From assembly GCA_025358255.1 (NCBI GenBank), contig JANYKC010000096.1, forward strand, positions 124,001 through 188,000: a stretch of DNA of 64,000 bases, written 5' to 3'. The notes below the pieces were generated by a model, which was given only the letters and a program-made list of their open reading frames with translations, was not told where the DNA came from and did not search any database. The position numbers and the translations under genes are program-made. The number at the start of each line of letters is the position of its first letter. Position 1 is the first letter of the stretch. This DNA comes from Spirochaetaceae bacterium (GTDB lineage Bacteria > Spirochaetota > Spirochaetia > Treponematales > Rectinemataceae). Shown in pieces: positions 1-64,000 of the stretch.

Positions 1-273
1 AAGGGCCATTACCGCCTCCCCTGCGCAGGCTCCGCCTTCAAGAACGACCGGAGCCTTGGAAGGCCCACCGGCAAGATCCTCGACGAGCTGGGCCTGCGGG
101 GCAGGAGGCTGGGCGGGGCGATGGTCTCGGACTGGCATGCGAACATTTTTGTCAATGCCGGGGGGGCGACCGCGATGGACATCGCCGCCCTTGTGGACCT
201 TGCGCGCCGCGAGGCACGGGCGCGCCTTGGCGTGGAACTGGAGAGCGAGATCATCTTTGTGGGCGGAACATAG
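1..273 (+). CDS. murB: UDP-N-acetylenolpyruvoylglucosamine reductase, C-terminal part (5' end outside window)
   Basis: Frame 1 is open from the first base and encodes 90 residues matching the C-terminal MurB domain. MurB reduces enolpyruvyl-UDP-GlcNAc with NADPH/FAD in the cytoplasmic stage of peptidoglycan synthesis. Visible family motifs are GSAFKN, whose Ser is the usual proton donor, then a GGAMVSDWHANIFVN segment and a terminal LESEIIFVG segment carrying the conserved Glu. The N-terminal FAD domain lies beyond the left edge. The gene ends in TAG 70 nt before the antiporter start on the same strand. Confidence 0.93.
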   Translation, partial: KGHYRLPCAGSAFKNDRSLGRPTGKILDELGLRGRRLGGAMVSDWHANIFVNAGGATAMDIAALVDLARREARARLGVELESEIIFVGGT

Positions 274-343
274 GCACCGCAGCTCAGATAATTCAAGGCC
301 GGACAAGTTTTTGCTTGCTCCGAAGAGCCCCACAACGTACACT

Positions 344-2884
344 ATGTTCACTATGCCCTTCGCGCTGCCGATAACCGACGCAGGCGGGACTTTTTTCATT
401 GTCCTAGCCCTTATCCTCCTGGCTCATTTCCTCACCGATCGCCTGCGCCTGCCAGCGCTTGCCGGCCTCATGGCGGCGGGGATCCTCGTCGGCCCGGCAG
501 CGCTCGACCTGGTCACGCGAGGAACCGTGGTGGACCATCTAGGCCAGATAGGGCTTGTCTACGCGTTCTTCCTCCTGGGCGCCGACGTCGATTTCGCGCG
601 GCTCAAGAAAACCTCCTCCCTCCAGGCGGGCTACGCCGCCCTTCTGGCCCTCATCCCTTCCATGCTCGTGATCACCGCCTTGACCTTGGGTTTCGGGGTC
701 TCCGTCATCGGTGCCATCTCCGTCGGCCTCGTGCTTGCCTCCCAGAGCCTCCTGCCATCTGGCATCCTCTCAAAGCTGGGCCTTTCCAAGTCCAGGCCCG
801 CGCTGGCGGCGGAAAGCGCGATCCAGGCGACGGGCATCATGCAGCTTGGCTTGCTTGCCGTCCTGGCAGTCGCCTGGAGGAAACCCGAAGAACCCGCCGC
901 CTGGCTCCTTTCCCTCCTGGCCTTGGTCTCTGCCGCCCTTGTCTTCTATTTTATCCTGCCCCGGATAGCCTCCCTCTTTTTCAGGAGGGCCAAGGCCAAT
1001 GACATGGCGGAGTTCGTCTTTGTCCTGGCACTGGCATTCCTCTGCGCCTTCGCCCTCCGCTTCGCCGGCCTCGAAGCCTTTGCCGGCGCCTACATCGCCG
1101 GAATTGTCCTGGGCCGCTTCTTCCCCGAGCGCTCTTCCCTGGAAAAGCGCCTTCGTTTCGCGGGCGAGTGGCTTTTTGTGCCCTTCTTCTTTGTGGCCCT
1201 TGGCATGAGCCTGGATATCGGCGGGGTATTCTCAAGCTGGCGCTTCCTCGTCTACGGCCTGGTCCTTTCCGTCCTCGTCCTTGGAGCCAAGCTGCTCTCC
1301 GCCCTGGCCCTCAGGCCCTTGGCCGGTTTTTCCCGCACCGAGGCGGCGCTGGCCTTCAGCCTCACCGCAAGCCAGGCGGTTTCCGCGGTCGCGATCGCGG
1401 GAGTCGCCCATGCGGCGGGAGCCATTGACGACGCGATGGTCGTGGCCATCGCGATGGCTTCCATGGTCACAAGCCTCGTGGCACCCCTTGTCGCCCGCTC
1501 GGCCGGCGGGAGGCTGGCCCTCACCGAAGCCCAAGCGAGTCCCAAGACCGAAGAGAGGCCCGAGCGCATTGTCGTGGGCATCTCGAACCCCGCGCGCCTC
1601 GACAACCTCCTTGAGCTGGCCTTCATGCTCCGCCGCCGCGGTTCCACCGACCCCGTGGTGCCGGTGTCCATCGTCGCGGAGGCCGAGGACAGCGACCTGG
1701 AGCTCTCCAAGGCGGAAAGCCTCCTGGCCAAGGCCATAGTCCGAGGCAACCAGGCCGGCATCCCCATAGCTCCCGCCACCAGCGTGGCCGTCAGCGCCTC
1801 AGAAGGGCTGCGTCTCCTGGCCGAGGAAAAAGGCGCCACGACCCTGGTGATCGGCTGGAGCCGGGCTCCCAAGTTTTCCCGGGCCATCTTCGGCTCCGTG
1901 ATCGAACAGGTCCTGGACACAAGCCCCGAGCTCATCGTCGTGGCCCGCCTCTCCACGTCGATAAAGGACATCTCGCGCGTCATCCTCGTGCTGCCGCCCC
2001 TCATCGAGCACCATCCCGGCTATGCCCGGGGACTTTCCATCCTCTCGACCTTCCTGTCGCGTTCGGGATCCCACCTTTCCATCTACGCCCAGAAGCCCGG
2101 AGGCGCGGCGGCAAAGGACGCCGCGGGCAAGCTGCGCGCGAGGGGCAGCATCCAGGTCACCGAACTGGACTCGTGGAAGGACGTCGGGGCCACGGCCAGG
2201 TCTTCAGGAGGCGCAGCGGGCGCCTCGGGTGGCGGCAATGTCGCCTTCGCCATGTTCTGCGCCCGCCCAGGCGGCCCGGCCTGGCATCCCGCGGTGGAAA
2301 AGCTACCCCATATCCTCGAGGACGAGTTCCCCTCCTCGCCCCTCATCCTTTTCTACCTTCCGGAATTGTCCGTCCAGGTCAAGGGCGAGCCAGACGCCGA
2401 GGGGGAGACCATCGAAAAGGACCTCTTCCAGGCCGCCTTGGACGAAAAGCGAGTCATCCCCGCCATGAAGGAGACCGCGATAACCGACGGGATCCGGGAA
2501 CTCCTCCGACGCAGTTTCGGCGACAACCGCAAGAGCTTTGCCCGACTCGCCTCCCAGCTCACCGAGATCGCCCAAAAAGCGCCCATCGAGCTTGAGCCGG
2601 GCGTCGTCCTCCTCCATGCCCATGTGGCCGAGGTGACCGAGCCCATGGTCTTCTTCGGCGCCCGCCCCGAGGGTTTCCGCATCCTGGCCCTGGAAAGCCC
2701 CGCCCGCGTCCTCGTGGTCCTCTGCTCCCCCGAGAGCCTCTCGCCCGAGGCCCACCTGGCCACCCTTGGGGAAATCGCCCGGCTTTTCAAGGACAAAGCC
2801 CTCGCCGAACGCCTCCTTTCGGTGGGAAGCGTCTCGGAGCTGGGCAAGGAAACCGAGCAGATACGGGATGAGGACCTGGATTAG
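344..2884 (+). CDS. CPA2-type cation:proton antiporter with USP-like and PTS EIIA-like C-terminal domains
   Basis: An 846-residue membrane protein. Roughly residues 1-390 are hydrophobic, about 12 helices, and match the Na+/H+ exchanger (Kef/CPA2) fold; KefB-like segments such as FLLGADVDF and AFAGAYIAGIVLGRFF are visible. A soluble region follows with a universal-stress-protein-like alpha/beta unit starting near IVVGISNP. The last ~150 residues resemble a PTS EIIA type-2 domain, with His758/His760 in a LLHAHV motif where EIIA carries its phosphorylated His. Start ATG 344 is chosen because residues upstream in the same frame are antisense-like murB sequence; ATG 353 is an alternative. Neither start has a strong Shine-Dalgarno. 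Transport of K+ or Na+ against H+ is inferred from the family; gating by a phosphorylated EIIA-like domain is speculative. Confidence 0.85.
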   Translation: MFTMPFALPITDAGGTFFIVLALILLAHFLTDRLRLPALAGLMAAGILVGPAALDLVTRGTVVDHLGQIGLVYAFFLLGADVDFARLKKTSSLQAGYAALLALIPSMLVITALTLGFGVSVIGAISVGLVLASQSLLPSGILSKLGLSKSRPALAAESAIQATGIMQLGLLAVLAVAWRKPEEPAAWLLSLLALVSAALVFYFILPRIASLFFRRAKANDMAEFVFVLALAFLCAFALRFAGLEAFAGAYIAGIVLGRFFPERSSLEKRLRFAGEWLFVPFFFVALGMSLDIGGVFSSWRFLVYGLVLSVLVLGAKLLSALALRPLAGFSRTEAALAFSLTASQAVSAVAIAGVAHAAGAIDDAMVVAIAMASMVTSLVAPLVARSAGGRLALTEAQASPKTEERPERIVVGISNPARLDNLLELAFMLRRRGSTDPVVPVSIVAEAEDSDLELSKAESLLAKAIVRGNQAGIPIAPATSVAVSASEGLRLLAEEKGATTLVIGWSRAPKFSRAIFGSVIEQVLDTSPELIVVARLSTSIKDISRVILVLPPLIEHHPGYARGLSILSTFLSRSGSHLSIYAQKPGGAAAKDAAGKLRARGSIQVTELDSWKDVGATARSSGGAAGASGGGNVAFAMFCARPGGPAWHPAVEKLPHILEDEFPSSPLILFYLPELSVQVKGEPDAEGETIEKDLFQAALDEKRVIPAMKETAITDGIRELLRRSFGDNRKSFARLASQLTEIAQKAPIELEPGVVLLHAHVAEVTEPMVFFGARPEGFRILALESPARVLVVLCSPESLSPEAHLATLGEIARLFKDKALAERLLSVGSVSELGKETEQIRDEDLD

Positions 2885-2989
2885 ACGAGGTCGCGGTTTC
2901 CTCGCAATCAACATTCCTCGTGCCATCCCAGGTTTCGATCGAAATAGATCCAATAAATCGCCGAAAGGCCCCGGCTTCGGGTGTCCGGA

Positions 2990-3017
2990 TTGACAATTAA
3001 TTGCACTGTGATATATT
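2990..3017 (+). promoter_or_regulatory. Sigma-70-type promoter for the lipoprotein pair
   Basis: TTGACA (2990-2995), a 16-nt spacer and TATATT (3012-3017) lie about 30 nt before the 3046 start. The block is notably AT-rich against the GC-rich surroundings, and is followed by an AAGGAG ribosome binding site. Confidence 0.75.
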
Positions 3018-3045
3018 TTTACTGTACCTATAAGGAGCAAGAGTC

Positions 3046-6027
3046 ATGACTGAAAAAGCGCAGAAAGGCCCGAATCATATCATTCGCCTAGGGCTTCTGG
3101 CCCTCGTCCTCCTTTTTTTCAGCTCCTGCTTTTTCGCCGGCAGCGACAGCGTCTCCCTATCGCTCTATAGCCCCTACGCCTCGCAGTACCAGACGAGCAC
3201 CATCCTGTCCATCTCGGGCTACCTGAGCTTCAGCGGCGGCACCTACGACTACTACGATGTCGACGAGATCGACTTCGCCCTGACCTACCAAAGCAGCTCT
3301 GGCCAGAAAACCTACAACAGCTACCTGAGTTACATCTATTCAAACAGCCTGTCCACGAGCGTCACCATACCAAGTGACGCCATTTCGGGCTCCATGACAC
3401 TCAAGGTCACGATCGTCGGTTATTCCTCGACCTTCTCCGACGTGTCCACGAGCGTCACCTTCGATTATTCCGTGAGCGACTGGTCCCCCCCCTACCTGTC
3501 CAGCATCACCCTGATGAAGGGCAGCTCCGCCGCGACCGCCACGGCCTTCGGCTACGGCGTCCAGCCTTCTTACTATTCAAACAGCGCGATCTATGTGAAG
3601 GTCTCCAGCGCGACCGACAATATGGGCGTTACGAAGTTCGGCTATTCCTCCGACGGCTCCTCCTACACCTATGTCAACCTCGATACGGCCGACATCAGCA
3701 CCTCCATCTCCAACAAGGTCATCACGATCCCCTCCAGCTTCACCTCTGGCCTCGGCGCAGGCACCAATAAGTACCTCTACTTGGTCGCGACCGATGCGGC
3801 AGGCAACAATTCCTCCTATCAGTACTCTTCCTTCGACCTTTCGAACTTCACCCTTCCCACCCTGACCATCACCTCACCCGGCTCGGGCTCCTACCTCAGT
3901 TCGGGCTCGAGCGTCACGGTGAGCGGCATCGCCACGCGGGGCTCCACGGATGCTGCGATCACGAGCATCTGGACCCAGATCGATGCCCACCAGGCCACGA
4001 CCGCGGGAGTGACCCTCATCGACTCCGGCACCAGCAAGCTCTGGACCATCACCTATTCGAACCTGACCGAGGGCAGCCACACCTTCAAGTCCACGGCCAC
4101 CGACGGCACCGACAGCACGGACGAGCAGTCGATCACCTTCATCATCGACGGCACCGCTCCGGCCAAGCCCACGATCGGCGGCGTGACGGCGCTCCAGAAG
4201 GTCACCACCTCCTCCCTCGACCTCTCCATCTCGGCTTCGGACACGGGCGGCTCGGGCATGGCCTCCGTGGACATCTTTGTCGGCACCGCGAACGTCGGCA
4301 GTGCGACCCTCTCGGCCACCCCCAATGTCTACACCTACAGCCTGGCCCTGACCTCCAATGGCAACATCACGATCAAGGCCCGCGCCACGGACAATGCCGG
4401 GAACGCCACCGACTCCGACACGGTGACCTTCGTGAAGGATGCCCTCCCCGTGCTCAGCCAGTCGAGCCCGGCCCCCGCCTCCACCGTCTACACCACGCTT
4501 TCCACTTATACGGTCAGCGGCAGCGCCTCCGACAACTCCAAGGTGAACAACCTCCAGTACCAGGTCGCCGGCGGCGCCTGGACCGACTACACCATCACTC
4601 CCTCCGCCTCCATAAACTATTCCTTCAGCGTGACCCTGCCGGCCAACGCCTCCACCCCCGTCAAGGTCAGGGCCGTGGACGATCTTGGGCTGACCTCCAC
4701 CGAGGCAAGCTTCACCCTGGTCAACGACACCACCAACCCGACGGTGGGAGCCACCATCGGCGTGACGGCGGCCAACACCTCGGGTAGCGCCTACTCCGGC
4801 GCACTGACCATCACCGGCACCGCCTCCGACAACCTGGGCCTTGCGCAAGTCGAGTTCCAGGCCCCCGGCTCCTCGACCTGGTCCACGACGAGCCTCAGCG
4901 GCACCACGAGCTGGACGCTGAGCCACACGCCTTCCGCCAACGGTTCCCTCACCTACAGCTTCCGTGCCAAGGACAGCGCGGGAAATTACAGCGCCACGGT
5001 CACCAAGACCTTGACCTATGACGTCCCGCCCAGCATCTACAGTGTCACGATTCCGGCCACAACCTGGGTCGCGACGGCTTCGGCCTCCTTCACGGCCTTC
5101 GCCTCCTCCACGACCCCTGCCACCGTCAGTGCGATCGAATACCGGACCACTCCCCCCGGCTCCACCACGGCCTCGACTTGGATGGACATGGGCACGCTGA
5201 GCTCCGTCAGCGCAACGCAATACAGCGCCACGGCGGGCATCCCCCTCATCCAGGGAGACGGCCAGTACAAGGTCGAGTTCAGGGCCAAGGACAGCGTGGG
5301 CTTCTACAGCGCCGCCAACACCTCCATGGACAAGCTCATTGGGCTTGACACCTCCAACCCCATCCTCTCCTTCACCTCGCCGGTCGCCAACTCCGTGGCC
5401 AACTTCGGCGGGACGAGCGCGGTCACCAGTGACCTGACCACGGGAAGCGTCACGATCTCCGGCACGGCCATCGCCTCGAGCGGCTTCACCACCCTCCAGA
5501 TCCGCTGGAAATCCAACGCCGGATCCTTCGGCAGCTGGAACAACATCACGGCCCCCGCGGCCGGGACCAGCGCCTGGACCTATACCGCCTCCAGCATCCC
5601 GATCGGCACCACGGTCGTGGAAGTCCAGGCCACGAGCGCAGTAGGCAAGACCGCGGCCCTGTCCGAGGGCAGCTCCACCTCCCTGAGCTTCAAGGCCAAC
5701 GGCATCTACTCACTGGGGCTCATCTCCTACTCGAGCTCCTCGAAGACCTGCAACGTCGCCTATGCGAACCAGCCCATCATCGTGAGTTACTACAACTCCT
5801 ACTCCGCCACCCAGAAGGTGTACTGGACGGAACCGGGCCCCAATGTCACGGTCAGCCTCTATGAAGGCTACAACTGGGACACGAAGGTCATCGTCCCCCC
5901 CTACTTCAGCTGGGACACCTACAACAGCGCGACCACCTTCGTGGGCAAGAGCTCGACCTACTACTGGATCGTCCTTACGCCCACCATCGCAAGCACCGGC
6001 TCCCTCACCGTTCAGATAACGCAATAA
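3046..6027 (+). CDS. Large lipoprotein with tandem bacterial Ig-like domains
   Basis: A 993-residue protein with a lipoprotein signal peptide: a basic start, hydrophobic core LLALVLLFF and lipobox FSSC. It is therefore probably lipid-anchored on the periplasmic or outer surface. The rest is Ser/Thr/Gly/Tyr-rich and made of repeated Ig-like beta-sandwich modules; phrases such as ATDNAGNATDSDTVTF, RAVDDLG and AKDSAGNYSATVT recur roughly every 90-100 residues. No enzymatic motif is visible. Start ATG 3046 has AAGGAG 9-10 nt upstream. It is followed after 25 nt by a second surface lipoprotein, so the two are probably co-transcribed from the 2990 promoter. A role in adhesion or surface structure is inference. 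Confidence 0.8.
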   Translation: MTEKAQKGPNHIIRLGLLALVLLFFSSCFFAGSDSVSLSLYSPYASQYQTSTILSISGYLSFSGGTYDYYDVDEIDFALTYQSSSGQKTYNSYLSYIYSNSLSTSVTIPSDAISGSMTLKVTIVGYSSTFSDVSTSVTFDYSVSDWSPPYLSSITLMKGSSAATATAFGYGVQPSYYSNSAIYVKVSSATDNMGVTKFGYSSDGSSYTYVNLDTADISTSISNKVITIPSSFTSGLGAGTNKYLYLVATDAAGNNSSYQYSSFDLSNFTLPTLTITSPGSGSYLSSGSSVTVSGIATRGSTDAAITSIWTQIDAHQATTAGVTLIDSGTSKLWTITYSNLTEGSHTFKSTATDGTDSTDEQSITFIIDGTAPAKPTIGGVTALQKVTTSSLDLSISASDTGGSGMASVDIFVGTANVGSATLSATPNVYTYSLALTSNGNITIKARATDNAGNATDSDTVTFVKDALPVLSQSSPAPASTVYTTLSTYTVSGSASDNSKVNNLQYQVAGGAWTDYTITPSASINYSFSVTLPANASTPVKVRAVDDLGLTSTEASFTLVNDTTNPTVGATIGVTAANTSGSAYSGALTITGTASDNLGLAQVEFQAPGSSTWSTTSLSGTTSWTLSHTPSANGSLTYSFRAKDSAGNYSATVTKTLTYDVPPSIYSVTIPATTWVATASASFTAFASSTTPATVSAIEYRTTPPGSTTASTWMDMGTLSSVSATQYSATAGIPLIQGDGQYKVEFRAKDSVGFYSAANTSMDKLIGLDTSNPILSFTSPVANSVANFGGTSAVTSDLTTGSVTISGTAIASSGFTTLQIRWKSNAGSFGSWNNITAPAAGTSAWTYTASSIPIGTTVVEVQATSAVGKTAALSEGSSTSLSFKANGIYSLGLISYSSSSKTCNVAYANQPIIVSYYNSYSATQKVYWTEPGPNVTVSLYEGYNWDTKVIVPPYFSWDTYNSATTFVGKSSTYYWIVLTPTIASTGSLTVQITQ

Positions 6028-6052
6028 CTGGATAATGGAAACAGGAGGAATG

Positions 6053-8245
6053 ATGAAACGAACGAGGCTCCTTGGGGTAACGGCAATCCTTGCCCTGCTC
6101 ATGACGCTTACGAGTTGCGATCTCCTGACCGGGCTTTTCGGGGGCGGGGGAACCGACCCTGATTTTACCGTCGCGGCCAGCAACGGCTCTGTCCTGGTCA
6201 CCCTGTCCAACACCAGCAAGGTGACGGCGGTCAAGATCACCCGCAGCACGACCTCTGACGGCGTGTACGCAAGCGTCTATGCCGGATCTGAAACCACCTA
6301 CACGGACAGCGACGTGACCGTGGGTTCCACCTATTATTACAAGGTCGAGGTCACCTTGAGCGACTCGACCGTGAAGACCCTGGGGCCCAAGTCCCTCACC
6401 CTCACCTCGGGCCTCGCGGTGCCTTCCAGCGTCACGATCACCCCGACCTATGCTGACTGGGCGACCTATTACGTGACCCTCGGCTTTACCGCCGTGACCG
6501 GAGCCACGAGCTACAAGGTCTATTACGCCACCGACTACCAGGATGACCCCACGTTCTTCGCCACCGACACGAACTTCGTCGAGGTGAGCCTCGCCAGTCC
6601 CTTGACCACCAACAGCCTCAAGATCGCCAACGGCGTGGCCTCGGGCCAGATCGCCTTTGAGAAATCCTCGAGGTACTACTTCTTCGTGAAGGCCCAGAGC
6701 GCCGCCCTGACCTCGACCATGAGCACCGCCAAGGTCTTCACTGACACCCCCGGTCCGGCCAAGAGCCCGACTGACGTGACCATCGAAGCCGCTTCCGGCA
6801 CCAGCCTCAAGCTCACCTGGTCTTCCAGCGCCGGAGCCACGGCCTACCAGATCTACCGCTCCGCCACTGAACTGGGGAGCTATTCCCCGGTCCAGAACTA
6901 CACGGGCGCGGCGGACACGACCACCGGCAAGTTCTCCTTTACCAACACGGGCCTCCAGACCAGCGGCACCTACTACTACAAGGTGGTCGGCTATAACGTC
7001 ACCGACGGCCCGAGCGAGACCGAGATCCTCCAGAACACCTTGGGCACGATCAGCCCCGTCTCGGCCAACACCTCGGTCGCGGCTCCTGCCGGCCTCGTTG
7101 CAGTGGATGGAACCACCTCGGTGACCTTGAGCTGGACGGCGATCTCCGGCGTTTCCACCTACAGGGTCTACCGCTCCTACACCGACCTCTACAGCGGCTA
7201 TACCCTCCTTTCGAGCCCCTCGACCAACGGCTACACGGATTCCTCCAACCTCAATGCGGGCATGACCTACTATTACTATGTGTCCGCAGTGGACAGCGCG
7301 GGAACCATCGAATCCGGAGCCTCGAACAAGGTACAGCTCACCAGGACCACGACCCTCAAGGCCCCGACCTCCTTCGCGGGCACCGGCCAGACCGACACGA
7401 GGATCCGCCTCTCCTGGACTTCCCCCACGGCACTGACCACCGGTGACACCTTCGTGTACACGGTCCAGCGCAGGGACGGAGCCACATGGGTCTCCACCAA
7501 CGTCGTAAACCGCAATGCCAACAGCGCCATGGTCACGGGCCTTACCGCCGCCACCTCCTATACTTTCCGCGTCTATGCGACCGAAAAGGACGGAACCGGC
7601 ACGGTAGTCGCCACTTCTGAGTATTCCAGCAACCTCACGGCAGCCACGATGCCTGCCAACCCGACCCTCACTGCAGGCACCCTGACGGCCACCACCGCAG
7701 TCCTGAACTGGACGGTAGCGGCCGGAGCAAGCGGCTACAACATCTACAAGGCAGCGACCCAGACCGGTGACTACAGCAAGGTGAATGCCTCCACGATCAC
7801 CGCAGCCACGACGTCGACCACGATAGACCAGCTGAGCGCGGGCAACACCTACTGGTTCGTCATCACGGTCCTCGATTCCAACAACCGCGAATCCCTCGTG
7901 AGCGAGCTCAGCGACAGCGCCCTCTCGGTCACCACGGTGAGCCTATCCTCCCCAGTGTTCTCCGCGACGCCGACCTATTCCGCCGGCACGGGAAAGATAA
8001 GCGCCTCCTGGAACGCGGTGTCCACGGCAACCGCCTATGTGGTCGAGTACAGCATCAACGGCGGGGCCTACGCTTCGGCCTTCACCTCCGGAACGAGCAC
8101 AACCGCGCTTACCCTGAGCTTCACGCCCAGCGGCGCGGTGACGGGGGATGCGGTCGATGTACGGATCAAGGCCCAGAAGGGAACGGGAGCGAGTCTTCAG
8201 GAATCCGGATGGACGGCGACCACGAGCTCGGTCGAGATCCTCTGA
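6053..8245 (+). CDS. Lipoprotein with tandem fibronectin type III domains
   Basis: A 730-residue protein starting MKRTRLLGV with hydrophobic core AILALLMTL and lipobox LTSC, so a lipid-anchored exported protein. About seven Fn3-like repeats follow; the signature runs like SAGATAYQIYRSATELGSY, then TYYYKVVGYN, occur about every 90 residues. ATG 6053 is preferred because AGGAGG (6043-6048) is 4 nt away. ATG 6050 and ATG 6035 are in frame but are respectively too close to it or upstream of it. It is the second gene of the lipoprotein pair and is followed by a strong terminator. No catalytic motif is seen; a binding or structural role is inferred. Confidence 0.8.
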   Translation: MKRTRLLGVTAILALLMTLTSCDLLTGLFGGGGTDPDFTVAASNGSVLVTLSNTSKVTAVKITRSTTSDGVYASVYAGSETTYTDSDVTVGSTYYYKVEVTLSDSTVKTLGPKSLTLTSGLAVPSSVTITPTYADWATYYVTLGFTAVTGATSYKVYYATDYQDDPTFFATDTNFVEVSLASPLTTNSLKIANGVASGQIAFEKSSRYYFFVKAQSAALTSTMSTAKVFTDTPGPAKSPTDVTIEAASGTSLKLTWSSSAGATAYQIYRSATELGSYSPVQNYTGAADTTTGKFSFTNTGLQTSGTYYYKVVGYNVTDGPSETEILQNTLGTISPVSANTSVAAPAGLVAVDGTTSVTLSWTAISGVSTYRVYRSYTDLYSGYTLLSSPSTNGYTDSSNLNAGMTYYYYVSAVDSAGTIESGASNKVQLTRTTTLKAPTSFAGTGQTDTRIRLSWTSPTALTTGDTFVYTVQRRDGATWVSTNVVNRNANSAMVTGLTAATSYTFRVYATEKDGTGTVVATSEYSSNLTAATMPANPTLTAGTLTATTAVLNWTVAAGASGYNIYKAATQTGDYSKVNASTITAATTSTTIDQLSAGNTYWFVITVLDSNNRESLVSELSDSALSVTTVSLSSPVFSATPTYSAGTGKISASWNAVSTATAYVVEYSINGGAYASAFTSGTSTTALTLSFTPSGAVTGDAVDVRIKAQKGTGASLQESGWTATTSSVEIL

Positions 8246-8270
8246 GATCCTGAAGGATTGAATTGAGACC

Positions 8271-8307
8271 AAGGCCGCCCACGAGAGATCGTGGGCGGCC
8301 TTTTCTT
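8271..8307 (+). terminator. Rho-independent terminator after the lipoprotein pair
   Basis: Perfect 14-bp stem (8271-8284 with 8289-8302), GAGA tetraloop, and a short T-rich tail. It begins 26 nt after the 8245 stop codon. Confidence 0.88.
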
Positions 8308-8365
8308 GGAAAGAGGGCCGATGACTCCCTCAGTTTCGTCAAAAGACACATTAGAAGGTGCAAGC

Positions 8366-8899
8366 ATGCAAACATCCAAAGCCCGAAAAAGCGTTTTCAT
8401 CGCCCTGGTCCTCGCCATCGCTTCGTCGCCCTTGTGGTCAGACAGCGGCACGAGGGTCTCCCTCATGGACACGGAGATAGCCTTCCCCATGCAGGTCAAC
8501 CTCGGCTTCCTCTCCCTGACCAACGTTTCCAACGGCTTCCTGATCGGCGTCACCTTGGCCAAGATGACCTCGATGTCGCCGTCATCCGACTCCGGTTCGA
8601 GCAGTTTTTCGGCGGTCAGCGTCCTCCCCCTTTCGGTCGGGCTGGCTTTCAGCATGGACAGCGACGACGATTCCATGTCCGCCGTCCTCATCGAGGCTTC
8701 CTTCATCGGTGCCAAGTTCTTCGACGCCGGCGTGCGCCTCTATTTCCCCGCCAATGGCTTCGGCTGGTATGTCGGGACCGGCATCAAGGGCTTCGCGGCC
8801 AGTGATTCGAGTTACGACTCCAGCTCCGCCATTCCCCAGACGACGATGTTCTATGTATCCATCGGCTGTGGGCTCCTCAACTACATCCAGATGCGCTGA
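8366..8899 (+). CDS. Small exported protein, probably beta-barrel or periplasmic, function unknown
   Basis: A 177-residue protein with an N-terminal signal peptide: MQTSKARKS, hydrophobic core VFIALVLAIA, and a likely cleavage site near SPLWS-DSG. The mature part alternates polar and hydrophobic residues and is rich in Gly, Ser and aromatics, as in small outer-membrane barrels. I recognise no named family. Start ATG 8366 is preceded by AGAAGGTG at good spacing; longer in-frame starts read through the upstream terminator. It stands alone between two terminators. Confidence 0.65.
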   Translation: MQTSKARKSVFIALVLAIASSPLWSDSGTRVSLMDTEIAFPMQVNLGFLSLTNVSNGFLIGVTLAKMTSMSPSSDSGSSSFSAVSVLPLSVGLAFSMDSDDDSMSAVLIEASFIGAKFFDAGVRLYFPANGFGWYVGTGIKGFAASDSSYDSSSAIPQTTMFYVSIGCGLLNYIQMR

Positions 8900-8930
8900 G
8901 CCGCTTCCTTCCGCTTTTCCGGCACCGCCA

Positions 8931-8965
8931 AAAAAAGCGCCGTCCCCCAAGGGGCGGCGCTTTTC
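8931..8965. terminator. Bidirectional terminator between convergent genes
   Basis: A stem of AAAAGCGCCG/CGGCGCTTTT plus CCCC/GGGG flanked by an A-run on the left and TTTT on the right. It sits between the stops of the rightward gene (8899) and leftward gene (8991), so it can act in both directions. Confidence 0.82.
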
Positions 8966-8990
8966 GTCTGCCAGGGCTGCTGCCCTCTTC

Positions 8991-11900
8991 CTACTTGTTC
9001 TTGATGAGCACGAACTCCACCCGCCGGTTCTTCCACCGGTTGACCGCGTCCTTGAAGTCCACGACCGGCTCGCTGGAACCAAGGCCGGTGGTCGTAAGAC
9101 GGGCTGCGTCCACGCCATCCTCGATGAGGAGCTTGCGCACCAGGTCAGCGCGCCCGAGGGACAGGGGCACGAGTTCCTTCGTTTCCTCGTCGGCGATCCT
9201 GGCAGGCGTATCGTCGATGATCTTGCCTACGCTGTTGGCGTTGCCCTCGATCCTGATCCGGTAGTCCTTGAAACGGTTGAGGATCTGGGCAATTCGCTTG
9301 ATGACCTTGGCATTGCGCTCGATGGTCGCGGCGTCCAGGTCCACGAAGTCGGCATAGTTGGCCCTGAAGACGATGGACGGCACCTTGATCTTGAGGCGGT
9401 CGCCGTCCTTCATCACGAGGACATCGACCGCGAGGCTGCCCTTGAGCTTGGTCACGTTGCCAAGGGAATCCTTGATCGTGAAATAGAAGGGGTAGTCGGT
9501 CGCGGCCTCGACGAGTTCACCGCGCGACGAGCGGCCGTCCCATACGATGGAGGGAGCCGGTGCGCCCTTTCCGCCCCAACTGATGAATGAGCGCTCTCCC
9601 GGCTTGGCGGAGGATCCGCCTTCCACGACCGCGGTCTCCGCGATCTCGAGCTTCCAATCCGTTATGGAGCTGGCGTCGGAGACCGCGATCGCGAAGGTAA
9701 GCTCGTCATCCACGCCGTCATTGTCGGGGCTGAAGTACTCCGGTGTAACGGAGATGGCGGCGCTGGGCCCTTCCACGTCCGAGGAGACCAGGCTGGACTT
9801 GGCGGTGCTGCGGTCGCCTTTCAGGTAGTCCACGGACAGGAATGCCGCATAATCACCCTGGAGGACCTTTCCCGCGATGTCCTTGCCGTCCCAGTCGATG
9901 CGCGCGGGGACTTCCTTGGTGCCAGAATACACGCGTTGCTCGACACCGGCCTTGTCCGTGACGGCGAGGCGCCAGGCGGATATCCCCTCCTTGAGGGTCA
10001 CGATGGCGGAGAAGGAGACGAAGTCCTTGTAGCCGTCGCCGTTGGGGGAAATGCCGGTTTCAGAGGCCGTGACAAAGGCCGTGGCGACCCTGTTGTCCAG
10101 GACCATGCCCGAGACCGCCGCCTGGCCCTTGTTTCCGGCCGCGTCGGTGGAGGCGACCTCGTAGCTGTAGCTGCCATCCTTGACCAGGTTGCCCGCCTCG
10201 TCGGTGCCGTCCCAGGTGAAGGTGGGCGCCTGGCCCTTCCAGGTGAAGGAGCGGATGACGCCCTTGTCCGCGGCGATGATGGAACCGAGCCACGCCTCCT
10301 CTGCGGAGGAGGACTGGGATATCGTGACCAGGTCCTGCCGGCCATCGCCATTGGGGCTGAAGAGGAGGGGCGCGGCGCTCGCCGAGATGGAGGGAGCGAT
10401 GCTGTCCAGGACAAGGGCGGGCGTCTGGGCCTCGACCTCGTCACCGTTCTGGTAGGAGACCTTGAGCCGCGCCAGGTAGCGTCCGTCGGGCACCTTGATC
10501 CCGGCGCCATCGAGGCCGTCCCAGGTGTAGGAATCGGCGAGGCCGTTCGTGCCCTTCCAAATCCTCGAAACAGAGGTGGCGTTGTCGGCGGCTTCCACGG
10601 TGAGGACAAAGGACTTCACTTTGTCCTTGGAAAGGACGGAGGTGGTGAAGCGGACCTGGTCTTTCACCCCGTCGCCGTTGGGGCTGAAGGAGCGCTGGTC
10701 GGCGGAAAGGCGGACCGCCTTCTTCTCGGTATCGATGAGGATGGGGAGGAGGGGCGAGGCGAAGACGTTGCCCGCGCGGTCGCTCGAGGAGAGCCTGAAG
10801 GAATAGGAACCGTCGCCCACGGCGCGGCCCTGGTCGTCAGTGCCGTCCCATTCTAGGCTGGCGTCGGGTTCGGTGGCCATGGTCCAGACACGCACGGGGC
10901 TCCCCGCGTTGGCCGGGAGCACCTCCGCCAGCCAGCGGTCCTCGCGGCTCCCGCCCAAGGCAAAGGTTATGCGATTCTGGCCTTCGGAGCCAGCCGGATT
11001 GAAGGACTGGCGGTCGGCCTTGGCCGTACCGGCCGGTGGCGTCAGGTCTATGGTGAAGAGCGGGGAGAGGACCCGCGGGTTGTGGCCGTTCGAGTACCAG
11101 GCCGAGAGGCTCGCCTGGTACTGGCCCTCGGCGAGGACGCGACCCGACGTGTCGCGGCCATTGTAGTCGACCCGGGCCGGCAGGCTGGCGGGATCCGTGC
11201 CGGAGACGACCCAGCGTTCGATCTTGTTGCGGTCCACCACAGCGAGGCGCCAGGAGACAAGGCCGGCCTTGACGGGCACGCTCGTGTTGATTGCGAGGCT
11301 GTCCTTCCGGCCATCGCCGTTGGGGCTGAAGCTGGACTGGTCGATCGAGATGTTGATCGGGGCCTGCTGGGTGTTGACGATGATGTTGTCCACGCGGACC
11401 GTGGTCACGTTGCCCGCGCGGTCCTTGGAGGTGAGGATCACGGAGTAGACGCCGTCGGGAGCCACGCCGCCGGAATCCGTCTTGCCGTCCCAGGTGAACT
11501 CCGTGGGCGCCTGGTCCTTGTAGGTGCGGGTGATGAGGACATTGCCGCCTGCGTCCACGAGGGTGAGGGTCCAGAGGTCCTCGACGGAGACCGTGAAGCC
11601 GAAGCTGATGCTGTCCTTGTTGCCGTCGCCGTCGGGGCTGAAGATGAGGCTGGATTCGACGGGGGCTATCGACGCGACGGGAGCCGTCCGGTCGACGACC
11701 ACCTTGTAGGGACCGACCACTCCCTTGTTGCCATTGTCGTCCGTGGCTTCGACGAACACGCTATAGATGCCGTCGGGCACCGTCGAGCCATCGTCGGCGC
11801 GGCCATCCCAGGTGAGGGTAGGCGGGATGGCCAGGCCTTTCTGCACATAGGTCAGGCGCTTCCAGAGCGAGTCGAAGTTGACGCTGTCTGGCCTCGTTTC

Positions 11901-13154
11901 CTTGTTCCCGATGGTCCGCACGGGGCTTCCGCCCGCCTCGTCGCCCACGTCGCCGCCGCGGATCACGAGGGCGAAGGACTCGATATAGCGCTGGTCCTTG
12001 ATATCCAGGGGGAATACGAGGCTGTCGTTGCTGCCATCGTTGTTGGGGGAGAGGTAGACCGGGCCCCAACTCGACTTCGGGACGGCGGCTGTGATGACGG
12101 GGGCCACCCGGTCCACGACACCAAGCGACAGGACGGCGCTCGCCCCGACGCCAACTACGGAGCCGTAGAGGGGAAGGGCCGCCAGGCTGGCGGAGAGCTC
12201 GCTCCTGTCCCATCCTTTCTGAGACAGGAAGGAGGCGTCGGCCTTGCGCACAAGGGGAATGCTGCCGGCGAGCGTGAGGCTCGGGATGAGGCTCCGCTTG
12301 GAGTCGGCAAGGAGGATTTCCCGAAGGTCGAAGCCCCAGGCTGTTTTCAGGGTGAGGACCTTCCTCCAGGACGCGTTGGCCGACATGGAGAGGCTCAGGT
12401 CCTGGAAAGAGGGGAAGGAGAGCTGGAGGCTCGCGCCGATCTTCCAGTCCTTGCCGCGCAGGAGGAGAGCCTCCGCGCCGAAGGCGGGCGTGAAGGGCGC
12501 GGGAAAGGCGCTGGCGACGGCCGTAGGGTCGAGGACTCCGTTTGCGGGGGTAGCATAGGTGAAGCCTCGGCCGATCCCGGTGAGGGCGCCGCCCCAGCGG
12601 AAGTCCAGGAAGGGTCCCAGGTCGCCAAGGAAGTGGACAAAGCCGAGGTCAAGGCCCAGGCCCCAGCCGAAGGTGCCCGCTCCACCTGCGGCGGCGACTC
12701 CCAGGCTCAGGTCAAGGCCGGCACCCACATAGAGGTTGGGGAAGAGGGCCTTGGAGATGGAGCCGCTGGTCACGACAAGGGTGCCCAGGTTCATTGAGGT
12801 CATCGTGGCGGGCGTCGAGACAAAGCGGAGGCCCGCCCCGATGACGCCATAGGGCTGGGGGAGGCTCATGCCGAGGGCAATGGCGGTTCCGAGACCCTGG
12901 CTGCCGAAATCCGTCAAGGCCTGGTAGCCCAAGGAAAGGACATTGCGTTGCCTTCCAGCCGAGGCGGCGGGATTGAGGCGATCCGCCCAAGGTGAATCTA
13001 GGGCGGTCACGGTCAGGCCCGCGATCGAGGCTTCAGGAGAGCCCAGGACGGGGAGAAGGGCTCCTCCGGCGGGGGGATTATAGGAAAAAGCGGGAAGGCT
13101 CGCTCCCGCAAAGATGACCGCGATGAAGAAACAGGCCAGGTTCGGTCGCCTCAT
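8991..13154 (-). CDS. Giant envelope protein: UPF0164/PorV-like N-terminus, FlgD-type Ig repeats, OmpA C-terminus
   Basis: A 1387-residue exported protein with signal peptide MRRPNLACFFIAVIFAGASL ending near AFS. Residues about 25-340 resemble the UPF0164/PorV-like barrel family: SPWADRLNPAAS, then Gly-rich strands. About eight FlgD-like Ig modules follow, each opening with a SPNGDG-type motif (variants SPNNDG, SPDGDG, SPDNDG, NPAGSEG) and containing a TWDG(K/T)D loop. The last ~140 residues are an OmpA-like peptidoglycan-binding domain ending in NRRVEFVLI. The protein probably links an outer-membrane barrel to peptidoglycan. Start ATG 13154 has AGGAGG just upstream, overlapping the stop of the preceding gene, which implies coupling. 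UPF0164 assignment is from general resemblance only; the OmpA and FlgD-Ig calls are firm. Confidence 0.85.
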   Translation of the reverse strand: MRRPNLACFFIAVIFAGASLPAFSYNPPAGGALLPVLGSPEASIAGLTVTALDSPWADRLNPAASAGRQRNVLSLGYQALTDFGSQGLGTAIALGMSLPQPYGVIGAGLRFVSTPATMTSMNLGTLVVTSGSISKALFPNLYVGAGLDLSLGVAAAGGAGTFGWGLGLDLGFVHFLGDLGPFLDFRWGGALTGIGRGFTYATPANGVLDPTAVASAFPAPFTPAFGAEALLLRGKDWKIGASLQLSFPSFQDLSLSMSANASWRKVLTLKTAWGFDLREILLADSKRSLIPSLTLAGSIPLVRKADASFLSQKGWDRSELSASLAALPLYGSVVGVGASAVLSLGVVDRVAPVITAAVPKSSWGPVYLSPNNDGSNDSLVFPLDIKDQRYIESFALVIRGGDVGDEAGGSPVRTIGNKETRPDSVNFDSLWKRLTYVQKGLAIPPTLTWDGRADDGSTVPDGIYSVFVEATDDNGNKGVVGPYKVVVDRTAPVASIAPVESSLIFSPDGDGNKDSISFGFTVSVEDLWTLTLVDAGGNVLITRTYKDQAPTEFTWDGKTDSGGVAPDGVYSVILTSKDRAGNVTTVRVDNIIVNTQQAPINISIDQSSFSPNGDGRKDSLAINTSVPVKAGLVSWRLAVVDRNKIERWVVSGTDPASLPARVDYNGRDTSGRVLAEGQYQASLSAWYSNGHNPRVLSPLFTIDLTPPAGTAKADRQSFNPAGSEGQNRITFALGGSREDRWLAEVLPANAGSPVRVWTMATEPDASLEWDGTDDQGRAVGDGSYSFRLSSSDRAGNVFASPLLPILIDTEKKAVRLSADQRSFSPNGDGVKDQVRFTTSVLSKDKVKSFVLTVEAADNATSVSRIWKGTNGLADSYTWDGLDGAGIKVPDGRYLARLKVSYQNGDEVEAQTPALVLDSIAPSISASAAPLLFSPNGDGRQDLVTISQSSSAEEAWLGSIIAADKGVIRSFTWKGQAPTFTWDGTDEAGNLVKDGSYSYEVASTDAAGNKGQAAVSGMVLDNRVATAFVTASETGISPNGDGYKDFVSFSAIVTLKEGISAWRLAVTDKAGVEQRVYSGTKEVPARIDWDGKDIAGKVLQGDYAAFLSVDYLKGDRSTAKSSLVSSDVEGPSAAISVTPEYFSPDNDGVDDELTFAIAVSDASSITDWKLEIAETAVVEGGSSAKPGERSFISWGGKGAPAPSIVWDGRSSRGELVEAATDYPFYFTIKDSLGNVTKLKGSLAVDVLVMKDGDRLKIKVPSIVFRANYADFVDLDAATIERNAKVIKRIAQILNRFKDYRIRIEGNANSVGKIIDDTPARIADEETKELVPLSLGRADLVRKLLIEDGVDAARLTTTGLGSSEPVVDFKDAVNRWKNRRVEFVLIKNK

Positions 13155-13164
13155 GGATTTCCTC

Positions 13165-14418
13165 CTATTGGTAGATGACCAGCACGGGACGTGGGCTTAA
13201 AGATAACACTTCCGGCGGGGTAAGGAGCGGATCATCGAAGCCGGCGCCGGGCACCTTGGTCTTGAAAAAGAGCTTAAACCCCTTGAGGGGCATATTCCCA
13301 GCCAGCGCATTGAGGGCGTAGCCGTTCTTCTTGAGGGCGGGGGGGCCGAAGCCGTCCGCGGTGTGGACAAGGAGGACGCGGTCATTGTCGGCCCTGACCC
13401 TTTCCCTTCCCAGGATCATGCTGGAACGGAACTGGTGGATCACGAGCATCCTGACGCCGGATATGCCCTCGGCGTTCATGTAGTCGCGCATCATCTCCTG
13501 GGCCTTGTTCACTTCCTCCGCCGTGATGGAACCGATCTCCTCCATGGGTACCGTCGTGCGCCATTCCGGATCGAGGGCCAGGTGGACATTGGGATACTTG
13601 AGCCAGGGCAAGAGACGGCGCATCGCTTCCACCACCGTGTACTTGCCGATCTGGTGGTCGACATAGACTATCATGCCCTGCGAAGCCGCATAGGTCACGT
13701 AGTCCCGCACCACGGAATCCTTGAGATAGCCTATGTCGCCACCCGGCCAGCAGGTTCCGTAAATCAGGTAATAGGCGGGCACTACCCCCTCGGGCCCGTT
13801 GGCCTGGTCATAGAGCTTCGCATAGCCCTTGAGGAGCTTGCCCAGGTCCTCTTTTGAATACTCTCCAAGGATGCCCATGCGTCGGGAGGAGGGATGACCA
13901 TAAAAGGCAAGGACCTGGTTGTTGGCCAGGAGGGGGAGTTCAGGCCCCGCGGAATCAAAGACGCGGGGTGACGAAAGGTCGGTACCTGAGCCGAATGAAA
14001 CGGGGTAGGTTGCCGCGGCCTTTTCCGGATTGAAGAGGGCCGGAAAGTAATATCGTGGCACATCCGGCCTGCGAAGCGGCTTGGACGACGACTCGTCCAC
14101 CGCCAGCCCCTGCGCCGTGTCGACAATCCCCTCGAAGCCCACCGAATCGATGGAGTAGCTTCCGTCATCATCCGGGGGGCTGACGAGGCTTTCGGGGGAG
14201 GTGACAAGGGCTGGAGCATCCCCTTGGGCAGGGGAGGACGCGTCCTGCGCCGATGGCAAAACCGCCTGGGGAAGGCCGAGGGACAGGTCGACGCCATTGG
14301 CAATGCCAAGGTCGACGCCCGTTTCGGCTGTGCCACGGCCGGCTGTGGCGATGCTGCCACCCAGGACCAGGATGGCAGCGCCGATGAGGACATAGGGAGG
14401 GATTCGAGCGGAAACCAT
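13165..14418 (-). CDS. Exported TIM-barrel-like protein of an uncharacterised conserved family
   Basis: A 417-residue protein with an N-terminal signal/anchor (YVLIGAAILVLGGSIATAG), a low-complexity linker to about residue 140, then a conserved domain. Visible landmarks are LAFYGHPSSRRMGILGE, an acidic-aromatic VHLALDPEWR strand, and LVIHQF. The same run of landmarks occurs in an actinobacterial cell-envelope family that I recall as uncharacterised. The alternating strand/helix pattern with Asp, Glu and His at strand ends suggests a glycoside-hydrolase-like barrel; this is inference. It is followed 10 nt downstream by the giant OmpA-ended gene, so they form one operon. Start ATG 14418 has AGAGG 9 nt upstream. 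Confidence 0.7.
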   Translation of the reverse strand: MVSARIPPYVLIGAAILVLGGSIATAGRGTAETGVDLGIANGVDLSLGLPQAVLPSAQDASSPAQGDAPALVTSPESLVSPPDDDGSYSIDSVGFEGIVDTAQGLAVDESSSKPLRRPDVPRYYFPALFNPEKAAATYPVSFGSGTDLSSPRVFDSAGPELPLLANNQVLAFYGHPSSRRMGILGEYSKEDLGKLLKGYAKLYDQANGPEGVVPAYYLIYGTCWPGGDIGYLKDSVVRDYVTYAASQGMIVYVDHQIGKYTVVEAMRRLLPWLKYPNVHLALDPEWRTTVPMEEIGSITAEEVNKAQEMMRDYMNAEGISGVRMLVIHQFRSSMILGRERVRADNDRVLLVHTADGFGPPALKKNGYALNALAGNMPLKGFKLFFKTKVPGAGFDDPLLTPPEVLSLSPRPVLVIYQ

Positions 14419-14516
14419 GCTGCAGAACCTCTAAAGGATGTACGCTATCCTCCTTATCGGCATTGACCCGCGGTCTCTGGAGGGTATGCTATAGAAGATG
14501 GAGACAGGCGCCGACA

Positions 14517-15860
14517 ATGAAAGCGATGAAGCCATTCGTACTGCCTGCCCTTTGCATCCTCCTCCTGTCCTCATCCCCGGCAGCCGCGGTTGCCACTCCG
14601 CCCCTCCCCGGGGACGCAGCCCTCGAGGCATTCCCCGACAGCGCCACGTTGCGTGCCGCGCTCTACGACGGCTTCCTCTCCGCACCCCGCGAGGCCGTAC
14701 TGGCACGAAACGCCCGTGTCCTATCCAATGAATGGGGCAACTTCAGGCTTTCCTCGGTGAGGTCGGGTGACGCCTTCTATGTCATCCTCGCCCCCGCGCG
14801 GGGCAAGGATTTCCCCCTCTATGCCCAGGGCTCCTGGATAATCAAGCGCTCCCTGGATGACGGAAGGTTCATCCAGGCCAAGGTATTCCTTCGAAGCGAT
14901 CCCGGCTGCTTTGTCCGCATCTATCCGGCCGGCGAACGGAGCCTCATGGATGTCGTCCTCTACGGCGCTGTCCTCAACAAGGAACTCCCCCTTCCGGTCA
15001 GCTTCGACAGGCTCCTGGGCCTTCCATTCTCGGACATCGTGTCATGGAGCGGCGCCTGGGTGGATTGGTCGCTTTTCTCCCCACGGGGCGGGGACTACGA
15101 AGGCATCACCTGGCTTTCGACGGAGATCAGGAAACGGCTTCCCTCCCTCCGCTATCTCGATGACGGCGGCCTCGACGCCTCCGCGTCCCTGGTGTTCATC
15201 GAGTCCGGGAAGCCCCAGGGACGGTACTGGGGCCTCAACTGCTCAGGCTTCGCCCAGTGGTTCATCGATGGCCTTGTCGCTCCCTTGGGAGGGCGGCCCC
15301 TGGATTATGCCATGCTCAAGGAAAAGCATCCCGAACTGCGCGCCGCGAGCGTCGACCAAGCGATAGACGACCGTCATGATCCCTTCTTCGGCCTTGACTG
15401 GACGCGCAACCTGGGCCAAGCCTGGGCCTCCATCACCTCGCCGGCGCGCAGCCACAGCTATACCGAAAACGATGTCCGGCTTTCGCCCTTCGCCCTCTTC
15501 TCGCCCTCCTCGGACGCGGTGAACGGTGGTTCGAGCTACGAGGCCTTTCCCCAGTACGACGTGGACACCGGAACGCCGATCCGCGGGCTCAAGGCCCTCC
15601 TCTACATCCTCGCGGTCAAGGACCCCGGGGAGATATACCTGGCCTCCTTCTCCCGCGCGGACCGGACCGGACTGCGGCGCCATTACCACGTGGCAGTCCT
15701 CCTTCCCTGGTTCGACGAAGGCGGCACTTTCAGGGTGAATGTCTTCGAGAGCGCCGCCGAGACGAACCTGGACGCGGTCATGTCCCGCGCGAAGACCGAC
15801 AGTGTCCACCTCGTCCGCATCCACCCCGGACGGGACTTCGACCCTCCCGTCCTCCCCTGA
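14517..15860 (+). CDS. Exported NlpC/P60-like protein, putative cell-wall cysteine peptidase
   Basis: A 447-residue protein with signal peptide (KPFVLPALCILLLSSSPAAA). It carries a NCSGFAQWF motif with Cys242, matching the DCSGF nucleophile motif of NlpC/P60 peptidases except Asn for Asp. A RHYHVAVLLPW segment (His389/His391) could hold the catalytic His. Such enzymes cut peptidoglycan stem peptides; here the function is inferred from two motifs only. It is divergent from the TIM-barrel-like gene and overlaps the next gene by one base (TGATG), so it is coupled to a metallo-beta-lactamase-fold hydrolase. Start ATG 14517 directly precedes the signal peptide. Confidence 0.6.
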   Translation: MKAMKPFVLPALCILLLSSSPAAAVATPPLPGDAALEAFPDSATLRAALYDGFLSAPREAVLARNARVLSNEWGNFRLSSVRSGDAFYVILAPARGKDFPLYAQGSWIIKRSLDDGRFIQAKVFLRSDPGCFVRIYPAGERSLMDVVLYGAVLNKELPLPVSFDRLLGLPFSDIVSWSGAWVDWSLFSPRGGDYEGITWLSTEIRKRLPSLRYLDDGGLDASASLVFIESGKPQGRYWGLNCSGFAQWFIDGLVAPLGGRPLDYAMLKEKHPELRAASVDQAIDDRHDPFFGLDWTRNLGQAWASITSPARSHSYTENDVRLSPFALFSPSSDAVNGGSSYEAFPQYDVDTGTPIRGLKALLYILAVKDPGEIYLASFSRADRTGLRRHYHVAVLLPWFDEGGTFRVNVFESAAETNLDAVMSRAKTDSVHLVRIHPGRDFDPPVLP

Positions 15861-16633
15861 TGCGCATAAACTTCCTCGGCACCGGGACGAGCCACGGGAT
15901 CCCCGTCATCGGCTGCGCCTGCCCCGTCTGCATCTCGGCCGACCCGCGAGACGCACGGTACCGCGCCTCGATCCTGGTCGAAAGCGGGACCACCTCGATC
16001 CTCGTGGACGCAGGTCCCGAGTTCCGCCTCCAGGCCATCCGCGCCCACCTGAAACGCCTTGACGCCGTCCTCGTGACCCACGCCCATGCCGACCATGTGC
16101 ATGGCCTTGACGACCTCCGCCCCCTGGCCGAGGAAGCGCCCATCCCCGTGTGGTGCGACAAGGCTGCCGTCGACGAGATCCATGAACGCTTCGCCTACGC
16201 TTTCCGCACAAGCCAGAAGGGTGGAGGCAAGCCCAGGATCGACCTCCACGAGACCAGCGGCAAGGCCTTCATGGTCGGGGTGCTCGAGGTCCTGCCCCTG
16301 CCCCTCCTCCACGGGAACCTCGGGGTGACCGGATGGCGCATCGGCGATTTCGCCTACCTTACCGATTGCTCGGCCATCCCGGACTCCACTTGGCCCCTCC
16401 TGGCGGGCGTAAAAGTGGCCGCGATAGACGCACTGCGCTTCCGCCCCCATTGCACGCATTTTTCCGTGGATGAGGCCCTCGCCGCCGCCCGCCGCATCGG
16501 CCTTTCGCGCACATGGCTCACCCACATCTGCCACGACGCCAGCCACGCCGAACTCGAGGCCTGGTGCCGGGGCCATGGAGAGGATGTGGGGGCCATGCCC
16601 GCCTGGGACGGGCTCGGCATCCAAGTCGACTGA
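15860..16633 (+). CDS. Metallo-beta-lactamase-fold hydrolase, PhnP-like
   Basis: A 257-residue cytoplasmic protein. The opening FLGTGTSHGIPVIGCACPVC matches PhnP/RNase-Z-like metallo-hydrolases, including a Cys-x-Cys-x2-Cys set that in PhnP binds a structural zinc. The active site is clear: VTHAHADHVHGLDD (HxHxDH), LLHGNLGVTGWR, an Asp in YLTDCS, and a late HPHCTHF-like His cluster. PhnP cleaves 5-phosphoribosyl 1,2-cyclic phosphate, but no phn genes are nearby. A general phosphodiesterase is the safer call. It is translationally coupled to the preceding NlpC/P60-like gene by TGATG. Confidence 0.85.
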   Translation: MRINFLGTGTSHGIPVIGCACPVCISADPRDARYRASILVESGTTSILVDAGPEFRLQAIRAHLKRLDAVLVTHAHADHVHGLDDLRPLAEEAPIPVWCDKAAVDEIHERFAYAFRTSQKGGGKPRIDLHETSGKAFMVGVLEVLPLPLLHGNLGVTGWRIGDFAYLTDCSAIPDSTWPLLAGVKVAAIDALRFRPHCTHFSVDEALAAARRIGLSRTWLTHICHDASHAELEAWCRGHGEDVGAMPAWDGLGIQVD

Positions 16634-17029
16634 ATCCGCATCTGAAGGCAATGCTGATGAGCGGTTTTAACGCGCCGTTAACCGCGCGCATCCCCTTCCT
16701 CATGCGTCCTGAATAGCCCGGATCGCAGCCTAGGCCTATCCTTGTCAGTGTCGAGGGGAAATACGGCCAAGCTGGCCGGGATTCCCCCGCGCGAAGGTCG
16801 CGTCCATGCATGCAAAGGATTATCCGTACTCGATCCTCCCCAGAAAAAGCCCGGCCATTACCGACATGCTGTCTTTTCTGGACAGCTTTGCCATCAGATC
16901 CGCGGCAGGTGAAGCTGAAGCCCGGGAACGCCGGCAAAAAACCGGAATGGTCGACCGCCCCTTTCTGCACCCCTCACCGCGCTGTAGGATGAAGGAAGAA
17001 ATGCGGCATCAAGGCTATGGGGGGTAATA
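16634..17029. other. Long non-coding leader region upstream of kdpD
   Basis: About 400 nt without a convincing gene. It holds the palindrome at 16667-16681 and an interrupted hairpin at 16755-16787 (GGGGAA pairs with TTCCCC; inside, GGCC pairs with GGCC). A 73-codon frame (16806-17027) ends 2 nt before the kdpD start but has no recognisable product. The length suggests a regulated leader for the kdpDE transcript. I see no conserved core of a known riboswitch. Confidence 0.5.
16667..16681. promoter_or_regulatory. Palindromic operator candidate upstream of kdpDE
   Basis: TTAACG-CGC-CGTTAA, a perfect 6-bp inverted repeat. Nearly the same 15-mer occurs at 25655-25669 upstream of the trk operon. 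The shared motif suggests one regulator, possibly KdpE, but this is inference. Confidence 0.5.
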
Positions 17030-19284
17030 GTGGGCATGGCTGAAAGCCGTGGAGCCGGGCATGAAGAAGAAGGCAAGCCAAAATTCCGCCTCTACTTCGG
17101 CATGTGCGCCGGTGTAGGCAAGACCTATGCCATGATCCAGGAGGCGACGGCGGCCAAGGCCAGTGGCATGGACATCATCGTCGGCATCATCGATACCCAT
17201 GGGCGTCCGGAGGTGGAGAGACTGCTGCGGGGACTCGAGGGCCTTCCCTCCGTGATCGCCGCCCAGTCCCCATCGGCATCCAGGGAGATGGATGTGGATG
17301 CCCTCCTGGAGCGCAAGCCAGCGGCCGTCCTCGTAGACGACCTGGCCACCGCCAATCCTCCCGGCTCCAGGCATGCCAAGCGCTGGCAGGATGTCCTCGA
17401 ACTCCTGGACCACGGAATCGGGGTGTGGACCACGGCCAGTGTCCAGCACATCGAGAGCCTATCCGATGTCGTGGAAGGGCTCACCGGCGAGCGCATACGG
17501 GAAAGGGTGCCGGACACCGTCATCGACCGCGCCGACGAGATCAGGCTGATTGACGCTGCCCCTGGCGACATACTCCACCGTCTGGCCGAGGGGAAGATAC
17601 CGTCGGCCGGCCCCATGGATGGCCTGACGCAAAACCTTTTCAGCCAGCGCAACCTCAGGGCCCTTCGGGAGCTTGCCCTGCGTTTCGCCGCACGCGCGGC
17701 GGAGCGCGGGCTCCATGCCTATTCCAGGGCAGAGGGCAGCCTGGACTCCAAGGGGTACAGCGAGGGAAAGATCCTCGTGGCCATAGGCCCTTCTCCGAAC
17801 TCGGCATTCCTTGTTCGATGGGCCCGGCGGACAGCATGGGCCCTTCATTCCAGTTGGGTCGCCCTCCACGTGGACCCAGGCTCCCCGCTTGGCGCCAAGG
17901 ACGCGGAACGGCTCAAACTCAACCTCTCGCTGGCGAGGAAACTCGGGGCCGAAACCATCCTGGTGCAAGCCGAGGATGTCGCCGGCAGCATCCTTGAGAC
18001 GGCTCGCGCCGTGAAGGCCACGATGATCGTCGTCGGGCGTTCCGGACTGTCCCGGATGGGATACTTACCAAGGAGACCGACAGTCCCCGATCGCGTGATC
18101 CGCGAGGCGGGACCGATCGACGTGGCGGTGGTCCAGGACGCCGCCATGCCGGGGAAACGGCTCACCCTCCCCCGCCTCAAGGCAGCATTCGTCTCATCGT
18201 GGCGCGAATACGCCTTCCTTGTGGCAAGCTTCATCGCCGTGACCGCCGCGGGCGTCTTCCTCGAACCCCTCATCGGCCATCGCTCGATGGCCCTTGTCTA
18301 TCTCGCCGCCGTCCTGGGGCTTTCCTTCCTGGCTCGGCCTGCCCCCGTCGCCGTCTTCGCCGTCCTTTCGGCCTTCGTCCTCAATTACTTCTTCATGACT
18401 CCACGATTCACGTTCCGCATCTCGACAGCGGACGACATCGTCCTCTTCGTGACCTACTTCCTCGTGGCCTTCGTCACCGGCTCCCTCGTGGCGCGCCTAC
18501 GGACCAAGGCGCGTCTTCTCCTCGAGCGGGAGAGGAGGAACTCGTTTCTCCTGAGCTCGGTCCAGCGCCTCGCCGAGTGCGGGACGATACAGGCGGCCGC
18601 CGAAATGACAACCCTCATCGTGAAGGAGTTCTTCGCCGCCGAGTCCCTCGTCTTCGTCTCCGCCGCCGATGGCGGCCTCTCTCGGCGGACGGTGGGAAAC
18701 ATCGAAGACGTGGACAATCCAAGCCTGGAAGCTGCCCAGTACACATTTTCAAGGTCAGTGGTCTGCGGCCACGGCACGGAGACTTTCGCCGCGGCCAGGC
18801 TCCGCTGCGTCCCGGCTGCGGCGGGCGAGCGCGCGGCCGGCGTCATAGCCATCCTGACCCCGCCATCGACCCCATGGCGGCCCAGCGAGGACAGCCTCCT
18901 CCTCGCCCTCGGACGGACCCTCGCCTTCGTCATCGAGCGCGAGCACGCCGAGGCCCGGCGCAGGGAAACGGCGCTCGAACTTGCATCCGAGCGCTTTTCC
19001 AAGGTCCTCCTCGATTCGGTCTCGCACGAGCTTCGCACACCGCTCACGACGATAACCGGCTCCCTGAGCGCCCTCACGGACAAGGACCTAGCCGCCAGGC
19101 CGGAGGCGCGCACCGCCCTTATCGAAGGCGCCCTCGAGGCCTCCACCCGGCTGGACCGCATCGTCGAGGACATCCTCTCCATGAGCCGCATCGAGGGCGG
19201 GGCCCTTGCCCTCGCTCCCACGATCATCGACCTCGAGGACCTGTCGAGGGAAGCCTTCGCCAAGGCAGGGCCCGGACTGGACCC
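17030..19284 (+). pseudogene. kdpD: Potassium-responsive sensor kinase KdpD, 5' part, interrupted by an insertion
   Basis: Encodes KdpD residues 1-751. The KdpD-type N-terminal domain has Walker A GVGKT and LVDDLA; a USP-like domain follows (residues ~240-370), then four membrane helices (~385-490), a GAF-like stretch and the HisKA H-box SVSHELRTPLT with His666. KdpD senses K+ limitation and turgor and phosphorylates KdpE. The frame leaves the kinase 86 residues after the His, inside a 20-bp repeat that reappears at 21006. Joining 19284 to 21026 restores an uninterrupted 882-residue KdpD, normal for the family. GTG 17030 has a G-rich site upstream; ATG 17036 is an alternative. As it stands, the product lacks the ATP-binding domain and gains a 36-residue foreign tail. 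Confidence 0.92.
19265..19284 (+). repeat. attL-type 20-bp direct repeat
   Basis: gcagggcccggactggaccc, identical to 21006-21025. It is kdpD coding sequence (codons for AGPGLDP). In the rejoined gene the site is an imperfect inverted repeat (GGCAGGGCCC ... GGACCCCGCC), as expected of a tyrosine-recombinase core. Confidence 0.88.
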
Positions 19285-19342
19285 TATAGCAATTGCCTTA
19301 TTTCTAATAGCATATAGATTTATTAAGCATTGCCCCCGCTAC

Positions 19343-19360
19343 GTCTACCATTGGTCTACC
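19343..19360 (+). repeat. Left GTCTACC pair
   Basis: GTCTACC at 19343 and 19354, 11 bp apart, about 60 bp inside the left junction. The same heptamer recurs at the right end. Interpretable as recombinase arm sites or as Rep iterons. Confidence 0.65.
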
Positions 19361-19475
19361 GAAGGCTGGCAAGCCGTGTCAAAGAATATGCCCCCATACT
19401 AATTTTGGCAGCGAAAAATCTTGCCTGCCTGTTACGGTCTATTCCAATGGCTTCCAAAGAATTGACCCATGCCCC

Positions 19476-20366
19476 CTACCTTGCAAACCTCGCCACGGAC
19501 CGGACCTTCTCGTCAACCTCTTCGGTCAATGGCTCCGTATTCGTGATCCGCTCATCCCGCGCGAGCTCCCTGAAGAGTGCGCGCATACGTGAGGCCTTCA
19601 CGCGGTCAAGTTCTCCGGAGGCGAGTCCGTCCCGGATAATGGACTCCGCCCTGTCCAGCCCAAGGGATTGAAGCCCGAGGGCAGCCAGCGTCCGCTCTAG
19701 GTTCTTCGGCGTCATGCCATTCATGGTTAGGACCACCTCCCGGCGTTTCGGTATCTTGAAATACATGGAGTGCCAAGCCTTGACCGCTTGCCCGTAGGCC
19801 TCCGGTTCCGCCGTCTCCCATGGGTTCAAAAAACGGCCGTAGAGGCGCTTTAGGCCACGTTTCCAGCGTAGTTCCAGCCGGAGCGTATTCAGGCCTTCCA
19901 TGGGGCAGGGCAGCGCTTCCGGGGCCATTTCCTCGCCCTTGTCATAGCCGGAAAAGGACCGGCCGCCATTCGCGAGGGTAACGGTTCCCCCGTTCCCGTG
20001 AGTCTGTTTTATGAAGCGAGCGAGTGGGCCCCAGGCAGCCAGGTAGTCCCGTGGCGGATTCTTGACTGGCAAGGTACAGGCGGTTTCCAGCAGATAGACC
20101 CTTCCCCTTTTCAGGTCCAGCCCTATCTCCCCTTCCAGCTTGCCGAGAGCCCCCCGGAGGCCTTGCCGGGTCAAGGGCAGGGCATTCCCCCCATTCAGGT
20201 ATTTGGGCAGGGAGCCCCGAACGAAGACGCCTTGTGCCCCTTGGATGATCCGGAGGCCCCCGAGCTCCCCAAGGTAGCATCCCTCCCGGCGGAGAGGCCG
20301 GAGCCCCGCGAGGCGGTCAAGCGGCGCGAGGGCTTCCGGCAGAAAGATGCCGATAGAGTCCGTCAT
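19476..20366 (-). CDS. Replication initiation protein, phage/plasmid gene II/X family
   Basis: A 296-residue protein. Residues ~40-120 contain GVFVRGSLPKYLNGGNALPL followed by a LETACTLPVKNPPRDYL segment. This matches the GSLPK(F/Y)L-GxN and (R/E)-x-D-x-(A/T) segments of the gene II/X replication proteins of filamentous phages and related plasmids (Phage_CRI type). Such proteins nick the origin and start rolling-circle replication. The ATG at 20366 overlaps the stop of the upstream small gene (ATGA), so translation is coupled. It is the only large gene of the element in kdpD. Family assignment rests on these motifs and length and has not been searched. Confidence 0.7.
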   Translation of the reverse strand: MTDSIGIFLPEALAPLDRLAGLRPLRREGCYLGELGGLRIIQGAQGVFVRGSLPKYLNGGNALPLTRQGLRGALGKLEGEIGLDLKRGRVYLLETACTLPVKNPPRDYLAAWGPLARFIKQTHGNGGTVTLANGGRSFSGYDKGEEMAPEALPCPMEGLNTLRLELRWKRGLKRLYGRFLNPWETAEPEAYGQAVKAWHSMYFKIPKRREVVLTMNGMTPKNLERTLAALGLQSLGLDRAESIIRDGLASGELDRVKASRMRALFRELARDERITNTEPLTEEVDEKVRSVARFAR

Positions 20367-20674
20367 GTTGCAGAATCTGTAGCCAAGTAGACATTGTTAT
20401 TTAGACTTCCCGGCGGAGACGGGACTAGGCCTTCCGCCCCAAGGATAGGCGGAGGCGGTGCCACCTCTTCGGCCACGCCCCCCGCTGGACCGGTGATCCA
20501 CGCGAGGAAAAGCGTTTGAGCCTGAATCCCAAGCCCGAGGAAGACAAGGATTATTAGGTCTCCCGCGAGCTCATCCCGGCGCGTGAGGATCGCGTCAGCG
20601 CCCGGCCGTCCCGGTCCAATGTCTCCGAAGCCCTGCCCCGGATGGTCCAAGGAAGGTTCATAGATGCTGGACAA
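20363..20674 (-). CDS. Small membrane protein of the inserted element
   Basis: About 103 residues with one hydrophobic segment (LIILVFLGLGIQAQTLFLAW, residues ~40-59) followed by a Pro/Gly-rich tail. Its stop overlaps the Rep start by 4 nt, which supports translation. Its position before Rep and its single membrane span recall small phage membrane or coat proteins, but no family is recognised. The exact start is uncertain. Confidence 0.5.
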   Translation of the reverse strand: MSSIYEPSLDHPGQGFGDIGPGRPGADAILTRRDELAGDLIILVFLGLGIQAQTLFLAWITGPAGGVAEEVAPPPPILGAEGLVPSPPGSLNNNVYLATDSAT

Positions 20675-20718
20675 GTTCCGCCCAGGCTCTCCGCGTCCAC
20701 GCCCCGGAGCGGCGAGAA

Positions 20719-20820
20719 TCAGGCTACTTTTCCGCGTATCAGGCGAGGCCCAGGCCTTCGCCCGTTCAGGCGGTAGTCCACGTATAAGCGGCCTCGCTTT
20801 TCCCTGATGAAAACGCCCAT
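20719..20820 (-). CDS. 33-residue basic peptide resembling an integrase arm-binding N-terminus
   Basis: Reads MGVFIREKRGRLYVDYRLNG then RRPGPRLIRGKVA and stops. The pattern (MGV-I-R/K-rich, LYVDY-NGRR) resembles the first ~30 residues of tyrosine integrases, the arm-type DNA-binding beta-sheet, without the rest of the enzyme. It has an excellent ribosome binding site (GGGGGAG two bases before ATG). It may be a free-standing arm-site-binding protein (excisionase-like) or a truncated integrase. It lies just left of three GTCTACC repeats it could bind. Confidence 0.45.
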   Translation of the reverse strand: MGVFIREKRGRLYVDYRLNGRRPGPRLIRGKVA

Positions 20821-20844
20821 GGCTCCCCCTATTGCGGGTTCCCT

Positions 20845-20873
20845 GTCTACCTAATGTCTACCATCAGTCTACC
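20845..20873 (+). repeat. Right GTCTACC triplet
   Basis: GTCTACC at 20845, 20856 and 20867, exactly 11 bp apart (one helical turn), upstream of the element's leftward genes and ~135 bp from the right junction. Confidence 0.7.
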
Positions 20874-20901
20874 AAACAGGGGCAAAAGAAGTCAATAGAC
20901 G

Positions 20902-20937
20902 TATAAAAAAGATAAAGCCCCGGATTTCTCCGGAGCT
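20902..20937 (-). terminator. Leftward terminator near the right end of the element
   Basis: On the minus strand, stem AGCTCCGGA/TCCGGGGCT with a GAAA loop is followed by TTATCTTTTTT. In a circular element it would lie downstream of rep, across the att junction, and would end the rep transcript. Confidence 0.65.
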
Positions 20938-21005
20938 CTATTTCTAGGCCTCATCAGGTTTTAAGCTGATTCTCGTTGATCTTTGTTGCCTTACGGAAGC
21001 CTATA

Positions 21006-21025
21006 GCAGGGCCCGGACTGGACCC
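21006..21025 (+). repeat. attR-type 20-bp direct repeat
   Basis: Second copy of gcagggcccggactggaccc. It is in frame with the 3' half of kdpD and preceded by TATAGCA, which also follows the left copy. Confidence 0.88.
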
Positions 21026-21419
21026 CGCCAGGGTCACGGTGGCCTTGCCCGAAAACGCGGCGCCTGTCCGCGTCGACCCTGTCCTTGCGGCGATGATGGT
21101 GGGCAACCTCCTGCGGAACGCGGCGCGCTATTCGCCAAGCGGATCGGCCATCGCGCTCGCCTTCGCCCAAAGGGGCGATGACCTCGAGATCCGCGTGCGC
21201 GATCTCGGCCCCGGCGTCCCCGAAACCGAACTCGCATCCATCTTTGAGCGCTTCAGGCGGGGGAGCGCCGCGGCTGGTGGCGGCCTTGGGCTCGGCCTGG
21301 CCATCTGCAAGGGCATCGCGCTTGCCCACGGCGGCCACATCGCCGCGCACAACGCCCCGGGCGGAGGGCTCGAAGTCAAGGCCGTCTTCCCTTCCTGTGT
21401 CGAAAAGGAGACATCGTGA
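21026..21419 (+). pseudogene. kdpD: KdpD, 3' part: histidine kinase ATP-binding domain
   Basis: Continues the KdpD frame directly after the right repeat. It has N-box NLLRNAARYS, G1 box RDLGPGVPE and G2 box GGGLGLGLAICK, which is the complete HATPase_c domain. With the insertion present it is cut off from the sensor and H-box. An in-frame TTG at 20976 inside the element could start a free-standing fragment of about 147 residues, but it has only a weak ribosome binding site. The end overlaps the kdpE GTG start by 4 nt (GTGA). Confidence 0.9.
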
Positions 21420-22099
21420 GAAGGATCCTTGTCATCGATGACGAAGCGCAGATCCGCAGGCTCCTCGAGATCGCCTTCGCTGCCCGCGACTGGGAGGTTT
21501 TCCAGGCCCCGACAGGCTTCGAGGGGATCCAGGCCATCCAGGCCTTCAAGCCCGATGTCGTCCTCCTGGACCTCAACCTGCCGGACATGTCGGGGCTCGA
21601 GACGCTCAAGAGGCTCCGGGAATGGAGCACGGTCCCGGTCATCGTCGTGTCGGTGCGCAACGCGGAAGCGGACATCGTGGCCCTCCTCAACGCCGGAGCG
21701 GACGATTACATCGTGAAGCCCTTCTACACCAATGAGCTTATGGCGCGGGTTGAGGCCGTGCACCGCCGGCGCATGCCCGATCTCGAGCCTGTCTTTGTCA
21801 GCGGCCGCCTGAGCTTTGACGCGGAACACCGGCTGGTGAAGGCCGGCGGCGCGGAAGTGCACCTGACTCCCACCGAATACTCCGTGCTCGAGATCCTCGT
21901 CCGCCACGCGGGCAAGATAGTCACCAGGGACAAGCTCCTTCGGGAAGTCTGGGGCCCGGCAGCGGACGCGGAGGAAGGGAGCCTCCGTGTCTACGTAAAC
22001 GCGCTCAGGAAAAAGCTGGAGGAGGATCCGTCCCGGCCCTGCCTCATCGTCACGGAGAGCGGGGTCGGCTATCGCCTCTCCCTTCTCCCTTCCCAGTGA
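21416..22099 (+). CDS. kdpE: Response regulator KdpE
   Basis: A 227-residue OmpR/PhoB-type regulator. The receiver domain has acidic pair Asp8-Asp9, phospho-acceptor Asp52 in VVLLDLNLPD, and Lys in the YIVKPF motif. The C-terminal winged helix shows LTPTEYSVLEILVRHAGKIV and the VYVNALRKKLEEDP recognition region, and ends with GVGYRL. GTG 21416 overlaps the kdpD stop and has AAAGGAG upstream. It normally activates K+ uptake genes when phosphorylated by KdpD. No kdpFABC is present; the nearest K+ genes are the facing trk operon, with whose last gene kdpE overlaps tail-to-tail by 31 nt. Confidence 0.93.
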   Translation: MRRILVIDDEAQIRRLLEIAFAARDWEVFQAPTGFEGIQAIQAFKPDVVLLDLNLPDMSGLETLKRLREWSTVPVIVVSVRNAEADIVALLNAGADDYIVKPFYTNELMARVEAVHRRRMPDLEPVFVSGRLSFDAEHRLVKAGGAEVHLTPTEYSVLEILVRHAGKIVTRDKLLREVWGPAADAEEGSLRVYVNALRKKLEEDPSRPCLIVTESGVGYRLSLLPSQ

Positions 22100-22614
22100 T
22101 TCCAGGCTTCGGTGGCGGCTTTCCCCGACTTCTCCCTCCGTTTCCAGGCCAGGAATAGCGCGGAAGCCAAGGCGAGCGAGAGGGGCATGAGGACGAGCCT
22201 CACCTGGTTCACTGGATGCGCGCTTGCCTTGCCCCTTGCGATGATCTCCAGGGATTCGGCATGGATGTCCATGTCGCCCCCGTGCTCGGGGCAGGCCCTG
22301 TGGAAGACCCCCCGGATGCGAACCACATCACCCTTAGCCTGGTAGGAACCCCAGTCCTTGATCGCATCGCTGTCTGCGGCAGGCAGCCATATGCCCATCG
22401 CGGCATTCGCGTCCAGGAGGTTGACCCAGGCATGGTCGCCCCGTCGCATCGCATCGCCAATGGCTTCCCCCAAGAAAACAATCGTCTTCCCGTCGAAATC
22501 CCGTGGCTTTTCGATGAGGTCCTTTGTGCCTACTGAGGCTGTCTCCGCGATGGCCGGAAGCGAAGCCAGGGCGCCCGCGAGGATGAGGAGGAGCGCGATC
22601 CAGGGGCGTTTCAT
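22069..22614 (-). CDS. Exported OB-fold-like protein with C-terminal membrane anchor
   Basis: A 181-residue protein with signal peptide (RPWIALLLILAGALASLPAIA), then a small beta domain whose pattern (DFDGKTIVFLGEAIGD ... WVNLLDANAAMGIWLP ... VRIRGVFHRACPEHGGDMDI) resembles exported OB-fold domains. A C-terminal transmembrane helix (VRLVLMPLSLALASALFLAW) has a basic tail. It is the last gene of the trk operon. Its ATG overlaps the trkH stop (ATGA), and its 3' end runs 31 nt into kdpE on the opposite strand. The link to K+ transport is by context only. Confidence 0.6.
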   Translation of the reverse strand: MKRPWIALLLILAGALASLPAIAETASVGTKDLIEKPRDFDGKTIVFLGEAIGDAMRRGDHAWVNLLDANAAMGIWLPAADSDAIKDWGSYQAKGDVVRIRGVFHRACPEHGGDMDIHAESLEIIARGKASAHPVNQVRLVLMPLSLALASALFLAWKRREKSGKAATEAWNHWEGRRERR

Positions 22615-24119
22615 GCCGTTTTCCTCCTGAAAAATGATCCCACGAAGGCGAAGAAAGCCAGCACGGCCATGAACTCGAGACGGCCTGCCCACATGTTGAA
22701 AATGTAGACCACCTTGAGGAAGGAGGGCATGCCTGCCTGCGTGACACCGATCGAGAAGCCGACGTTTCCGGTCACCGAGGCGGACTCGAAGGCCGCGTCG
22801 AGGAAGGGATAGCCGGCCGCCGTTCCCGCCATGGTCGCGAAAAGGAAAATGGCCATGTACATGAGGACGATGAGGGCCGCGCTCCTCACTTGCGCCTCCG
22901 TGAGGCTCCGTTCCCCGTGGTAATGGAAGCGCTGGGAGAAGACAGCCGAACTCGGCTTGAGCATCTTGCGCGTCTCCTGGACAATGGCCTTCCAGAGCAT
23001 TCCCATGCGAAGGCCCTTGAAGCCGCCGGCCGTGGAGCAGGCGCTGCCACCGATGAGCATGGCGAGGATCATCGCGCCAAGGGCGAGGTCGCCCCACTCG
23101 ATGGCCAGCTGCCTCGGGTAGACCGACATGAAGCCGGTCGTGGTGTGCGCCGAGGCGAGCTGGTAGAAGGCCTTGCGCACAAGGGCCATGAAATCCGGGT
23201 AGACATGGAGCTTCATGAGTCCCCATGCCGTCACGAGGGTGAGGGCGCTCATCGTCGTGGCGAAGGAGACGGTCTCGATGTTCCGGTAGACCTCCTTCCG
23301 GTCACCGCTCCACACGGCGTGGTGGAGCGCGAAGTTGAAGGAACCAAGTATGAAGAACACGACGGTGATCGTCTCGTAGAGGCCGCTATGGTAATAAAGG
23401 AGGTTCTGCGACATGGGCGCGAAGCCTCCCGTGCTCCAGGCGGCCATGTAGATCCACAGGGCGTGGAGGAAGGCGGGGGCGAGCGGGAGGCCGATGGCCA
23501 GGCCGGCTCCCCAAAGGGCCAATGTCCCCACGGCGAGATAGATGAGGCTTATCTTCCAGATCGCCTTGGCGGTATGGAAGACGCTCGGGAAAAGGCGTTC
23601 GTCCTTCCCTTCGCCGACATACAGCTTGTAGCCCCCCCCGGAATCCTTCACGAGGAAGGTGAGGGCAAGGACGATCATGCCCTGTCCGCCCACGAAGGTG
23701 AGGAGGTGGCGCCACATGTTGAGGCTGACCGCCACATGGTCAAGGTCCTGGATGAGGACGAGGCCCGTTGTCGTGAAACCGCTCATGATGTCGAACATCG
23801 CGTCGAGGTAGGAAAGGTAGTTGCCCGAGAACCAGTAGGGCAATGCGGCGATCGCCATGACAACGATCCAGGAGAATGCCCCCGTGACCATGCCATGCAT
23901 CCATGTGGGGCGCCTGTCGGTGACGCCTGCGATCGAGAGGAGGAATCCGGAGGAGAGCGAAAGGCCAAGGGAGAGGGTGAAATAGACCAATGCGTCCCAT
24001 TCGGCCGCCGCGGCGGCCGTCGCCATGGGCACGAGGAGGAGGAGGCTGACGCCGATCACGACCTTCCCCGTATAGGAGAGGATCAGCTTCGCGTCATCGA
24101 TGGTCGGTTTCACTATCAT
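22611..24119 (-). CDS. trkH: Trk-type potassium uptake membrane subunit
   Basis: A 502-residue integral membrane protein of TrkH/KtrB type. All four pore-loop selectivity segments can be picked out: SGFTTTGL, WSTGGFAP, SAHTTTGFM and SVTGNVGFS, with the conserved filter glycines. It forms the K+ conduit and needs a cytosolic RCK ring, here probably the two trkA products just upstream. Start ATG 24119 is 3 nt after the stop of a 45-codon membrane ORF. The facing kdpDE genes make regulation by KdpE plausible but unproven. Confidence 0.93.
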   Translation of the reverse strand: MIVKPTIDDAKLILSYTGKVVIGVSLLLLVPMATAAAAAEWDALVYFTLSLGLSLSSGFLLSIAGVTDRRPTWMHGMVTGAFSWIVVMAIAALPYWFSGNYLSYLDAMFDIMSGFTTTGLVLIQDLDHVAVSLNMWRHLLTFVGGQGMIVLALTFLVKDSGGGYKLYVGEGKDERLFPSVFHTAKAIWKISLIYLAVGTLALWGAGLAIGLPLAPAFLHALWIYMAAWSTGGFAPMSQNLLYYHSGLYETITVVFFILGSFNFALHHAVWSGDRKEVYRNIETVSFATTMSALTLVTAWGLMKLHVYPDFMALVRKAFYQLASAHTTTGFMSVYPRQLAIEWGDLALGAMILAMLIGGSACSTAGGFKGLRMGMLWKAIVQETRKMLKPSSAVFSQRFHYHGERSLTEAQVRSAALIVLMYMAIFLFATMAGTAAGYPFLDAAFESASVTGNVGFSIGVTQAGMPSFLKVVYIFNMWAGRLEFMAVLAFFAFVGSFFRRKTA

Positions 24120-24122
24120 GGT

Positions 24123-24260
24123 TCAACCGGCCAGGACGTACACGAGCGCGGCAAGTGCCACGCAAAAGGATGAGAGCGCGAAGACGTAGAACGTCTCGGC
24201 GACCATGCCCCAAAGCGTGCCGCGGGCGCGCATGGCACGGGCCCTTGTGGCAGGACTCAT
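24123..24260 (-). CDS. 45-aa single-span membrane protein between trkA and trkH
   Basis: Encodes a basic N-terminus (MSPATRARAMRARG), then LWGMVAETFYVFALSSFCVA and a further hydrophobic stretch ending in YVLAG, so one membrane span of about 25 residues. The ATG overlaps the upstream trkA stop (ATGA), and the stop is 3 nt before the trkH ATG, so it is locked into the operon by coupling on one side and tight spacing on the other. Positive-inside rule: N-terminus cytoplasmic. It could be a small Trk subunit, as KdpF is for Kdp; no family is recognised. Confidence 0.7.
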   Translation of the reverse strand: MSPATRARAMRARGTLWGMVAETFYVFALSSFCVALAALVYVLAG

Positions 24261-24928
24261 CTGTCGCCTCCCTGGAGGGCCTTCCGCAAGCCCTCCACCG
24301 CGTCGAGCCGCGAGAGGGCGAAGACACGGTCGCCCCGCTCCAACACCGTCCGGCCTCTCGGGAAGGAAACGACACCGTCCCTGATGAGGGAGATCAGGAG
24401 GCAGTCTTCGGGGAGGACAAGCTCCGAAACGGTCTTTCCCAAGGCAGGAGAGTCGCTTTCAAGTTCCAGTTCGGCCATCTCGACGTCCCCTTGGCTGAAG
24501 ATCTGGGAAAGCCGCATCCCCTTTGCGGGAAGGACCTTCTTGATGGTTTCCGCCGCCACCGCCGTAGTGCTTATCGTGGCGTCCACGCCAAGGCGCTTCA
24601 TGATGACCTCGTTCTTGGGGTTGATCACGCGGGCGATCGTTTCCCTTACGCCATAGGAGCTCTTTGCCATCTGGCAAATCGCGAGGTTGGTCTCGTCCGA
24701 GCCCGTGACCGCCACCATATAACGTGCCTCGGGAGCGTCGGCATCGAGGAGGATGCCCGGTTCCGTGGCATCGCCGCAGACAACAGTCACTTCAAGGTCG
24801 GCGGCGACCATCGCCGCCCGTGCCGGATCCCTCTCTATGACTCCCACAAAATAGCCAGAGTCCTTCAAGGTGCGGGCAAGGTAATACCCCACCTTGCCTC
24901 CTCCCGCGAGAAGCACATAGCTCTTCAT
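24257..24928 (-). CDS. trkA: TrkA-like RCK protein (second)
   Basis: A 223-residue cytosolic regulator. The Rossmann-type RCK_N domain starts KSYVLLAGGGKVGYYLA, a GxGxxG-like nucleotide site, with acidic VIERD after strand 2. An RCK_C domain follows, ending near DRVFALSRLDAVEGL. It binds NAD(H)/ATP-type ligands and gates TrkH. The ATG (24928) overlaps the stop of the preceding trkA-like gene. Separate single-RCK genes contrast with E. coli TrkA, which carries two RCK units in one chain. Confidence 0.9.
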   Translation of the reverse strand: MKSYVLLAGGGKVGYYLARTLKDSGYFVGVIERDPARAAMVAADLEVTVVCGDATEPGILLDADAPEARYMVAVTGSDETNLAICQMAKSSYGVRETIARVINPKNEVIMKRLGVDATISTTAVAAETIKKVLPAKGMRLSQIFSQGDVEMAELELESDSPALGKTVSELVLPEDCLLISLIRDGVVSFPRGRTVLERGDRVFALSRLDAVEGLRKALQGGDR

Positions 24929-25545
24929 GATTCCTGCCTCCAGGTTCCCGTCCGCCGCATGACGAGGACGTCGCCTTCGACAAGGACCGTCGAGTCGTCG
25001 GCTGCCACCAGCTTGCCCCTTCGTTCGATTCCAATGACGTGGCGGCCGCGGGGAAGGTCCAGCATGCCAAGGGCCTTTCCCGTCCATCCAGGAAGCGGGA
25101 TGACTCCGGCAAGACCAGAGTCCAGGTGCCCCTCGAGGGGCGCGAAGGTGAAACGCTGGATGCGGTCGAGTATCTGGTTGATTCCGGTCGAGGTGGGACA
25201 GACCGTATCGAGGCCGATGCTCCGGTAGAAGCCTTCCCGCGCGGGGTCGGTCATGCGCGCCAGGGCGAGCGGGACATGGAAGACGGTTTTCGCGATCTGC
25301 ACCGCCATGGCGTTGACCACATCATCGGAGGTCGCGGCCACGAACAGGTCCGCCTTCCTCAGGCCGGCAGCCTCCAGGACATCCTCATCGATCGGGTCGC
25401 CCTCCACCGTCACGCCGTCAAAATCGTTGCCGAGCCACCTTGCGTCGATCTTGTCCCCGATGACAACGACGTCATCGCCTTTCGCGGAAAGCACACGCGC
25501 CAGGCCTGAGCCAAGCCTGCCACTGCCTGCAATGATAGCCATCAT
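24925..25545 (-). CDS. trkA: TrkA-like RCK protein (first gene of the trk operon)
   Basis: A 206-residue protein beginning MMAIIAGSGRLGSGLARVLS with a GxGxxG nucleotide-binding loop and VVIGDK after strand 2. A C-terminal RCK_C-like domain contains VIGIERRGKLVAADDSTVLV. AGGAAGG stands 8 nt before ATG 25545. The two unequal RCK proteins could form a mixed ring under TrkH. The gene is divergent from the DUF4129/MoxR operon; a palindrome at 25655 lies between them. Confidence 0.87.
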   Translation of the reverse strand: MMAIIAGSGRLGSGLARVLSAKGDDVVVIGDKIDARWLGNDFDGVTVEGDPIDEDVLEAAGLRKADLFVAATSDDVVNAMAVQIAKTVFHVPLALARMTDPAREGFYRSIGLDTVCPTSTGINQILDRIQRFTFAPLEGHLDSGLAGVIPLPGWTGKALGMLDLPRGRHVIGIERRGKLVAADDSTVLVEGDVLVMRRTGTWRQES

Positions 25546-25654
25546 TCCCACAACCTTCCTGCGACCCCGGGAGCACATGGTCGCTCACCGATAAATTTCC
25601 CCAATAATGCCCTCCTTGCCCAGCCGGAAAGCGTAAGCAAGGACAGGCCTTCTG

Positions 25655-25669
25655 TTAACGCGGCGTTAA
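25655..25669. promoter_or_regulatory. Palindromic operator candidate between trk operon and DUF4129 operon
   Basis: TTAACGC-G-GCGTTAA, perfect 7-bp arms. It is the near twin of the site upstream of kdpDE (TTAACG-CGC-CGTTAA). It lies 110 nt upstream of the trkA ATG and 23 bp upstream of the -35 of the rightward promoter. Confidence 0.55.
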
Positions 25670-25691
25670 AATGCGCAAGGATCGCCTCCGC

Positions 25692-25720
25692 TTGACGCCC
25701 GGCCACCAAGGATCTAGTCT
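25692..25720 (+). promoter_or_regulatory. Sigma-70-type promoter for the DUF4129/MoxR operon
   Basis: TTGACG (25692-25697), a 17-nt spacer and TAGTCT (25715-25720). A start site about 7 nt downstream would put the ATG at 25729 almost at the mRNA 5' end. That agrees with the lack of a Shine-Dalgarno and suggests a (near-)leaderless message. Confidence 0.6.
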
Positions 25721-25728
25721 GTCTACGC

Positions 25729-26712
25729 ATGAAACCGGAAGACAAAAGCCAAATGGCGCCTTGGTCAATCCTGGCCATGGCCGCCCTTGTCCTCGCCAGC
25801 CTTGTCGTATCCCCAAGCCCGCGCGATTCTTCGCTTGCCGCCATCCTCAATGCCTTTTCCCGCGCTTGGGGCAGCACGGCAGTCATGGGCTCGGAGCTCC
25901 TCATGTCCTTCGGCGTCGGCGCCGGTATCGTCATACTTGGTATCATCATCGTCCTGGCCTTCCTGGACCGCAAGTCCGGCAGGGCGGCCCGCCCCGGCCG
26001 CCACTCGCGAAGTGTCAGGCAGGCCTGGATCGCCCTCGTGGTCCTTGCCCTTGCCTTCACCGTCCTTCCGCAGGTCATGGCCGCGATATACGGATCCTTC
26101 CTGTCCGGCAACCAGGGAGAGGCAGGCCAGACCGTTCCGGCGGACCCAAGGGCATCCGAGGATGCCGGCCTTGCGGCTGCCCTTGCCGGAAAAGTCCCCT
26201 CGGAGGAGCCAAGGCTGCCGAAGGACCGCCCCCTCCTCCTTGCCCTTTTCGCCGCGGGCGGAGCCCTTGCGGTGGGAGGGACCTTGCTCTTCGTCCTTCG
26301 CCCCGGCCGCGCCAAAAGCGGAGGGATGGCCTTCCCCATCCTCCCGGAAGCCCCGTTGGACATGGAAGCGGAAGGTGCCGGCCAGCTGGAATCCTTCCTG
26401 GTCGCACGGCGGATCCTGCAAACAGGGGACATAGTTCGGGACGCCGTCATCGCCGCCTATGCCGCGATGTGCGACATCCTGGCCCCGCCGTCCTTGGCCG
26501 GCAACGGGGACGCGACCCTGACAGCCAGGGAATTCGCGGCCCTCCTCGGCTCCCGCGGAATTGCCGAAACCGGGATAGCCGTCCTCACCGCGAAGTTCGA
26601 GATGGCCCGCTATTCGGCCGAAGCCATGGGCGAAGGAGACCGAAGCGAAGCCCTGTGGGCCCTCGAGGCCATTGAGGCGCGGCACAGGGCTGGCCTTGGG
26701 GGCCGGGCATGA
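25729..26712 (+). CDS. Membrane protein with C-terminal DUF4129-like domain
   Basis: A 327-residue protein with about four membrane helices (near residues 12-30, 60-85, 100-120 and 165-185) and a soluble C-terminal region. FEMARYSAEAMGEGDRSEALWALEAI matches the end of DUF4129 domains, which usually accompany MoxR ATPase and DUF58 proteins and transglutaminase-like partners. First gene of a five-gene operon; its stop overlaps the next ATG (ATGA). Function is unknown; a role in envelope protein assembly is inferred from the cluster type. Confidence 0.65.
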   Translation: MKPEDKSQMAPWSILAMAALVLASLVVSPSPRDSSLAAILNAFSRAWGSTAVMGSELLMSFGVGAGIVILGIIIVLAFLDRKSGRAARPGRHSRSVRQAWIALVVLALAFTVLPQVMAAIYGSFLSGNQGEAGQTVPADPRASEDAGLAAALAGKVPSEEPRLPKDRPLLLALFAAGGALAVGGTLLFVLRPGRAKSGGMAFPILPEAPLDMEAEGAGQLESFLVARRILQTGDIVRDAVIAAYAAMCDILAPPSLAGNGDATLTAREFAALLGSRGIAETGIAVLTAKFEMARYSAEAMGEGDRSEALWALEAIEARHRAGLGGRA

Positions 26713-27227
26713 GCGGCTGGACGGGATTCGCTCCGGTGGTCGCCCGCCTTGCGGCCGTGGCCGCGATGCTTGGCCTGGCCAGCCTCGTGCTACTGCGCTG
26801 CTTCCGGGCGGGGAGAAAAGCGGCCGGACAGCACGAGCTTGGGCGGGCCGCAAGGCCCTGCAGGCAAGGAGAGCGGGAGCTCGCGGCCCAGGTCGAAAGC
26901 GCGAAATCCCGCCCCCACTCGCGGGACATCCTGGCCCAGAGGCTCAAGGCCCTCTCCCGCGAAGTGGCTGCCCTCAGGTTCAACCTGGATGAAGGCGCGG
27001 CGCGCGACCTTGTCGAGGCGCGGGGTTTTCCGCCGCAAGCCGGCGCGGCGGACTTCCTTCTTGTGGATTACCTTTCCCGCAAGGCATCCGTCGATTCCGA
27101 CTTCCTCCCCAAGGCCCTCGCGGCGCTGTCGGCACTCAAGGAAAGCGCCGGATTGGACACGGAAAAAACAGGCCAGGCCAACATCGAAGATTCAAAGGAG
27201 AGCAGCCAGTGGATCCCGACAAAATGA
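26709..27227 (+). CDS. Single-span membrane protein of the MoxR operon, unknown
   Basis: A 172-residue protein with one N-terminal membrane helix (ARLAAVAAMLGLASLVLL) and a soluble, helical, charged remainder. No family is recognised. It overlaps the DUF4129 gene by 4 nt and runs 19 nt into the moxR-like gene, so it is translationally embedded in the operon. Its position between DUF4129 and MoxR suggests a partner of that system. Confidence 0.6.
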   Translation: MSGWTGFAPVVARLAAVAAMLGLASLVLLRCFRAGRKAAGQHELGRAARPCRQGERELAAQVESAKSRPHSRDILAQRLKALSREVAALRFNLDEGAARDLVEARGFPPQAGAADFLLVDYLSRKASVDSDFLPKALAALSALKESAGLDTEKTGQANIEDSKESSQWIPTK

Positions 27228-28174
27228 ATGCGGCCGAAGTCTGCAAGGCCCTCCTCGACGAGATGGAGAAGGCCATCATCGGCAAGCGGGCCTTCCTGGA
27301 GAAGCTCCTCGGCGCCGCCATAGCCGGAGGGCACGTCCTCATCGAGGACAAGCCGGGGCTTGCCAAGACCCTTGCGGCGCGGAGCTTCGCGCGCGTCTTC
27401 GGCCTGGTCTTCAAGCGCATCCAGTTCACGCCCGACCTCCTCCCCGCCGACATCACGGGTGCCTACATCCTCGACCGCAAGGAAGGGGGCCTCCGCCTCC
27501 TCGAGGGGCCCATCTTCGCGAACTTTGTCCTGGCCGACGAGGTCAACCGCGCGCCGCCCAAGACCCAGTCGGCCCTTCTCGAGGCCATGGAGGAGAAGCA
27601 AGCGACCCTCGAGGGCAAGACCCTCCTCCTGCCAAGTCCCTTCATGGTCATTGCCACGCAGAACCCCATCGAGTACGAGGGGACCTTCCCCCTTCCCGAA
27701 GCCCAGCTCGACCGCTTCCTGGTGCGCCTCTCCATCGGCTATCCCGAGAAGGAGGACGAGCTCGAGGTCCTCATGCGGCGGGCGGCACGCGGCACCGAGG
27801 AAGTAGACCTCTCCCGCCTCTTTGAAGCCTCCGACTTCCTTGGCCTAGTGGCCGCGGCCGAGACCGTCCACGTGGAACGGGACCTGGCGCGTTATGCGGT
27901 CGAGCTTGCGCGGGCGACCCGCGAGGCGCCCAGGGTGGCCGTCGGGGCCAGCCCCCGGGCCTCCCTTGCCCTCCTCAAGCTGGCCCGGGCCCACGCGGTG
28001 ATGGAGGGAAGGACCTTCGCCGTCCCCGACGACATCAAGTGGTGCGCCTTCGAGGCCCTGGTCCACCGCGTCATCCTCAAGCCCGAAGTCTGGGCCGCCG
28101 AGACCCTCGTGGAGGACGTGGTGCGGCAGGCAATAGCCTCGGTTCCCGTGCCCAAGGCCGAAGCCTCCGCATGA
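27209..28174 (+). CDS. MoxR-family AAA+ ATPase
   Basis: A 321-residue ATPase. Walker A is EDKPGLAKTL (residues ~46-55, with Pro-Gly-Leu-Ala variation normal for MoxR), Walker B/DE is VLADEVNRAPPKTQSALLEAMEE, and the MoxR segment IATQNPIEYEGTFPLPEAQLDRF is clear. MoxR proteins act as chaperones that mature partner proteins, often through VWA or DUF58 proteins. GTG 27209 is chosen because AAAGGAG lies 8 nt upstream; ATG 27224 is the alternative. The end overlaps the DUF58 gene by 4 nt. Confidence 0.93.
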   Translation: MDPDKMNAAEVCKALLDEMEKAIIGKRAFLEKLLGAAIAGGHVLIEDKPGLAKTLAARSFARVFGLVFKRIQFTPDLLPADITGAYILDRKEGGLRLLEGPIFANFVLADEVNRAPPKTQSALLEAMEEKQATLEGKTLLLPSPFMVIATQNPIEYEGTFPLPEAQLDRFLVRLSIGYPEKEDELEVLMRRAARGTEEVDLSRLFEASDFLGLVAAAETVHVERDLARYAVELARATREAPRVAVGASPRASLALLKLARAHAVMEGRTFAVPDDIKWCAFEALVHRVILKPEVWAAETLVEDVVRQAIASVPVPKAEASA

Positions 28175-29442
28175 GGGACCCGCGCGGCCCGGCGGCCTTC
28201 GCGGCCCTCCTCCTGGCCGCGGCCGGCATCGCCTTCGCCGAAGGCGCCTTTTTCGTGGCGGCCCTCCCCTTCGCGGCCTGGCTGCTCTGCGCAGCGCTGG
28301 CCAAGGCTCCCGCCATCAGCCTGGTGGCGCGCCGGGAAGCAAAACCTTCCTTCGTCCGACCCGGCGACCATGGGGAAGTGCGGCTATTCGTCACGAACCA
28401 GGGCGGCCGTCTAGACCTCCTGCGCCTCGAGGACCAGGTGCCGGAAGGTTGTGCGATCCTTGAAGGCCTGGCGCGCTGGGAGGGCAGCCTCGAGGCGGGG
28501 GCGACCACCGAGTTTGCCTACAGCCTTTCGTTGCCGCGCGGGGTTCATTCCTTCCCTGCCATCGAAGCCAAGGCCGAGTCCCTCTTCACCGCGCGCGCTT
28601 CCAAGGCGAGGCTCGACTGCCCCGCCCTCGTCGTCGCCTCCCCTCGGGACCTTCCCCTCAAAAGCCTAGCCCTACAGGCCGAGGCCGCCCGGAGCTTCTC
28701 GGGCAGGAGCAGGTCCAGGAAGGCGGGATCGGGCACCGACTTCGCGGGGACCCGCGAGTACCGGCCGGGAGATCCCCTGCGGAGCCTCAACTGGCGGGCC
28801 GAGTCCCACTGGGACATGGCCATCGTGAATGTCTACGAGGAGGAGAGGGCGCTTGACGTCGGCGTCATCCTCGATGCGCGGGCCGCAAGCTATGGCAGCG
28901 TCGGAGAATTCGAAGCCGCGGCGGCGGCGGCTTCCTCGATAGCCCAGACCTTATTGGCGGGCGGCAACCGTGTGGCCTTCCTCTGCTACGGTTCGACGGT
29001 GGAGTGGACGGCCCCCGGCCTCGGCCGCGAGCACTCGCTGCGGCTGGCACTGGCCATCTCCCGCGCGCGCATCGGCGACCACGCGGTGTTCGAGCGTTTC
29101 GACAACATCCCCACGAGGCTCTTCCCCCCGAAGTCGGCCATCGTCCTCGTCAGTCCCCTCCTCACCGATGATCTTGGCCCCCTGCGGAGCCTTGCCCGCC
29201 TTGGCTACACGGTGAGCATCCTCAGGCCCCTTCCTGCCGGGGCAAGAGCCGACAAAGGCACGGCCCCAAGCGCCGCCACCTTGTTGGCACGGCGGATCAT
29301 CGCACTCGAGGGCAGTGTCCTTGAGGCAAGGCTTCGCAACGCAGGCTTGACGGTCGCCGACTGGCGGGAGGGAGAGGCGCTATCAGCCGTCACCGGCTTT
29401 GGCAGGGGCCGCGGCCGGCCTTCCACCGGGAGGATGGCATGA
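28171..29442 (+). CDS. DUF58 family protein, MoxR partner
   Basis: A 423-residue protein with two N-terminal membrane helices (residues ~8-45), a beta-rich middle, and the DUF58 hallmark GTDFAGTREYRPGDPLRSLNW. A VWA-like fold follows (VGVILDARAASYG ... VAFLCYGS), with an Asp at the metal-ion-dependent-adhesion position. DUF58 proteins are the usual substrate adaptor of MoxR. ATG 28171 overlaps the moxR stop; its own stop overlaps the next gene by 4 nt. Confidence 0.9.
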   Translation: MRDPRGPAAFAALLLAAAGIAFAEGAFFVAALPFAAWLLCAALAKAPAISLVARREAKPSFVRPGDHGEVRLFVTNQGGRLDLLRLEDQVPEGCAILEGLARWEGSLEAGATTEFAYSLSLPRGVHSFPAIEAKAESLFTARASKARLDCPALVVASPRDLPLKSLALQAEAARSFSGRSRSRKAGSGTDFAGTREYRPGDPLRSLNWRAESHWDMAIVNVYEEERALDVGVILDARAASYGSVGEFEAAAAAASSIAQTLLAGGNRVAFLCYGSTVEWTAPGLGREHSLRLALAISRARIGDHAVFERFDNIPTRLFPPKSAIVLVSPLLTDDLGPLRSLARLGYTVSILRPLPAGARADKGTAPSAATLLARRIIALEGSVLEARLRNAGLTVADWREGEALSAVTGFGRGRGRPSTGRMA

Positions 29443-29732
29443 CCGCAGCGACCGATCTCGCCGGAAACCTGGCATTTGGCGCCCTCCTTGCCGCGCCGGC
29501 CGCGGCCTTCGCGCTTTCCCGCGCAGCGGTAGCCTGGGGGAAGGTGGACCGTAAGGCCAGGCGAAGCCTCCTTGAGCGTTGCGCTACCTTCATAGCCATG
29601 TCCATCCTTGTCTGCTCTCTCCTCGGTGCGGTCCGAGGCGCTTTTTCCTGGCCGCCACTGGCGCAGGTCGTCGCAGGCCTGGCGGCATCCGCCGCCCTTT
29701 ACAAAGCCGCCTCGGGGTTCCGCCGGGACTGA
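29439..29732 (+). CDS. Small membrane protein closing the MoxR operon
   Basis: A 97-residue protein with probably three hydrophobic segments (near residues 10-28, 48-65 and 72-88) and basic loops. Not recognised. Its ATG overlaps the DUF58 stop (ATGA). It ends 27 nt before the stop of the convergent fluC; a short GGCCGT/CGGCC hairpin lies in the gap. Confidence 0.55.
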   Translation: MTAATDLAGNLAFGALLAAPAAAFALSRAAVAWGKVDRKARRSLLERCATFIAMSILVCSLLGAVRGAFSWPPLAQVVAGLAASAALYKAASGFRRD

Positions 29733-29759
29733 AGCCCTGGCCGTGACGGCCTGCGTCGC

Positions 29760-30134
29760 CTAACGCCTCGCCGCGATGATGTAGCCGAGGGCCGCGAGCA
29801 CGAGGCCCAGGACGTTGTCGAGGGCGATGTTCGCGAAGGCCTTTCCCCATTGGGCACGGCGCATGAACTCGAAGGTGTCGAAGGCGTAGCTGGAAAAGGT
29901 GGTCAGGCCGCCAAGGAAGCCGACGATGAAAAGCGGGCGGGTGCGAGGAGGGAGAAGCTGCCGTTCAAGGAGTCCTGCCGCGGCGCCGATGAGGAAGCAT
30001 CCAATCAGGTTGACCGCAAGGGTGGCCCAGGGGAAACCCGGTCCCAGGAGCCTGGCGCCGAGGCGCGAGGCGGCGAAACGCAGCACGGCACCGAGGCCTC
30101 CACCCGCGAAAACATAGGCGAACTCAGCGAACAT
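29760..30134 (-). CDS. crcB: Fluoride channel Fluc/CrcB
   Basis: A 124-residue, four-helix membrane protein. Family signatures are GGGLGAVLRF at the N-terminus, GFPWATLAVNLIGCFLIG with the conserved Asn, and GFLGGLTTFSSYAFDTFE with the TTFSS polar track. It forms dimeric fluoride-exporting channels. ATG 30134 lies 11 nt inside the end of the GNAT gene, the last gene of the mutM operon. Confidence 0.93.
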   Translation of the reverse strand: MFAEFAYVFAGGGLGAVLRFAASRLGARLLGPGFPWATLAVNLIGCFLIGAAAGLLERQLLPPRTRPLFIVGFLGGLTTFSSYAFDTFEFMRRAQWGKAFANIALDNVLGLVLAALGYIIAARR

Positions 30135-30687
30135 TCTCCTGCCCTCCCATGGCCTTGCCCAGCGGCTTGACATAGCGCATCTCGACGGCGCCGAGGTTCT
30201 CGATCACCTGGGTCTTGCCCTCGGCGCGGAAGCCATGCTTTTCATAGAAGGCCCGAGCTCCCGGGTTCCTCTCGAAGACCCATACCAGGACTTCCTTGCG
30301 GCCGCGCCGGCGGGCCTCGTCCTCGCAGAGCTCGATGAGCCCGCCGCCGAAGCCCGAGCGCAGGAAGGCCGGATCGACGTAGATGCCCCAGAGCTCGAAG
30401 CTCGTCCCGTCGCGGTCAGGGTCCCGCGTATCCCCCATCGTCATGAAGGCCCTGATGATGCCGTCCGTCTCCACCACCCAGGTCTCGCCCGCGCCGGCGG
30501 CTGTCTCCGCCTCGGCCGTCAGGCTTTTCCTCCAGCGCTCGGCCGAGGCAGCGACCCGCATTTTGCCAAAGAGGACATCGTCCGTGACGATGCCGCGGTA
30601 GGCGCATCGCCAGCCGAAGACATGGATCTCCGCTATCCTTCCCGCGTCGTCCAGTTGCGCGCGCCTGTGCATGGCTTCCCCCGTCAT
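30124..30687 (-). CDS. GNAT family N-acetyltransferase
   Basis: A 187-residue GNAT enzyme. The acetyl-CoA pyrophosphate loop is at SGFGGGLIEL (R/Q-x-x-G-x-G/A type), preceded by strand LWGIYVDPAFL, with the end motif NPGARAFYEKHGFRAEG typical of Rim-like acetyltransferases. An acetyl acceptor cannot be told from sequence. ATG 30687 overlaps the mutM stop (ATGA); the 3' end overlaps crcB. Confidence 0.88.
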   Translation of the reverse strand: MTGEAMHRRAQLDDAGRIAEIHVFGWRCAYRGIVTDDVLFGKMRVAASAERWRKSLTAEAETAAGAGETWVVETDGIIRAFMTMGDTRDPDRDGTSFELWGIYVDPAFLRSGFGGGLIELCEDEARRRGRKEVLVWVFERNPGARAFYEKHGFRAEGKTQVIENLGAVEMRYVKPLGKAMGGQENVR

Positions 30688-31619
30688 TTCGGCAGTTTGT
30701 TCCAGTCCAGCCCCTTGCCGGCCTTGTCGGGTTGGCAGACGGGGCAAAAAAAAGAATCAAAGCCGAGGACGCCCGCCTTGCGGATGGAGGCGCCGCAGCG
30801 CGGACAGGCCTGCCCCGCGCGGCCGCGTACGCGCATGTGGTCCCGCACCTTCTCCTCGAGGGGGCGCCCCGCCTCCTCTACCTTCGCGATCCCCCAAGAC
30901 AGGACCGAATTGGTCGCATCGTACAATGCGCGCCTTTGCGCCTCGTCCAGCCGATTGCAGGACGCCTTGGGGTGGATGCCCGCCTCGAAGAGGATCTCGT
31001 CGGCATAGGCGTTCCCGATCGCCGAGAGGCAGGACTGGTCCATGAGGAATACGCGGGCCTGGCAGCGTCTTTTCGCGATGAGGGCTTCGAACAATCCCCA
31101 GGTGAATTCAGGGGAGGCCAGGTCAACGCCCTGTCCCTTGAAAAAGGGGATGGCACCCCTGTGCGAAGGCAGGCAGATGTAGACCTTCCCCATGCTCTTC
31201 TCGTCGCCGTAGGAAAGGACCTGGCCATCATCAAGGTCCATGCTGAAGCAGGTATGGGCAAGGGGCTTTCGGGAAGCCTCCGCAAGACGCAACCGCCCCG
31301 CGAGCATCAGGTGCATGATGAGATCAAGCGGCCCATCGGCGCCAGCAGGCGACGCGCCAGCAGGGGCCGCGCTCGGTGGCGCCGCGTCCGCGGCCGCGCC
31401 ACAGTCGGTCATGGCCGCCGGCCCCAAGGTGAAGTGGAGGAAGGGGCCGCGCCGCACGAGGGAAGAGAAGCGCCGCCCTGTCACAAGTCCACCAAGGGTG
31501 CCTGGAAGGAGGAGCCGCAGCACGATGGGCTCCTTGACCCTGGCCGCCTCTATCCGCCGCCCTTCCAGGGCGGGGCCAAGCGCTTTCACGATGTGGACGA
31601 GGTCGGGCAGCTCAGGCAT
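30684..31619 (-). CDS. mutM: Fpg/MutM/Nei-family DNA glycosylase
   Basis: A 311-residue base-excision repair enzyme. The chain starts MPELPDL, giving Pro2 as the catalytic amine and Glu3, as in Fpg. The C-terminal zinc finger is CPRCGASI...FFCPVCQ. An Ala/Pro/Gly-rich insertion near residues 72-95 (encoded around 31340-31400) is unusual and lengthens the protein beyond the common ~270. It removes oxidised purines and has AP-lyase activity. The ATG overlaps the stop of the upstream chimeric ABC gene, and its stop overlaps the GNAT start. Confidence 0.88.
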   Translation of the reverse strand: MPELPDLVHIVKALGPALEGRRIEAARVKEPIVLRLLLPGTLGGLVTGRRFSSLVRRGPFLHFTLGPAAMTDCGAAADAAPPSAAPAGASPAGADGPLDLIMHLMLAGRLRLAEASRKPLAHTCFSMDLDDGQVLSYGDEKSMGKVYICLPSHRGAIPFFKGQGVDLASPEFTWGLFEALIAKRRCQARVFLMDQSCLSAIGNAYADEILFEAGIHPKASCNRLDEAQRRALYDATNSVLSWGIAKVEEAGRPLEEKVRDHMRVRGRAGQACPRCGASIRKAGVLGFDSFFCPVCQPDKAGKGLDWNKLPK

Positions 31620-32086
31620 CAGCGGCCCTTCCGGAAGCGGCCGAGCCCCACCACGGCGAGCGCGAGGAAGAGGAGGCCGAAGCCCCAGATGGCCGCGAGG
31701 GCGGGAAGGATGGAGCCAAGGCTCCTGCCGTGTATCATCAGGTCCCTGAGGGCGTTGCCCGCGTAGGTGAGGGGAAAGAAATAGGAAAGGTTGGACAGGC
31801 CATCGAGATCCCCATAGAGGGCATCGGCCTGGGCCATGTAGCCCACGCGGGAAAGGGTCTTCCTGCAGGGAAGCTTTTCGCCGAACAGCCTGACCTCGCC
31901 GGAATCCGGCGCAAGGAGGCCGACGAGGACCCGCGCGAGGCTGGTCTTTCCCGAACCGGAGGGGCCGATGAGGCCCAAGACTTCCCCGGGCAGTATGTCG
32001 AGATCGAGGGAGGCAAGGGCTTCCACCGAACCGAAACGCTTGGTGATGCCGCGCGCCATGGCTATAGCCGCGCTGTCGATGCTCAT
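31619..32086 (-). pseudogene. Chimeric remnant: ABC ATPase N-terminus fused to ABC-2 permease C-terminus
   Basis: 155 codons. Residues 1-100 are an ABC ATPase start with Walker A GPSGSGKTS and a Q-loop VGYMAQADALYGDLDGLSNL. The frame then passes directly into SYFFPLTYAGNALRDLMIHG and a last membrane helix, which is the end of an ABC-2 permease. The signature motif, Walker B and most permease helices are missing, so an in-frame deletion between adjacent ATPase and permease genes is the simple explanation. The stop still overlaps mutM (ATGA), so the remnant may persist because it couples mutM translation. No active transporter can result. Confidence 0.85.
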
Positions 32087-32188
32087 GACACCGAGCATAC
32101 GCCTACTGCCAGGCCTCGGCAAGTCACAAGGTAGGTTCCAGCGCGCGAGTCTATCCCCCGCGAAAGCGGATTGTGGTATCATTTTTCC

Positions 32189-33187
32189 ATGAAGAATGAA
32201 AAGCCGGACCGCAAGGCCCTTGAAGCCTTGATCAGCCATGATCCCTCGGCTGCCTATGTCTTCGCCCGTGACATCCTTGGCGCGAAGGGAAAGGAGCTGG
32301 AGACAATCCGTGCCGCGTCCTTGCGCGCTCCCCTCATGCTCGAGCTCATCGCCGATCTGGAGCGATGGCCTGGCATCCCCCTCGCGAGCCACAAAAGCGC
32401 GGAGCAATGCTTCCACAAGCTCTCGCTGGCGACGGAACTCGGCTTGGCGAAAAGCGATCCTGGCGCTGGGGACTTGGCCAGCAAGGTGATGGCCTCCGTT
32501 TCGGATGAGGGTCCCTTCGCCCTGCCCATGAAGATCGGCGCCGGGCATGGGGGAAGCGGCGAAAGCCTCCCAGCCTGGGCGCTTTGCGACGCGCCCGTGA
32601 CCTTGCGCGCCATTGTGAGGATGGGCTACGGGAAGGATGCCCGCGTCGTGAAAGCGATCGACCATCTGGCAAGCCTGGCCTTCGCGCGTGGCTGGCCCTG
32701 CGCGGCTTCGGCCACCTTGGGCGGCTGGCGAGGTCCAGGGAGGAAAGACGATCCCTGCCCCTATGCAACCCTCGTCATGCTCGAACTCCTCCTGGATGCG
32801 ACTGACGACGACGGCAGGAGGATGTCCAGGTTCGAACCCCTCGTCGCCAGCGCCGCCACAAGCCTTCTCGACCTCTGGAAAAGGAGCAGGGATGCCCATC
32901 CCTACATCTTTTACATGGGCAACAACTTCAGGAAGCTCAAGGCTCCACTCCTGTGGTACGACCTGCTTCATGTCCTTGACGCCCTTTCGCGCATCGAGGC
33001 GATCAGGAAGGACAAAAGCCTCGCCCAGATGGTCGATGTGCTGGAAGGCCAAGACGAGAAGGGGCTCTTTGTGCCCGGATCCGTATATGCGCGATGGAAG
33101 GGCTACGACTTTGGCCAGAAAAAAGCGCCTTCGGCCTACCTGTCTGTCGTGGCCTGGCGCATCCTTCAAAGGCTAGGAAGATTGTAG
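32189..33187 (+). CDS. Alpha/alpha-toroid (prenyltransferase-like) protein, uncharacterised family
   Basis: A 332-residue, mostly helical protein. The C-terminal pattern KAPLLWYDLLHVLDALSRI ... GLFVPGSVYARWKGYDFGQKK ... PSAYLSVVAWRIL recurs in a widespread uncharacterised family with terpene-cyclase/prenyltransferase-like repeats. Cys residues in the middle (PCAASATLGG, DPCPYATLVML) resemble positions conserved in that family. No function is known to me. ATG 32189 has no good Shine-Dalgarno. It is divergent from the ABC remnant. Confidence 0.65.
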   Translation: MKNEKPDRKALEALISHDPSAAYVFARDILGAKGKELETIRAASLRAPLMLELIADLERWPGIPLASHKSAEQCFHKLSLATELGLAKSDPGAGDLASKVMASVSDEGPFALPMKIGAGHGGSGESLPAWALCDAPVTLRAIVRMGYGKDARVVKAIDHLASLAFARGWPCAASATLGGWRGPGRKDDPCPYATLVMLELLLDATDDDGRRMSRFEPLVASAATSLLDLWKRSRDAHPYIFYMGNNFRKLKAPLLWYDLLHVLDALSRIEAIRKDKSLAQMVDVLEGQDEKGLFVPGSVYARWKGYDFGQKKAPSAYLSVVAWRILQRLGRL

Positions 33188-33293
33188 AGGTTTTGGAGTG
33201 CTACCAAGATTGTTGGGGCCTCGAATTCCAGGCTGAAGGTGCCGCCGAGTATTCGACACAGCTTACTAAGGTTCGAAGTTCGGCTAATGTTTA

Positions 33294-33322
33294 AAATGAA
33301 AAACCGCCTCGTATAAGGCGGT
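33294..33322 (-). terminator. Terminator after rpmB
   Basis: On the minus strand, stem ACCGCCT/AGGCGGT with a 6-nt loop is followed by TTTTTCATTTT, 34 nt after the rpmB stop. Confidence 0.85.
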
Positions 33323-33355
33323 CTTCCATGAGCAATTCCCTTGCGGGATCAGGAA

Positions 33356-33547
33356 TTAAACGTACTTGACGACTTTCCCGGCCTTGAGGCAGCGGGTGCA
33401 GATCCTGACAGATTTCACGCTGCCATCAATCTTTGTCCTCATCTCGAGGAGGTTGGGAAACCAAGTCCGGCGGGTCCGGTTTTTGGCGTGAGAAACCGTA
33501 TTTCCGAACGCAGTCCCTTTGCCGCAAATATCACATTTTCTCGACAT
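33356..33547 (-). CDS. rpmB: 50S ribosomal protein L28
   Basis: A 63-residue protein, [20 protein letters not shown] followed by [12 protein letters not shown] and [13 protein letters not shown]. It has the two CxxC zinc-ribbon pairs of zinc-containing L28. ATG 33547 is chosen because upstream residues in the frame do not match L28. It is downstream of ffh on the same strand and ends at a terminator. Confidence 0.95.
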
Positions 33548-33625
33548 AGCGCGACTCCAATCGACGTAGTAGCAGGATGATAGCAGAAGCGAGCCGACTA
33601 TGTATAGTCCCCGCAAGCCCCTCGA

Positions 33626-34966
33626 TCACCTTCCGCCCTGTTGTTGCCCCTGCATCATCTTGGCCATGGCGCCCTTGTTCTTGACCATCTTCTTCATCAT
33701 GAGGCGGGTTTTCTCGAACTTCTTGAGGAGGCGGTTCACTTGGGCCACCGAGGTGCCCGAGCCCTTGGCGATCCGCGTGCGGCGCGTCTGGCCGATGATG
33801 AGGTGGTTCTGCCTTTCCTTCTTGGTCATGGAGCGGAGGATGGCCTCCTCGTACTTCATGCCCTCGGCGTCGAGCTGCTCCTCGCTCACCTGCCCGGCAA
33901 GGCCGGGGATCATGTCGAGCATCCCTTTGACGGAGCCGACTTTCTTGACCTTGGAGATCTGGTCCAGGTAGTCCTCGAGGCTGAAGGACTCGTTGGCCAT
34001 CTTCTTCTCAAGGTCGAGCGCCTCCTCCTGGTTGTAGACTTCCTGTGCCTTCTCGACGAGGCTGACCACGTCGCCCATCCCGAGGATCCGGCTGGCCATC
34101 CGGTCCGGATAGAAGGGCTCGAGGCCCTCGGGCTTTTCGGAGACGCCGACGAACTTGACGGGCTTGCCCGTCACCGAGCGGAGGGAGAGCGCCGCGCCGC
34201 CGCGGGCGTCGGAATCGAACTTGGAGAGGATGACGCCGGAGATGCCCACCTTCTCGTCGAAGGTCTTGGCGATGTCGGCCGCGGCCTGGCCCGTCATGGC
34301 GTCGGCGACAAGGAGGGACTCGTCGGGCTTGACCGCGGCGCGGACGCGCACAAGTTCGTCCATCATGGATTCGTCGATCTGGAGGCGTCCCGTGGTGTCC
34401 ACGATGAGGACGTCGTAGAGCTCGTGCTTGGCCTTGGCGAGGGCGGCGGCGGCGACCTTCACGGGGTCTGAGGCGCCCTCTTCCTTGTAGACGTCGACCC
34501 CGACCTGGGCGCCGAGGACGGCGAGCTGCTCGACCGCCGCGGGGCGCACGAGATCGCAGGCGGCGATGAGGACGCGCCGGCCCTTGCCCTTGAGATGGAA
34601 GGCGAGCTTGGCGGCTGTCGTCGTCTTGCCGGAGCCCTGGAGGCCCAGGAGGAGGATGACGCTCGTGGTATCAGGGCCCTTGAGGACCAGGTCCTGACGG
34701 CCTTCCCCGAGGAGGCCGACCATGCGGTCGTAGACGATTTTGATGAACATCTGCCCAGGGTTGACCGAGCGGAGGACCTTCTCACCCTTGGCTTCCTCGA
34801 GGGTTGCGTTGACAAAGCGACGAACGACCCGAAGGTTGACGTCCGCCTCGAGGAGGGTGAGCTTGATCTGCTCGACCGCGTCCTCGACATTCTTCTCGCT
34901 GATCGTGGCCTTGCCACCGATGGTCCTGACTATATCGCCAAACTTCTGGCTTATTTTCTCGAGCAT
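33626..34966 (-). CDS. ffh: Signal recognition particle protein Ffh (SRP54)
   Basis: A 446-residue GTPase with N domain, G domain (P-loop GLQGSGKTTTAAKLA, DTTGRLQID, and SKFDSDARGG in place of the usual TKLDG) and a Met-rich M domain (ending KTRLMMKKMVKNKGAMAKMM) that binds SRP RNA and signal sequences. Length is normal. It delivers nascent membrane and secreted proteins to FtsY/SecYEG. Upstream of rpmB; no SRP RNA gene was found nearby. Confidence 0.97.
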   Translation of the reverse strand: MLEKISQKFGDIVRTIGGKATISEKNVEDAVEQIKLTLLEADVNLRVVRRFVNATLEEAKGEKVLRSVNPGQMFIKIVYDRMVGLLGEGRQDLVLKGPDTTSVILLLGLQGSGKTTTAAKLAFHLKGKGRRVLIAACDLVRPAAVEQLAVLGAQVGVDVYKEEGASDPVKVAAAALAKAKHELYDVLIVDTTGRLQIDESMMDELVRVRAAVKPDESLLVADAMTGQAAADIAKTFDEKVGISGVILSKFDSDARGGAALSLRSVTGKPVKFVGVSEKPEGLEPFYPDRMASRILGMGDVVSLVEKAQEVYNQEEALDLEKKMANESFSLEDYLDQISKVKKVGSVKGMLDMIPGLAGQVSEEQLDAEGMKYEEAILRSMTKKERQNHLIIGQTRRTRIAKGSGTSVAQVNRLLKKFEKTRLMMKKMVKNKGAMAKMMQGQQQGGR

Positions 34967-35048
34967 GCCGTGTGCCTCGTTCTTTCGCTTGCGTGGGGTA
35001 GTGGATTATTGCCCAAAGGGCGCAGGATCGTCAATGTGGGAAGCCTAC

Positions 35049-35099
35049 TGACCCGGCGGCCAAACATTGGCTTCAGCCCGATGTTATGTTGCCGGGTCA
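35049..35099. repeat. Palindromic repeat, short copy
   Basis: TGACCCGGC at the left and GCCGGGTCA at the right bracket a 51-bp imperfect palindrome; the inner parts (CCAAACATTGG; CCCGATGTTATG) also partly pair. The right half (GATGTT..GTTGCCGGGTCAGCAA) recurs at the right end of the 57463-57559 repeat. It lies between ffh and the divergent diguanylate cyclase gene. Confidence 0.75.
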
Positions 35100-35151
35100 G
35101 CAAGCCTCGCGGAGCTTGCTCCAAGGACCTCCATAGCATAGACTTCAGCCA

Positions 35152-36366
35152 ATGAGTCGATCCAGGGTCAGGCTTGAGGTTACGGTAATAATCCTGCTGG
35201 CCGCGGTTTTTGGGGCCTTCGGCGCCGCCGTCTACCGCTATTTCACGGATACGATCTCCTCCTACCTCGGCCAACTGGCCAGCCTGACCGCCCAGGCTTC
35301 GGTCAGCGTCATCGAGGAAAGGATAGGGGAATATGTCCAGCTCAGGACACCCGCCGACGAAGCCACGCCCTACTACCTTGAAATGCAGGCTGTCTTCCAA
35401 CGGATCAAGGCGGGAGGCGTAGCGCGCTATATCTACACGGAACAGCAGGTTTCCGTCGACCAGGTCGAGTACATCCTCGACGCCGAGCCCGTGGGCAGCC
35501 CTTTTTTCTCCCCGGTGGGCAGCCGGGACAACATGGATGACCTGCGCCGCCGGGCCTACGCGGAGAGGAAACCCGTCTATGGCCCCTTGGACAAGGATCC
35601 TGTCTGGGGTGTCCTGATCACCGGTTACGCTCCCATCATGAAGCGGTCGTCCGGCGAATTCATCGGGCTCCTGGGCGTGGACATCGATGCCGCGACAGCC
35701 AACTCGATCTTTCGGAAGACCGCCGTGATCATCGGACTCATCGCGCTGTTCAGCCTGGCCGCCACGGTCACCTTGGCCCATACGCTCGTGGGGCAATTGA
35801 CGGTCCAGCTCTCCACGGACGTCCTCACTTCAACCTTCAACCGCCGCCAGCTCGGGGCCGACATCGAAGCCATTGTGCGCTCGATGCGCGCCGCCAAACA
35901 GGGCCTGGCAGTCCTCCTTATCGACCTCGACCACTTCAAGCGGGTGAACGACCTGTACGGCCACCAAGCCGGCGACGCGGCGCTGACCGCTGTGGCGGGA
36001 GCCCTCAAGCAAACCCTCAGGGCAGGGGACAGGATCTATCGCTACGGCGGGGAGGAGTTCGTCATCGTCATGCCTTTCGCGTCCCTTGACGTCGCCATGG
36101 CGATCGCCGAACGCCTCCGGTATTCGATCTCGGTCTTGCCCATCTGCGTCCGCCATCCTGGGACGGAGGCCGAAGGCGTCGTGGCTTGCGCCGATGGCGA
36201 GGATGAAGTCGAACAGATCAGCCTGACGATCAGCGTGGGAGTCGCTGCCTGGGAAACCGGCCTCGAGCCCGCCGACCTCATCCGCCGCTCCGACGAAGCC
36301 ATGTATGTCGCCAAAAAAAAGGGGCGGAACACTGTCAGGGCATGGGTGAAGCCCGAACGAGGCTAG
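35152..36366 (+). CDS. Membrane-bound diguanylate cyclase with periplasmic sensor domain
   Basis: A 404-residue protein with TM1 (~residues 8-28), a periplasmic Cache-like region (~30-180), TM2 (~185-207) and a GGDEF domain. The active site is GGEEF (residues 299-303). An inhibitory RxxD site (RAGD) stands five residues before it, so product inhibition is likely. LLIDLDHFKRVNDLYGH is the metal/substrate segment. It makes cyclic di-GMP in response to an unknown external signal. ATG 35152 starts a few bases downstream of the palindromic repeat; the end overlaps the convergent HD gene by 4 nt. Confidence 0.92.
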   Translation: MSRSRVRLEVTVIILLAAVFGAFGAAVYRYFTDTISSYLGQLASLTAQASVSVIEERIGEYVQLRTPADEATPYYLEMQAVFQRIKAGGVARYIYTEQQVSVDQVEYILDAEPVGSPFFSPVGSRDNMDDLRRRAYAERKPVYGPLDKDPVWGVLITGYAPIMKRSSGEFIGLLGVDIDAATANSIFRKTAVIIGLIALFSLAATVTLAHTLVGQLTVQLSTDVLTSTFNRRQLGADIEAIVRSMRAAKQGLAVLLIDLDHFKRVNDLYGHQAGDAALTAVAGALKQTLRAGDRIYRYGGEEFVIVMPFASLDVAMAIAERLRYSISVLPICVRHPGTEAEGVVACADGEDEVEQISLTISVGVAAWETGLEPADLIRRSDEAMYVAKKKGRNTVRAWVKPERG

Positions 36367-36929
36367 AGGTTCCCCTTGACGCCTAGCTCCTCGGCCTTCG
36401 CGCGCATGGCAAGGATGGTCTCCTGGATGAGGTCCTCCAGGCTCATCCCCAGCATTGCCGCGCCCTTCTCGATCACCTCCCGGCTCACGCCTGCGGCGAA
36501 ATTGACCGCGCCCCATTTTTTCTTGACCGATTTCACTTCCAGGTCAAGGACAGAACGGGAAGGCCGCACATAGGCGCAGGCCGTGATGAAGCCGGTGAGC
36601 TCGTCGGTGGCGAAGAGGACCTTTTCCATCACGTGGAGGGGTTCGACTTCGCTGCAGATCCCCCAGCCATGGCTTTCAACAGCCCGGATGAAGGCTTCGG
36701 ACCAGCCAGCGGGAGAGAGGATTTCGCGCGCATGCTTGAGATGCTCGGTCGGCCATCGGCCGTAGTCGACATCGTGGAGAAGCCCGACGAGGCCCCAGTA
36801 TTCGGGATCCTCGCCATGCTTGACGGCGAAATGGCGCATGGACGCCTCGACCGCGAGGGAGTGGCGGTACTGCGATTCCTCGCTGTTGTATTCCTTCCAG
36901 AGCTTCAGTGCGTCATCTCGGCTGGGCAT
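36363..36929 (-). CDS. HD-domain hydrolase
   Basis: A 188-residue protein. YRHSLAVEASMR gives the first His, LLHDVDYGRWP the HD pair, and later His residues in SHGWGICSE and PLHVMEK complete an HD-type metal site. The family hydrolyses nucleotides or phosphates; no specific substrate can be assigned. ATG 36929 has GGAGG 5 nt upstream. It overlaps the GGDEF gene tail-to-tail over CTAG and follows the pgsW stop by 50 nt. Confidence 0.85.
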   Translation of the reverse strand: MPSRDDALKLWKEYNSEESQYRHSLAVEASMRHFAVKHGEDPEYWGLVGLLHDVDYGRWPTEHLKHAREILSPAGWSEAFIRAVESHGWGICSEVEPLHVMEKVLFATDELTGFITACAYVRPSRSVLDLEVKSVKKKWGAVNFAAGVSREVIEKGAAMLGMSLEDLIQETILAMRAKAEELGVKGNL

Positions 36930-36979
36930 CGGGTCCTCCGTGTCGGTTGTACATGGGAGCCAGGAATCGAGGCTAGATT

Positions 36980-38137
36980 CTATACCCTCTTTTTCGGCAG
37001 TACAATACGACGAAGGCGCAGGGCCAGGACGGCGGCGATCGCGAGGATGGGCCCTGCCAGGATCACCAAGGGGGAAGCCGCCTTGCCGCGATACAGGCCC
37101 GACTTCCCCTCCCCCGGCCAAGGGCGAGGATCGTAGGCGAGGCCGGTCCTGGCGCAGAGGTCCTCGACATCGAGGATCCTGATCACGGGCAGGCCGTCGC
37201 GCAGGAAGGATTGCACGAGTCCATGGCCGGATACGCGGCCTCCTGGGAAGTCCTTGAGGCACAGGAGGCCGGTGCGTCCGAGGAGGGCCTCCCCCGGCCC
37301 TGCCGCCGCCCAATTGCCGCCAATCGAGACAAAGATGCGCGGCTTGCCTCGCGATTCGAGGAAGGCCTTCCGCGCCGCGACGTCCCGGCCAAGATCGGCC
37401 TCCCGGATTATGCGCGCCCCCGAGGCTTCGGCCCTGGACATAGCCGCCTCGAGCGCGGCCTTTTCCATATCGCGCCCGATGTCATCTGAACCTCCCGGGG
37501 AGACCGAGATGGGCAGGTCGGCGAGGATGCCACGGCGCTCGAGGGCGAGGACCATGTCCGGAAGGGTGAAACCCGGCCGGTTGGCCCCCCAGGTCGACGA
37601 GCCGATGGAAAGGCTGGCCGTGGCCGTGGCGCCAAGGCTTCCTGCCGCCACCAGGGAGGCGATCGCGAAGCCGGGGAAGGAGCCCGAGCTTTCCACCGCG
37701 ACCAGGTCGCCTGGCTTTATGCCTGCTTCAACGAAGAGCCTCGCCATGAGGGCTGCCGCGTCAGGCTGGGCGGCGCTTCGCTTGGCTGGAAGGCTGCCCA
37801 GGGTAGTCGTGATGGGCGACCATTCAAGCCCGATGATGCCGCTCCGGTTGGGGTCGGTCCGGGGTTCCGGCGTCTCGCCCCTCGCCTGGGCATCCTCGGA
37901 AAGGGCCTTGAGGGCGGCTTTCATCTGCCGAGCGGCGCGAAGTTCCGCGGCGCGAAATTCCGCGGCGCGAAGTTCCGCGGCGCGAAATTCCGCGGCCCGC
38001 GGCTCGGCCGGATAGGACCCGGGTCGGGAAGCCGCCCCAAACAGGGTCAGCACAGCGTACCAGGCCGCGAGGATGCCCAGGAAGATCAAGAGGGCGCGGA
38101 TATCTCCCATGCCTCGCGGCTTCGTGGTCAGCCTCAT
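36980..38137 (-). CDS. pgsW: Poly-gamma-glutamate system protein PgsW
   Basis: A 385-residue protein with N- and C-terminal membrane helices (LLIFLGILAAWYAVLTLFG; LVILAGPILAIAAVLALRL) around an exported domain. Segments such as GIIGLEWSPITTTLGSLPAKR, LVAVESSGSFPGFAIASLVA and SSTWGANRPGFTLPDM match the PgsW family found with PgsB/PgsC; its biochemical role is not known. Near the N-terminus there is a run of AAEFR/AAELR repeats encoded by four 15-bp units. ATG 38137 overlaps the pgsC stop (ATGA). It is the last gene of the nine-gene operon. Confidence 0.85.
   Translation of the reverse strand: MRLTTKPRGMGDIRALLIFLGILAAWYAVLTLFGAASRPGSYPAEPRAAEFRAAELRAAEFRAAELRAARQMKAALKALSEDAQARGETPEPRTDPNRSGIIGLEWSPITTTLGSLPAKRSAAQPDAAALMARLFVEAGIKPGDLVAVESSGSFPGFAIASLVAAGSLGATATASLSIGSSTWGANRPGFTLPDMVLALERRGILADLPISVSPGGSDDIGRDMEKAALEAAMSRAEASGARIIREADLGRDVAARKAFLESRGKPRIFVSIGGNWAAAGPGEALLGRTGLLCLKDFPGGRVSGHGLVQSFLRDGLPVIRILDVEDLCARTGLAYDPRPWPGEGKSGLYRGKAASPLVILAGPILAIAAVLALRLRRIVLPKKRV
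37934..37993. repeat. 15-bp minisatellite in pgsW (4 units)
   Basis: Units GGCGCGAAGTTCCGC and GGCGCGAAATTCCGC alternate twice, followed by a degenerate fifth unit. They code for AAEFR/AAELR in the reverse strand, right after the N-terminal membrane helix of PgsW. Unit number can change without frameshift. Confidence 0.9.
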
Positions 38138-38571
38138 GCGCCCGCCACCGCCATCCAGACCAGCTTGACAAGGAGGGCTGCGGCCAGTGTGGCCGCCAGG
38201 GTCCGGCCAGGGCCCTGACGGTCGGCATCAGCGGCGAGGATGCCCGGGATGAGCCATCCGGCGGCGGCCAGGACCGGAGCCTCGGGGGCGATGGCCGGGA
38301 GGGCGCGCTCGAGGAGGAAGCGCGCAAGGAAACCCGCGAGGAGGAAGCAGGCATAGCGGCGGCGGCCGAAGAGGATGAGCCAACAGCCAAGGCGGCGGAC
38401 CAGGAGGAAGGCGAAGGCCGCGTCAGCGAGGGTGGCCGCAAGGCGAAGGGGCTCGCCGAGGTACAGGGCGATGTAGCCTGGCACGATGATGCCGCCCGGG
38501 GACAGGCCGATGAATTCGGTCATGAAGAGACTGGCCACCGCGCCGAGCACCAGGACATATTCCGAGTTCAT
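38134..38571 (-). CDS. pgsC: Poly-gamma-glutamate synthesis membrane subunit PgsC/CapC
   Basis: A 145-residue integral membrane protein with 4-5 helices; FMTEFIGLSPGGIIVPGYIAL near the N-terminus is the PgsC/CapC hallmark. PgsC forms the membrane synthase with PgsB. ATG 38571 overlaps the pgsB stop (ATGA) and its own stop overlaps pgsW. Confidence 0.92.
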   Translation of the reverse strand: MNSEYVLVLGAVASLFMTEFIGLSPGGIIVPGYIALYLGEPLRLAATLADAAFAFLLVRRLGCWLILFGRRRYACFLLAGFLARFLLERALPAIAPEAPVLAAAGWLIPGILAADADRQGPGRTLAATLAAALLVKLVWMAVAGA

Positions 38572-39740
38572 GCCTGCCCCTTGCGTTCGAGTCCGGCCAG
38601 GGAAGGACCCAATTGTTTCCAGTTACCCACGGCGAAGACCGTCGTGCCGGGGCCCTCGTCGAGCAGCTCCTCGAGCCGGCGCAGCGTCCTAAGCCTCCCT
38701 TGTGCAGGCGCTGGCCCCTGTCCGCGGCTCCGCCGCGGCTTCGACCTGGTCCCGAAGGCGGCCTCGAGGAGGCGCCATGCGGTCACAGAGGGCCTCCCCG
38801 CGACCAGGACCTCATCCCAGCGCTCCGGTTCGGCTGCGGCCCACCTGGCGAAGGCCAGGCAGCGGTCGGCGCGGTCGCTGCGGTTGGCAAGGAGGAGGAC
38901 ACGGCGTCCTCCCGGCAGCCGGCCGATGTCCGCCCGGCCGAAAAGGAGTTCGGTGGAGACAGGGTCGTTCGCCGAGAGGGCATCCACGACGCAAATCGCC
39001 GAGCTCCCTTTCCCAAGCCGCCTGATGGCGAAGGCGCCTGGATCCGCCTTGTAGCCGCCCATCCCCTTCAAGGCTCTTTCCCGGGGGATGCCTGCATATT
39101 CGGCCACAAGGAGGGCTATCCCGGCGTTCTCGTCCATGATCGCGCAGGTCCCACAGACGGGCGGGGCGAGCGTGGCCTTGCCCCCCCGCACCTCGGCGGC
39201 GGCGGCGAGGATGCCGAGGATGGCGGCGTCCGAAGTGAAGACCTCCCCGCCTTTGGGGCAGCCCTGGGCAAAGACCTTGGCGGCCTCTCCAGGTTCGCCC
39301 AACTCGTCACCATGGTCGGGTCGCGAATTGGTGACGACCAGGACCGAGGGCTCGAGGAAGGCATGGGAGGCGGCCTGGGCATCGGGGGACACCGCCATGC
39401 ACTCCGCCACGACAGCCTCGACATGGAGGCGGGCGCCAAGGAGAAGGAGGTTCCGCTGTTCCCGCACGTTGGGCGATCCCATCCGCCTGATCACCCTCTC
39501 GGATCCATCGGGCATGATGAGGAGGGGCAAGGTGCCCGTCGTCTTGGCCAGGGTGCGCAGGCCCCCGGCGCGGAAGGCGGCGGCGATGAGGCGTGTGGTC
39601 TCCGTCTTGCCCCGGGTGCCGTTCACATGGACCACGAGGCGGATGGAGGACCTGGCCTTCGCCAGTGCGGCCTTTTCGGCCAGGAGGAAGAGCGGATACA
39701 GGAGGGCCGCGGCGACGGCCAGGCACTCGATGGGTAGCAT
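38568..39740 (-). CDS. pgsB: Poly-gamma-glutamate synthase PgsB/CapB
   Basis: A 390-residue Mur-ligase-like amide ligase with N-terminal membrane helix. ATP site GTRGKTETT (residues 41-49), a GSPNVREQRNLLLLGARLHVEAVVAECMAV segment and TNSRPDHGDELG match PgsB/CapB. It polymerises glutamate through gamma-carboxyl links using ATP. A low-complexity RSKPRRSRGQGPAPAQGR stretch lies near residue 340. It follows the deacylase genes by 25 nt and is coupled to pgsC. Confidence 0.93.
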   Translation of the reverse strand: MLPIECLAVAAALLYPLFLLAEKAALAKARSSIRLVVHVNGTRGKTETTRLIAAAFRAGGLRTLAKTTGTLPLLIMPDGSERVIRRMGSPNVREQRNLLLLGARLHVEAVVAECMAVSPDAQAASHAFLEPSVLVVTNSRPDHGDELGEPGEAAKVFAQGCPKGGEVFTSDAAILGILAAAAEVRGGKATLAPPVCGTCAIMDENAGIALLVAEYAGIPRERALKGMGGYKADPGAFAIRRLGKGSSAICVVDALSANDPVSTELLFGRADIGRLPGGRRVLLLANRSDRADRCLAFARWAAAEPERWDEVLVAGRPSVTAWRLLEAAFGTRSKPRRSRGQGPAPAQGRLRTLRRLEELLDEGPGTTVFAVGNWKQLGPSLAGLERKGQA

Positions 39741-39765
39741 CGCCCTTCATCCTAGCATGGGCGCC

Positions 39766-40509
39766 CTAGTCCATGCCGAGGAGGACGAGGCAGGCCTCGA
39801 TGACGGCCAGGTGGAGCCGCGTCCGCTCCTCGAGCGGGAGCCGCGCGGGAACCTCGACGAGGATGGCCTTTCTCCCCGCCCTGCCCAGCTCTCCAACGAG
39901 GCTCCCCGCCGGCGCCCCGCCGGTGAAGACGAAGTCCCGGCCCGCTGCGCTGGCCGCCTGGACGAGGTCCATGACCAGGGCGGCGGCCGGGGGTGAAAAG
40001 ACTATGGTGGGGAGATCGGCCTCTGCCCAGGCCAGCCCTTCCTCGTGGAGGTCGATGACCAGGTCGGCTTTCAGGGCGAGGGCGAAGATCGCGGCCGCGC
40101 GGGCCGGCTCCTCGGGCAGCCTGGCGGTCTTATCGCCGGGATAAAGGCGGTTCAGGTCTGCGCCACCTGGAGTGGGGGCGCTGCGCGTGCCTGCGGCCAG
40201 AGCCGCCGGATTGGCCTCGGGGAGGACCAGGACAAGGCCATTTCGGGGCGGGGGGGCCGCCGCGAGTCGCCTGGCGGCCTGGGCACCGGAGGGCTCGTCA
40301 CCATGGGCTCCGCCGATGACCAGGACTACCTTCCCGGACCGCCGGGAGTCCAGGACCCCGCCGCCAAGGGAGTGAAGGATCGCCAGGCTGTCCTTGGACG
40401 GCATTGACCGCAAAGAGGTCGCGCAACCCATCAAGCCCGCGGCCAGGAGGGAGGCCACGAAGGCCGCGCCCAGCCGGGCCGGGGCGGCCCATCGGGCGTA
40501 GGACTTCAT
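39766..40509 (-). CDS. Lipoprotein deacylase/peptidase of the AstE/AspA family
   Basis: A 247-residue protein with lipoprotein signal (ARLGAAFVASLLAAGLMGC). Zinc-ligand motifs of the succinylglutamate desuccinylase/aspartoacylase branch of M14 are clear: GGAHGDEPSG and DLHEEGLAWAE. It would cleave an amide bond at a glutamate or similar residue outside the cytoplasm. Placed in a polymer operon, trimming of gamma-linked chains is a reasonable guess. It overlaps the preceding paralogue by one base (TGATG). Confidence 0.85.
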   Translation of the reverse strand: MKSYARWAAPARLGAAFVASLLAAGLMGCATSLRSMPSKDSLAILHSLGGGVLDSRRSGKVVLVIGGAHGDEPSGAQAARRLAAAPPPRNGLVLVLPEANPAALAAGTRSAPTPGGADLNRLYPGDKTARLPEEPARAAAIFALALKADLVIDLHEEGLAWAEADLPTIVFSPPAAALVMDLVQAASAAGRDFVFTGGAPAGSLVGELGRAGRKAILVEVPARLPLEERTRLHLAVIEACLVLLGMD

Positions 40510-41636
40510 CAGAGGAACTTCCCGAAATTCCCCGCCACGAGCTCCTCATAGGGCGGCATGCCGTCCACGACAAGGGGCTTGTCGGGGTTCTGCGCCGAAA
40601 ATGCCCCAAAGATCGCCTCGAGACCGGCCATATGGCGGCCGACCCGCGTCGAAAGCGGCCAACCTTTTTCGTCAAAGGGCACGAAGAGGCGGCCCAGCTT
40701 CTGCGCGCGGACATAGAGCTCGTCCTTGCCCTCGAGGATGAGGGCCTCGCTGGTCCGGCCGCGGAGCCGGCCCTGTGATGGATTCGTGTCCTCCATGAGG
40801 ATGGCCAAGGTCTTCGTGGCGTCGCCCAGCTCACGGTGGGTCAGGCCATGGAGGCTCTTGGGCGAGGGCTCGAGTCCCATCGTGATGTCCTCGAACTCCA
40901 GGTCCAGTATGGCCGCGGAGGCCACCGGCATGGCCCGCTCATGGGCCACGATGGCGTTGATTACAGGATACTCCGGGGAGGCCTCATGGAGGTCGACCGT
41001 CACGTCGACGCCCTCCTTGAGGATTAGGGCGGTGATCGCAAAGGCCACCTTCTCGGTGAAGGTCCCGTCCTGCCTTCCTGGGTAGGCCCGGTTGAGGTTG
41101 CGGGTCTCGGATCCCGAGAGCTGCTGGCCCGAGGAGGCATGGATGTAGATGTCCGGATCGGGCCATTGGTCGATCGGGTTGGTGGCGCGGGAACCGAAGC
41201 GGAAGCTCCGTTTTCCCGAGGCCGCGTCGATCGTGAAGCTGCGCGGCGTGCCTTCCATCGGATCGGTGTGGGTGGCGGCCGAGGCGTTGGCCCGCGGGAT
41301 GACGAAGAGCCGGCCCGCCTGCGGCCGGGCGTTCTCGACAAAGAGGATGGCCGTCATGTAGCCGGCCGGTTCGTTGCCGTGGGTCCCGCCAAGGATGAGG
41401 GCGCTCCCACCCGGCTTGCCCGAGTCCAGGATGTAGACTTCGGAATCGCCCACCGTGCCCTTCACCCCGGGGAAATACTCGGAGAGCAGCGTCACGCGGG
41501 AGACGCCCGGACCCTTCCTGATCGTGTCCGGCTTGCGCATGGCCAGGTAGCCGGGGGTGACCATGGCGACTGCGGCGAGCGCCGCGGCCAGGAGGAGGCA
41601 GGACACGATGATATCAATTGTCTTCTTCCGTTCCAT
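40509..41636 (-). CDS. Exported AstE/AspA-family deacylase/peptidase
   Basis: A 375-residue protein with an N-terminal signal-anchor (IIVSCLLLAAALAAVAMV). Zinc motifs GGTHGNEPAG and DLHEASPEYPV mark the AstE/AspA (M14-like) family; SGSETRNLNRAYPG supplies the conserved Arg-Asn-Leu-Asn-Arg. It is longer than, and paralogous to, the next gene. ATG 41636 is 16 nt after the small ORF stop. Confidence 0.87.
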   Translation of the reverse strand: MERKKTIDIIVSCLLLAAALAAVAMVTPGYLAMRKPDTIRKGPGVSRVTLLSEYFPGVKGTVGDSEVYILDSGKPGGSALILGGTHGNEPAGYMTAILFVENARPQAGRLFVIPRANASAATHTDPMEGTPRSFTIDAASGKRSFRFGSRATNPIDQWPDPDIYIHASSGQQLSGSETRNLNRAYPGRQDGTFTEKVAFAITALILKEGVDVTVDLHEASPEYPVINAIVAHERAMPVASAAILDLEFEDITMGLEPSPKSLHGLTHRELGDATKTLAILMEDTNPSQGRLRGRTSEALILEGKDELYVRAQKLGRLFVPFDEKGWPLSTRVGRHMAGLEAIFGAFSAQNPDKPLVVDGMPPYEELVAGNFGKFL

Positions 41637-41651
41637 ATCCCATCCTCCTTT

Positions 41652-41798
41652 CTAGGCGATCATGAGGGCGCGAAGCACGAGGGGGATGACGACGATGGCA
41701 GCGTTCAACTTGAGCTTTAGGTCCTTCTGCGAGAAGAGCTCGATGACGACGAGGGCGGCGGCGGCGGCCGTGATGACGCGATAGCAGATGGTCAGCAT
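41652..41798 (-). CDS. 48-aa hydrophobic protein of the poly-gamma-glutamate operon
   Basis: MLTICYRVITAAAAALVVIE, a charged turn (LFSQKDLKLKL), then a second hydrophobic stretch NAAIVVIPLVLRALMIA: a two-span hairpin. It begins 6 nt after the permease stop and ends 15 nt before the deacylase ATG, with a GGGGG-rich ribosome binding site. Bacillus PgsE/CapE is a similarly small accessory protein, but no sequence match is claimed. Confidence 0.65.
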   Translation of the reverse strand: MLTICYRVITAAAAALVVIELFSQKDLKLKLNAAIVVIPLVLRALMIA

Positions 41799-41804
41799 GG
41801 TTTT

Positions 41805-43079
41805 CTAGACCCCCAGGAATTTCGCGACGGGATTCGCGAAGACGATCATGAGCACGCCCACGGCGACGGCCAGGGCGGCGGGGAGGACGCAATAGCGGTT
41901 GATGCGTCCGTACTTGGGTTCGCCGATGAGGCCAGCGGTCACGACGGGCGTGAGCGCGACCGGCGGCATGTAGGAGCCCATGGCGCCTATCAGGGACAGC
42001 GCCGAGAGGACGACGATCTGGTTCTTGCCGAGGAGGGCCAGCGCCAAGGGCACGCCGAGGACGGAGGCCGCGCCGAAGACCGAGATGCCGCCGAAGAGGG
42101 GGAGGACGACCGCGATGGTGAGGAGCATGAGGGACGAGGGCAGGGAGAGGGCGCCCACGACAATGCCACCGCGGATGCCGGTCAAGGTCATCACCTCGAT
42201 GAGCATGCCAACGCCGAAGAGGATGCCCACGACGCCGATGATGTCTGACAGGCCCTTGCGCACGACCTTGGCGACCTCGAACTTCTTCCCCGTGATCAGG
42301 CCCAGGAGGGTCCCGATGAGGAAGGTCAAGGGCAGCATGAGGTCGGGGAACCAGTGCGGGAAAAGCTTGGGGCCGACCATCAGCACGACCACGACGAGGA
42401 GGGGGATATAGACCGTCCAGCTTGCCGCTTTCGGGACCTTGCGGTTCTCGGCGACCACGATCTTGAGCTTGCTCCTGTCTACGTAGCGGTAGCCGATGAA
42501 GAGGGTCGTTAGGATGGCGAGGGGGAAGGTGACGAGGGCGAGGATGCCGTCGAAACCGACAAAGGGAAGGTCGATGCCGCCACCCATGATCATGACCGGT
42601 ATGTTCACCGGCGGGGCTATCATGCCGTAGACGGATGCGCTGGTCACCACGGCCCCGGCCACGGCCAGGGGAAGGCCCATCTGCATGAGTATGGGCGCGA
42701 CAAGGGCGCCCGTCCCGAGGACGGAGGCGGTGCAGGAGCCCGTGATCATGCCGGGGAACATGATGATGAGGGTCAGGGAGACGAGGAGGAGGAGGGGCGA
42801 ACGGCCGAAGGCCGAGATCACGGCGCGCGTGAGCTCGGCGAGCATGCCATTGGCTTCGATCACCTTGATGAAGACCATCGCCGCGATGAGGACCAGGCAG
42901 GTGTCGATGTAGCCGAACATCCCCTCTACGAACTTGTCCAGGGGGAATCCCACGCCCGCGGCAAGGGCGATCACGATGGCCGTGACCGCGAGGCCCAACG
43001 AGGCCGGAAGTTTCGCGACGAGGACGAGGAGGACGAAACAGGCCACCATGAGACCGAGAAGGAGGAGGTAGGTCGTCAT
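41805..43079 (-). CDS. DctM/TRAP-large-subunit-like permease
   Basis: A 424-residue, about 12-helix transporter. The start TTYLLLLGLMVACFVLLVLVA, re-entrant loop signatures GMITGSCTASVLGTGALVAP and SLIGAMGSYMPPVALTPVV, and overall length match DctM/ion-transporter superfamily permeases. No small DctQ subunit gene was found; a DctP-like binding protein is also not obvious, although the next upstream gene encodes a small periplasmic protein. Candidate cargo is glutamate or polymer fragments (inference). ATG 43079 has GGTGGAAAG upstream. Confidence 0.75.
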   Translation of the reverse strand: MTTYLLLLGLMVACFVLLVLVAKLPASLGLAVTAIVIALAAGVGFPLDKFVEGMFGYIDTCLVLIAAMVFIKVIEANGMLAELTRAVISAFGRSPLLLLVSLTLIIMFPGMITGSCTASVLGTGALVAPILMQMGLPLAVAGAVVTSASVYGMIAPPVNIPVMIMGGGIDLPFVGFDGILALVTFPLAILTTLFIGYRYVDRSKLKIVVAENRKVPKAASWTVYIPLLVVVVLMVGPKLFPHWFPDLMLPLTFLIGTLLGLITGKKFEVAKVVRKGLSDIIGVVGILFGVGMLIEVMTLTGIRGGIVVGALSLPSSLMLLTIAVVLPLFGGISVFGAASVLGVPLALALLGKNQIVVLSALSLIGAMGSYMPPVALTPVVTAGLIGEPKYGRINRYCVLPAALAVAVGVLMIVFANPVAKFLGV

Positions 43080-43090
43080 GATCTTTCCAC

Positions 43091-43663
43091 CTATTGGAAG
43101 GACTTGGTGAGGGGCTCGACGACCTTCGAGATCTTGTCGACGCTGTCGAGGGGGATCTTCGCCTGGGCGCAGAGCTTGGTGAAGAGGCCATCCTTGTTGC
43201 CCTCGGCCACCACGATCACATAGTCGCACAGGGGGACAACTGCCATGATGAAGGCGTCGGAGAGCTCGCCGCGGCGCGCTTCCCCGCCCACGTGCACGCC
43301 GATGATCTTGAGCCCGAGCTTCCTGGCCTCGGCTATGACTTCCTTGACTCGGGCCAGTTCCGCCTCGGTCGAGATCCCCGCGGCGCCGAGGCCTTTCGAG
43401 GAGCCGCCTATCGCGATGAGGAGGGACTTGGAAAGCGCCGCCTTGAGGGCGCCGCCCTTGGCCTGGCCATCCGTCTTGTAGGGGATCTTGGAGCGGTCAA
43501 GGAGGACCTTCACCATCTCGATGTCGGCGCTCTGGCCGGCCGAGGTGAGGAAGACGGGCTTGCCCGCTATCGGGGATTTCAGGTTGTAGGCCTGGGCCGA
43601 GGCGCTCATGGCGAGCCCCAAGACAAGCGCCGCGAGCATGAGGAATCTAGCTTGGGTTTTCAT
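43091..43663 (-). CDS. Small periplasmic protein (DUF6305-like) of the polymer operon
   Basis: A 190-residue protein with signal peptide (RFLMLAALVLGLAMSASA-QA) and an alpha/beta domain: FLTSAGQSADIEMVKVLLDR, LLIAIGGSSKGLGAAGIS, IIGVHVGGEARRGELSD and YVIVVAEGNKDGLF. It looks like a small Rossmann-like fold. I believe this is the DUF6305 type, with low certainty on the number. Twelve nt separate it from the permease, so it may be its substrate-binding or gating partner. Confidence 0.6.
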   Translation of the reverse strand: MKTQARFLMLAALVLGLAMSASAQAYNLKSPIAGKPVFLTSAGQSADIEMVKVLLDRSKIPYKTDGQAKGGALKAALSKSLLIAIGGSSKGLGAAGISTEAELARVKEVIAEARKLGLKIIGVHVGGEARRGELSDAFIMAVVPLCDYVIVVAEGNKDGLFTKLCAQAKIPLDSVDKISKVVEPLTKSFQ

Positions 43664-43755
43664 GTGACTTCACCTTGGGAAAGGGATGGGCGCGGGCCAC
43701 AAAGGCCCGCGGCACCCGCCGCGGAAGGCCGGATGCCGCATGCCGGGAGAAGAGC

Positions 43756-45477
43756 TCAGTAGGCGACGGCCTGGCCGTCACGGCGCGGATCGGCGCCGCC
43801 GAAGAGGGTCTTGGTCGCGTAATCGTAGAGGCAACCCTGGGCGACGCCCTGCGAGGGCGAGTAGTCGTCCTGGTACAGCAGCTTGTGGCCGAGGGCGATG
43901 AGGCCGTTGGCGGCCGAGACCGGGATGCGGCCCTCGACGCTATAGTCCGATGTATTGGTGCGATAGACATGGGGAGCGGCGATGGCCTGCTGGATGGGCA
44001 TGCCATGGTCGATCACGTTGGAGATGATCTGGGACACGGAGGTGATGATGCGGGTGGCACCCGCGGCGCCGAGGGTCATGAAAGAGCGGCCCTGGGGATC
44101 CAGGACAAGGGTCGGGCTCATGGAGGAGAGGGGACGCTTGCCGGGCTCGACGGAGTTGGCGGAACCCGGCTTCGGGACGAAGTCGTCCATCTCGTCGTTC
44201 ATGATGATGCCGGTGCCGGGGATGCAGACGCCCGAGCCGAAGAAGTAGTTGATGGTCTTGGTGCAGGCGACCATGTTCCCGGCCTTGTCCATGACGGAGA
44301 AGGAGGTCGTCGAGCCGGACTCGTACTTGGCGGGCTCGCCTGCGTTGATCGGGGCGGGCATGACCTTGTCGAGGGCGATGAGGCCGGCGAGTTCCTTGGC
44401 ATAGGCCTTGGAGGTGAGACCGGTGAGGGGCACGCCCTTGACGAAGGCCGTGTCGGCCATGTACTTGGCACGGTCCGCGTACGCGAGCCTCATGGCCTCG
44501 CCCCAGAGCTGGAGGGACTTGGTGGTGTTCTGGCCGAGGGCCTTCATGTCCCAGTTCTCGAGGATGTTGAGGATCTGGATGATGTGGGTCCCGCCCGAGG
44601 AGGCCGGGGGCGTGGAGATGATGGTGTAGCCGCGATAGGTGCCGGTGACGGGCTTGCGGAGCTCGACCTTGTAGTTCTTGAGGTCGGCGGCGGTCATGAT
44701 GCCGCCCTGGAGCTGGATCTCCGCGGCGATCTTCTGGGCCAAGGCGCCTTCATAATAGGCCTTGACCCCGTCCTTCGCGATGGCCTTGAGGGTGGCCTGG
44801 AGGTCGGGGTTCTGGATGACATCGCCGATCTCGTAGGGCAGGCCGTCCTTGAGATAGATCTTCGCCAGGGCCGGGAAAGCCTTGATCTTGTCGAAGTTGT
44901 CCTTGATCGCGCCGTTGAGGTTGGCGGTCACGGGGACCTTCATCGCCCAATCGATGGCGGGCTGCATGACTTGCTGCCGGGTGAGCTTCTTGGAGCCGTA
45001 GTTTTCGAAGGCGTAGAGAAGACCTGCGACATCGCCGGGGACGCCGACGGAGAGGCCGCCGACCGTGGTGCCGGTTCCCGGAAGGGCACCGTTCGGACCA
45101 TTGACCGGGAGCTGTTTGCCGTCGGCGCCGAATTTGTACATGTCGGGCGTCGAGGCGGCTGGCGCGACCTCGCGGAAGTCGACGACAACCGCATCTCTCA
45201 TGGACGCAAGCCTGATCGTCATGAAGCCGCCGCCGCCGAGGCCGTTGGCGTTGGGTTCAAGGACGCCTTGGGCAAAGCCGACAGCGACCGCGGCGTCCAC
45301 TGCGTTGCCGCCTGCCTTGAGGATGTCGATGCCGACCTGGGCCGAATCCGGCTTTGCGGTTGCGACAACGCCGTTGGCTCCCTGGGCTCCCCGCGTATAG
45401 GTATCGGCGGGCACCTGGGCCAGTGCCACGGTTGTTGCCGCGGCAAAAAGCGCAAGAATGACGAGCAGACGTTTCAT
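43756..45477 (-). CDS. ggt: Gamma-glutamyltransferase/hydrolase
   Basis: A 573-residue exported Ntn-hydrolase with signal peptide (RLLVILALFAAATTVALA). The autoprocessing site is Thr390 in STTSFSVMD (family TTHxSV), with the downstream Gly-rich and Asn/Asp substrate residues (GIIMNDEMDDF) in place. GGTs cleave or transfer gamma-glutamyl groups; the CapD/PgsS relatives process poly-gamma-glutamate. It is the first gene of the operon, with CGGAGG before ATG 45477 and a possible -10 (TATAAT on the minus strand, 45512-45517). A GCGGGCC/GGCCCGC hairpin (43692-43710) separates it from the next gene and could tune expression. Confidence 0.92.
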   Translation of the reverse strand: MKRLLVILALFAAATTVALAQVPADTYTRGAQGANGVVATAKPDSAQVGIDILKAGGNAVDAAVAVGFAQGVLEPNANGLGGGGFMTIRLASMRDAVVVDFREVAPAASTPDMYKFGADGKQLPVNGPNGALPGTGTTVGGLSVGVPGDVAGLLYAFENYGSKKLTRQQVMQPAIDWAMKVPVTANLNGAIKDNFDKIKAFPALAKIYLKDGLPYEIGDVIQNPDLQATLKAIAKDGVKAYYEGALAQKIAAEIQLQGGIMTAADLKNYKVELRKPVTGTYRGYTIISTPPASSGGTHIIQILNILENWDMKALGQNTTKSLQLWGEAMRLAYADRAKYMADTAFVKGVPLTGLTSKAYAKELAGLIALDKVMPAPINAGEPAKYESGSTTSFSVMDKAGNMVACTKTINYFFGSGVCIPGTGIIMNDEMDDFVPKPGSANSVEPGKRPLSSMSPTLVLDPQGRSFMTLGAAGATRIITSVSQIISNVIDHGMPIQQAIAAPHVYRTNTSDYSVEGRIPVSAANGLIALGHKLLYQDDYSPSQGVAQGCLYDYATKTLFGGADPRRDGQAVAY

Positions 45478-45632
45478 TGATTTCCTCCGGAATTGAAATG
45501 GGCTGGCTTCGATTATAAACCCGCCCATAAGTATTCCGATGGAAAAAGCGGAAGGAATCGAAAAAAAGGAGGGGATCAAGAATTGCTAAACTGAGCCTTT
45601 TTGCCAATATGTATGCAAAAATCATCCGGGCA

Positions 45633-45673
45633 TAAAAAAAACGGTATGCCTGGACGTCAGTTTGCATACCGTT
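45633..45673 (-). terminator. Terminator after the lepB-ftsI-maf operon
   Basis: On the minus strand a perfect 10-bp stem AACGGTATGC/GCATACCGTT (45664-45673 with 45640-45649), loop 14 nt, is followed by TTTTTTTT. It is 79 nt beyond the maf-like stop and separates that operon from ggt. Confidence 0.85.
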
Positions 45674-45751
45674 GGTAGAGGTTGCCCTCTACAAGAATTT
45701 TCGGCAGACCGGCGGAAAACTTTAATGACCGAATCGCCAATAGAGCGCATT

Positions 45752-47632
45752 TCAGGGCTTTCCACCCCCGGCGGTCAGCGCGTCGAGGTGATATCCCGCA
45801 GAATCGGCCACTCGGGTGTAGAGTTGCTCCGACCTCAGGAGGCTCTCGGCCAGGTCCTTGGCCCTTTCTCCCACGAGCTCGTGGAGCGGCGGGAGAAGGA
45901 AGCCGATGACATCCCCGGCGCTCCCTGCAAGGAGTTCCGCGTCCAAGCGGTCCAGGGCTTCAAGGTGCTCGCGCGGGTCCTTTCCCAGGAGGAGCTCCGC
46001 CCTGGCAGCCGCCGCTTCGGCAGCGGCGCGGGTGGAGGACGTGAAGGCGCCTTCCAAGGCGGCCTTGAGCTCATCGAGGCCCAGGGCTGCCCTCGCAAGG
46101 GCGTCCCCATCCTCTACCATGGAGGCTATTTCGTCGAGGATGGGGTCGAGGGCGTCGCGCCGTGGCCTTCCTTCCTCCAGTTCGGCGACGCCGACGACCC
46201 CCATGCCGGGAATCCGCAAGCCATGGGAGCTCAGGCTGAAGGTCGGCGGAGAAGCCGCGCGCGCCAAGCGGCTCTCGAACCACCAGGCATAGAGGGTCAT
46301 GCGCTTGTCCGTCCTCACCAGGGCGCCGTCATTGGCGCCTGACCAGAGCCCTCCCCCGCCAAATAGGGCAGCGGTCTGCCCGGTCTCCGCCGGAGCGAGG
46401 CGCGAGCCCGAAGCGAGGGCACGCTGCTCGAAAAGGCTGGCCTGCGCATGGGTTTTCCCCTCGGGAAAGGAAAGGTCGAGGCCTGCCATGTAGATGGGCG
46501 AGGCACCCAGCACGCGGGCGAGGTCCCATGCCGTCGTGGCCACCGAGCCGCCCGCTCCGAGTGCGCCTTTTTCCCCGACCTTGGCCTCGATGGCCTTGCC
46601 GAGGGGAAAGAGGCTTGCGCAGAGGAAGGTGGCCCTGCCCGAAAAGCGAAAACAGGGAGGCCAGGCCGCCGACTCGGATACGAGGATCGAGGAGGGTGAA
46701 GCAAGCCCCTCGAGGTGGCGCCAGTTCCAGTACTGCGGATCCACGACCACAAGGAAGTCAGGTTCGATGCCGACGCGGAGAAGGCTCCGCAGAGCCGTAT
46801 CGACGCAGATGACAAGGAAGCGCTCCCGCAGGGTGGAAAGCCGGGGAAGGACCTCGTCGAGGCTTGGCCCGGCGGCCACGACAAGGGCAGGAAAGCCTGA
46901 GAACCTCCCTTCCAAGCTCTTTGTGCCGGGGAGGCTCCCGATCAAGGGCAGGTTCTTCGCAAGGTTCCTGACCCAAAGGCGGCCGAAGCGCGTCAGGGTG
47001 TTCTGGTTGATGCTTTCCTTGGCCGAGAAGCGCTCGACCGCCGTGCGCAGGTCGGCGAACCATTCGGGCCATGCCTTTTCCACGGCTCCCAAGGCAAGCA
47101 CGGACGGATGGCGGCACCTAAGGTCGTCGAGGGCGGTGATGAGGGCCGAGGGACTTCCACCCACGAGAAAGCCGAGACTCTCCGAGCCAAGGACGCCGGT
47201 CAGGTCGCGGACGGAAAGGCAGGAGGCCAGGCTCGCGGCGTCCGCCTCGCAGACGAGCACCTTGTCGACAGGGGCCTCCTTGCCTCCAAAACCGAGGAGG
47301 GCCTCTGCCACATAGCCGAGTCCAAAACCGAAGAGGACGAGGACATCCACGGTCGACGAGACGCTTTGGGCAAGCCGCGATGCCTCGCCTTGGGGATCAT
47401 AGGCGGAATGCAGCCATCGCCCCCCCAGCCTTGCGCTGGGCAAGTTGCCACCCGCGGCGGGCAGGACCTCGAGGGTGACTGCACCGGCACTGGCGACGCC
47501 AGCATTGGCGACGCCAGCAGTGGCGACGCCAGCAGTGGCGACGCAACTGCTGGCGCGCAGGAGGCAGGCGAGGCCAGGAAGGCGGACGGCAAGGACGGCG
47601 AGGTTGGATTCAAGGAAGGACGATGGGCTCAT
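45752..47632 (-). CDS. DUF115/Maf-type motility-associated glycosyltransferase-like protein
   Basis: A 626-residue cytoplasmic protein. The central part (FPALVVAAGPSLDEVLPRL ... VICVDTALRSLLRVGIEPDFLVVVDPQ ... GGSVATTAWDLARVLGASPIYMAGLDLSF) is the DUF115/MAF_flag10 domain that transfers nonulosonic acids to flagellin in flagellated bacteria. Residues ~30-50 are VATAG-type repeats encoded by a 15-bp minisatellite. ATG 47632 overlaps the ftsI stop (ATGA), an odd pairing of a septal/elongation PBP with a flagellar glycosylation protein. Confidence 0.85.
   Translation of the reverse strand: MSPSSFLESNLAVLAVRLPGLACLLRASSCVATAGVATAGVANAGVASAGAVTLEVLPAAGGNLPSARLGGRWLHSAYDPQGEASRLAQSVSSTVDVLVLFGFGLGYVAEALLGFGGKEAPVDKVLVCEADAASLASCLSVRDLTGVLGSESLGFLVGGSPSALITALDDLRCRHPSVLALGAVEKAWPEWFADLRTAVERFSAKESINQNTLTRFGRLWVRNLAKNLPLIGSLPGTKSLEGRFSGFPALVVAAGPSLDEVLPRLSTLRERFLVICVDTALRSLLRVGIEPDFLVVVDPQYWNWRHLEGLASPSSILVSESAAWPPCFRFSGRATFLCASLFPLGKAIEAKVGEKGALGAGGSVATTAWDLARVLGASPIYMAGLDLSFPEGKTHAQASLFEQRALASGSRLAPAETGQTAALFGGGGLWSGANDGALVRTDKRMTLYAWWFESRLARAASPPTFSLSSHGLRIPGMGVVGVAELEEGRPRRDALDPILDEIASMVEDGDALARAALGLDELKAALEGAFTSSTRAAAEAAAARAELLLGKDPREHLEALDRLDAELLAGSAGDVIGFLLPPLHELVGERAKDLAESLLRSEQLYTRVADSAGYHLDALTAGGGKP
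47491..47550. repeat. 15-bp minisatellite in the maf-like gene (4 units)
   Basis: TGGCGACGCCAGCAT, twice TGGCGACGCCAGCAG, then the variant TGGCGACGCAACTGC. Encodes VATAG/VANAG/VASAG repeats near the N-terminus of the DUF115 protein. The unit length keeps the frame. Confidence 0.9.
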
Positions 47633-49569
47633 TTTAGGAAAAGCTCGATCGTCATGCCTGGCTTGATCGCCTCGCCTGCGGCTGGTTTCTGGGAGTCGAC
47701 ATAGCCTTCTCCCGAGATCCTCACGGTCAAATCGCTTCGCTCAAGCAGCGAAAGGAGGAGACGCTTGGGCGTGCCACGGAGGTCGGGCATGGTCGTCCCG
47801 ATGCTGACCGGCGAGAGCCGCGGCAGGTTGATCGTGGCGGGCCCTTCGATGCTGGGGCTGTCCCCACGCGGCAGGTCGGTGATCGAAAGGATGGCATCGG
47901 CGGCCTCGCGCACGACGGGAGCGGCGATCTGGCCTCCGTAATAGGAAGCGCCCTTGGGCTTTACGATCGCAAGGTAAAGGACGATCCTGGGCGAGTCGGC
48001 GGGGAAGATGGCGAGGGTCGAGGCGATATAGTCGGTCTCCGAATAACGCTTGGTGTCCTTGTCGATCATCTGGGCCGTTCCCGTCTTCACGGCCATCCTG
48101 ATGTCCTTCACCTTGGCCCGCCAACCTGTCCCGCCCTTGCTCGCGACCGTCTCAAGGGAGTCCATGATCGTATGGGCCGTCTCCTCCGAGAGGACGCGCC
48201 GCATTGCCTGTGGCTGGTTTTCGTAGACCAGCTCGCCCTTGGGCGAAAGGACCTTGCGGACCACGATGGGCTTCTTGAGGACGCCGCCGGACGCCACGGT
48301 GACGGCGGCCTGGATCATCTGGACGCCGGTGACCAGGATTTCCTGTCCCATGGCGATCGTCGGCTTGGACCGCAGGGACCAGGATTCCGGACTGCGCAAT
48401 ACCCCGGCGCTTTCGCCGGAAAGGGCTATCCCCGTCCGGGATCCGAAGCCAAAGGAGAGGAGTTTCCCGTAAAAATCGAGGGGCTGGACACGGTCGGAGG
48501 AATAGGCCGCGCCGGCATTGCAGGAGAACTCGAGGATCTTCTCGAGATTGACCTCGCCATGGACTCCCAGGCACTTGATCGTGATCGGCTCACCCGAAGG
48601 CACTGCACGATGGTAGGCGCCATCGCAGACAAAGGTCGAGTTCCGGTCCACCCCCCCAAGGTCAAGGATGGACGCCAGGGAAAAAACCTTGAAAACGGAG
48701 CCGGGCTCGTAGGAATAGACCGAAGGCCAATCGTACCAGCTCTCCTGGGGTGAGGAGAAATAGCTGTTGGGATCGAAGTCAGGCATCGAGACATAGGCCA
48801 GGATCTCCCCGGTCCGGGCGTCACCCGCAAGGAGGATCACAGCCTCGGCCCCGGTTTCCTTCATCGTCTTGCGCGCGATCTCCTCGAGGGAAAACTGCAT
48901 GGCCGAATCGATGCTGAGGACAAGGTCATTCCCCCGCAGGGCCTCGCCCTCATCGCCCGAAGCAGCCAGCTTGGAGGCATTCGCGGCCGTCTTGCCGCCG
49001 GACTTGGCGGCGAGGGCGGCGCGATTGGCCGCGGAAGGCGAGAGCTCATCCTCGTACTTGCTTTCCAATCCCTCAAGTCCCCTGTTTCCATCACCGACAA
49101 AGCCGATGAGGTGGGATGCCAGGCGGCGCTCCGGATAGAGACGCCCCTCCACCCTTTCCACGACGATCCCGTCCAAAGCGCCTTCCGATTTCAGGTTCTG
49201 TATGGACCGGGCGACCTGGGGACTGACGCGCTTGCTGACATAGAAGAAATCGCCAAGGCTGGTGGCGTATTTGTCCAGGATCTCGGCTTCTGGCATCTCG
49301 AGGAAGGATGAGAGGCGGCCTGCGTCGGCCTTGAAGCTGGCCGCATCGGTCTCCGGCCGCCACACGGCGATGTTGTAGAGGGCGGTATCCATGGCAAGCA
49401 GCCTGCCCGTCCTGTCGACAATGGACCCGCGCACCATGTCCACCGAGGCAGCGGCCTTTCCAGGCCTGCCCATGGCCGCCAGGCTGGCATAGCGGTACAG
49501 GACCAAAAGGGCAGAAAGGCCAAGGATAGCCAATATGAAGATGGAACGAAGGCGCGTCCGCTTATTCAT
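47629..49569 (-). CDS. Class B penicillin-binding protein (FtsI-like) with C-terminal PASTA domain
   Basis: A 646-residue protein with one N-terminal membrane helix (SIFILAILGLSALLVLY), a dimerisation domain and a transpeptidase domain. Active-site motifs are SVFK (Ser291/Lys294), SCN in FSCNAG, and KTGTA. The last ~65 residues form a PASTA-like domain (GTTMPDLRGTPKRLLLSLL ... PAAGEAIKPGMTIEL). It cross-links septal (FtsI) or lateral peptidoglycan. ATG 49569 lies 8 nt inside lepB, and its stop overlaps the maf-like gene. Confidence 0.9.
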   Translation of the reverse strand: MNKRTRLRSIFILAILGLSALLVLYRYASLAAMGRPGKAAASVDMVRGSIVDRTGRLLAMDTALYNIAVWRPETDAASFKADAGRLSSFLEMPEAEILDKYATSLGDFFYVSKRVSPQVARSIQNLKSEGALDGIVVERVEGRLYPERRLASHLIGFVGDGNRGLEGLESKYEDELSPSAANRAALAAKSGGKTAANASKLAASGDEGEALRGNDLVLSIDSAMQFSLEEIARKTMKETGAEAVILLAGDARTGEILAYVSMPDFDPNSYFSSPQESWYDWPSVYSYEPGSVFKVFSLASILDLGGVDRNSTFVCDGAYHRAVPSGEPITIKCLGVHGEVNLEKILEFSCNAGAAYSSDRVQPLDFYGKLLSFGFGSRTGIALSGESAGVLRSPESWSLRSKPTIAMGQEILVTGVQMIQAAVTVASGGVLKKPIVVRKVLSPKGELVYENQPQAMRRVLSEETAHTIMDSLETVASKGGTGWRAKVKDIRMAVKTGTAQMIDKDTKRYSETDYIASTLAIFPADSPRIVLYLAIVKPKGASYYGGQIAAPVVREAADAILSITDLPRGDSPSIEGPATINLPRLSPVSIGTTMPDLRGTPKRLLLSLLERSDLTVRISGEGYVDSQKPAAGEAIKPGMTIELFLK

Positions 49570-50152
49570 GCCGGGGCTCCCAGCCTTGGCTGCCCAGCCC
49601 GGAAAAGGCCAGGTCCGGTCTGGCCAGGCGCCCAAAAAGGGGTCCGCCCAACACTCTTCCCGCTATCATATCATCGGACACGGGGCCGTAGCTGCGGGAA
49701 TCCACGGATTCGGGCAAGTTGTCCCCGAGAAGGTAGACGCTGCCGGTCGGCAGCATGATGAACGAGCCAAGGACTGACTCCTCCCCCGGATCGAGGACCA
49801 GCTCGAGGGGCCCGCCTTTCAAGCGCCCGGCCTCGACGCTGAGGGTGAGGGGCCCGACGGCAGCTATGCGCTTGACCACAGCCCGGCCGTCGTTTGGGCT
49901 GGCCGCCGCCACTATGTCTCCTGCCGCAGGCGAGGCCCAGCGGAGGAGATACCTGGGGCGTCCCCCAAGGCCGAGCGGAAGCCTGAGTCCGTAGGCGCAC
50001 CGCAAAACGGCGACGACTTCGCCGGCCCGATAGGTGGGGATCATCGAGCGCCCTTCCACGATGGCCAGGTCGAGAAGGAAAGACTTGGTGAACAGGGCGG
50101 CGAAGGCGGCAATGAGGACGACCGCGCCGAACCTCAATCGCTGTCGATGCAT
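49562..50152 (-). CDS. lepB: Signal peptidase I
   Basis: A 196-residue membrane-anchored protease. One N-terminal helix (FGAVVLIAAFAALFTKSFL), catalytic Ser36 in EGRSMIPT, catalytic Lys94 in VVKRIAAVG, and box E LLGDNLPESVDSRSYGPV identify it. It removes signal peptides on the outer face of the inner membrane. Its start overlaps the region upstream of the divergent M23 gene. Confidence 0.93.
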   Translation of the reverse strand: MHRQRLRFGAVVLIAAFAALFTKSFLLDLAIVEGRSMIPTYRAGEVVAVLRCAYGLRLPLGLGGRPRYLLRWASPAAGDIVAAASPNDGRAVVKRIAAVGPLTLSVEAGRLKGGPLELVLDPGEESVLGSFIMLPTGSVYLLGDNLPESVDSRSYGPVSDDMIAGRVLGGPLFGRLARPDLAFSGLGSQGWEPRHE

Positions 50153-50209
50153 CGGATTGCCGTTACTATAATGCCGAGGGCAGGAAATGTCGATAAACCA
50201 GTAGCCGCC

Positions 50210-51739
50210 ATGGAAAGTATCATAACCCGACAGAATGTCGCCCGTCGCCGTCCCTCCTCCTCAAGTCCAAAGCATGAAGGCCAAGCCTTCGTCTTCAAGG
50301 GCCCTTCCTCGCCATCGGGTCCCGCCTTTTTCAAGGGATCGTCCGACGCCGCGCCACGGAAGCGAACACGAAAGATGGCGCCTTCGCCGGGCTTCCTGAA
50401 GCAGAAACCCGCCCATCGAACGCGAAAAGCGGGATCTGTAGGGCCTTCGTCCCTCGCAAGGATCCTTGGCGCGATCCCGAGATGGATCGGACGAAGCCTC
50501 AAGGCCACGGTGGCCGCCGTAGGTGTTGCGCGGATTTCGGTCCCCCGGGCCTTCGCGCCCCTTCTTTCCGGCCTTGTCTCTGTCCTCGCGAAGGCGAGGA
50601 AAAGGCGTGTCGGAGCCAATCGGGCCACAAATGCCCAGAGCCCGGCGGAGCAGGCCTTTCCACGGTTCCGGCTTCGAAGATCCTGGGCCGGGAAAGCCGG
50701 CATTGGAGCCTTCCCCCGCCTCCTCGCCGGCATCAAGGCCCTTGGCGGCCTCTTTTCCGGAGCATCTGCCGAGACCGGGAGGGGGAAACCTCCATCGGTA
50801 GCCAGGATAGCCGGGGCAGGCGCCGCATTGGTCGGCCTGGGCGTCCTGGCTTTTGTCCTTTCCCTCCCGCCGTCCTTTCCCCTCCCGGAAGGCGAGCTTC
50901 TCCCGGCATATGAGGGGGCCGATGATCCCGCGGCCAATCTCCTCCTCGACTATCTCTCCGCGGACTTGCTGTCAGCCGATCCGAACCCCGACCTTTCCGG
51001 CCTCCCGCTCCCGCGCAGTTTCCAGGTCTCCACCTATACGGTAAAGGCAGGGGATTCCGTCGGCTCCATCGCCAAGCGCTTCGGCAGGCGGGCCGACAGC
51101 ATTGTCAGCCTCAATGCCATCAAGGATGTCAGGGCAATCAGGCAGGGCATGGAACTCACCATCCCGAACATGGACGGCGTCATGCATACGGTCACGCGCG
51201 GGGAGAGCCTCGCCAAGATCGCCCAGGACTTCAAGGTCGAGGTGACCATCCTCGCCGACGCCAATGATCTTGGCTCGGCAAGCCTGAAAATTGGCCAAGG
51301 CATCTTCATCCCGGGCGCCCGCCTGCCCGAGGCCATGATCAGGAAGATCTACGGCACGACGGTGACCTGGCCCGGCCGCGGTCCCATCTCCTCAGGCTTT
51401 GGCATCAGGTCAGATCCATTCACCGGCGTCAGGCGCTTCCACGCGGGCCTCGATATCGTCGTACCCCTCGGGACCCCGGTCAAGGCCGCGATCGACGGGA
51501 AAATCGCCGACCTCGGCTATAACGCCAATTATGGCAACTACATCATCATCAGCAACGGGGACGGTCTCCAGACTCTGTATGCCCATCTCGAGGCTTTTTC
51601 GGTCAACATAGGGCAGACCGTCAGGCAGGGAAGCGTGATCGGAAAGTCGGGCAACACCGGTTACAGCACGGGGCCGCATCTCCACTTCGGGGTATATCGG
51701 CAGGGGATCGCGGTGGACCCCCTCAAGCTCCTCAAATAG
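50210..51739 (+). CDS. M23 metallopeptidase with two LysM domains and long basic cytoplasmic N-terminus
   Basis: A 509-residue protein. Residues 1-~200 are Arg/Lys/Pro/Ser-rich without obvious fold and would be cytoplasmic, followed by one membrane helix (AGAGAALVGLGVLAFVLSL). Outside are two LysM peptidoglycan-binding units (YTVKAGDSVGSIAKRFG..; HTVTRGESLAKIAQDF..) and an M23 domain with zinc motifs RRFHAGLDIVVP and HLHFGVY. It is probably an endopeptidase or an amidase activator of NlpD/EnvC type. The catalytic His and Asp are kept, so activity is plausible. ATG 50210 is uncertain; in-frame ATGs at 50147 and 50171 would lengthen it, the first overlapping lepB. Confidence 0.85.
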   Translation: MESIITRQNVARRRPSSSSPKHEGQAFVFKGPSSPSGPAFFKGSSDAAPRKRTRKMAPSPGFLKQKPAHRTRKAGSVGPSSLARILGAIPRWIGRSLKATVAAVGVARISVPRAFAPLLSGLVSVLAKARKRRVGANRATNAQSPAEQAFPRFRLRRSWAGKAGIGAFPRLLAGIKALGGLFSGASAETGRGKPPSVARIAGAGAALVGLGVLAFVLSLPPSFPLPEGELLPAYEGADDPAANLLLDYLSADLLSADPNPDLSGLPLPRSFQVSTYTVKAGDSVGSIAKRFGRRADSIVSLNAIKDVRAIRQGMELTIPNMDGVMHTVTRGESLAKIAQDFKVEVTILADANDLGSASLKIGQGIFIPGARLPEAMIRKIYGTTVTWPGRGPISSGFGIRSDPFTGVRRFHAGLDIVVPLGTPVKAAIDGKIADLGYNANYGNYIIISNGDGLQTLYAHLEAFSVNIGQTVRQGSVIGKSGNTGYSTGPHLHFGVYRQGIAVDPLKLLK

Positions 51740-51801
51740 GGAGCTTGAACGAAGGCAGTGGGAAACGCTAATCTCCAGGGGTACAAGAAACGAGGAAGCA
51801 C

Positions 51802-51930
51802 ATGAAACGTCTGGTCGTGATCCTGGTCGCAATACTAGCGATTTTCACCTTTATTAGAGATTTTCGGGGCGGAGCTTCCGCCCAGGAATTGCAGTCTCCA
51901 GGGGTTTCCAAAGCCGAGCTCATCCCCTGA
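51802..51930 (+). CDS. 42-aa membrane micropeptide
   Basis: MKRLVVILVAILAIFTFIRD, then a short Gly/Ser/Gln-rich tail ending KAELIP. It is a single hydrophobic helix with basic N-terminus, either an uncleaved membrane peptide or a tiny secreted product. GAGGAAG lies 4 nt before the ATG and a strong terminator begins 9 nt after the stop, which together support a real gene. It is 62 nt after the M23 gene. Not recognised. Confidence 0.55.
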   Translation: MKRLVVILVAILAIFTFIRDFRGGASAQELQSPGVSKAELIP

Positions 51931-51939
51931 TGCGAATTT

Positions 51940-51962
51940 CCTGATCATTCATCAGGTTTTTT
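51940..51962 (+). terminator. Terminator after the micropeptide
   Basis: CCTGAT/ATCAGG stem with 5-nt loop followed by six T residues; GCGAA/TTCGC can extend the pairing outside. Confidence 0.88.
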
Positions 51963-52105
51963 CGCACTGCACCGTACTATATTGTAATAACTGGGGCTTG
52001 AACCGAAATTAGTATCTTTTTGTTAAGGGTAAAAAAGACCGAAAGTGCACTAGAGTAGACATGAGCAGAAAAAAGGAAGCCTCAATCTACGAGCTTCCTT
52101 TTTTA
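51963..52105 (+). ncRNA. AT-rich intergenic locus with its own terminator, candidate small RNA
   Basis: Between the micropeptide terminator and the sigma-factor promoter lies a ~140-nt AT-rich stretch with no convincing ORF. It ends in a textbook terminator (GGAAGC 52075-52080 / GCTTCC 52093-52098, 12-nt loop, T6). The only transcript it can serve starts in this gap; TACTATATTG around 51974-51983 is a possible -10. No known RNA family is recognised. Confidence 0.4.
52070..52104 (+). terminator. Isolated rho-independent terminator
   Basis: AAAAAAGGAAGC paired with GCTTCCTTTTTT around a 12-nt loop. No annotated gene ends just upstream apart from the candidate small RNA. Confidence 0.82.
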
Positions 52106-52155
52106 TTTCCTTGCAAGGTATACATTTAACAATAAAGCCTATTCTTTCATTTCTA

Positions 52156-52171
52156 TGGCATGGTTTGTGCA
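52156..52171 (+). promoter_or_regulatory. Sigma-54-like -24/-12 promoter of the sigma-factor gene
   Basis: TGGCATGGTTTGTGCA: GG (57-58) and GC (69-70) separated by exactly 10 nt, close to consensus TGGCAC-N5-TTGCA. A start site ~12 nt downstream (about 52181) would give a 15-nt leader holding GGAG before the GTG start at 52196. Confidence 0.55.
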
Positions 52172-52195
52172 TAGTAATCTATGTGGAGCAATGCC

Positions 52196-53035
52196 GTGAA
52201 AAACACAATTGATGCCAAGAACCAGGAAGACATCCTCTCCTCGTATTACGCAGCGATCAAGCGAGTCAACCTATTGACCGCCGAGGAAGAGCGAGAGCTC
52301 TCGGCCAAGATCGCCTCCGGCGACGAGGCGGCGCGAAGAAGGCTCATCGAGGCCAACCTCCGACTTGTGGTCAAGATCGCGCGAAGCTACGTGACCCCCG
52401 ATATGCCGCTTGTGGACCTCATCCAGGAAGGGAATGTCGGCCTCATCAAGGCTGCGGAAAAATTCGACGGCGAACGGCAGGTGCGTTTTTCCACCTATGC
52501 GTCCTGGTGGATCAAGCAATCCATCACGCGTGCCCTCGTGAACAGCCGCAGGGCGATACGTCTCCCCCACCGCAAGGAAGAGCTCCTGAAACGCGTCCAG
52601 CGCACCTACAATACCCTGACCCAGATACTCCAGCGGGAACCCAGCTCAGCCGAGATAGCCGCTGAGCTCAACCTGCCCACCGCCAGCGTGGAATCGGTCA
52701 TCGGCATGTCGACGACCCTGATCTCCCTCGATGCGGAGGCCGACGAGGAATCAGGATCGATCGCCGACGTCTTCGAAGACTATACCTACAGCCCCGACGG
52801 CGAACTCCTCCAGGAATGCAGGCGCGACGAGGCGGTCCGCATGCTGGAGCTCCTCCTGGAAAAGGAAAAAAAGATACTCCTCTACCGTTTTGAGTTCTGT
52901 GGAGGGGAAAAATACACGCTCAAGCGCATCGGCACCGAGCTTGGCATTTCGCCGGAGACCGTCCGGCAGATCGAGAAGCGCGCCCTTCGCAAGCTCAAGG
53001 ACAACGCACCAGGGGACTTTTCCATGCGGATCTAG
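52196..53035 (+). CDS. RNA polymerase sigma factor, sigma-70 family group 2 (RpoS-like)
   Basis: A 279-residue sigma factor with regions 1.2-4 but no region 1.1. Region 1.2/2.1 is YYAAIKRVNLLTAEEERELS, region 2.2 DLIQEGNVGLIKAAEKFD, region 2.3/2.4 STYASWWIKQSITRAL, region 3, and region 4 helix-turn-helix LGISPETVRQIEKRALRKL. Size fits RpoS-type alternative factors; housekeeping RpoD is usually much longer. GTG 52196 is preferred because GGAG is 7 nt upstream; ATG 52181 lacks a Shine-Dalgarno and would sit at the predicted mRNA start. The sigma-54-like promoter suggests an RpoN-RpoS cascade as known in Borrelia (inference). Confidence 0.88.
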   Translation: MKNTIDAKNQEDILSSYYAAIKRVNLLTAEEERELSAKIASGDEAARRRLIEANLRLVVKIARSYVTPDMPLVDLIQEGNVGLIKAAEKFDGERQVRFSTYASWWIKQSITRALVNSRRAIRLPHRKEELLKRVQRTYNTLTQILQREPSSAEIAAELNLPTASVESVIGMSTTLISLDAEADEESGSIADVFEDYTYSPDGELLQECRRDEAVRMLELLLEKEKKILLYRFEFCGGEKYTLKRIGTELGISPETVRQIEKRALRKLKDNAPGDFSMRI

Positions 53036-53111
53036 CCTTGGTGGGCCGATTTCCCCTTTCCTTCGCGACTGCCTTGCCCTTGTGACAGTGCCCTCGATAT
53101 AGTCGAGGAAG

Positions 53112-54299
53112 GTGCCGCAGAAACCAAAGCACGGCGCGCCGCGACGGAAGCGCGCCGCCCCCCGCCATATCGAAAAGGGCGGGAAAATCCGTTCATTCAT
53201 GCTGGCGAGCGCAGGGCTTGTAGCCCTCGCCTTGGCCCTCGTCTTCGGCCTGGGGCCGGCGCGGGACGGGACGGGAACCGAAGTGGCCCCGGCCATGACC
53301 GTCGAAACGAGCCTCTCCCTGCCAGCCCCAGGGAAGGCGGCTGATATCGTCGCGGAACCTGCTGCCGATGTGCGCAGCTCCTCCACTCTGGATGGACTTG
53401 CGCCACGTGAAGCCGCCAAAGCGGCAGGAGATCCGGCTCTTGGCTATTCCCCGGACCCAAAAAGCCTCCAGGAGGCGGCGGCCCGACTCTGGCGAAAATC
53501 CGCGGACGCAGGCAAATCAGGCGTCGCGGCATCGGAGGTGGAACAGGGGGCAAAAGGCTCCGCCACCAATGCGGTCTACCGGCCGCCGAATCCGGCTCCG
53601 TCGCCTGCCAATGCCTTAAAGCTCATCCTTGTCATCGACGACGTTGGGAACAACCTCGCCCAGCTCGACAGCTTCCTCAAGTTGCCCTTCCCCCTCACCT
53701 TCGCCGTATTGCCCGGACTCCCCTGGAGCGGAGAGGCGGCGCGGAGGATCCGGGCCGCGGGGAAGGAACTGATCCTCCACCAGCCCATGGAAGCCTTGGG
53801 GGGACAGGATCCCGGGCCTTCGGCCATCTATTTGGCCACGGATGCGGCGGAAGCCGCCGCGATTGTCCGCCGAAACCTCGACTCCTTGCCTGGGGCCATC
53901 GGCCTGAACAACCATGAAGGCTCGGCCGTGACCAGGGACCCGGAACTCATGGCCTCGATCATGGGCGTTGCAAAGAAGCGGGGGATATACTATCTTGACT
54001 CACTCACCATCCCGGAAACGGCCACTTCGGTGGTTGCCGCCCGGGAAGGAATCCGCTTCTGGGAGCGCGACGTGTTTCTCGACAACAGCCCCGACCGTGT
54101 TTCGATCGTCCACTACCTGGATGTGGGGAAGAAGAAAGCCCAGAAAAACGGCTCTGCGGTGATGATCGGTCATGTCTGGTCCGCCCAGCTTGCCCAAACC
54201 CTCAGTGAACTCTATCCCCAGCTTGTGGCTGAAGGATTCTCGCTCTCCACCATCTCCAAGGTGATGCTGGAAGAAGTCGATGCTGGTTCTGGGGATTGA
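53112..54299 (+). CDS. Divergent polysaccharide deacetylase (YibQ family)
   Basis: A 395-residue protein with one N-terminal membrane helix (SFMLASAGLVALALALVFGL), a long Ala-rich linker to residue ~175, and a C-terminal domain of the YibQ/DUF610 type. Landmarks are LILVIDDVGNNLAQLDSFL with the NodB-like Asp pair, ELILHQPMEA, GLNNHEGSAVTRD and YYLDSLT. It probably acts on an envelope glycan; activity of YibQ proteins is unproven. GTG 53112 is close to GAGGAAG; the start is uncertain. The end overlaps tsaD by 20 nt. Confidence 0.8.
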   Translation: MPQKPKHGAPRRKRAAPRHIEKGGKIRSFMLASAGLVALALALVFGLGPARDGTGTEVAPAMTVETSLSLPAPGKAADIVAEPAADVRSSSTLDGLAPREAAKAAGDPALGYSPDPKSLQEAAARLWRKSADAGKSGVAASEVEQGAKGSATNAVYRPPNPAPSPANALKLILVIDDVGNNLAQLDSFLKLPFPLTFAVLPGLPWSGEAARRIRAAGKELILHQPMEALGGQDPGPSAIYLATDAAEAAAIVRRNLDSLPGAIGLNNHEGSAVTRDPELMASIMGVAKKRGIYYLDSLTIPETATSVVAAREGIRFWERDVFLDNSPDRVSIVHYLDVGKKKAQKNGSAVMIGHVWSAQLAQTLSELYPQLVAEGFSLSTISKVMLEEVDAGSGD

Positions 54300-55302
54300 G
54301 TCCTCCTGCGACGAATGCGCGGTGGCGGTCGTTGAGGATGGCCGCAGGATCCTTTCCGACGTCGTAGCGACCCAGATACCCTTCCACGAGAAATTCCAGG
54401 GTGTCGTACCCGAAATAGCAAGCCGCAAGCACACCGAATGGATCCATCGAGTGGCCTCCCAAAGCCTGGCCGAGGCAGGGGTCAGTCCAGCGGGGCTGGA
54501 TGGCATCGCGGTGACCGCCTTGCCCGGCCTTGTCGGTTCCCTCCTTGTCGGCATTTCCTTCGCAAAGGGCATGGCCTGGAGCCTCCGAAAACCCCTCATC
54601 GGGGTCAACCACATCCTGGCCCACCTCTACGCACCCCAACTGGAAGCCCCGATCGAATATCCCTTCCTCGGCCTCCTCGTCTCCGGAGGCCATTCGATCA
54701 TCTGCATAGTCAAGGATTTTGACGTGATCGAGGTCCTTGGGACGACCATCGACGATGCCGTGGGCGAGGCCTTCGACAAGGTCTCCAAGTACTATGGCTT
54801 CGGCTACCCGGGAGGCGCGGTGATTGACAGGCTTGCCGCCAATGGCGATGACAAGGCCTTCGTCTTTCCCAAAGCCTCGCTGCACAAGGGCGAGCATCGC
54901 TATGACGTCTCCTATTCGGGCCTCAAGACCGCGGCGATCCACCAGCTCGACCAATATCGCCGGAACGATGCCGCCGCGACGCCAGAGAACATCGCCGCCT
55001 CCTTCCAGAAGGCGGCGGTGGACATCCTCCTCGACCGCCTCCTCAAGGCCATCGGGGATACCGGCCTGCGGACCGTCGTGGCCGGCGGGGGCGTGGCCGC
55101 CAATTCCCGCCTCCGTCGCGAGCTTGGCAGCCGCGCGGTCCGCGACGGCCTCGATGTCCGTTTCCCCTCGCTGAAGCTCTGCGGCGACAACGGAGCCATG
55201 GTCGCAGGCCTTGGCTGCCGACTCCTTGAGCGCGGAGACAGGTCGGGCTTCGATCTCAACGCCTCGCCGAGGGTAGCCCTTTTCCGCCGAATCTCCCGCT
55301 GA
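54280..55302 (+). CDS. tsaD: tRNA N6-adenosine threonylcarbamoyltransferase TsaD
   Basis: A 340-residue ASKHA-fold enzyme. LGIESSCDECAVAVV is the N-terminal phosphate-binding strand, VNHILAHLYA the metal-binding HxxxH, and LVSGGHS, GYPGGAVID and VVAGGGVAANSRLR are all present. It makes the universal t6A37 modification in tRNAs reading ANN codons, with TsaB/TsaE/TsaC elsewhere. ATG 54280 lies inside the end of the deacetylase gene; no other start precedes the conserved MLVLGIESSCD. Confidence 0.97.
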   Translation: MLVLGIESSCDECAVAVVEDGRRILSDVVATQIPFHEKFQGVVPEIASRKHTEWIHRVASQSLAEAGVSPAGLDGIAVTALPGLVGSLLVGISFAKGMAWSLRKPLIGVNHILAHLYAPQLEAPIEYPFLGLLVSGGHSIICIVKDFDVIEVLGTTIDDAVGEAFDKVSKYYGFGYPGGAVIDRLAANGDDKAFVFPKASLHKGEHRYDVSYSGLKTAAIHQLDQYRRNDAAATPENIAASFQKAAVDILLDRLLKAIGDTGLRTVVAGGGVAANSRLRRELGSRAVRDGLDVRFPSLKLCGDNGAMVAGLGCRLLERGDRSGFDLNASPRVALFRRISR

Positions 55303-55377
55303 AAAACGCGCGCTCCTATGCCTTCCCTCAATCGCCGGCCGCCTCGATGCCGCGTAGCCATGGCAGCGGAGGCAACC

Positions 55378-55995
55378 ATGATCATGGGACGTCGCATCCT
55401 TCTGGCACTTGCCATCCTCGCCCTGTCCTCGCCTTCCCTGGCAGCCGACGCCGGGGAAGGCGGGGCAGGCAGTCCATTCCGTTTTTCAATCGCCGCGGGT
55501 GCCGAAGCCGGGCTTGAGAACATCCTTCGTGGAGCGAGCGTGAGGATTGAGGCCGGCCTTGTGTCCGGAAAACAAGGAGAGAGGATCGGCGGAGCCCTGG
55601 AATTGGGCGTCGACTACGACGCGAGCCTGGGCGGAGGCTTCCTGGCCTTGGCATGCCTCTGCCTCGTCCTGGGCGAGGACCTTCGCATCAAGGTAGGTTC
55701 GGAACTGCCGTTTGCCGGCCTCGTCCTGAGCGAGCCCATTTCAGGCGGGAAGATAGGACTTTCACCGGCCGCCCTCCTTTGCCGATTCTCGCTTGAATCG
55801 GTGCTCTTCCAGCTTGTGCCCGCAGGATCGGGGAAAGCCCGCGTCACGATCGCGGGGGAACTCTCCTGGTCATGCTATGAAGCGGACGAAGGAAGGCTCC
55901 CCGAGGCGGTGGCGAAAAGCCTGGCGGGCATCCTCGGCTTTGAAGCCGGGTTCCGGGCAGGCATCCTCCTCCGGATCGGAGGGAAGGAACCATGA
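55378..55995 (+). CDS. Exported beta-rich protein, unknown (possible outer-membrane barrel)
   Basis: A 205-residue protein with signal peptide (RRILLALAILALSSPSLA-AD). The mature part has alternating Gly-rich strands (ALELGVDYDASLGGGFLALA, GIELPFAGLVL-type), suggesting a small barrel. No family is recognised. ATG 55378 is preferred over 55318 because GGAGG is 5 nt upstream and the signal peptide begins there. Confidence 0.6.
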   Translation: MIMGRRILLALAILALSSPSLAADAGEGGAGSPFRFSIAAGAEAGLENILRGASVRIEAGLVSGKQGERIGGALELGVDYDASLGGGFLALACLCLVLGEDLRIKVGSELPFAGLVLSEPISGGKIGLSPAALLCRFSLESVLFQLVPAGSGKARVTIAGELSWSCYEADEGRLPEAVAKSLAGILGFEAGFRAGILLRIGGKEP

Positions 55996-56045
55996 TGTCC
56001 GCCGCGCTCCGGCGAGCTTGACAGGCGGCCTCGGGAAGGGCTTTC

Positions 56046-57182
56046 ATGGGTTCCATGCAAGCACCGACTGGATCGACCGAAGGCGGGGACAAGGGGCTGG
56101 AAGCGGCGGCTCGGATCGCTATCGTCGATTCCCTCAAGATGGCCAGGGATGAGAAGCTCCTCATCATCACCAATCCCAGGCCGGAGGTGCTGGCCGTCTC
56201 CATGGCCCTCTATGCGGCAGCCGAGGAAGTGGGGGCCAGGCCCACGGTCATGATCCAGGGGGTGAAGGCCCAGATGGACTATGCCGAGGAGGCTGTCCTG
56301 GCCGCCTTCGAGTCCCAGCCCGATGTGGTGATCTCCCTCTCCGCCGAAAAGCTCGGCAAGGACCGGATGGGGATCATGAGGCCCTACACTTGGGGCGACG
56401 TCAGCTATGACCACGTCTTCAACTACCAGCTCCATGGCTCGAAGACCATGCGCGCCTTCTGGTCGCCGAGCGTCACCGTGGAGATGTTCAAGAAAAACGT
56501 GCCCATCGACTATGCCCAGCTGCGCTCCCGTTGCGCCAGGCTCAAGGCCATCCTCGACGAGGCGGCCTTCGTGCGCGTCACCAACCGCAACGGGACAGAT
56601 ATCCTCGTGGGCGTCGAGGGTCGCAAGGCCAAGCTCGATGACGGAGACTATTCCCTTCCGGGCTCCGGAGGCAACCTTCCCGCGGGCGAGGTATTCATCT
56701 CCCCCTGCCTTGGCCAATCCAATGGCCTCATCGTCTACGACGGCTCCATCTCCGACAGCGCGGGGGACATCATGATCCGCGAACCCATCCGCTGCCGCGT
56801 GGAAGGCGGCTTTGTGGTCGATATCGCCGGCGGCGCCGAGGCGGCGGCGCTTCGCGCGGCCGTAGACGGGGCAAAGGCCAAGGCGCTCGCGATGGGCGCG
56901 GACGGCAGCCTGGGCGAGGACAAGGCCGCGGCCTATGCCAGGAACGCGCGGAACATCGGGGAGCTCGGCATCGGCCTCAACCCGAGCGCGGAGATCGTCG
57001 GGAACATGCTCGAGGACGAGAAGGCCTTCCGCACCTGCCATTTCGCCATTGGATCCAATTACGACGAGGATGCCCCCGCCCTCATCCACCTGGACGGCCT
57101 CGTCACCCGGCCCACGATCACGGCCATCACCGCCGCCGGCAAGGAGACCCTGATCGAAAAGGACGGCGAGTTCCTTGCCTGA
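56046..57182 (+). CDS. Aminopeptidase of the M29 (AmpS/AmpT) family
   Basis: A 378-residue metallo-aminopeptidase. The C-terminal metal ligands follow the M29 order: Glu in LPAGEVFISP, Glu in IGELGIGLNP, His in CHFAIGSNYD, and His/Asp in ALIHLDGL; the Tyr in NYD fits the catalytic Tyr. N-terminal half is a Rossmann-like domain (DEKLLIITNPRPEVLAVSMA). It removes N-terminal residues from peptides in the cytoplasm. It stands alone after the barrel-like gene. Confidence 0.9.
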   Translation: MGSMQAPTGSTEGGDKGLEAAARIAIVDSLKMARDEKLLIITNPRPEVLAVSMALYAAAEEVGARPTVMIQGVKAQMDYAEEAVLAAFESQPDVVISLSAEKLGKDRMGIMRPYTWGDVSYDHVFNYQLHGSKTMRAFWSPSVTVEMFKKNVPIDYAQLRSRCARLKAILDEAAFVRVTNRNGTDILVGVEGRKAKLDDGDYSLPGSGGNLPAGEVFISPCLGQSNGLIVYDGSISDSAGDIMIREPIRCRVEGGFVVDIAGGAEAAALRAAVDGAKAKALAMGADGSLGEDKAAAYARNARNIGELGIGLNPSAEIVGNMLEDEKAFRTCHFAIGSNYDEDAPALIHLDGLVTRPTITAITAAGKETLIEKDGEFLA

Positions 57183-57462
57183 GGGCGGGACCGTCCCTAT
57201 TGTCACAGTTTATTTATAATCGATCGTGGCACTTTACGCTTTTTTCCCCCTATGCTATTTTCTCACCATGCGCACCGCACACGGGGCGCGACGCCCCTTC
57301 ACGGGACGCATCCTGATCCTTGGAGGGCGTAGATGGATAAGGTATCTGCACGTGCCGCCGGTCTCTGGGGAGTTCGGGAACACAAGACGCGGGCATAGAC
57401 CCGCACCCTCCCGACAGGTCGTACTGGCTCTCCTGACATGCCTGTCAGGCGCCTCCCCTCAC
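57183..57462 (+). other. Hairpin-rich intergenic region, candidate structured RNA
   Basis: No convincing gene. An AT-rich start holds TTTACG-N17-TATTTT, a possible promoter. A GC-rich stretch then has several simple hairpins: GGGGCG-CGA-CGCCCC, GCGGG-CATAGA-CCCGC, and CCTGACA-TGCC-TGTCAGG (57432-57449). It leads straight into the palindromic repeat. No 6S, SRP, RNase P or tmRNA core motif was recognised. Confidence 0.4.
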
Positions 57463-57559
57463 TGACCCGGCAACATAACATCGGGTGCTCTCCCATGATT
57501 CTGGCCCGTCGCTACGGGTCAGGATCATGGGCCCAAGCCGATGTTCGGTTGCCGGGTCA
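57463..57559. repeat. Palindromic repeat, long copy (MITE/REP-like)
   Basis: 97 bp able to fold into one long hairpin. Outer arms TGACCCGGCAAC / GTTGCCGGGTCA, then ATAACATCGG / CCGATGTTCG, and an inner stem CCCATGATTCTG..CCCGT / ACGGG..CAGGATCATGGG with a CGCT loop. The right end matches the shorter copy at 35049-35099. No transposase is nearby. Confidence 0.8.
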
Positions 57560-57734
57560 GCAAAGGCCAGCCTTGGTCCGTGAGCTTGGCCCCCTGTCCG
57601 GGGCCAGCGAACTCGCGGAACAAAGGCAGGCAAGGCGCATTGGCTCCTGCATGGCCGTGTCTACCATGCACGAATCACCAGGACTGGCTGGTTTCAGCCA
57701 CCAAGGTCCGCGATCTAATAAAGGGTTTTATTGC

Positions 57735-58901
57735 ATGTACTACATCCATGTCGAGTTTTCGGACGCCGACGGAGCCCCGCGGCGTGACGAACTCCGGGAC
57801 TTCGGCTTTGACCAAGGCTTCCTGCGCGACTATCTCGAAGTGGCGCTTCCCGGCGAGATCCCGGCCCGCGTGGTCGAGGTGCAGCGCGGTCGCTACGGCA
57901 TCATGTTTCGCGGCGAAGGCGGGAAGCTGGCCGAATCCGACGTCGTGGCTTCCGGCCACCTTATCCATGAGACTGCGGTCGGCTCCTCCTTGCCCACCGT
58001 AGGCGACTGGGTGGTGGCCCGCCTTTCCGATGACGGCAGACAGGCGGCATCGATCAAGGGCGTCCTACCGAGGCGCAGCGCATTCATGCGCCGCGCCTCG
58101 GGGGACAAGGCGGATCGCGTCAATGCCCAGGTCCTGGCCGCCAATGTGGACGCGGCCTTCATCGTGGCGGCGGCGGACGCCCGATGGAGCCCCCGCCGGA
58201 TCGAACGCTATGTGACCCTCGCCTACGAGGCCGGCGTCGCGCCCGTCGTGGTGATTACGAAGACCGACCTCGTCGATTGTCCGGGGGATTACCTTGCCGA
58301 AGCGCAAGCCCTCGGCCCAGGAGTCTCTGCTGTCCTCGTCTGCGCCCCCAACGGCCAAGGCCTTGAAAACCTGGATCCATGGCTCACCATCGGCAAGACC
58401 GTCGTCCTCCTCGGCTCTTCGGGAGCGGGCAAATCCACCCTCCTCAACGCCCTGGCCGGCTCGGAGATCGCCGCCACCAAGGCTGTGCGCTCCGACGACG
58501 ACCGCGGGCGCCACACGACGACCCATCGTGAGCTCTACCGCCTGCCATCGGGGGCCCTCGTCATAGACAGTCCAGGCCTCCGGGAAATCCAGATCCTTGC
58601 CGGGGAAGCGGCCCTCGCGGAGGCCTTCGCCGACGTGGAAGCCTTCGCCGCATCCTGCCGCTTCCGGGATTGCGGCCACGGCGCCGAGCCCGGCTGCGCG
58701 GTCCGCGCCGCCCTCGAGAAAGGTGAGCTTGACCATGGCCGCTTCAATGGATGGCGGAAACTGCAGAGGGAAGTCGCCTTCCTGGCCGCCCGCGAGGACC
58801 CCCGTGTCGCGGCGGAGCAGGCCCATCGCTGGAAGACCATCAACAAGAGCATGCGCGGCTACACGAAGGAAAGGCGGTCGATCCAGGGAAAATCGCGCTG
58901 A
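57735..58901 (+). CDS. rsgA: Ribosome small-subunit GTPase RsgA
   Basis: A 388-residue circularly permuted GTPase. OB-fold N-terminal domain, G4 motif TKTDLVD, P-loop LLGSSGAGKSTLLNAL, DDRGRHTTTHRELY switch, G3 DSPGLRE, and zinc site CRFRDCGHGAEPGC in order identify RsgA/YjeQ. It tests and matures the 30S subunit. ATG 57735 starts the conserved protein; upstream residues in the frame come from the repeat region. Confidence 0.95.
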   Translation: MYYIHVEFSDADGAPRRDELRDFGFDQGFLRDYLEVALPGEIPARVVEVQRGRYGIMFRGEGGKLAESDVVASGHLIHETAVGSSLPTVGDWVVARLSDDGRQAASIKGVLPRRSAFMRRASGDKADRVNAQVLAANVDAAFIVAAADARWSPRRIERYVTLAYEAGVAPVVVITKTDLVDCPGDYLAEAQALGPGVSAVLVCAPNGQGLENLDPWLTIGKTVVLLGSSGAGKSTLLNALAGSEIAATKAVRSDDDRGRHTTTHRELYRLPSGALVIDSPGLREIQILAGEAALAEAFADVEAFAASCRFRDCGHGAEPGCAVRAALEKGELDHGRFNGWRKLQREVAFLAAREDPRVAAEQAHRWKTINKSMRGYTKERRSIQGKSR

Positions 58902-59417
58902 ACGGGCTCGGGAACAAAGCCCACGCAGAGGCCGCACAGGAGCGGAGGAAGACAGGACAGGATGCCGTTGGCAGGCAGTCTCCTTGCGCAGCTGGATCGC
59001 CCCGCCTCGCGGCATTCGCCGATGGAGCCATCGTTGCATCCTGCCGCTTCGAAAAGTTCGGCCACCAAGGGCATGGGGAGCCTGTCCCCATCCAGCTAGC
59101 ATCGAAACCCGGTGTGGGGGTAGCGGAGCGCGCCACAGCGCAGCGTTGCCGTGGTAGCGCCAGCGACGATCAATCCATGCCACCCGGCTTGCTGAGCGCA
59201 GCGACGCAGGAGCGCGAAGCGAGGGGGCGCCGCGCGAGGCTCGCAGCGCGGCGAGCGGGTATGGGAGATCCGCTCCCAACCAAGCGGTAGCGAAAACGGT
59301 GCGGGGGCAGGGCGAGACCCCGCAGGGCGGAGCCCGAGGAGGCTCGGCCGAGGGGGAGGCGCGCCTGCGCGGCTTCCCCAGCCATCCAACAAGCCCTCCC
59401 CCTTTATCCCAATTATG
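58902..59417. repeat. Long GC-rich intergenic region with AGCG-type and hairpin repeats
   Basis: About 515 nt without a believable gene. An ATGGGGA/TCCCCAT hairpin (59073-59091) is followed by a patchwork rich in AGCGCAGCG, GCGAAGCGAG and GCGGCGAGCGG. Further hairpins include GGGAG-ATCCG-CTCCC, GGGGCAGGGCGAGACCCC and GGCTCGGCCGAG-like palindromes. It is between the convergent rsgA and DUF5692 genes. Confidence 0.55.
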
Positions 59418-59450
59418 AATAAAGGGCTCCCCGCGGAGGGAAGCCCTTGC
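59418..59450 (-). terminator. Terminator after the DUF5692 gene
   Basis: On the minus strand AAGGGCTTCCC / GGGGAGCCCTT with a short loop, followed by TATTCATAATT. About 24 nt beyond the stop at 59474. Confidence 0.7.
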
Positions 59451-59473
59451 TTTCAGTTGTGGAGGAAGGCGCG

Positions 59474-60442
59474 CTAGTCGTTCGCGGCGATCCTCACCGG
59501 GACGGCGCCGTGGCGGGGAGCCTCCACCCCGTTCTCCGCGGCGACTTTCCGGAAGGCCGCGAGGTCGGTGTAGACCTCGACCTTGAGGGGGTTGCGCCTG
59601 GTCTTGAGGACCTTGTGGATCTCGTAGCCGAGGACGGCCAGGTTGGAGGCCAGGGCAAGGCCAGACACGATCCAGAGGGCCGTCGGGCTGTGCGAGGACT
59701 TGACCGCGAACTTCGAGGTGTCGACGAAGGCGGGGAAGCACATCACGAACATCATCCAGATCCCGAGGGTCTGGGCGCGGTGCTGGAGCCATGCGCCCTT
59801 CCTGAGGAAGAAGGCGGGGATGGTGCAGGAGACAAGGAGCGCCGCCCCCGCGTAGAAGGCGTGGTCGGAGACGCAGTTGTAGACATAGGCGAAGTTCCAC
59901 AGGTCATAGGCGATGACCCAGAACCAGAGCATGTCCGGCCACATCATGTCCTTCTTCTTGCCCTTGCCGATGAAGATGCCCATCCAGCCGGTGATGGTGA
60001 CAATGTTGATGAGGCCGGCCACGCCGTTCATGATGTTCCATGGACCGCCGAGGGTCTGTATGCCATCCACGAGGCCATTGACGCCCACGCACTGGAAATC
60101 GCGCACGACGGCTTCAAGGATGTTGAGGGCGAGGATGAAGGGCGGGAACATGAGTGCCCACTTGTTCGTGGAGAGTCTCTTGAAATTGCGGATGGCGAGG
60201 AAGCCGAGGCATCCGGCAAGGGCCGAGTAGACCTTGGCCCAATGGAACCAGTCGCCGACGCTCGAGCCGGGGCCTGCCGTGCGGTTCCATACGGTGAAGG
60301 GAAGGACAGCCGGGAGGACGAGGAAGATCGCGAGGGCGAACCACTTGTTCAGGCGTGCCAGCTCGTTGACGAGCATGAGGCCGCCAAGGACGGCGAACCA
60401 CATGAGGGCAGAATACCAGGGTATCGACGCAAAGAGGAACAT
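59474..60442 (-). CDS. DUF5692 family membrane protein
   Basis: A 322-residue integral membrane protein with about nine helices and aromatic, Asn-rich loops (GGPWNIMNGVAGLINIVTITGW; LWFWVIAYDLWNFAYVYNCVSDHAFY). These match the DUF5692 family as I recall it; function unknown. ATG 60442 has GGGAGG 9 nt upstream; the frame further upstream crosses the promoter. It is a single-gene unit with its own promoter and terminator. Confidence 0.75.
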   Translation of the reverse strand: MFLFASIPWYSALMWFAVLGGLMLVNELARLNKWFALAIFLVLPAVLPFTVWNRTAGPGSSVGDWFHWAKVYSALAGCLGFLAIRNFKRLSTNKWALMFPPFILALNILEAVVRDFQCVGVNGLVDGIQTLGGPWNIMNGVAGLINIVTITGWMGIFIGKGKKKDMMWPDMLWFWVIAYDLWNFAYVYNCVSDHAFYAGAALLVSCTIPAFFLRKGAWLQHRAQTLGIWMMFVMCFPAFVDTSKFAVKSSHSPTALWIVSGLALASNLAVLGYEIHKVLKTRRNPLKVEVYTDLAAFRKVAAENGVEAPRHGAVPVRIAAND

Positions 60443-60502
60443 CGCGAAAACCTCCCACCAACAAGGCAAAATGAGTTCTTTCGGGGTATTGGAGCAAAAA
60501 AG

Positions 60503-60531
60503 AGTGTAACAGCGGTATATGGAAAGGTCAA
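60503..60531 (-). promoter_or_regulatory. Sigma-70-type promoter of the DUF5692 gene
   Basis: On the minus strand TTGACC (60531-60526), a 17-nt spacer and TACACT (60508-60503), about 60 nt before the ATG. The surrounding ~100 bp are AT-rich. Confidence 0.75.
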
Positions 60532-60607
60532 GTATTAATGACGATGATGTTTTTATAAACACAGTGTAACGATAAACGGCATGTCGGGATATTATGGCTT
60601 TTCGCAG

Positions 60608-60647
60608 GGAGGCCGTCGCCAACCCTAGGGGCTTGGCGACGGCCTCC
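60608..60647 (-). terminator. Hairpin after pepF
   Basis: Perfect 15-bp stem (60608-60622 with 60633-60647) and a 10-nt loop, 33 nt beyond the pepF stop. There is no T-run, so it may act as a processing or stability hairpin rather than an intrinsic terminator. Confidence 0.6.
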
Positions 60648-60679
60648 GCGTCAAGTCTTCTTCTCTCCTACTCCGGAGG

Positions 60680-62491
60680 TCACGCCTTGGCGGCGCACCC
60701 GGCGACGAGTTTTTCGAACTCGGCCACCTGGGCCGCGATCACGTCGAGGCCGCTCTTCCAGAAGGCCTTGGTCTCGATATCAAAGCCGGCCATCTTCGTG
60801 ACCGCGACCGCCGAGGCGCTGCCCGTCTGGGCCAGGAGGTCGCGGTAGCTAGCCGCGAAGCCTGGGCCCTCTTCACGGTAGCGGGCAAGGAGGCCGAGGC
60901 CGAACAGGAGGCCGAAGGCATAGGGAAAGTTGTAGAAGGAGAGGTCGGGGCTGTAGTAATGGCCCTTGGCCGCCCACATGTACTGATGGAGCTTGTCAGG
61001 GTCCAGGCCCTCGCCGTAGCTGCGCCTCTGGGCGGCGACCATGAGGGAGGAGAATTCGTCTGCGGAGAGCTCGCCCTCCTTGCGTTTCTCGAAGACGGAA
61101 GCCTCGAACCAGTAACGGGAGAGGATGTCGACAATGACCTGGCAGGAATCCTGGAGATGCATCTCAAGGAGGCCCAAGCGTTCTTGGGCCGGGGTCTCGG
61201 CGATCGCGGATTCAAAGACCAGGGTTTCCGCGAAGATGCTCGCGGTCTCCGCGAGGGTCATCGGGTAATCGGCGAGGACCACGGGCTTGTCCTTGATGCA
61301 GTCGTAATGCCAGGCGTGTCCCAGCTCGTGGGCTATCGTGTTCACGTCGGAGAAGGTCCCATCGAAGTTGCACAGGATGCGGGCCACTTTCGCGGCGGGG
61401 AAGTGGGTGCAATAGGCGCCGCCGACCTTGCCCTCGCGGGGTTCGGCGTCGATCCAGGACTCGTCGAAGGCGCGCTCGGCGAAGCGGCCCATGGCCGGGT
61501 CGAAGGAGCTGAACTTGGCGACGATGAAGGCCTTTGTGGCCGCCCAGTCGTATTTGCGCTGATCTGCGCCGGCAACGGCCACGGGACCGAAGAGGTCGAA
61601 GAAGGCGAGCTTGGGGAGGCCAAAGAGGCGGGCCTTGGCGGCCAGGTAGCGGCGGAACACGGGAAGGGAGTCCTCCATCGCGCCGATGAGTGCGTCGAGG
61701 GTCTTCCTGGTGATGCGCGATTGCTCGATGGTCCTGTCGATCGCGCTCTCCCAGGAGCGGCGCTTGTTGAGGGTGGAGGCGAAGCCCTTCACGCCGTTGA
61801 GGGCCGCGGCGACGGGGATCTCCACGCCCTTCCAAGCGTCGAGCTCGAGGCGCCAGGCCTTCTCCCGGATCGAACGGTCAGCGTCATAGGCGAGGTTGCG
61901 GAGTTCGACGATGGTCTTGCGCTCCCCGGTCCTGGGTTCCCAGAGCACGCTCGTGTTGGAGGTGACCGCTTCCTGGAGGCGGCCCCAGGCGTCGCCGCCC
62001 GAACGAAGGAGGTCCGCGGCAAGGTCCTCGAGCTCGGGGGACATCTGCTTGGACTGGAGGAAAAGCTCCTCCTCGAGATGGAAGGCGAAGGGAGAGACGC
62101 GCGGGTCCGCGTCCTTGCCCCGGGCGGCGGCGAGGACTTCCTCGCGCCGGGCGGCGAGGGCGTTGCGGAAAAGGACGGCGGAGCGCTTGAGGGGCAGGGC
62201 GAGTTCCTCGATCGAATTGAGCTCGGCCATCGAGGCCTCATCGCGGGTCGCGGTGGAATAGCGGGCATAGGCATAGGAGGAAAGGGTCAATTGGAGGCTG
62301 ACGGCCTCGTCCTCGATAGCCAGGGCCGCGGAGAGCCAATCCCCGATCTTCCCTGCGGGGGAAGCACAGAGCCTCACCATCCCTTCGGCGAGTTCGGCCA
62401 CGCGGAGCTTGGCGGCCAGGTAGTTCGGGGCTTTGCAGTCCGCATATACGGGAGCGAGGTCCCAGCGGGGCGGCTTTTCAGATCCAGCCAT
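60680..62491 (-). CDS. pepF: Oligoendopeptidase F (M3 family)
   Basis: A 603-residue cytoplasmic zinc peptidase. The HELGH motif (His388-His392) and downstream Glu in LAETASIFAET form the site; PRWDLAPVYAD at the start, GKVGGAYCTHFP before the site and GHYYSPDLSFYNFPYAFG after it are typical. It degrades oligopeptides of roughly 5-20 residues. ATG 62491 lies 14 nt inside ndk, so the two genes are coupled. Confidence 0.95.
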   Translation of the reverse strand: MAGSEKPPRWDLAPVYADCKAPNYLAAKLRVAELAEGMVRLCASPAGKIGDWLSAALAIEDEAVSLQLTLSSYAYARYSTATRDEASMAELNSIEELALPLKRSAVLFRNALAARREEVLAAARGKDADPRVSPFAFHLEEELFLQSKQMSPELEDLAADLLRSGGDAWGRLQEAVTSNTSVLWEPRTGERKTIVELRNLAYDADRSIREKAWRLELDAWKGVEIPVAAALNGVKGFASTLNKRRSWESAIDRTIEQSRITRKTLDALIGAMEDSLPVFRRYLAAKARLFGLPKLAFFDLFGPVAVAGADQRKYDWAATKAFIVAKFSSFDPAMGRFAERAFDESWIDAEPREGKVGGAYCTHFPAAKVARILCNFDGTFSDVNTIAHELGHAWHYDCIKDKPVVLADYPMTLAETASIFAETLVFESAIAETPAQERLGLLEMHLQDSCQVIVDILSRYWFEASVFEKRKEGELSADEFSSLMVAAQRRSYGEGLDPDKLHQYMWAAKGHYYSPDLSFYNFPYAFGLLFGLGLLARYREEGPGFAASYRDLLAQTGSASAVAVTKMAGFDIETKAFWKSGLDVIAAQVAEFEKLVAGCAAKA

Positions 62492-62927
62492 CGTTTCCGT
62501 CCTTCCAGTCTATGATTTCTTCGGGTTTGAAAAAAAGTGACATCTCCCGGGCCGCGCTCTCGGAGGAATCCGAGGCATGGATGATGTTGAGTCCCGTATG
62601 CATGGCGTAGTCGCCACGGATGGTTCCGGGGAGGGCTTCCTCCGCCTTGGTGGAGCCGCAGAAGCGGCGCAGCATCGCGACCGCACTGTCGCCCTCCAGC
62701 ACCATGGCCAGGACGGGTCCGCTCGTGATATAGGCCACCAATTCCCCGAAAAAGGCCTTGTCCCTGTGCTCTGCGTAGTGGATTTCCGCCAGGCTCCGAG
62801 GGATGCGCATGAGCTTGGCTGCCACGATGTCAAAGCCCTTGTCCTCGATGCGGCTGATGATCTCGCCCGCTATGCGCCGGGAGAGCACGCCTGGCTTCAG
62901 CATGGAGAATGTGCGCTCTATGGCCAT
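62478..62927 (-). CDS. ndk: Nucleoside diphosphate kinase
   Basis: A 149-residue enzyme: ERTFSMLKPGVLSRR start, IRGDYAMHTGLNIIHASDS with catalytic His117, and C-terminal FFKPEEIIDW. It transfers the gamma phosphate of ATP to NDPs via phospho-His. ATG 62927 has AAGGAGG 7 nt upstream. Upstream of pepF in one operon; the C-terminus is slightly extended and Trp-rich (DWKDGNDGWI). Confidence 0.96.
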   Translation of the reverse strand: MAIERTFSMLKPGVLSRRIAGEIISRIEDKGFDIVAAKLMRIPRSLAEIHYAEHRDKAFFGELVAYITSGPVLAMVLEGDSAVAMLRRFCGSTKAEEALPGTIRGDYAMHTGLNIIHASDSSESAAREMSLFFKPEEIIDWKDGNDGWI

Positions 62928-63047
62928 GGTTTCCTCCTTGCCCCCACGCGATCCTAGCATGGCTCACGGCCTGTTTGCCAGCCAAAGCCACCCTTCATCC
63001 CCTCTGCCTTGATCCTCCCCCCCTATGATGCTAGGATTCCCGGCCAG

Positions 63048-64000
63048 ATGACCAATGAATACAAACTAGGCGTGGATGTCGGTTCGACGACGGTCAAGGT
63101 CGCCCTCCTTGACGGGGCGAATGACCTGGTTTTTGGCCGCTACGAGCGGCATCGTTCCGACGTGGCGGGGGCATTGGCAAGCATGCTCGATGAAGCGGCG
63201 GCCCATCTCGAGGCCTGCGCGCCCGGGGCAAGGGTGAATACCGCCTTCACGGGGTCGGCCGGCATCGGCGCCGCGACGAGGATCAAGGTGCCCTTCGTCC
63301 AGGAAGTGGCCGCCTGCGCCCGCGCGGTCGAGGGCCTCCTGCCCCGCACCGACGTAGCCATCGAGCTCGGGGGCGAGGACGCGAAAATAACCTACTTTGG
63401 GCCCTCCATCGAAGAACGCATGAACGGATCCTGCGCCGGCGGAACGGGCGCCTTCATCGACCAGATGGCGGCCCTCCTGGACACCGACCCTGCAGGCCTC
63501 GACATCCTGGCACGAGGGGCCACCACGATCTATCCCATCGCCTCCCGTTGCGGCGTCTTCGCCAAGGCCGACATCCAGCCCCTCGTGAACGAGGGCGCCC
63601 GACGCGAGGATGTGGCTGCCAGCGTATTCCAGGCCGTCGTGAACCAGACCATCTCCGGCCTGGCCTGCGGCCGGCCCATACGCGGACGGATAGCCCTCCT
63701 TGGCGGCCCCCTCCATTACCTGCCCCAACTGCGGAAACGATTCGCGCTGACCCTCAAGCTCGAGGCTGACTCCGTCCTTGTGCCGCCCGACGGCCGGCTT
63801 TTTGTCGCGGTCGGCGCGGCCCTCCTCGGCGATGCCCTGGCCCGCCGCGACGGGGAGGACCCCGCGGGCACGCCCCGCACGAACACCGTCCTCGAGGGGC
63901 ATTCCATCCGTGACCTGGCCGAGCGGACCCGTACCGCGGAGTACGCGGCAGGCGCCTCCCCCCGGCTCCCTCCCCTCTTCGCCACGCCGGAGGGGCTCAA
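63048..64000 (+). CDS. BadF/HgdC-type CoA-dehydratase activase, N-terminal part (runs off window)
   Basis: Open from ATG 63048 to the window end (317 codons). ASKHA ATPase motif LGVDVGSTTVKVALL is at the start. The two Cys ligands of the bridging [4Fe-4S] cluster occur in MNGSCAGGTGAF and IASRCGVFAKADIQPL, and LLGGPLHYLPQLRKRF follows. Such activases drive ATP-dependent electron transfer to 2-hydroxyacyl-CoA or benzoyl-CoA dehydratases/reductases in anaerobes. The frame continues past the domain, which fits the large fused activase (DUF2229-type) common in anaerobic bacteria. It starts 120 nt upstream-divergent from ndk. Confidence 0.9.
   Translation, partial: MTNEYKLGVDVGSTTVKVALLDGANDLVFGRYERHRSDVAGALASMLDEAAAHLEACAPGARVNTAFTGSAGIGAATRIKVPFVQEVAACARAVEGLLPRTDVAIELGGEDAKITYFGPSIEERMNGSCAGGTGAFIDQMAALLDTDPAGLDILARGATTIYPIASRCGVFAKADIQPLVNEGARREDVAASVFQAVVNQTISGLACGRPIRGRIALLGGPLHYLPQLRKRFALTLKLEADSVLVPPDGRLFVAVGAALLGDALARRDGEDPAGTPRTNTVLEGHSIRDLAERTRTAEYAAGASPRLPPLFATPEGL

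Follow-up and report, generated by a model that had tools for sequence, protein, structure and literature searches.

A probable integrase-deleted derivative of a spirochaete integrative rolling-circle replicon interrupts kdpD at a tRNA-like site

Introduction

What kind of element has split the sensor kinase gene kdpD in this spirochaete, how did it come to lie there, and is the interruption a regulated state? We addressed these questions in the window, by which we mean the whole 64-kb stretch of DNA analysed, and in related genomes. The original prediction described a minimal replicon that sits inside kdpD, is mobilised in trans and acts as a reversible off-switch for K+ sensing. The term 'minimal replicon' is reasonable, with the putative Rep protein as its one basis. 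The other parts of that description are taken up below, where the evidence on each is given.

Results

The interrupted kdpD gene

A perfect 20-bp direct repeat, GCAGGGCCCGGACTGGACCC, occurs at 19265-19284 and 21006-21025, and its start-to-start distance of 1,741 bp is the size of the insert. Among the other exact 20-mer repeats listed at distances of 5 kb or less in the window, there were only short tandem arrays near 37932 and 47506, and no further copy of the 20-bp repeat with two or fewer mismatches was found anywhere in the assembly. Joining 19284 to 21026 gives a kdpD of 2,649 nt and 882 codons with a single terminal stop and no internal stop. The predicted repeat, insert size and 882-residue rejoined kinase are thus exact in the sequence. 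In its present state, the frame continues for 39 insert-encoded codons before it stops, yielding a product of 790 aa (about 751 native and 39 element-encoded residues). The insert falls after HisKA and ahead of HATPase_c, which parts the phospho-acceptor histidine from the ATP-binding domain, as had been predicted. The features of the locus are as follows.

17030-19284, plus strand: kdpD 5' part (KdpD, Usp, DUF4118, GAF, HisKA), reading on for 39 codons to a stop at 19402
19265-19284: attachment-core copy on the Rep side (direct repeat 1); its reverse complement resembles the tRNA-fMet 3' end at 16 of 20 positions
19343-19360, minus strand: two GTAGAC arm-type sites with an 11-bp period, offset from the core by -75 and -64
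19476-20366, minus strand: Rep of 296 aa with a conserved YDK motif, a predicted rolling-circle initiator of Phage_CRI/G2P type
20363-20764, minus strand: remnant of p2, a small conserved gene that precedes Rep; its N-terminal part is missing and the rest of the frame is open
20719-20820, minus strand: 33-codon ORF that begins with ~22 residues (20755-20820) left over from the N-terminus of the deleted tyrosine integrase
20755-20765: internal-deletion junction at CGGGCGAAGG, fusing the integrase start to mid-p2
20845-20873, minus strand: three GTAGAC arm-type sites with an 11-bp period, offset from the core start by +153, +164 and +175
20906-21005, minus strand: element-borne copy of the tRNA-fMet 3' trailer and terminator, 80% identical to the flank of the host's own tRNA-fMet
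21006-21025: attachment-core copy on the integrase side (direct repeat 2)
21026-21419, plus strand: kdpD 3' part (HATPase_c)
21416-22099, plus strand: kdpE response regulator, intact

KdpD was uninterrupted at the insertion position in 11 related genomes, a check that the original prediction had proposed. Because all of these proteins read straight through the insertion point, an empty kdpD site represents the ancestral condition. A single genome, a draft assembly of 99 contigs, is known to carry the insertion. We observed no decay in either half of kdpD or in Rep. The interrupted kinase would be expected to lack activity; its response regulator, KdpE, is intact. The KdpDE pair adjoins TrkH and TrkA; no KdpA was detectable in the host genome, and a search of the same genome for a second kdpD found none.

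Gene content of the insert

The insert carries no transposase and, in agreement with the original prediction, no complete recombinase: a 33-codon ORF with the integrase start is all that is left. The window element therefore does not encode the tyrosine integrase that characterizes an autonomous member, and since it has no recombinase of its own, any movement must be in trans. Nor did its target gene stay intact after integration. Mobilisation in trans, as predicted, is plausible on the grounds of the missing recombinase, but no helper integrase was found in the assembly. In this host assembly, which is about 95% complete, a search for the cognate, GTCTACC-type integrase that the prediction had called for returned nothing better than XerC/D-like proteins (E about 1e-6).

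Rep had been predicted to be of gene II/X type. Pfam and PHROG searches with the window Rep gave no match of its own, whereas three of its homologues exceed the curated cut-off for Phage_CRI/G2P. A model of the window Rep (pLDDT 80) was closest to the rolling-circle initiator RepDE, and its best viral counterpart was the model of inoviral G2P. Through relatives and model, the predicted type thus probably holds. The window Rep had no match among phage and plasmid records, and none among viral contigs when used as a single query; with the Rep alignment as query, one viral contig was matched, and this contig turned out to be a circular, full-length relative of the element. Rep of the window is 85% identical to that of the circular relative, and dN/dS between the two is 0.10. 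Polarised codon changes numbered 29 silent to 10 replacement on the window branch and 29 to 7 on the branch of the full-length relative. From these counts, an excess of replacement changes on the window branch is not clearly apparent, and the selection signal appears compatible both with a Rep that has been kept and with an element that was deleted recently; it cannot separate the two.

A circular relative reveals two deletions

The matched contig, IMGVR_UViG_3300012931_000783, comes from a metagenome and has 5,615 bp with a 123-bp terminal repeat, which gives a circle of 5,492 bp. It encodes an integrase, an excisionase (TIGR01764 match over cut-off), p2, Rep and further ORFs. Its integrase, when searched against the viral contigs, matched itself only. 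All but one of the 22 residues in the integrase stub of the window element are shared with the N-terminus of this integrase. Compared with the circle, the window element has lost two segments. One deletion of ~2.0 kb extends from integrase codon ~22 to mid-p2, removing most of the integrase, the excisionase and the start of p2; the other, of ~1.7 kb, lies between Rep and the left arm. The circle's attP, GAGTCCTGCCCCTGC-TATAGGCTTC..., consists of a tRNA-fMet 3' end followed by trailer and terminator. No phage morphogenesis or assembly gene is present in the window element and none was recognised in the 5.5-kb relative, and no transfer gene was seen here.

Relatives at tRNA genes

Related elements were found in further genomes. 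In an uncultured Spirochaetes genome (G010), a Rep 74% identical to that of the window lies beside a complete tyrosine integrase. Related integrases are located directly behind tRNA-fMet in three genomes and behind tRNA-Leu in two. Four complete elements are bounded by tRNA-end repeats of 21-46 bp; complete elements measure 4.0 kb at tRNA-Leu (twice), 4.8 kb at tRNA-Ala and 6.5 kb at the tRNA-Met of a Termititenax genome. The gene order in most of the Rep-bearing relatives is integrase, p2, Rep. The G010 element is inserted at the extreme 3' end of a gene for a chemoreceptor and leaves this gene whole; the site, TCAAGACCTGA, is also tRNA-like. We searched one related genome for the empty site of the chemoreceptor insertion and obtained partial chemoreceptor-type matches, none of which reached the insertion point. 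The normal targets of the family are tRNA genes, tRNA-fMet repeatedly, and kdpD looks like a secondary site that mimics a tRNA. The original prediction had proposed a search for the same Rep element at other sites: full-length relatives were indeed present at tRNA genes, but a second integrase-less copy was not seen among the 149 genomes searched with the triple arm motif described below.

Probable arm sites of the integrase

The GTCTACC repeats (GTAGAC on the minus strand) share one architecture, with an 11-bp period, two copies towards the Rep end and three towards the integrase end. Against the window offsets of -75, -64, +153, +164 and +175 from the core start, those in the circle are -76, -65, +152, +163 and +173, and those in the G010 element are -78, -67, +150, +161 and +172, which equal the window values after a 3-base shift of the core. 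The offsets thus agree within 1-3 bp across elements. Two plus three copies at matching offsets in three independent elements suggest that these repeats are very probably the arm sites of the integrase. A search of 149 related genomes for the triple motif gave three perfect matches, namely the window element and two with an integrase adjacent. One GTCTACC pair was found elsewhere in the host genome; it had no other arm site nearby and was taken as a chance occurrence.

A tRNA-like attachment site

The last 100 bp of the insert have one other match in the host genome, the 3' flank of an initiator-type tRNA-Met, at 80% identity. On the minus strand, the core GGGTCCAGTCCGGGCCCTGC is followed by TATAGGCTTCCGTAAG, in parallel to the tRNA end, where GGTTCGAGTCCTGTCCCTGC is followed by TATAGGCTTCCGTAAG. 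On the kdpD antisense strand, the core agrees with tRNA-fMet at 16 of 20 positions. About 11 sites with such a match would be expected by chance per genome (simulated sequence), so the core resemblance would be weak evidence alone and would count only together with the trailer, the terminator and the arm sites. The same trailer and terminator also follow tRNA-fMet in three relatives with no related integrase adjacent. Because they are present at these integrase-free tRNA genes, trailer and terminator are the tRNA's own and were copied by the element. We had considered that the host tRNA-Met flank might be a leftover of another element, and dropped this idea given the same flank in the relatives.

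The two core copies agree at every one of their 20 bp, even at the four positions where they depart from tRNA-fMet. Had a tRNA-type attP integrated here for the first time, hybrid junctions would be expected; hence the attP core must already have matched kdpD, or the copies were homogenised later. In the former case, attP might have been rewritten to kdpD beforehand through repeated cycles or gene conversion. The host tRNA-fMet looks vacant, so more than a simple loss of the primary site was involved.

Discussion

We consider it probable that the insert arose by internal deletion from a spirochaete integrative rolling-circle replicon, is no longer autonomous and was placed by an integrase in a tRNA-like site of kdpD. 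The sequences themselves show the anatomy and parentage of the element, its deletions, the spacing of its arm sites and its resemblance to a tRNA, whereas the integrase that acted, whether integration or deletion came first, and the loss of kinase function are inferred. The autonomous form would be a circle of ~5.5 kb whose integrase joins attP, made of the tRNA-fMet 3' end, trailer and terminator, with the tRNA gene and leaves the tRNA whole. A tyrosine integrase of the family, either the element's own before the deletion or that of a relative in trans, would have put the element into the tRNA-like sequence on the kdpD antisense strand. Most likely, the integrase of a relative acted at this secondary site and inactivated kdpD. 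Because attP carries no replacement for a gene interrupted mid-way, the insertion split kdpD between its HisKA and ATPase domains. To be excised, the element would require integrase and excisionase from a full-length relative, and recombination between the 20-bp repeats by themselves would be rare.

Several other explanations were weighed against this one. The perfect 20-bp direct repeat could be taken for the target-site duplication of a transposon, which we find scarcely credible: the insert encodes no transposase, the repeat itself resembles a tRNA and borders directly on a tRNA trailer, and the ends are accounted for by a tyrosine-integrase family whose arm architecture is the same. It is highly improbable that the deletion or the kdpD junctions are chimeric products of the draft assembly, since one exact core is common to both junctions, the rejoined kdpD is in frame, the spacing of the arms is preserved and nowhere in the assembly is there a second copy with which the deleted form could be chimeric. 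The deletion might also have preceded integration, with short Rep-only elements being regularly mobilised by full-length relatives and kdpD being one of their landing places. The retention of all integrase cis sites with matching spacing, and a Rep under constraint, fit such a class of satellites. We nevertheless regard it as unlikely, as the triple arm motif uncovered no second integrase-less copy among the 149 genomes and the selection signal does not tell a kept Rep from a recently deleted element.

A further alternative is that the integrity of kdpD is regulated, with an integrase acting in trans to remove the element from some cells or under some conditions, as in active lysogeny. Excision would give the exact 882-codon gene, the kdpD halves and Rep are without decay, and the attP core fits kdpD over 20 bp while the flanking trailer is still that of tRNA-fMet, as if the element had been retargeted. 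Moreover, exceptions to an attP with replacement sequence usually concern regulated gene integrity (PMC10111431). Lack of decay is, however, equally expected from a recent insertion; integrase and excisionase are absent from the element, and the cognate integrase from the assembly; the insertion occurs in one genome, with kdpD uninterrupted in the relatives; and no KdpA is detectable in the genome. The reversible off-switch for K+ sensing of the original prediction, which nothing beyond the geometry supports, is therefore quite improbable. More improbable still is its fullest version, in which an element devoid of integrase and excisionase, its attP core rewritten from tRNA-fMet to kdpD, cycles by means of a full-length relative's recombinase, making kdpD a gene switch run by another mobile element. 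Retargeting of the element finds its strongest argument in the identical cores together with the apparently vacant host tRNA-fMet, which also leave a switch a low probability.

The preferred explanation, a deleted derivative of an integrative replicon, suggests that Spirochaetes and one Termititenax genome harbour a family of small integrative rolling-circle replicons that is undescribed in the literature searched; the part of the literature covered contained nothing on such elements in spirochaetes or on integration in kdpD. The locus documents how a tRNA-targeting element became a minimal, integrase-less passenger in a protein gene with its cis-acting sites kept, and a full-length circular relative is available for comparison. 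As the attachment site fits kdpD over 20 bp and yet is trailed by a tRNA trailer and terminator, integrase retargeting becomes directly testable.

Comparison with known systems

Actinomycete integrative plasmids such as pSAM2 are small, encode an integrase, an excisionase and a rolling-circle Rep, and reside in a tRNA gene. The element family shares all of these properties. It differs in that no transfer gene was seen and in its host phylum, and the window copy is without integrase or excisionase. The Rep belongs, by way of its relatives and the model, with the fold and sequence family of inovirus gene II and pT181-type Rep proteins (PF05144; RepDE 4cwc), but in contrast to inoviruses the window element has no morphogenesis gene, and none was recognised in the 5.5-kb relative.

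In active lysogeny, exemplified by phiSa3 in hlb (PMC6597384) and the Listeria comK prophage (PMC6872733), an interrupted gene can likewise be restored by precise excision. These prophages have been seen to excise, as demonstrated for the phiSa3-type switch (PMC6597384), whereas the window element lacks excision machinery and no excision of it is observed. Integrase clades can acquire new sites and interrupt genes without a replacement sequence (PMC10111431). Helper-embedded PICIs resemble our case in that a site-shifting integrase clade interrupts the target gene with no replacement in attP; unlike the window element, they encode an integrase, and they occupy prophage late genes (PMC10111431).

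Finally, tRNA-targeting elements mapped by Islander (PMC4383910) also use a tyrosine integrase with crossover at the tRNA 3' end, which the element restores. By comparison, the window copy is devoid of an integrase and interrupts a protein gene that it does not restore, and the family described here additionally brings along the tRNA trailer and terminator. The insert is most likely an integrase-less member of such tRNA-type integrative elements that came to lie in a protein gene, a fossil of retargeted integration.

Potassium genes and repeats in the window

TrkH and TrkA (22611-25578) neighbour KdpD and KdpE on the opposite strand. No KdpA was detected in the genome, which is about 95% complete, and KdpDE here is a pair without a Kdp pump. 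The window also holds two sets of short exact tandem repeats:
37932-37996, period about 30 bp
47506-47545, period about 15 bp

Related elements in other genomes

Two contigs, L071 (G001 C286) and L072 (G016 C10), terminate within the integrase adjoining tRNA-fMet. Such contig ends would be expected of an element that additionally occurs in circular form or in multiple copies. A second related integrase of G010 (L076, contig C73, 293-1402) loses similarity past residue ~250, and is possibly a frameshifted remnant.

Two genomes of the same genus carry near-identical elements at tRNA-Leu(CAG):
L074, 3229-7264, 4.0-kb element
L075, 6078-10092, 4.0-kb element
Their integrase is a related one, while a helicase-like ATPase replaces the G2P-type Rep, a gene content that points to module exchange.

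At tRNA-Arg of Candidatus Merdivivens (L096, about 8200-8356), a terminator-like hairpin behind the tRNA falls inside a 50-bp repeat, so that terminator carriage extends beyond Spirochaetes. Finally, Candidatus Termititenax persephonae (L090) harbours an element at tRNA-Met, in which integrase, p2 (the small conserved gene before Rep) and Rep follow the order seen in Treponema genomes. Cross-phylum transfer is probable.
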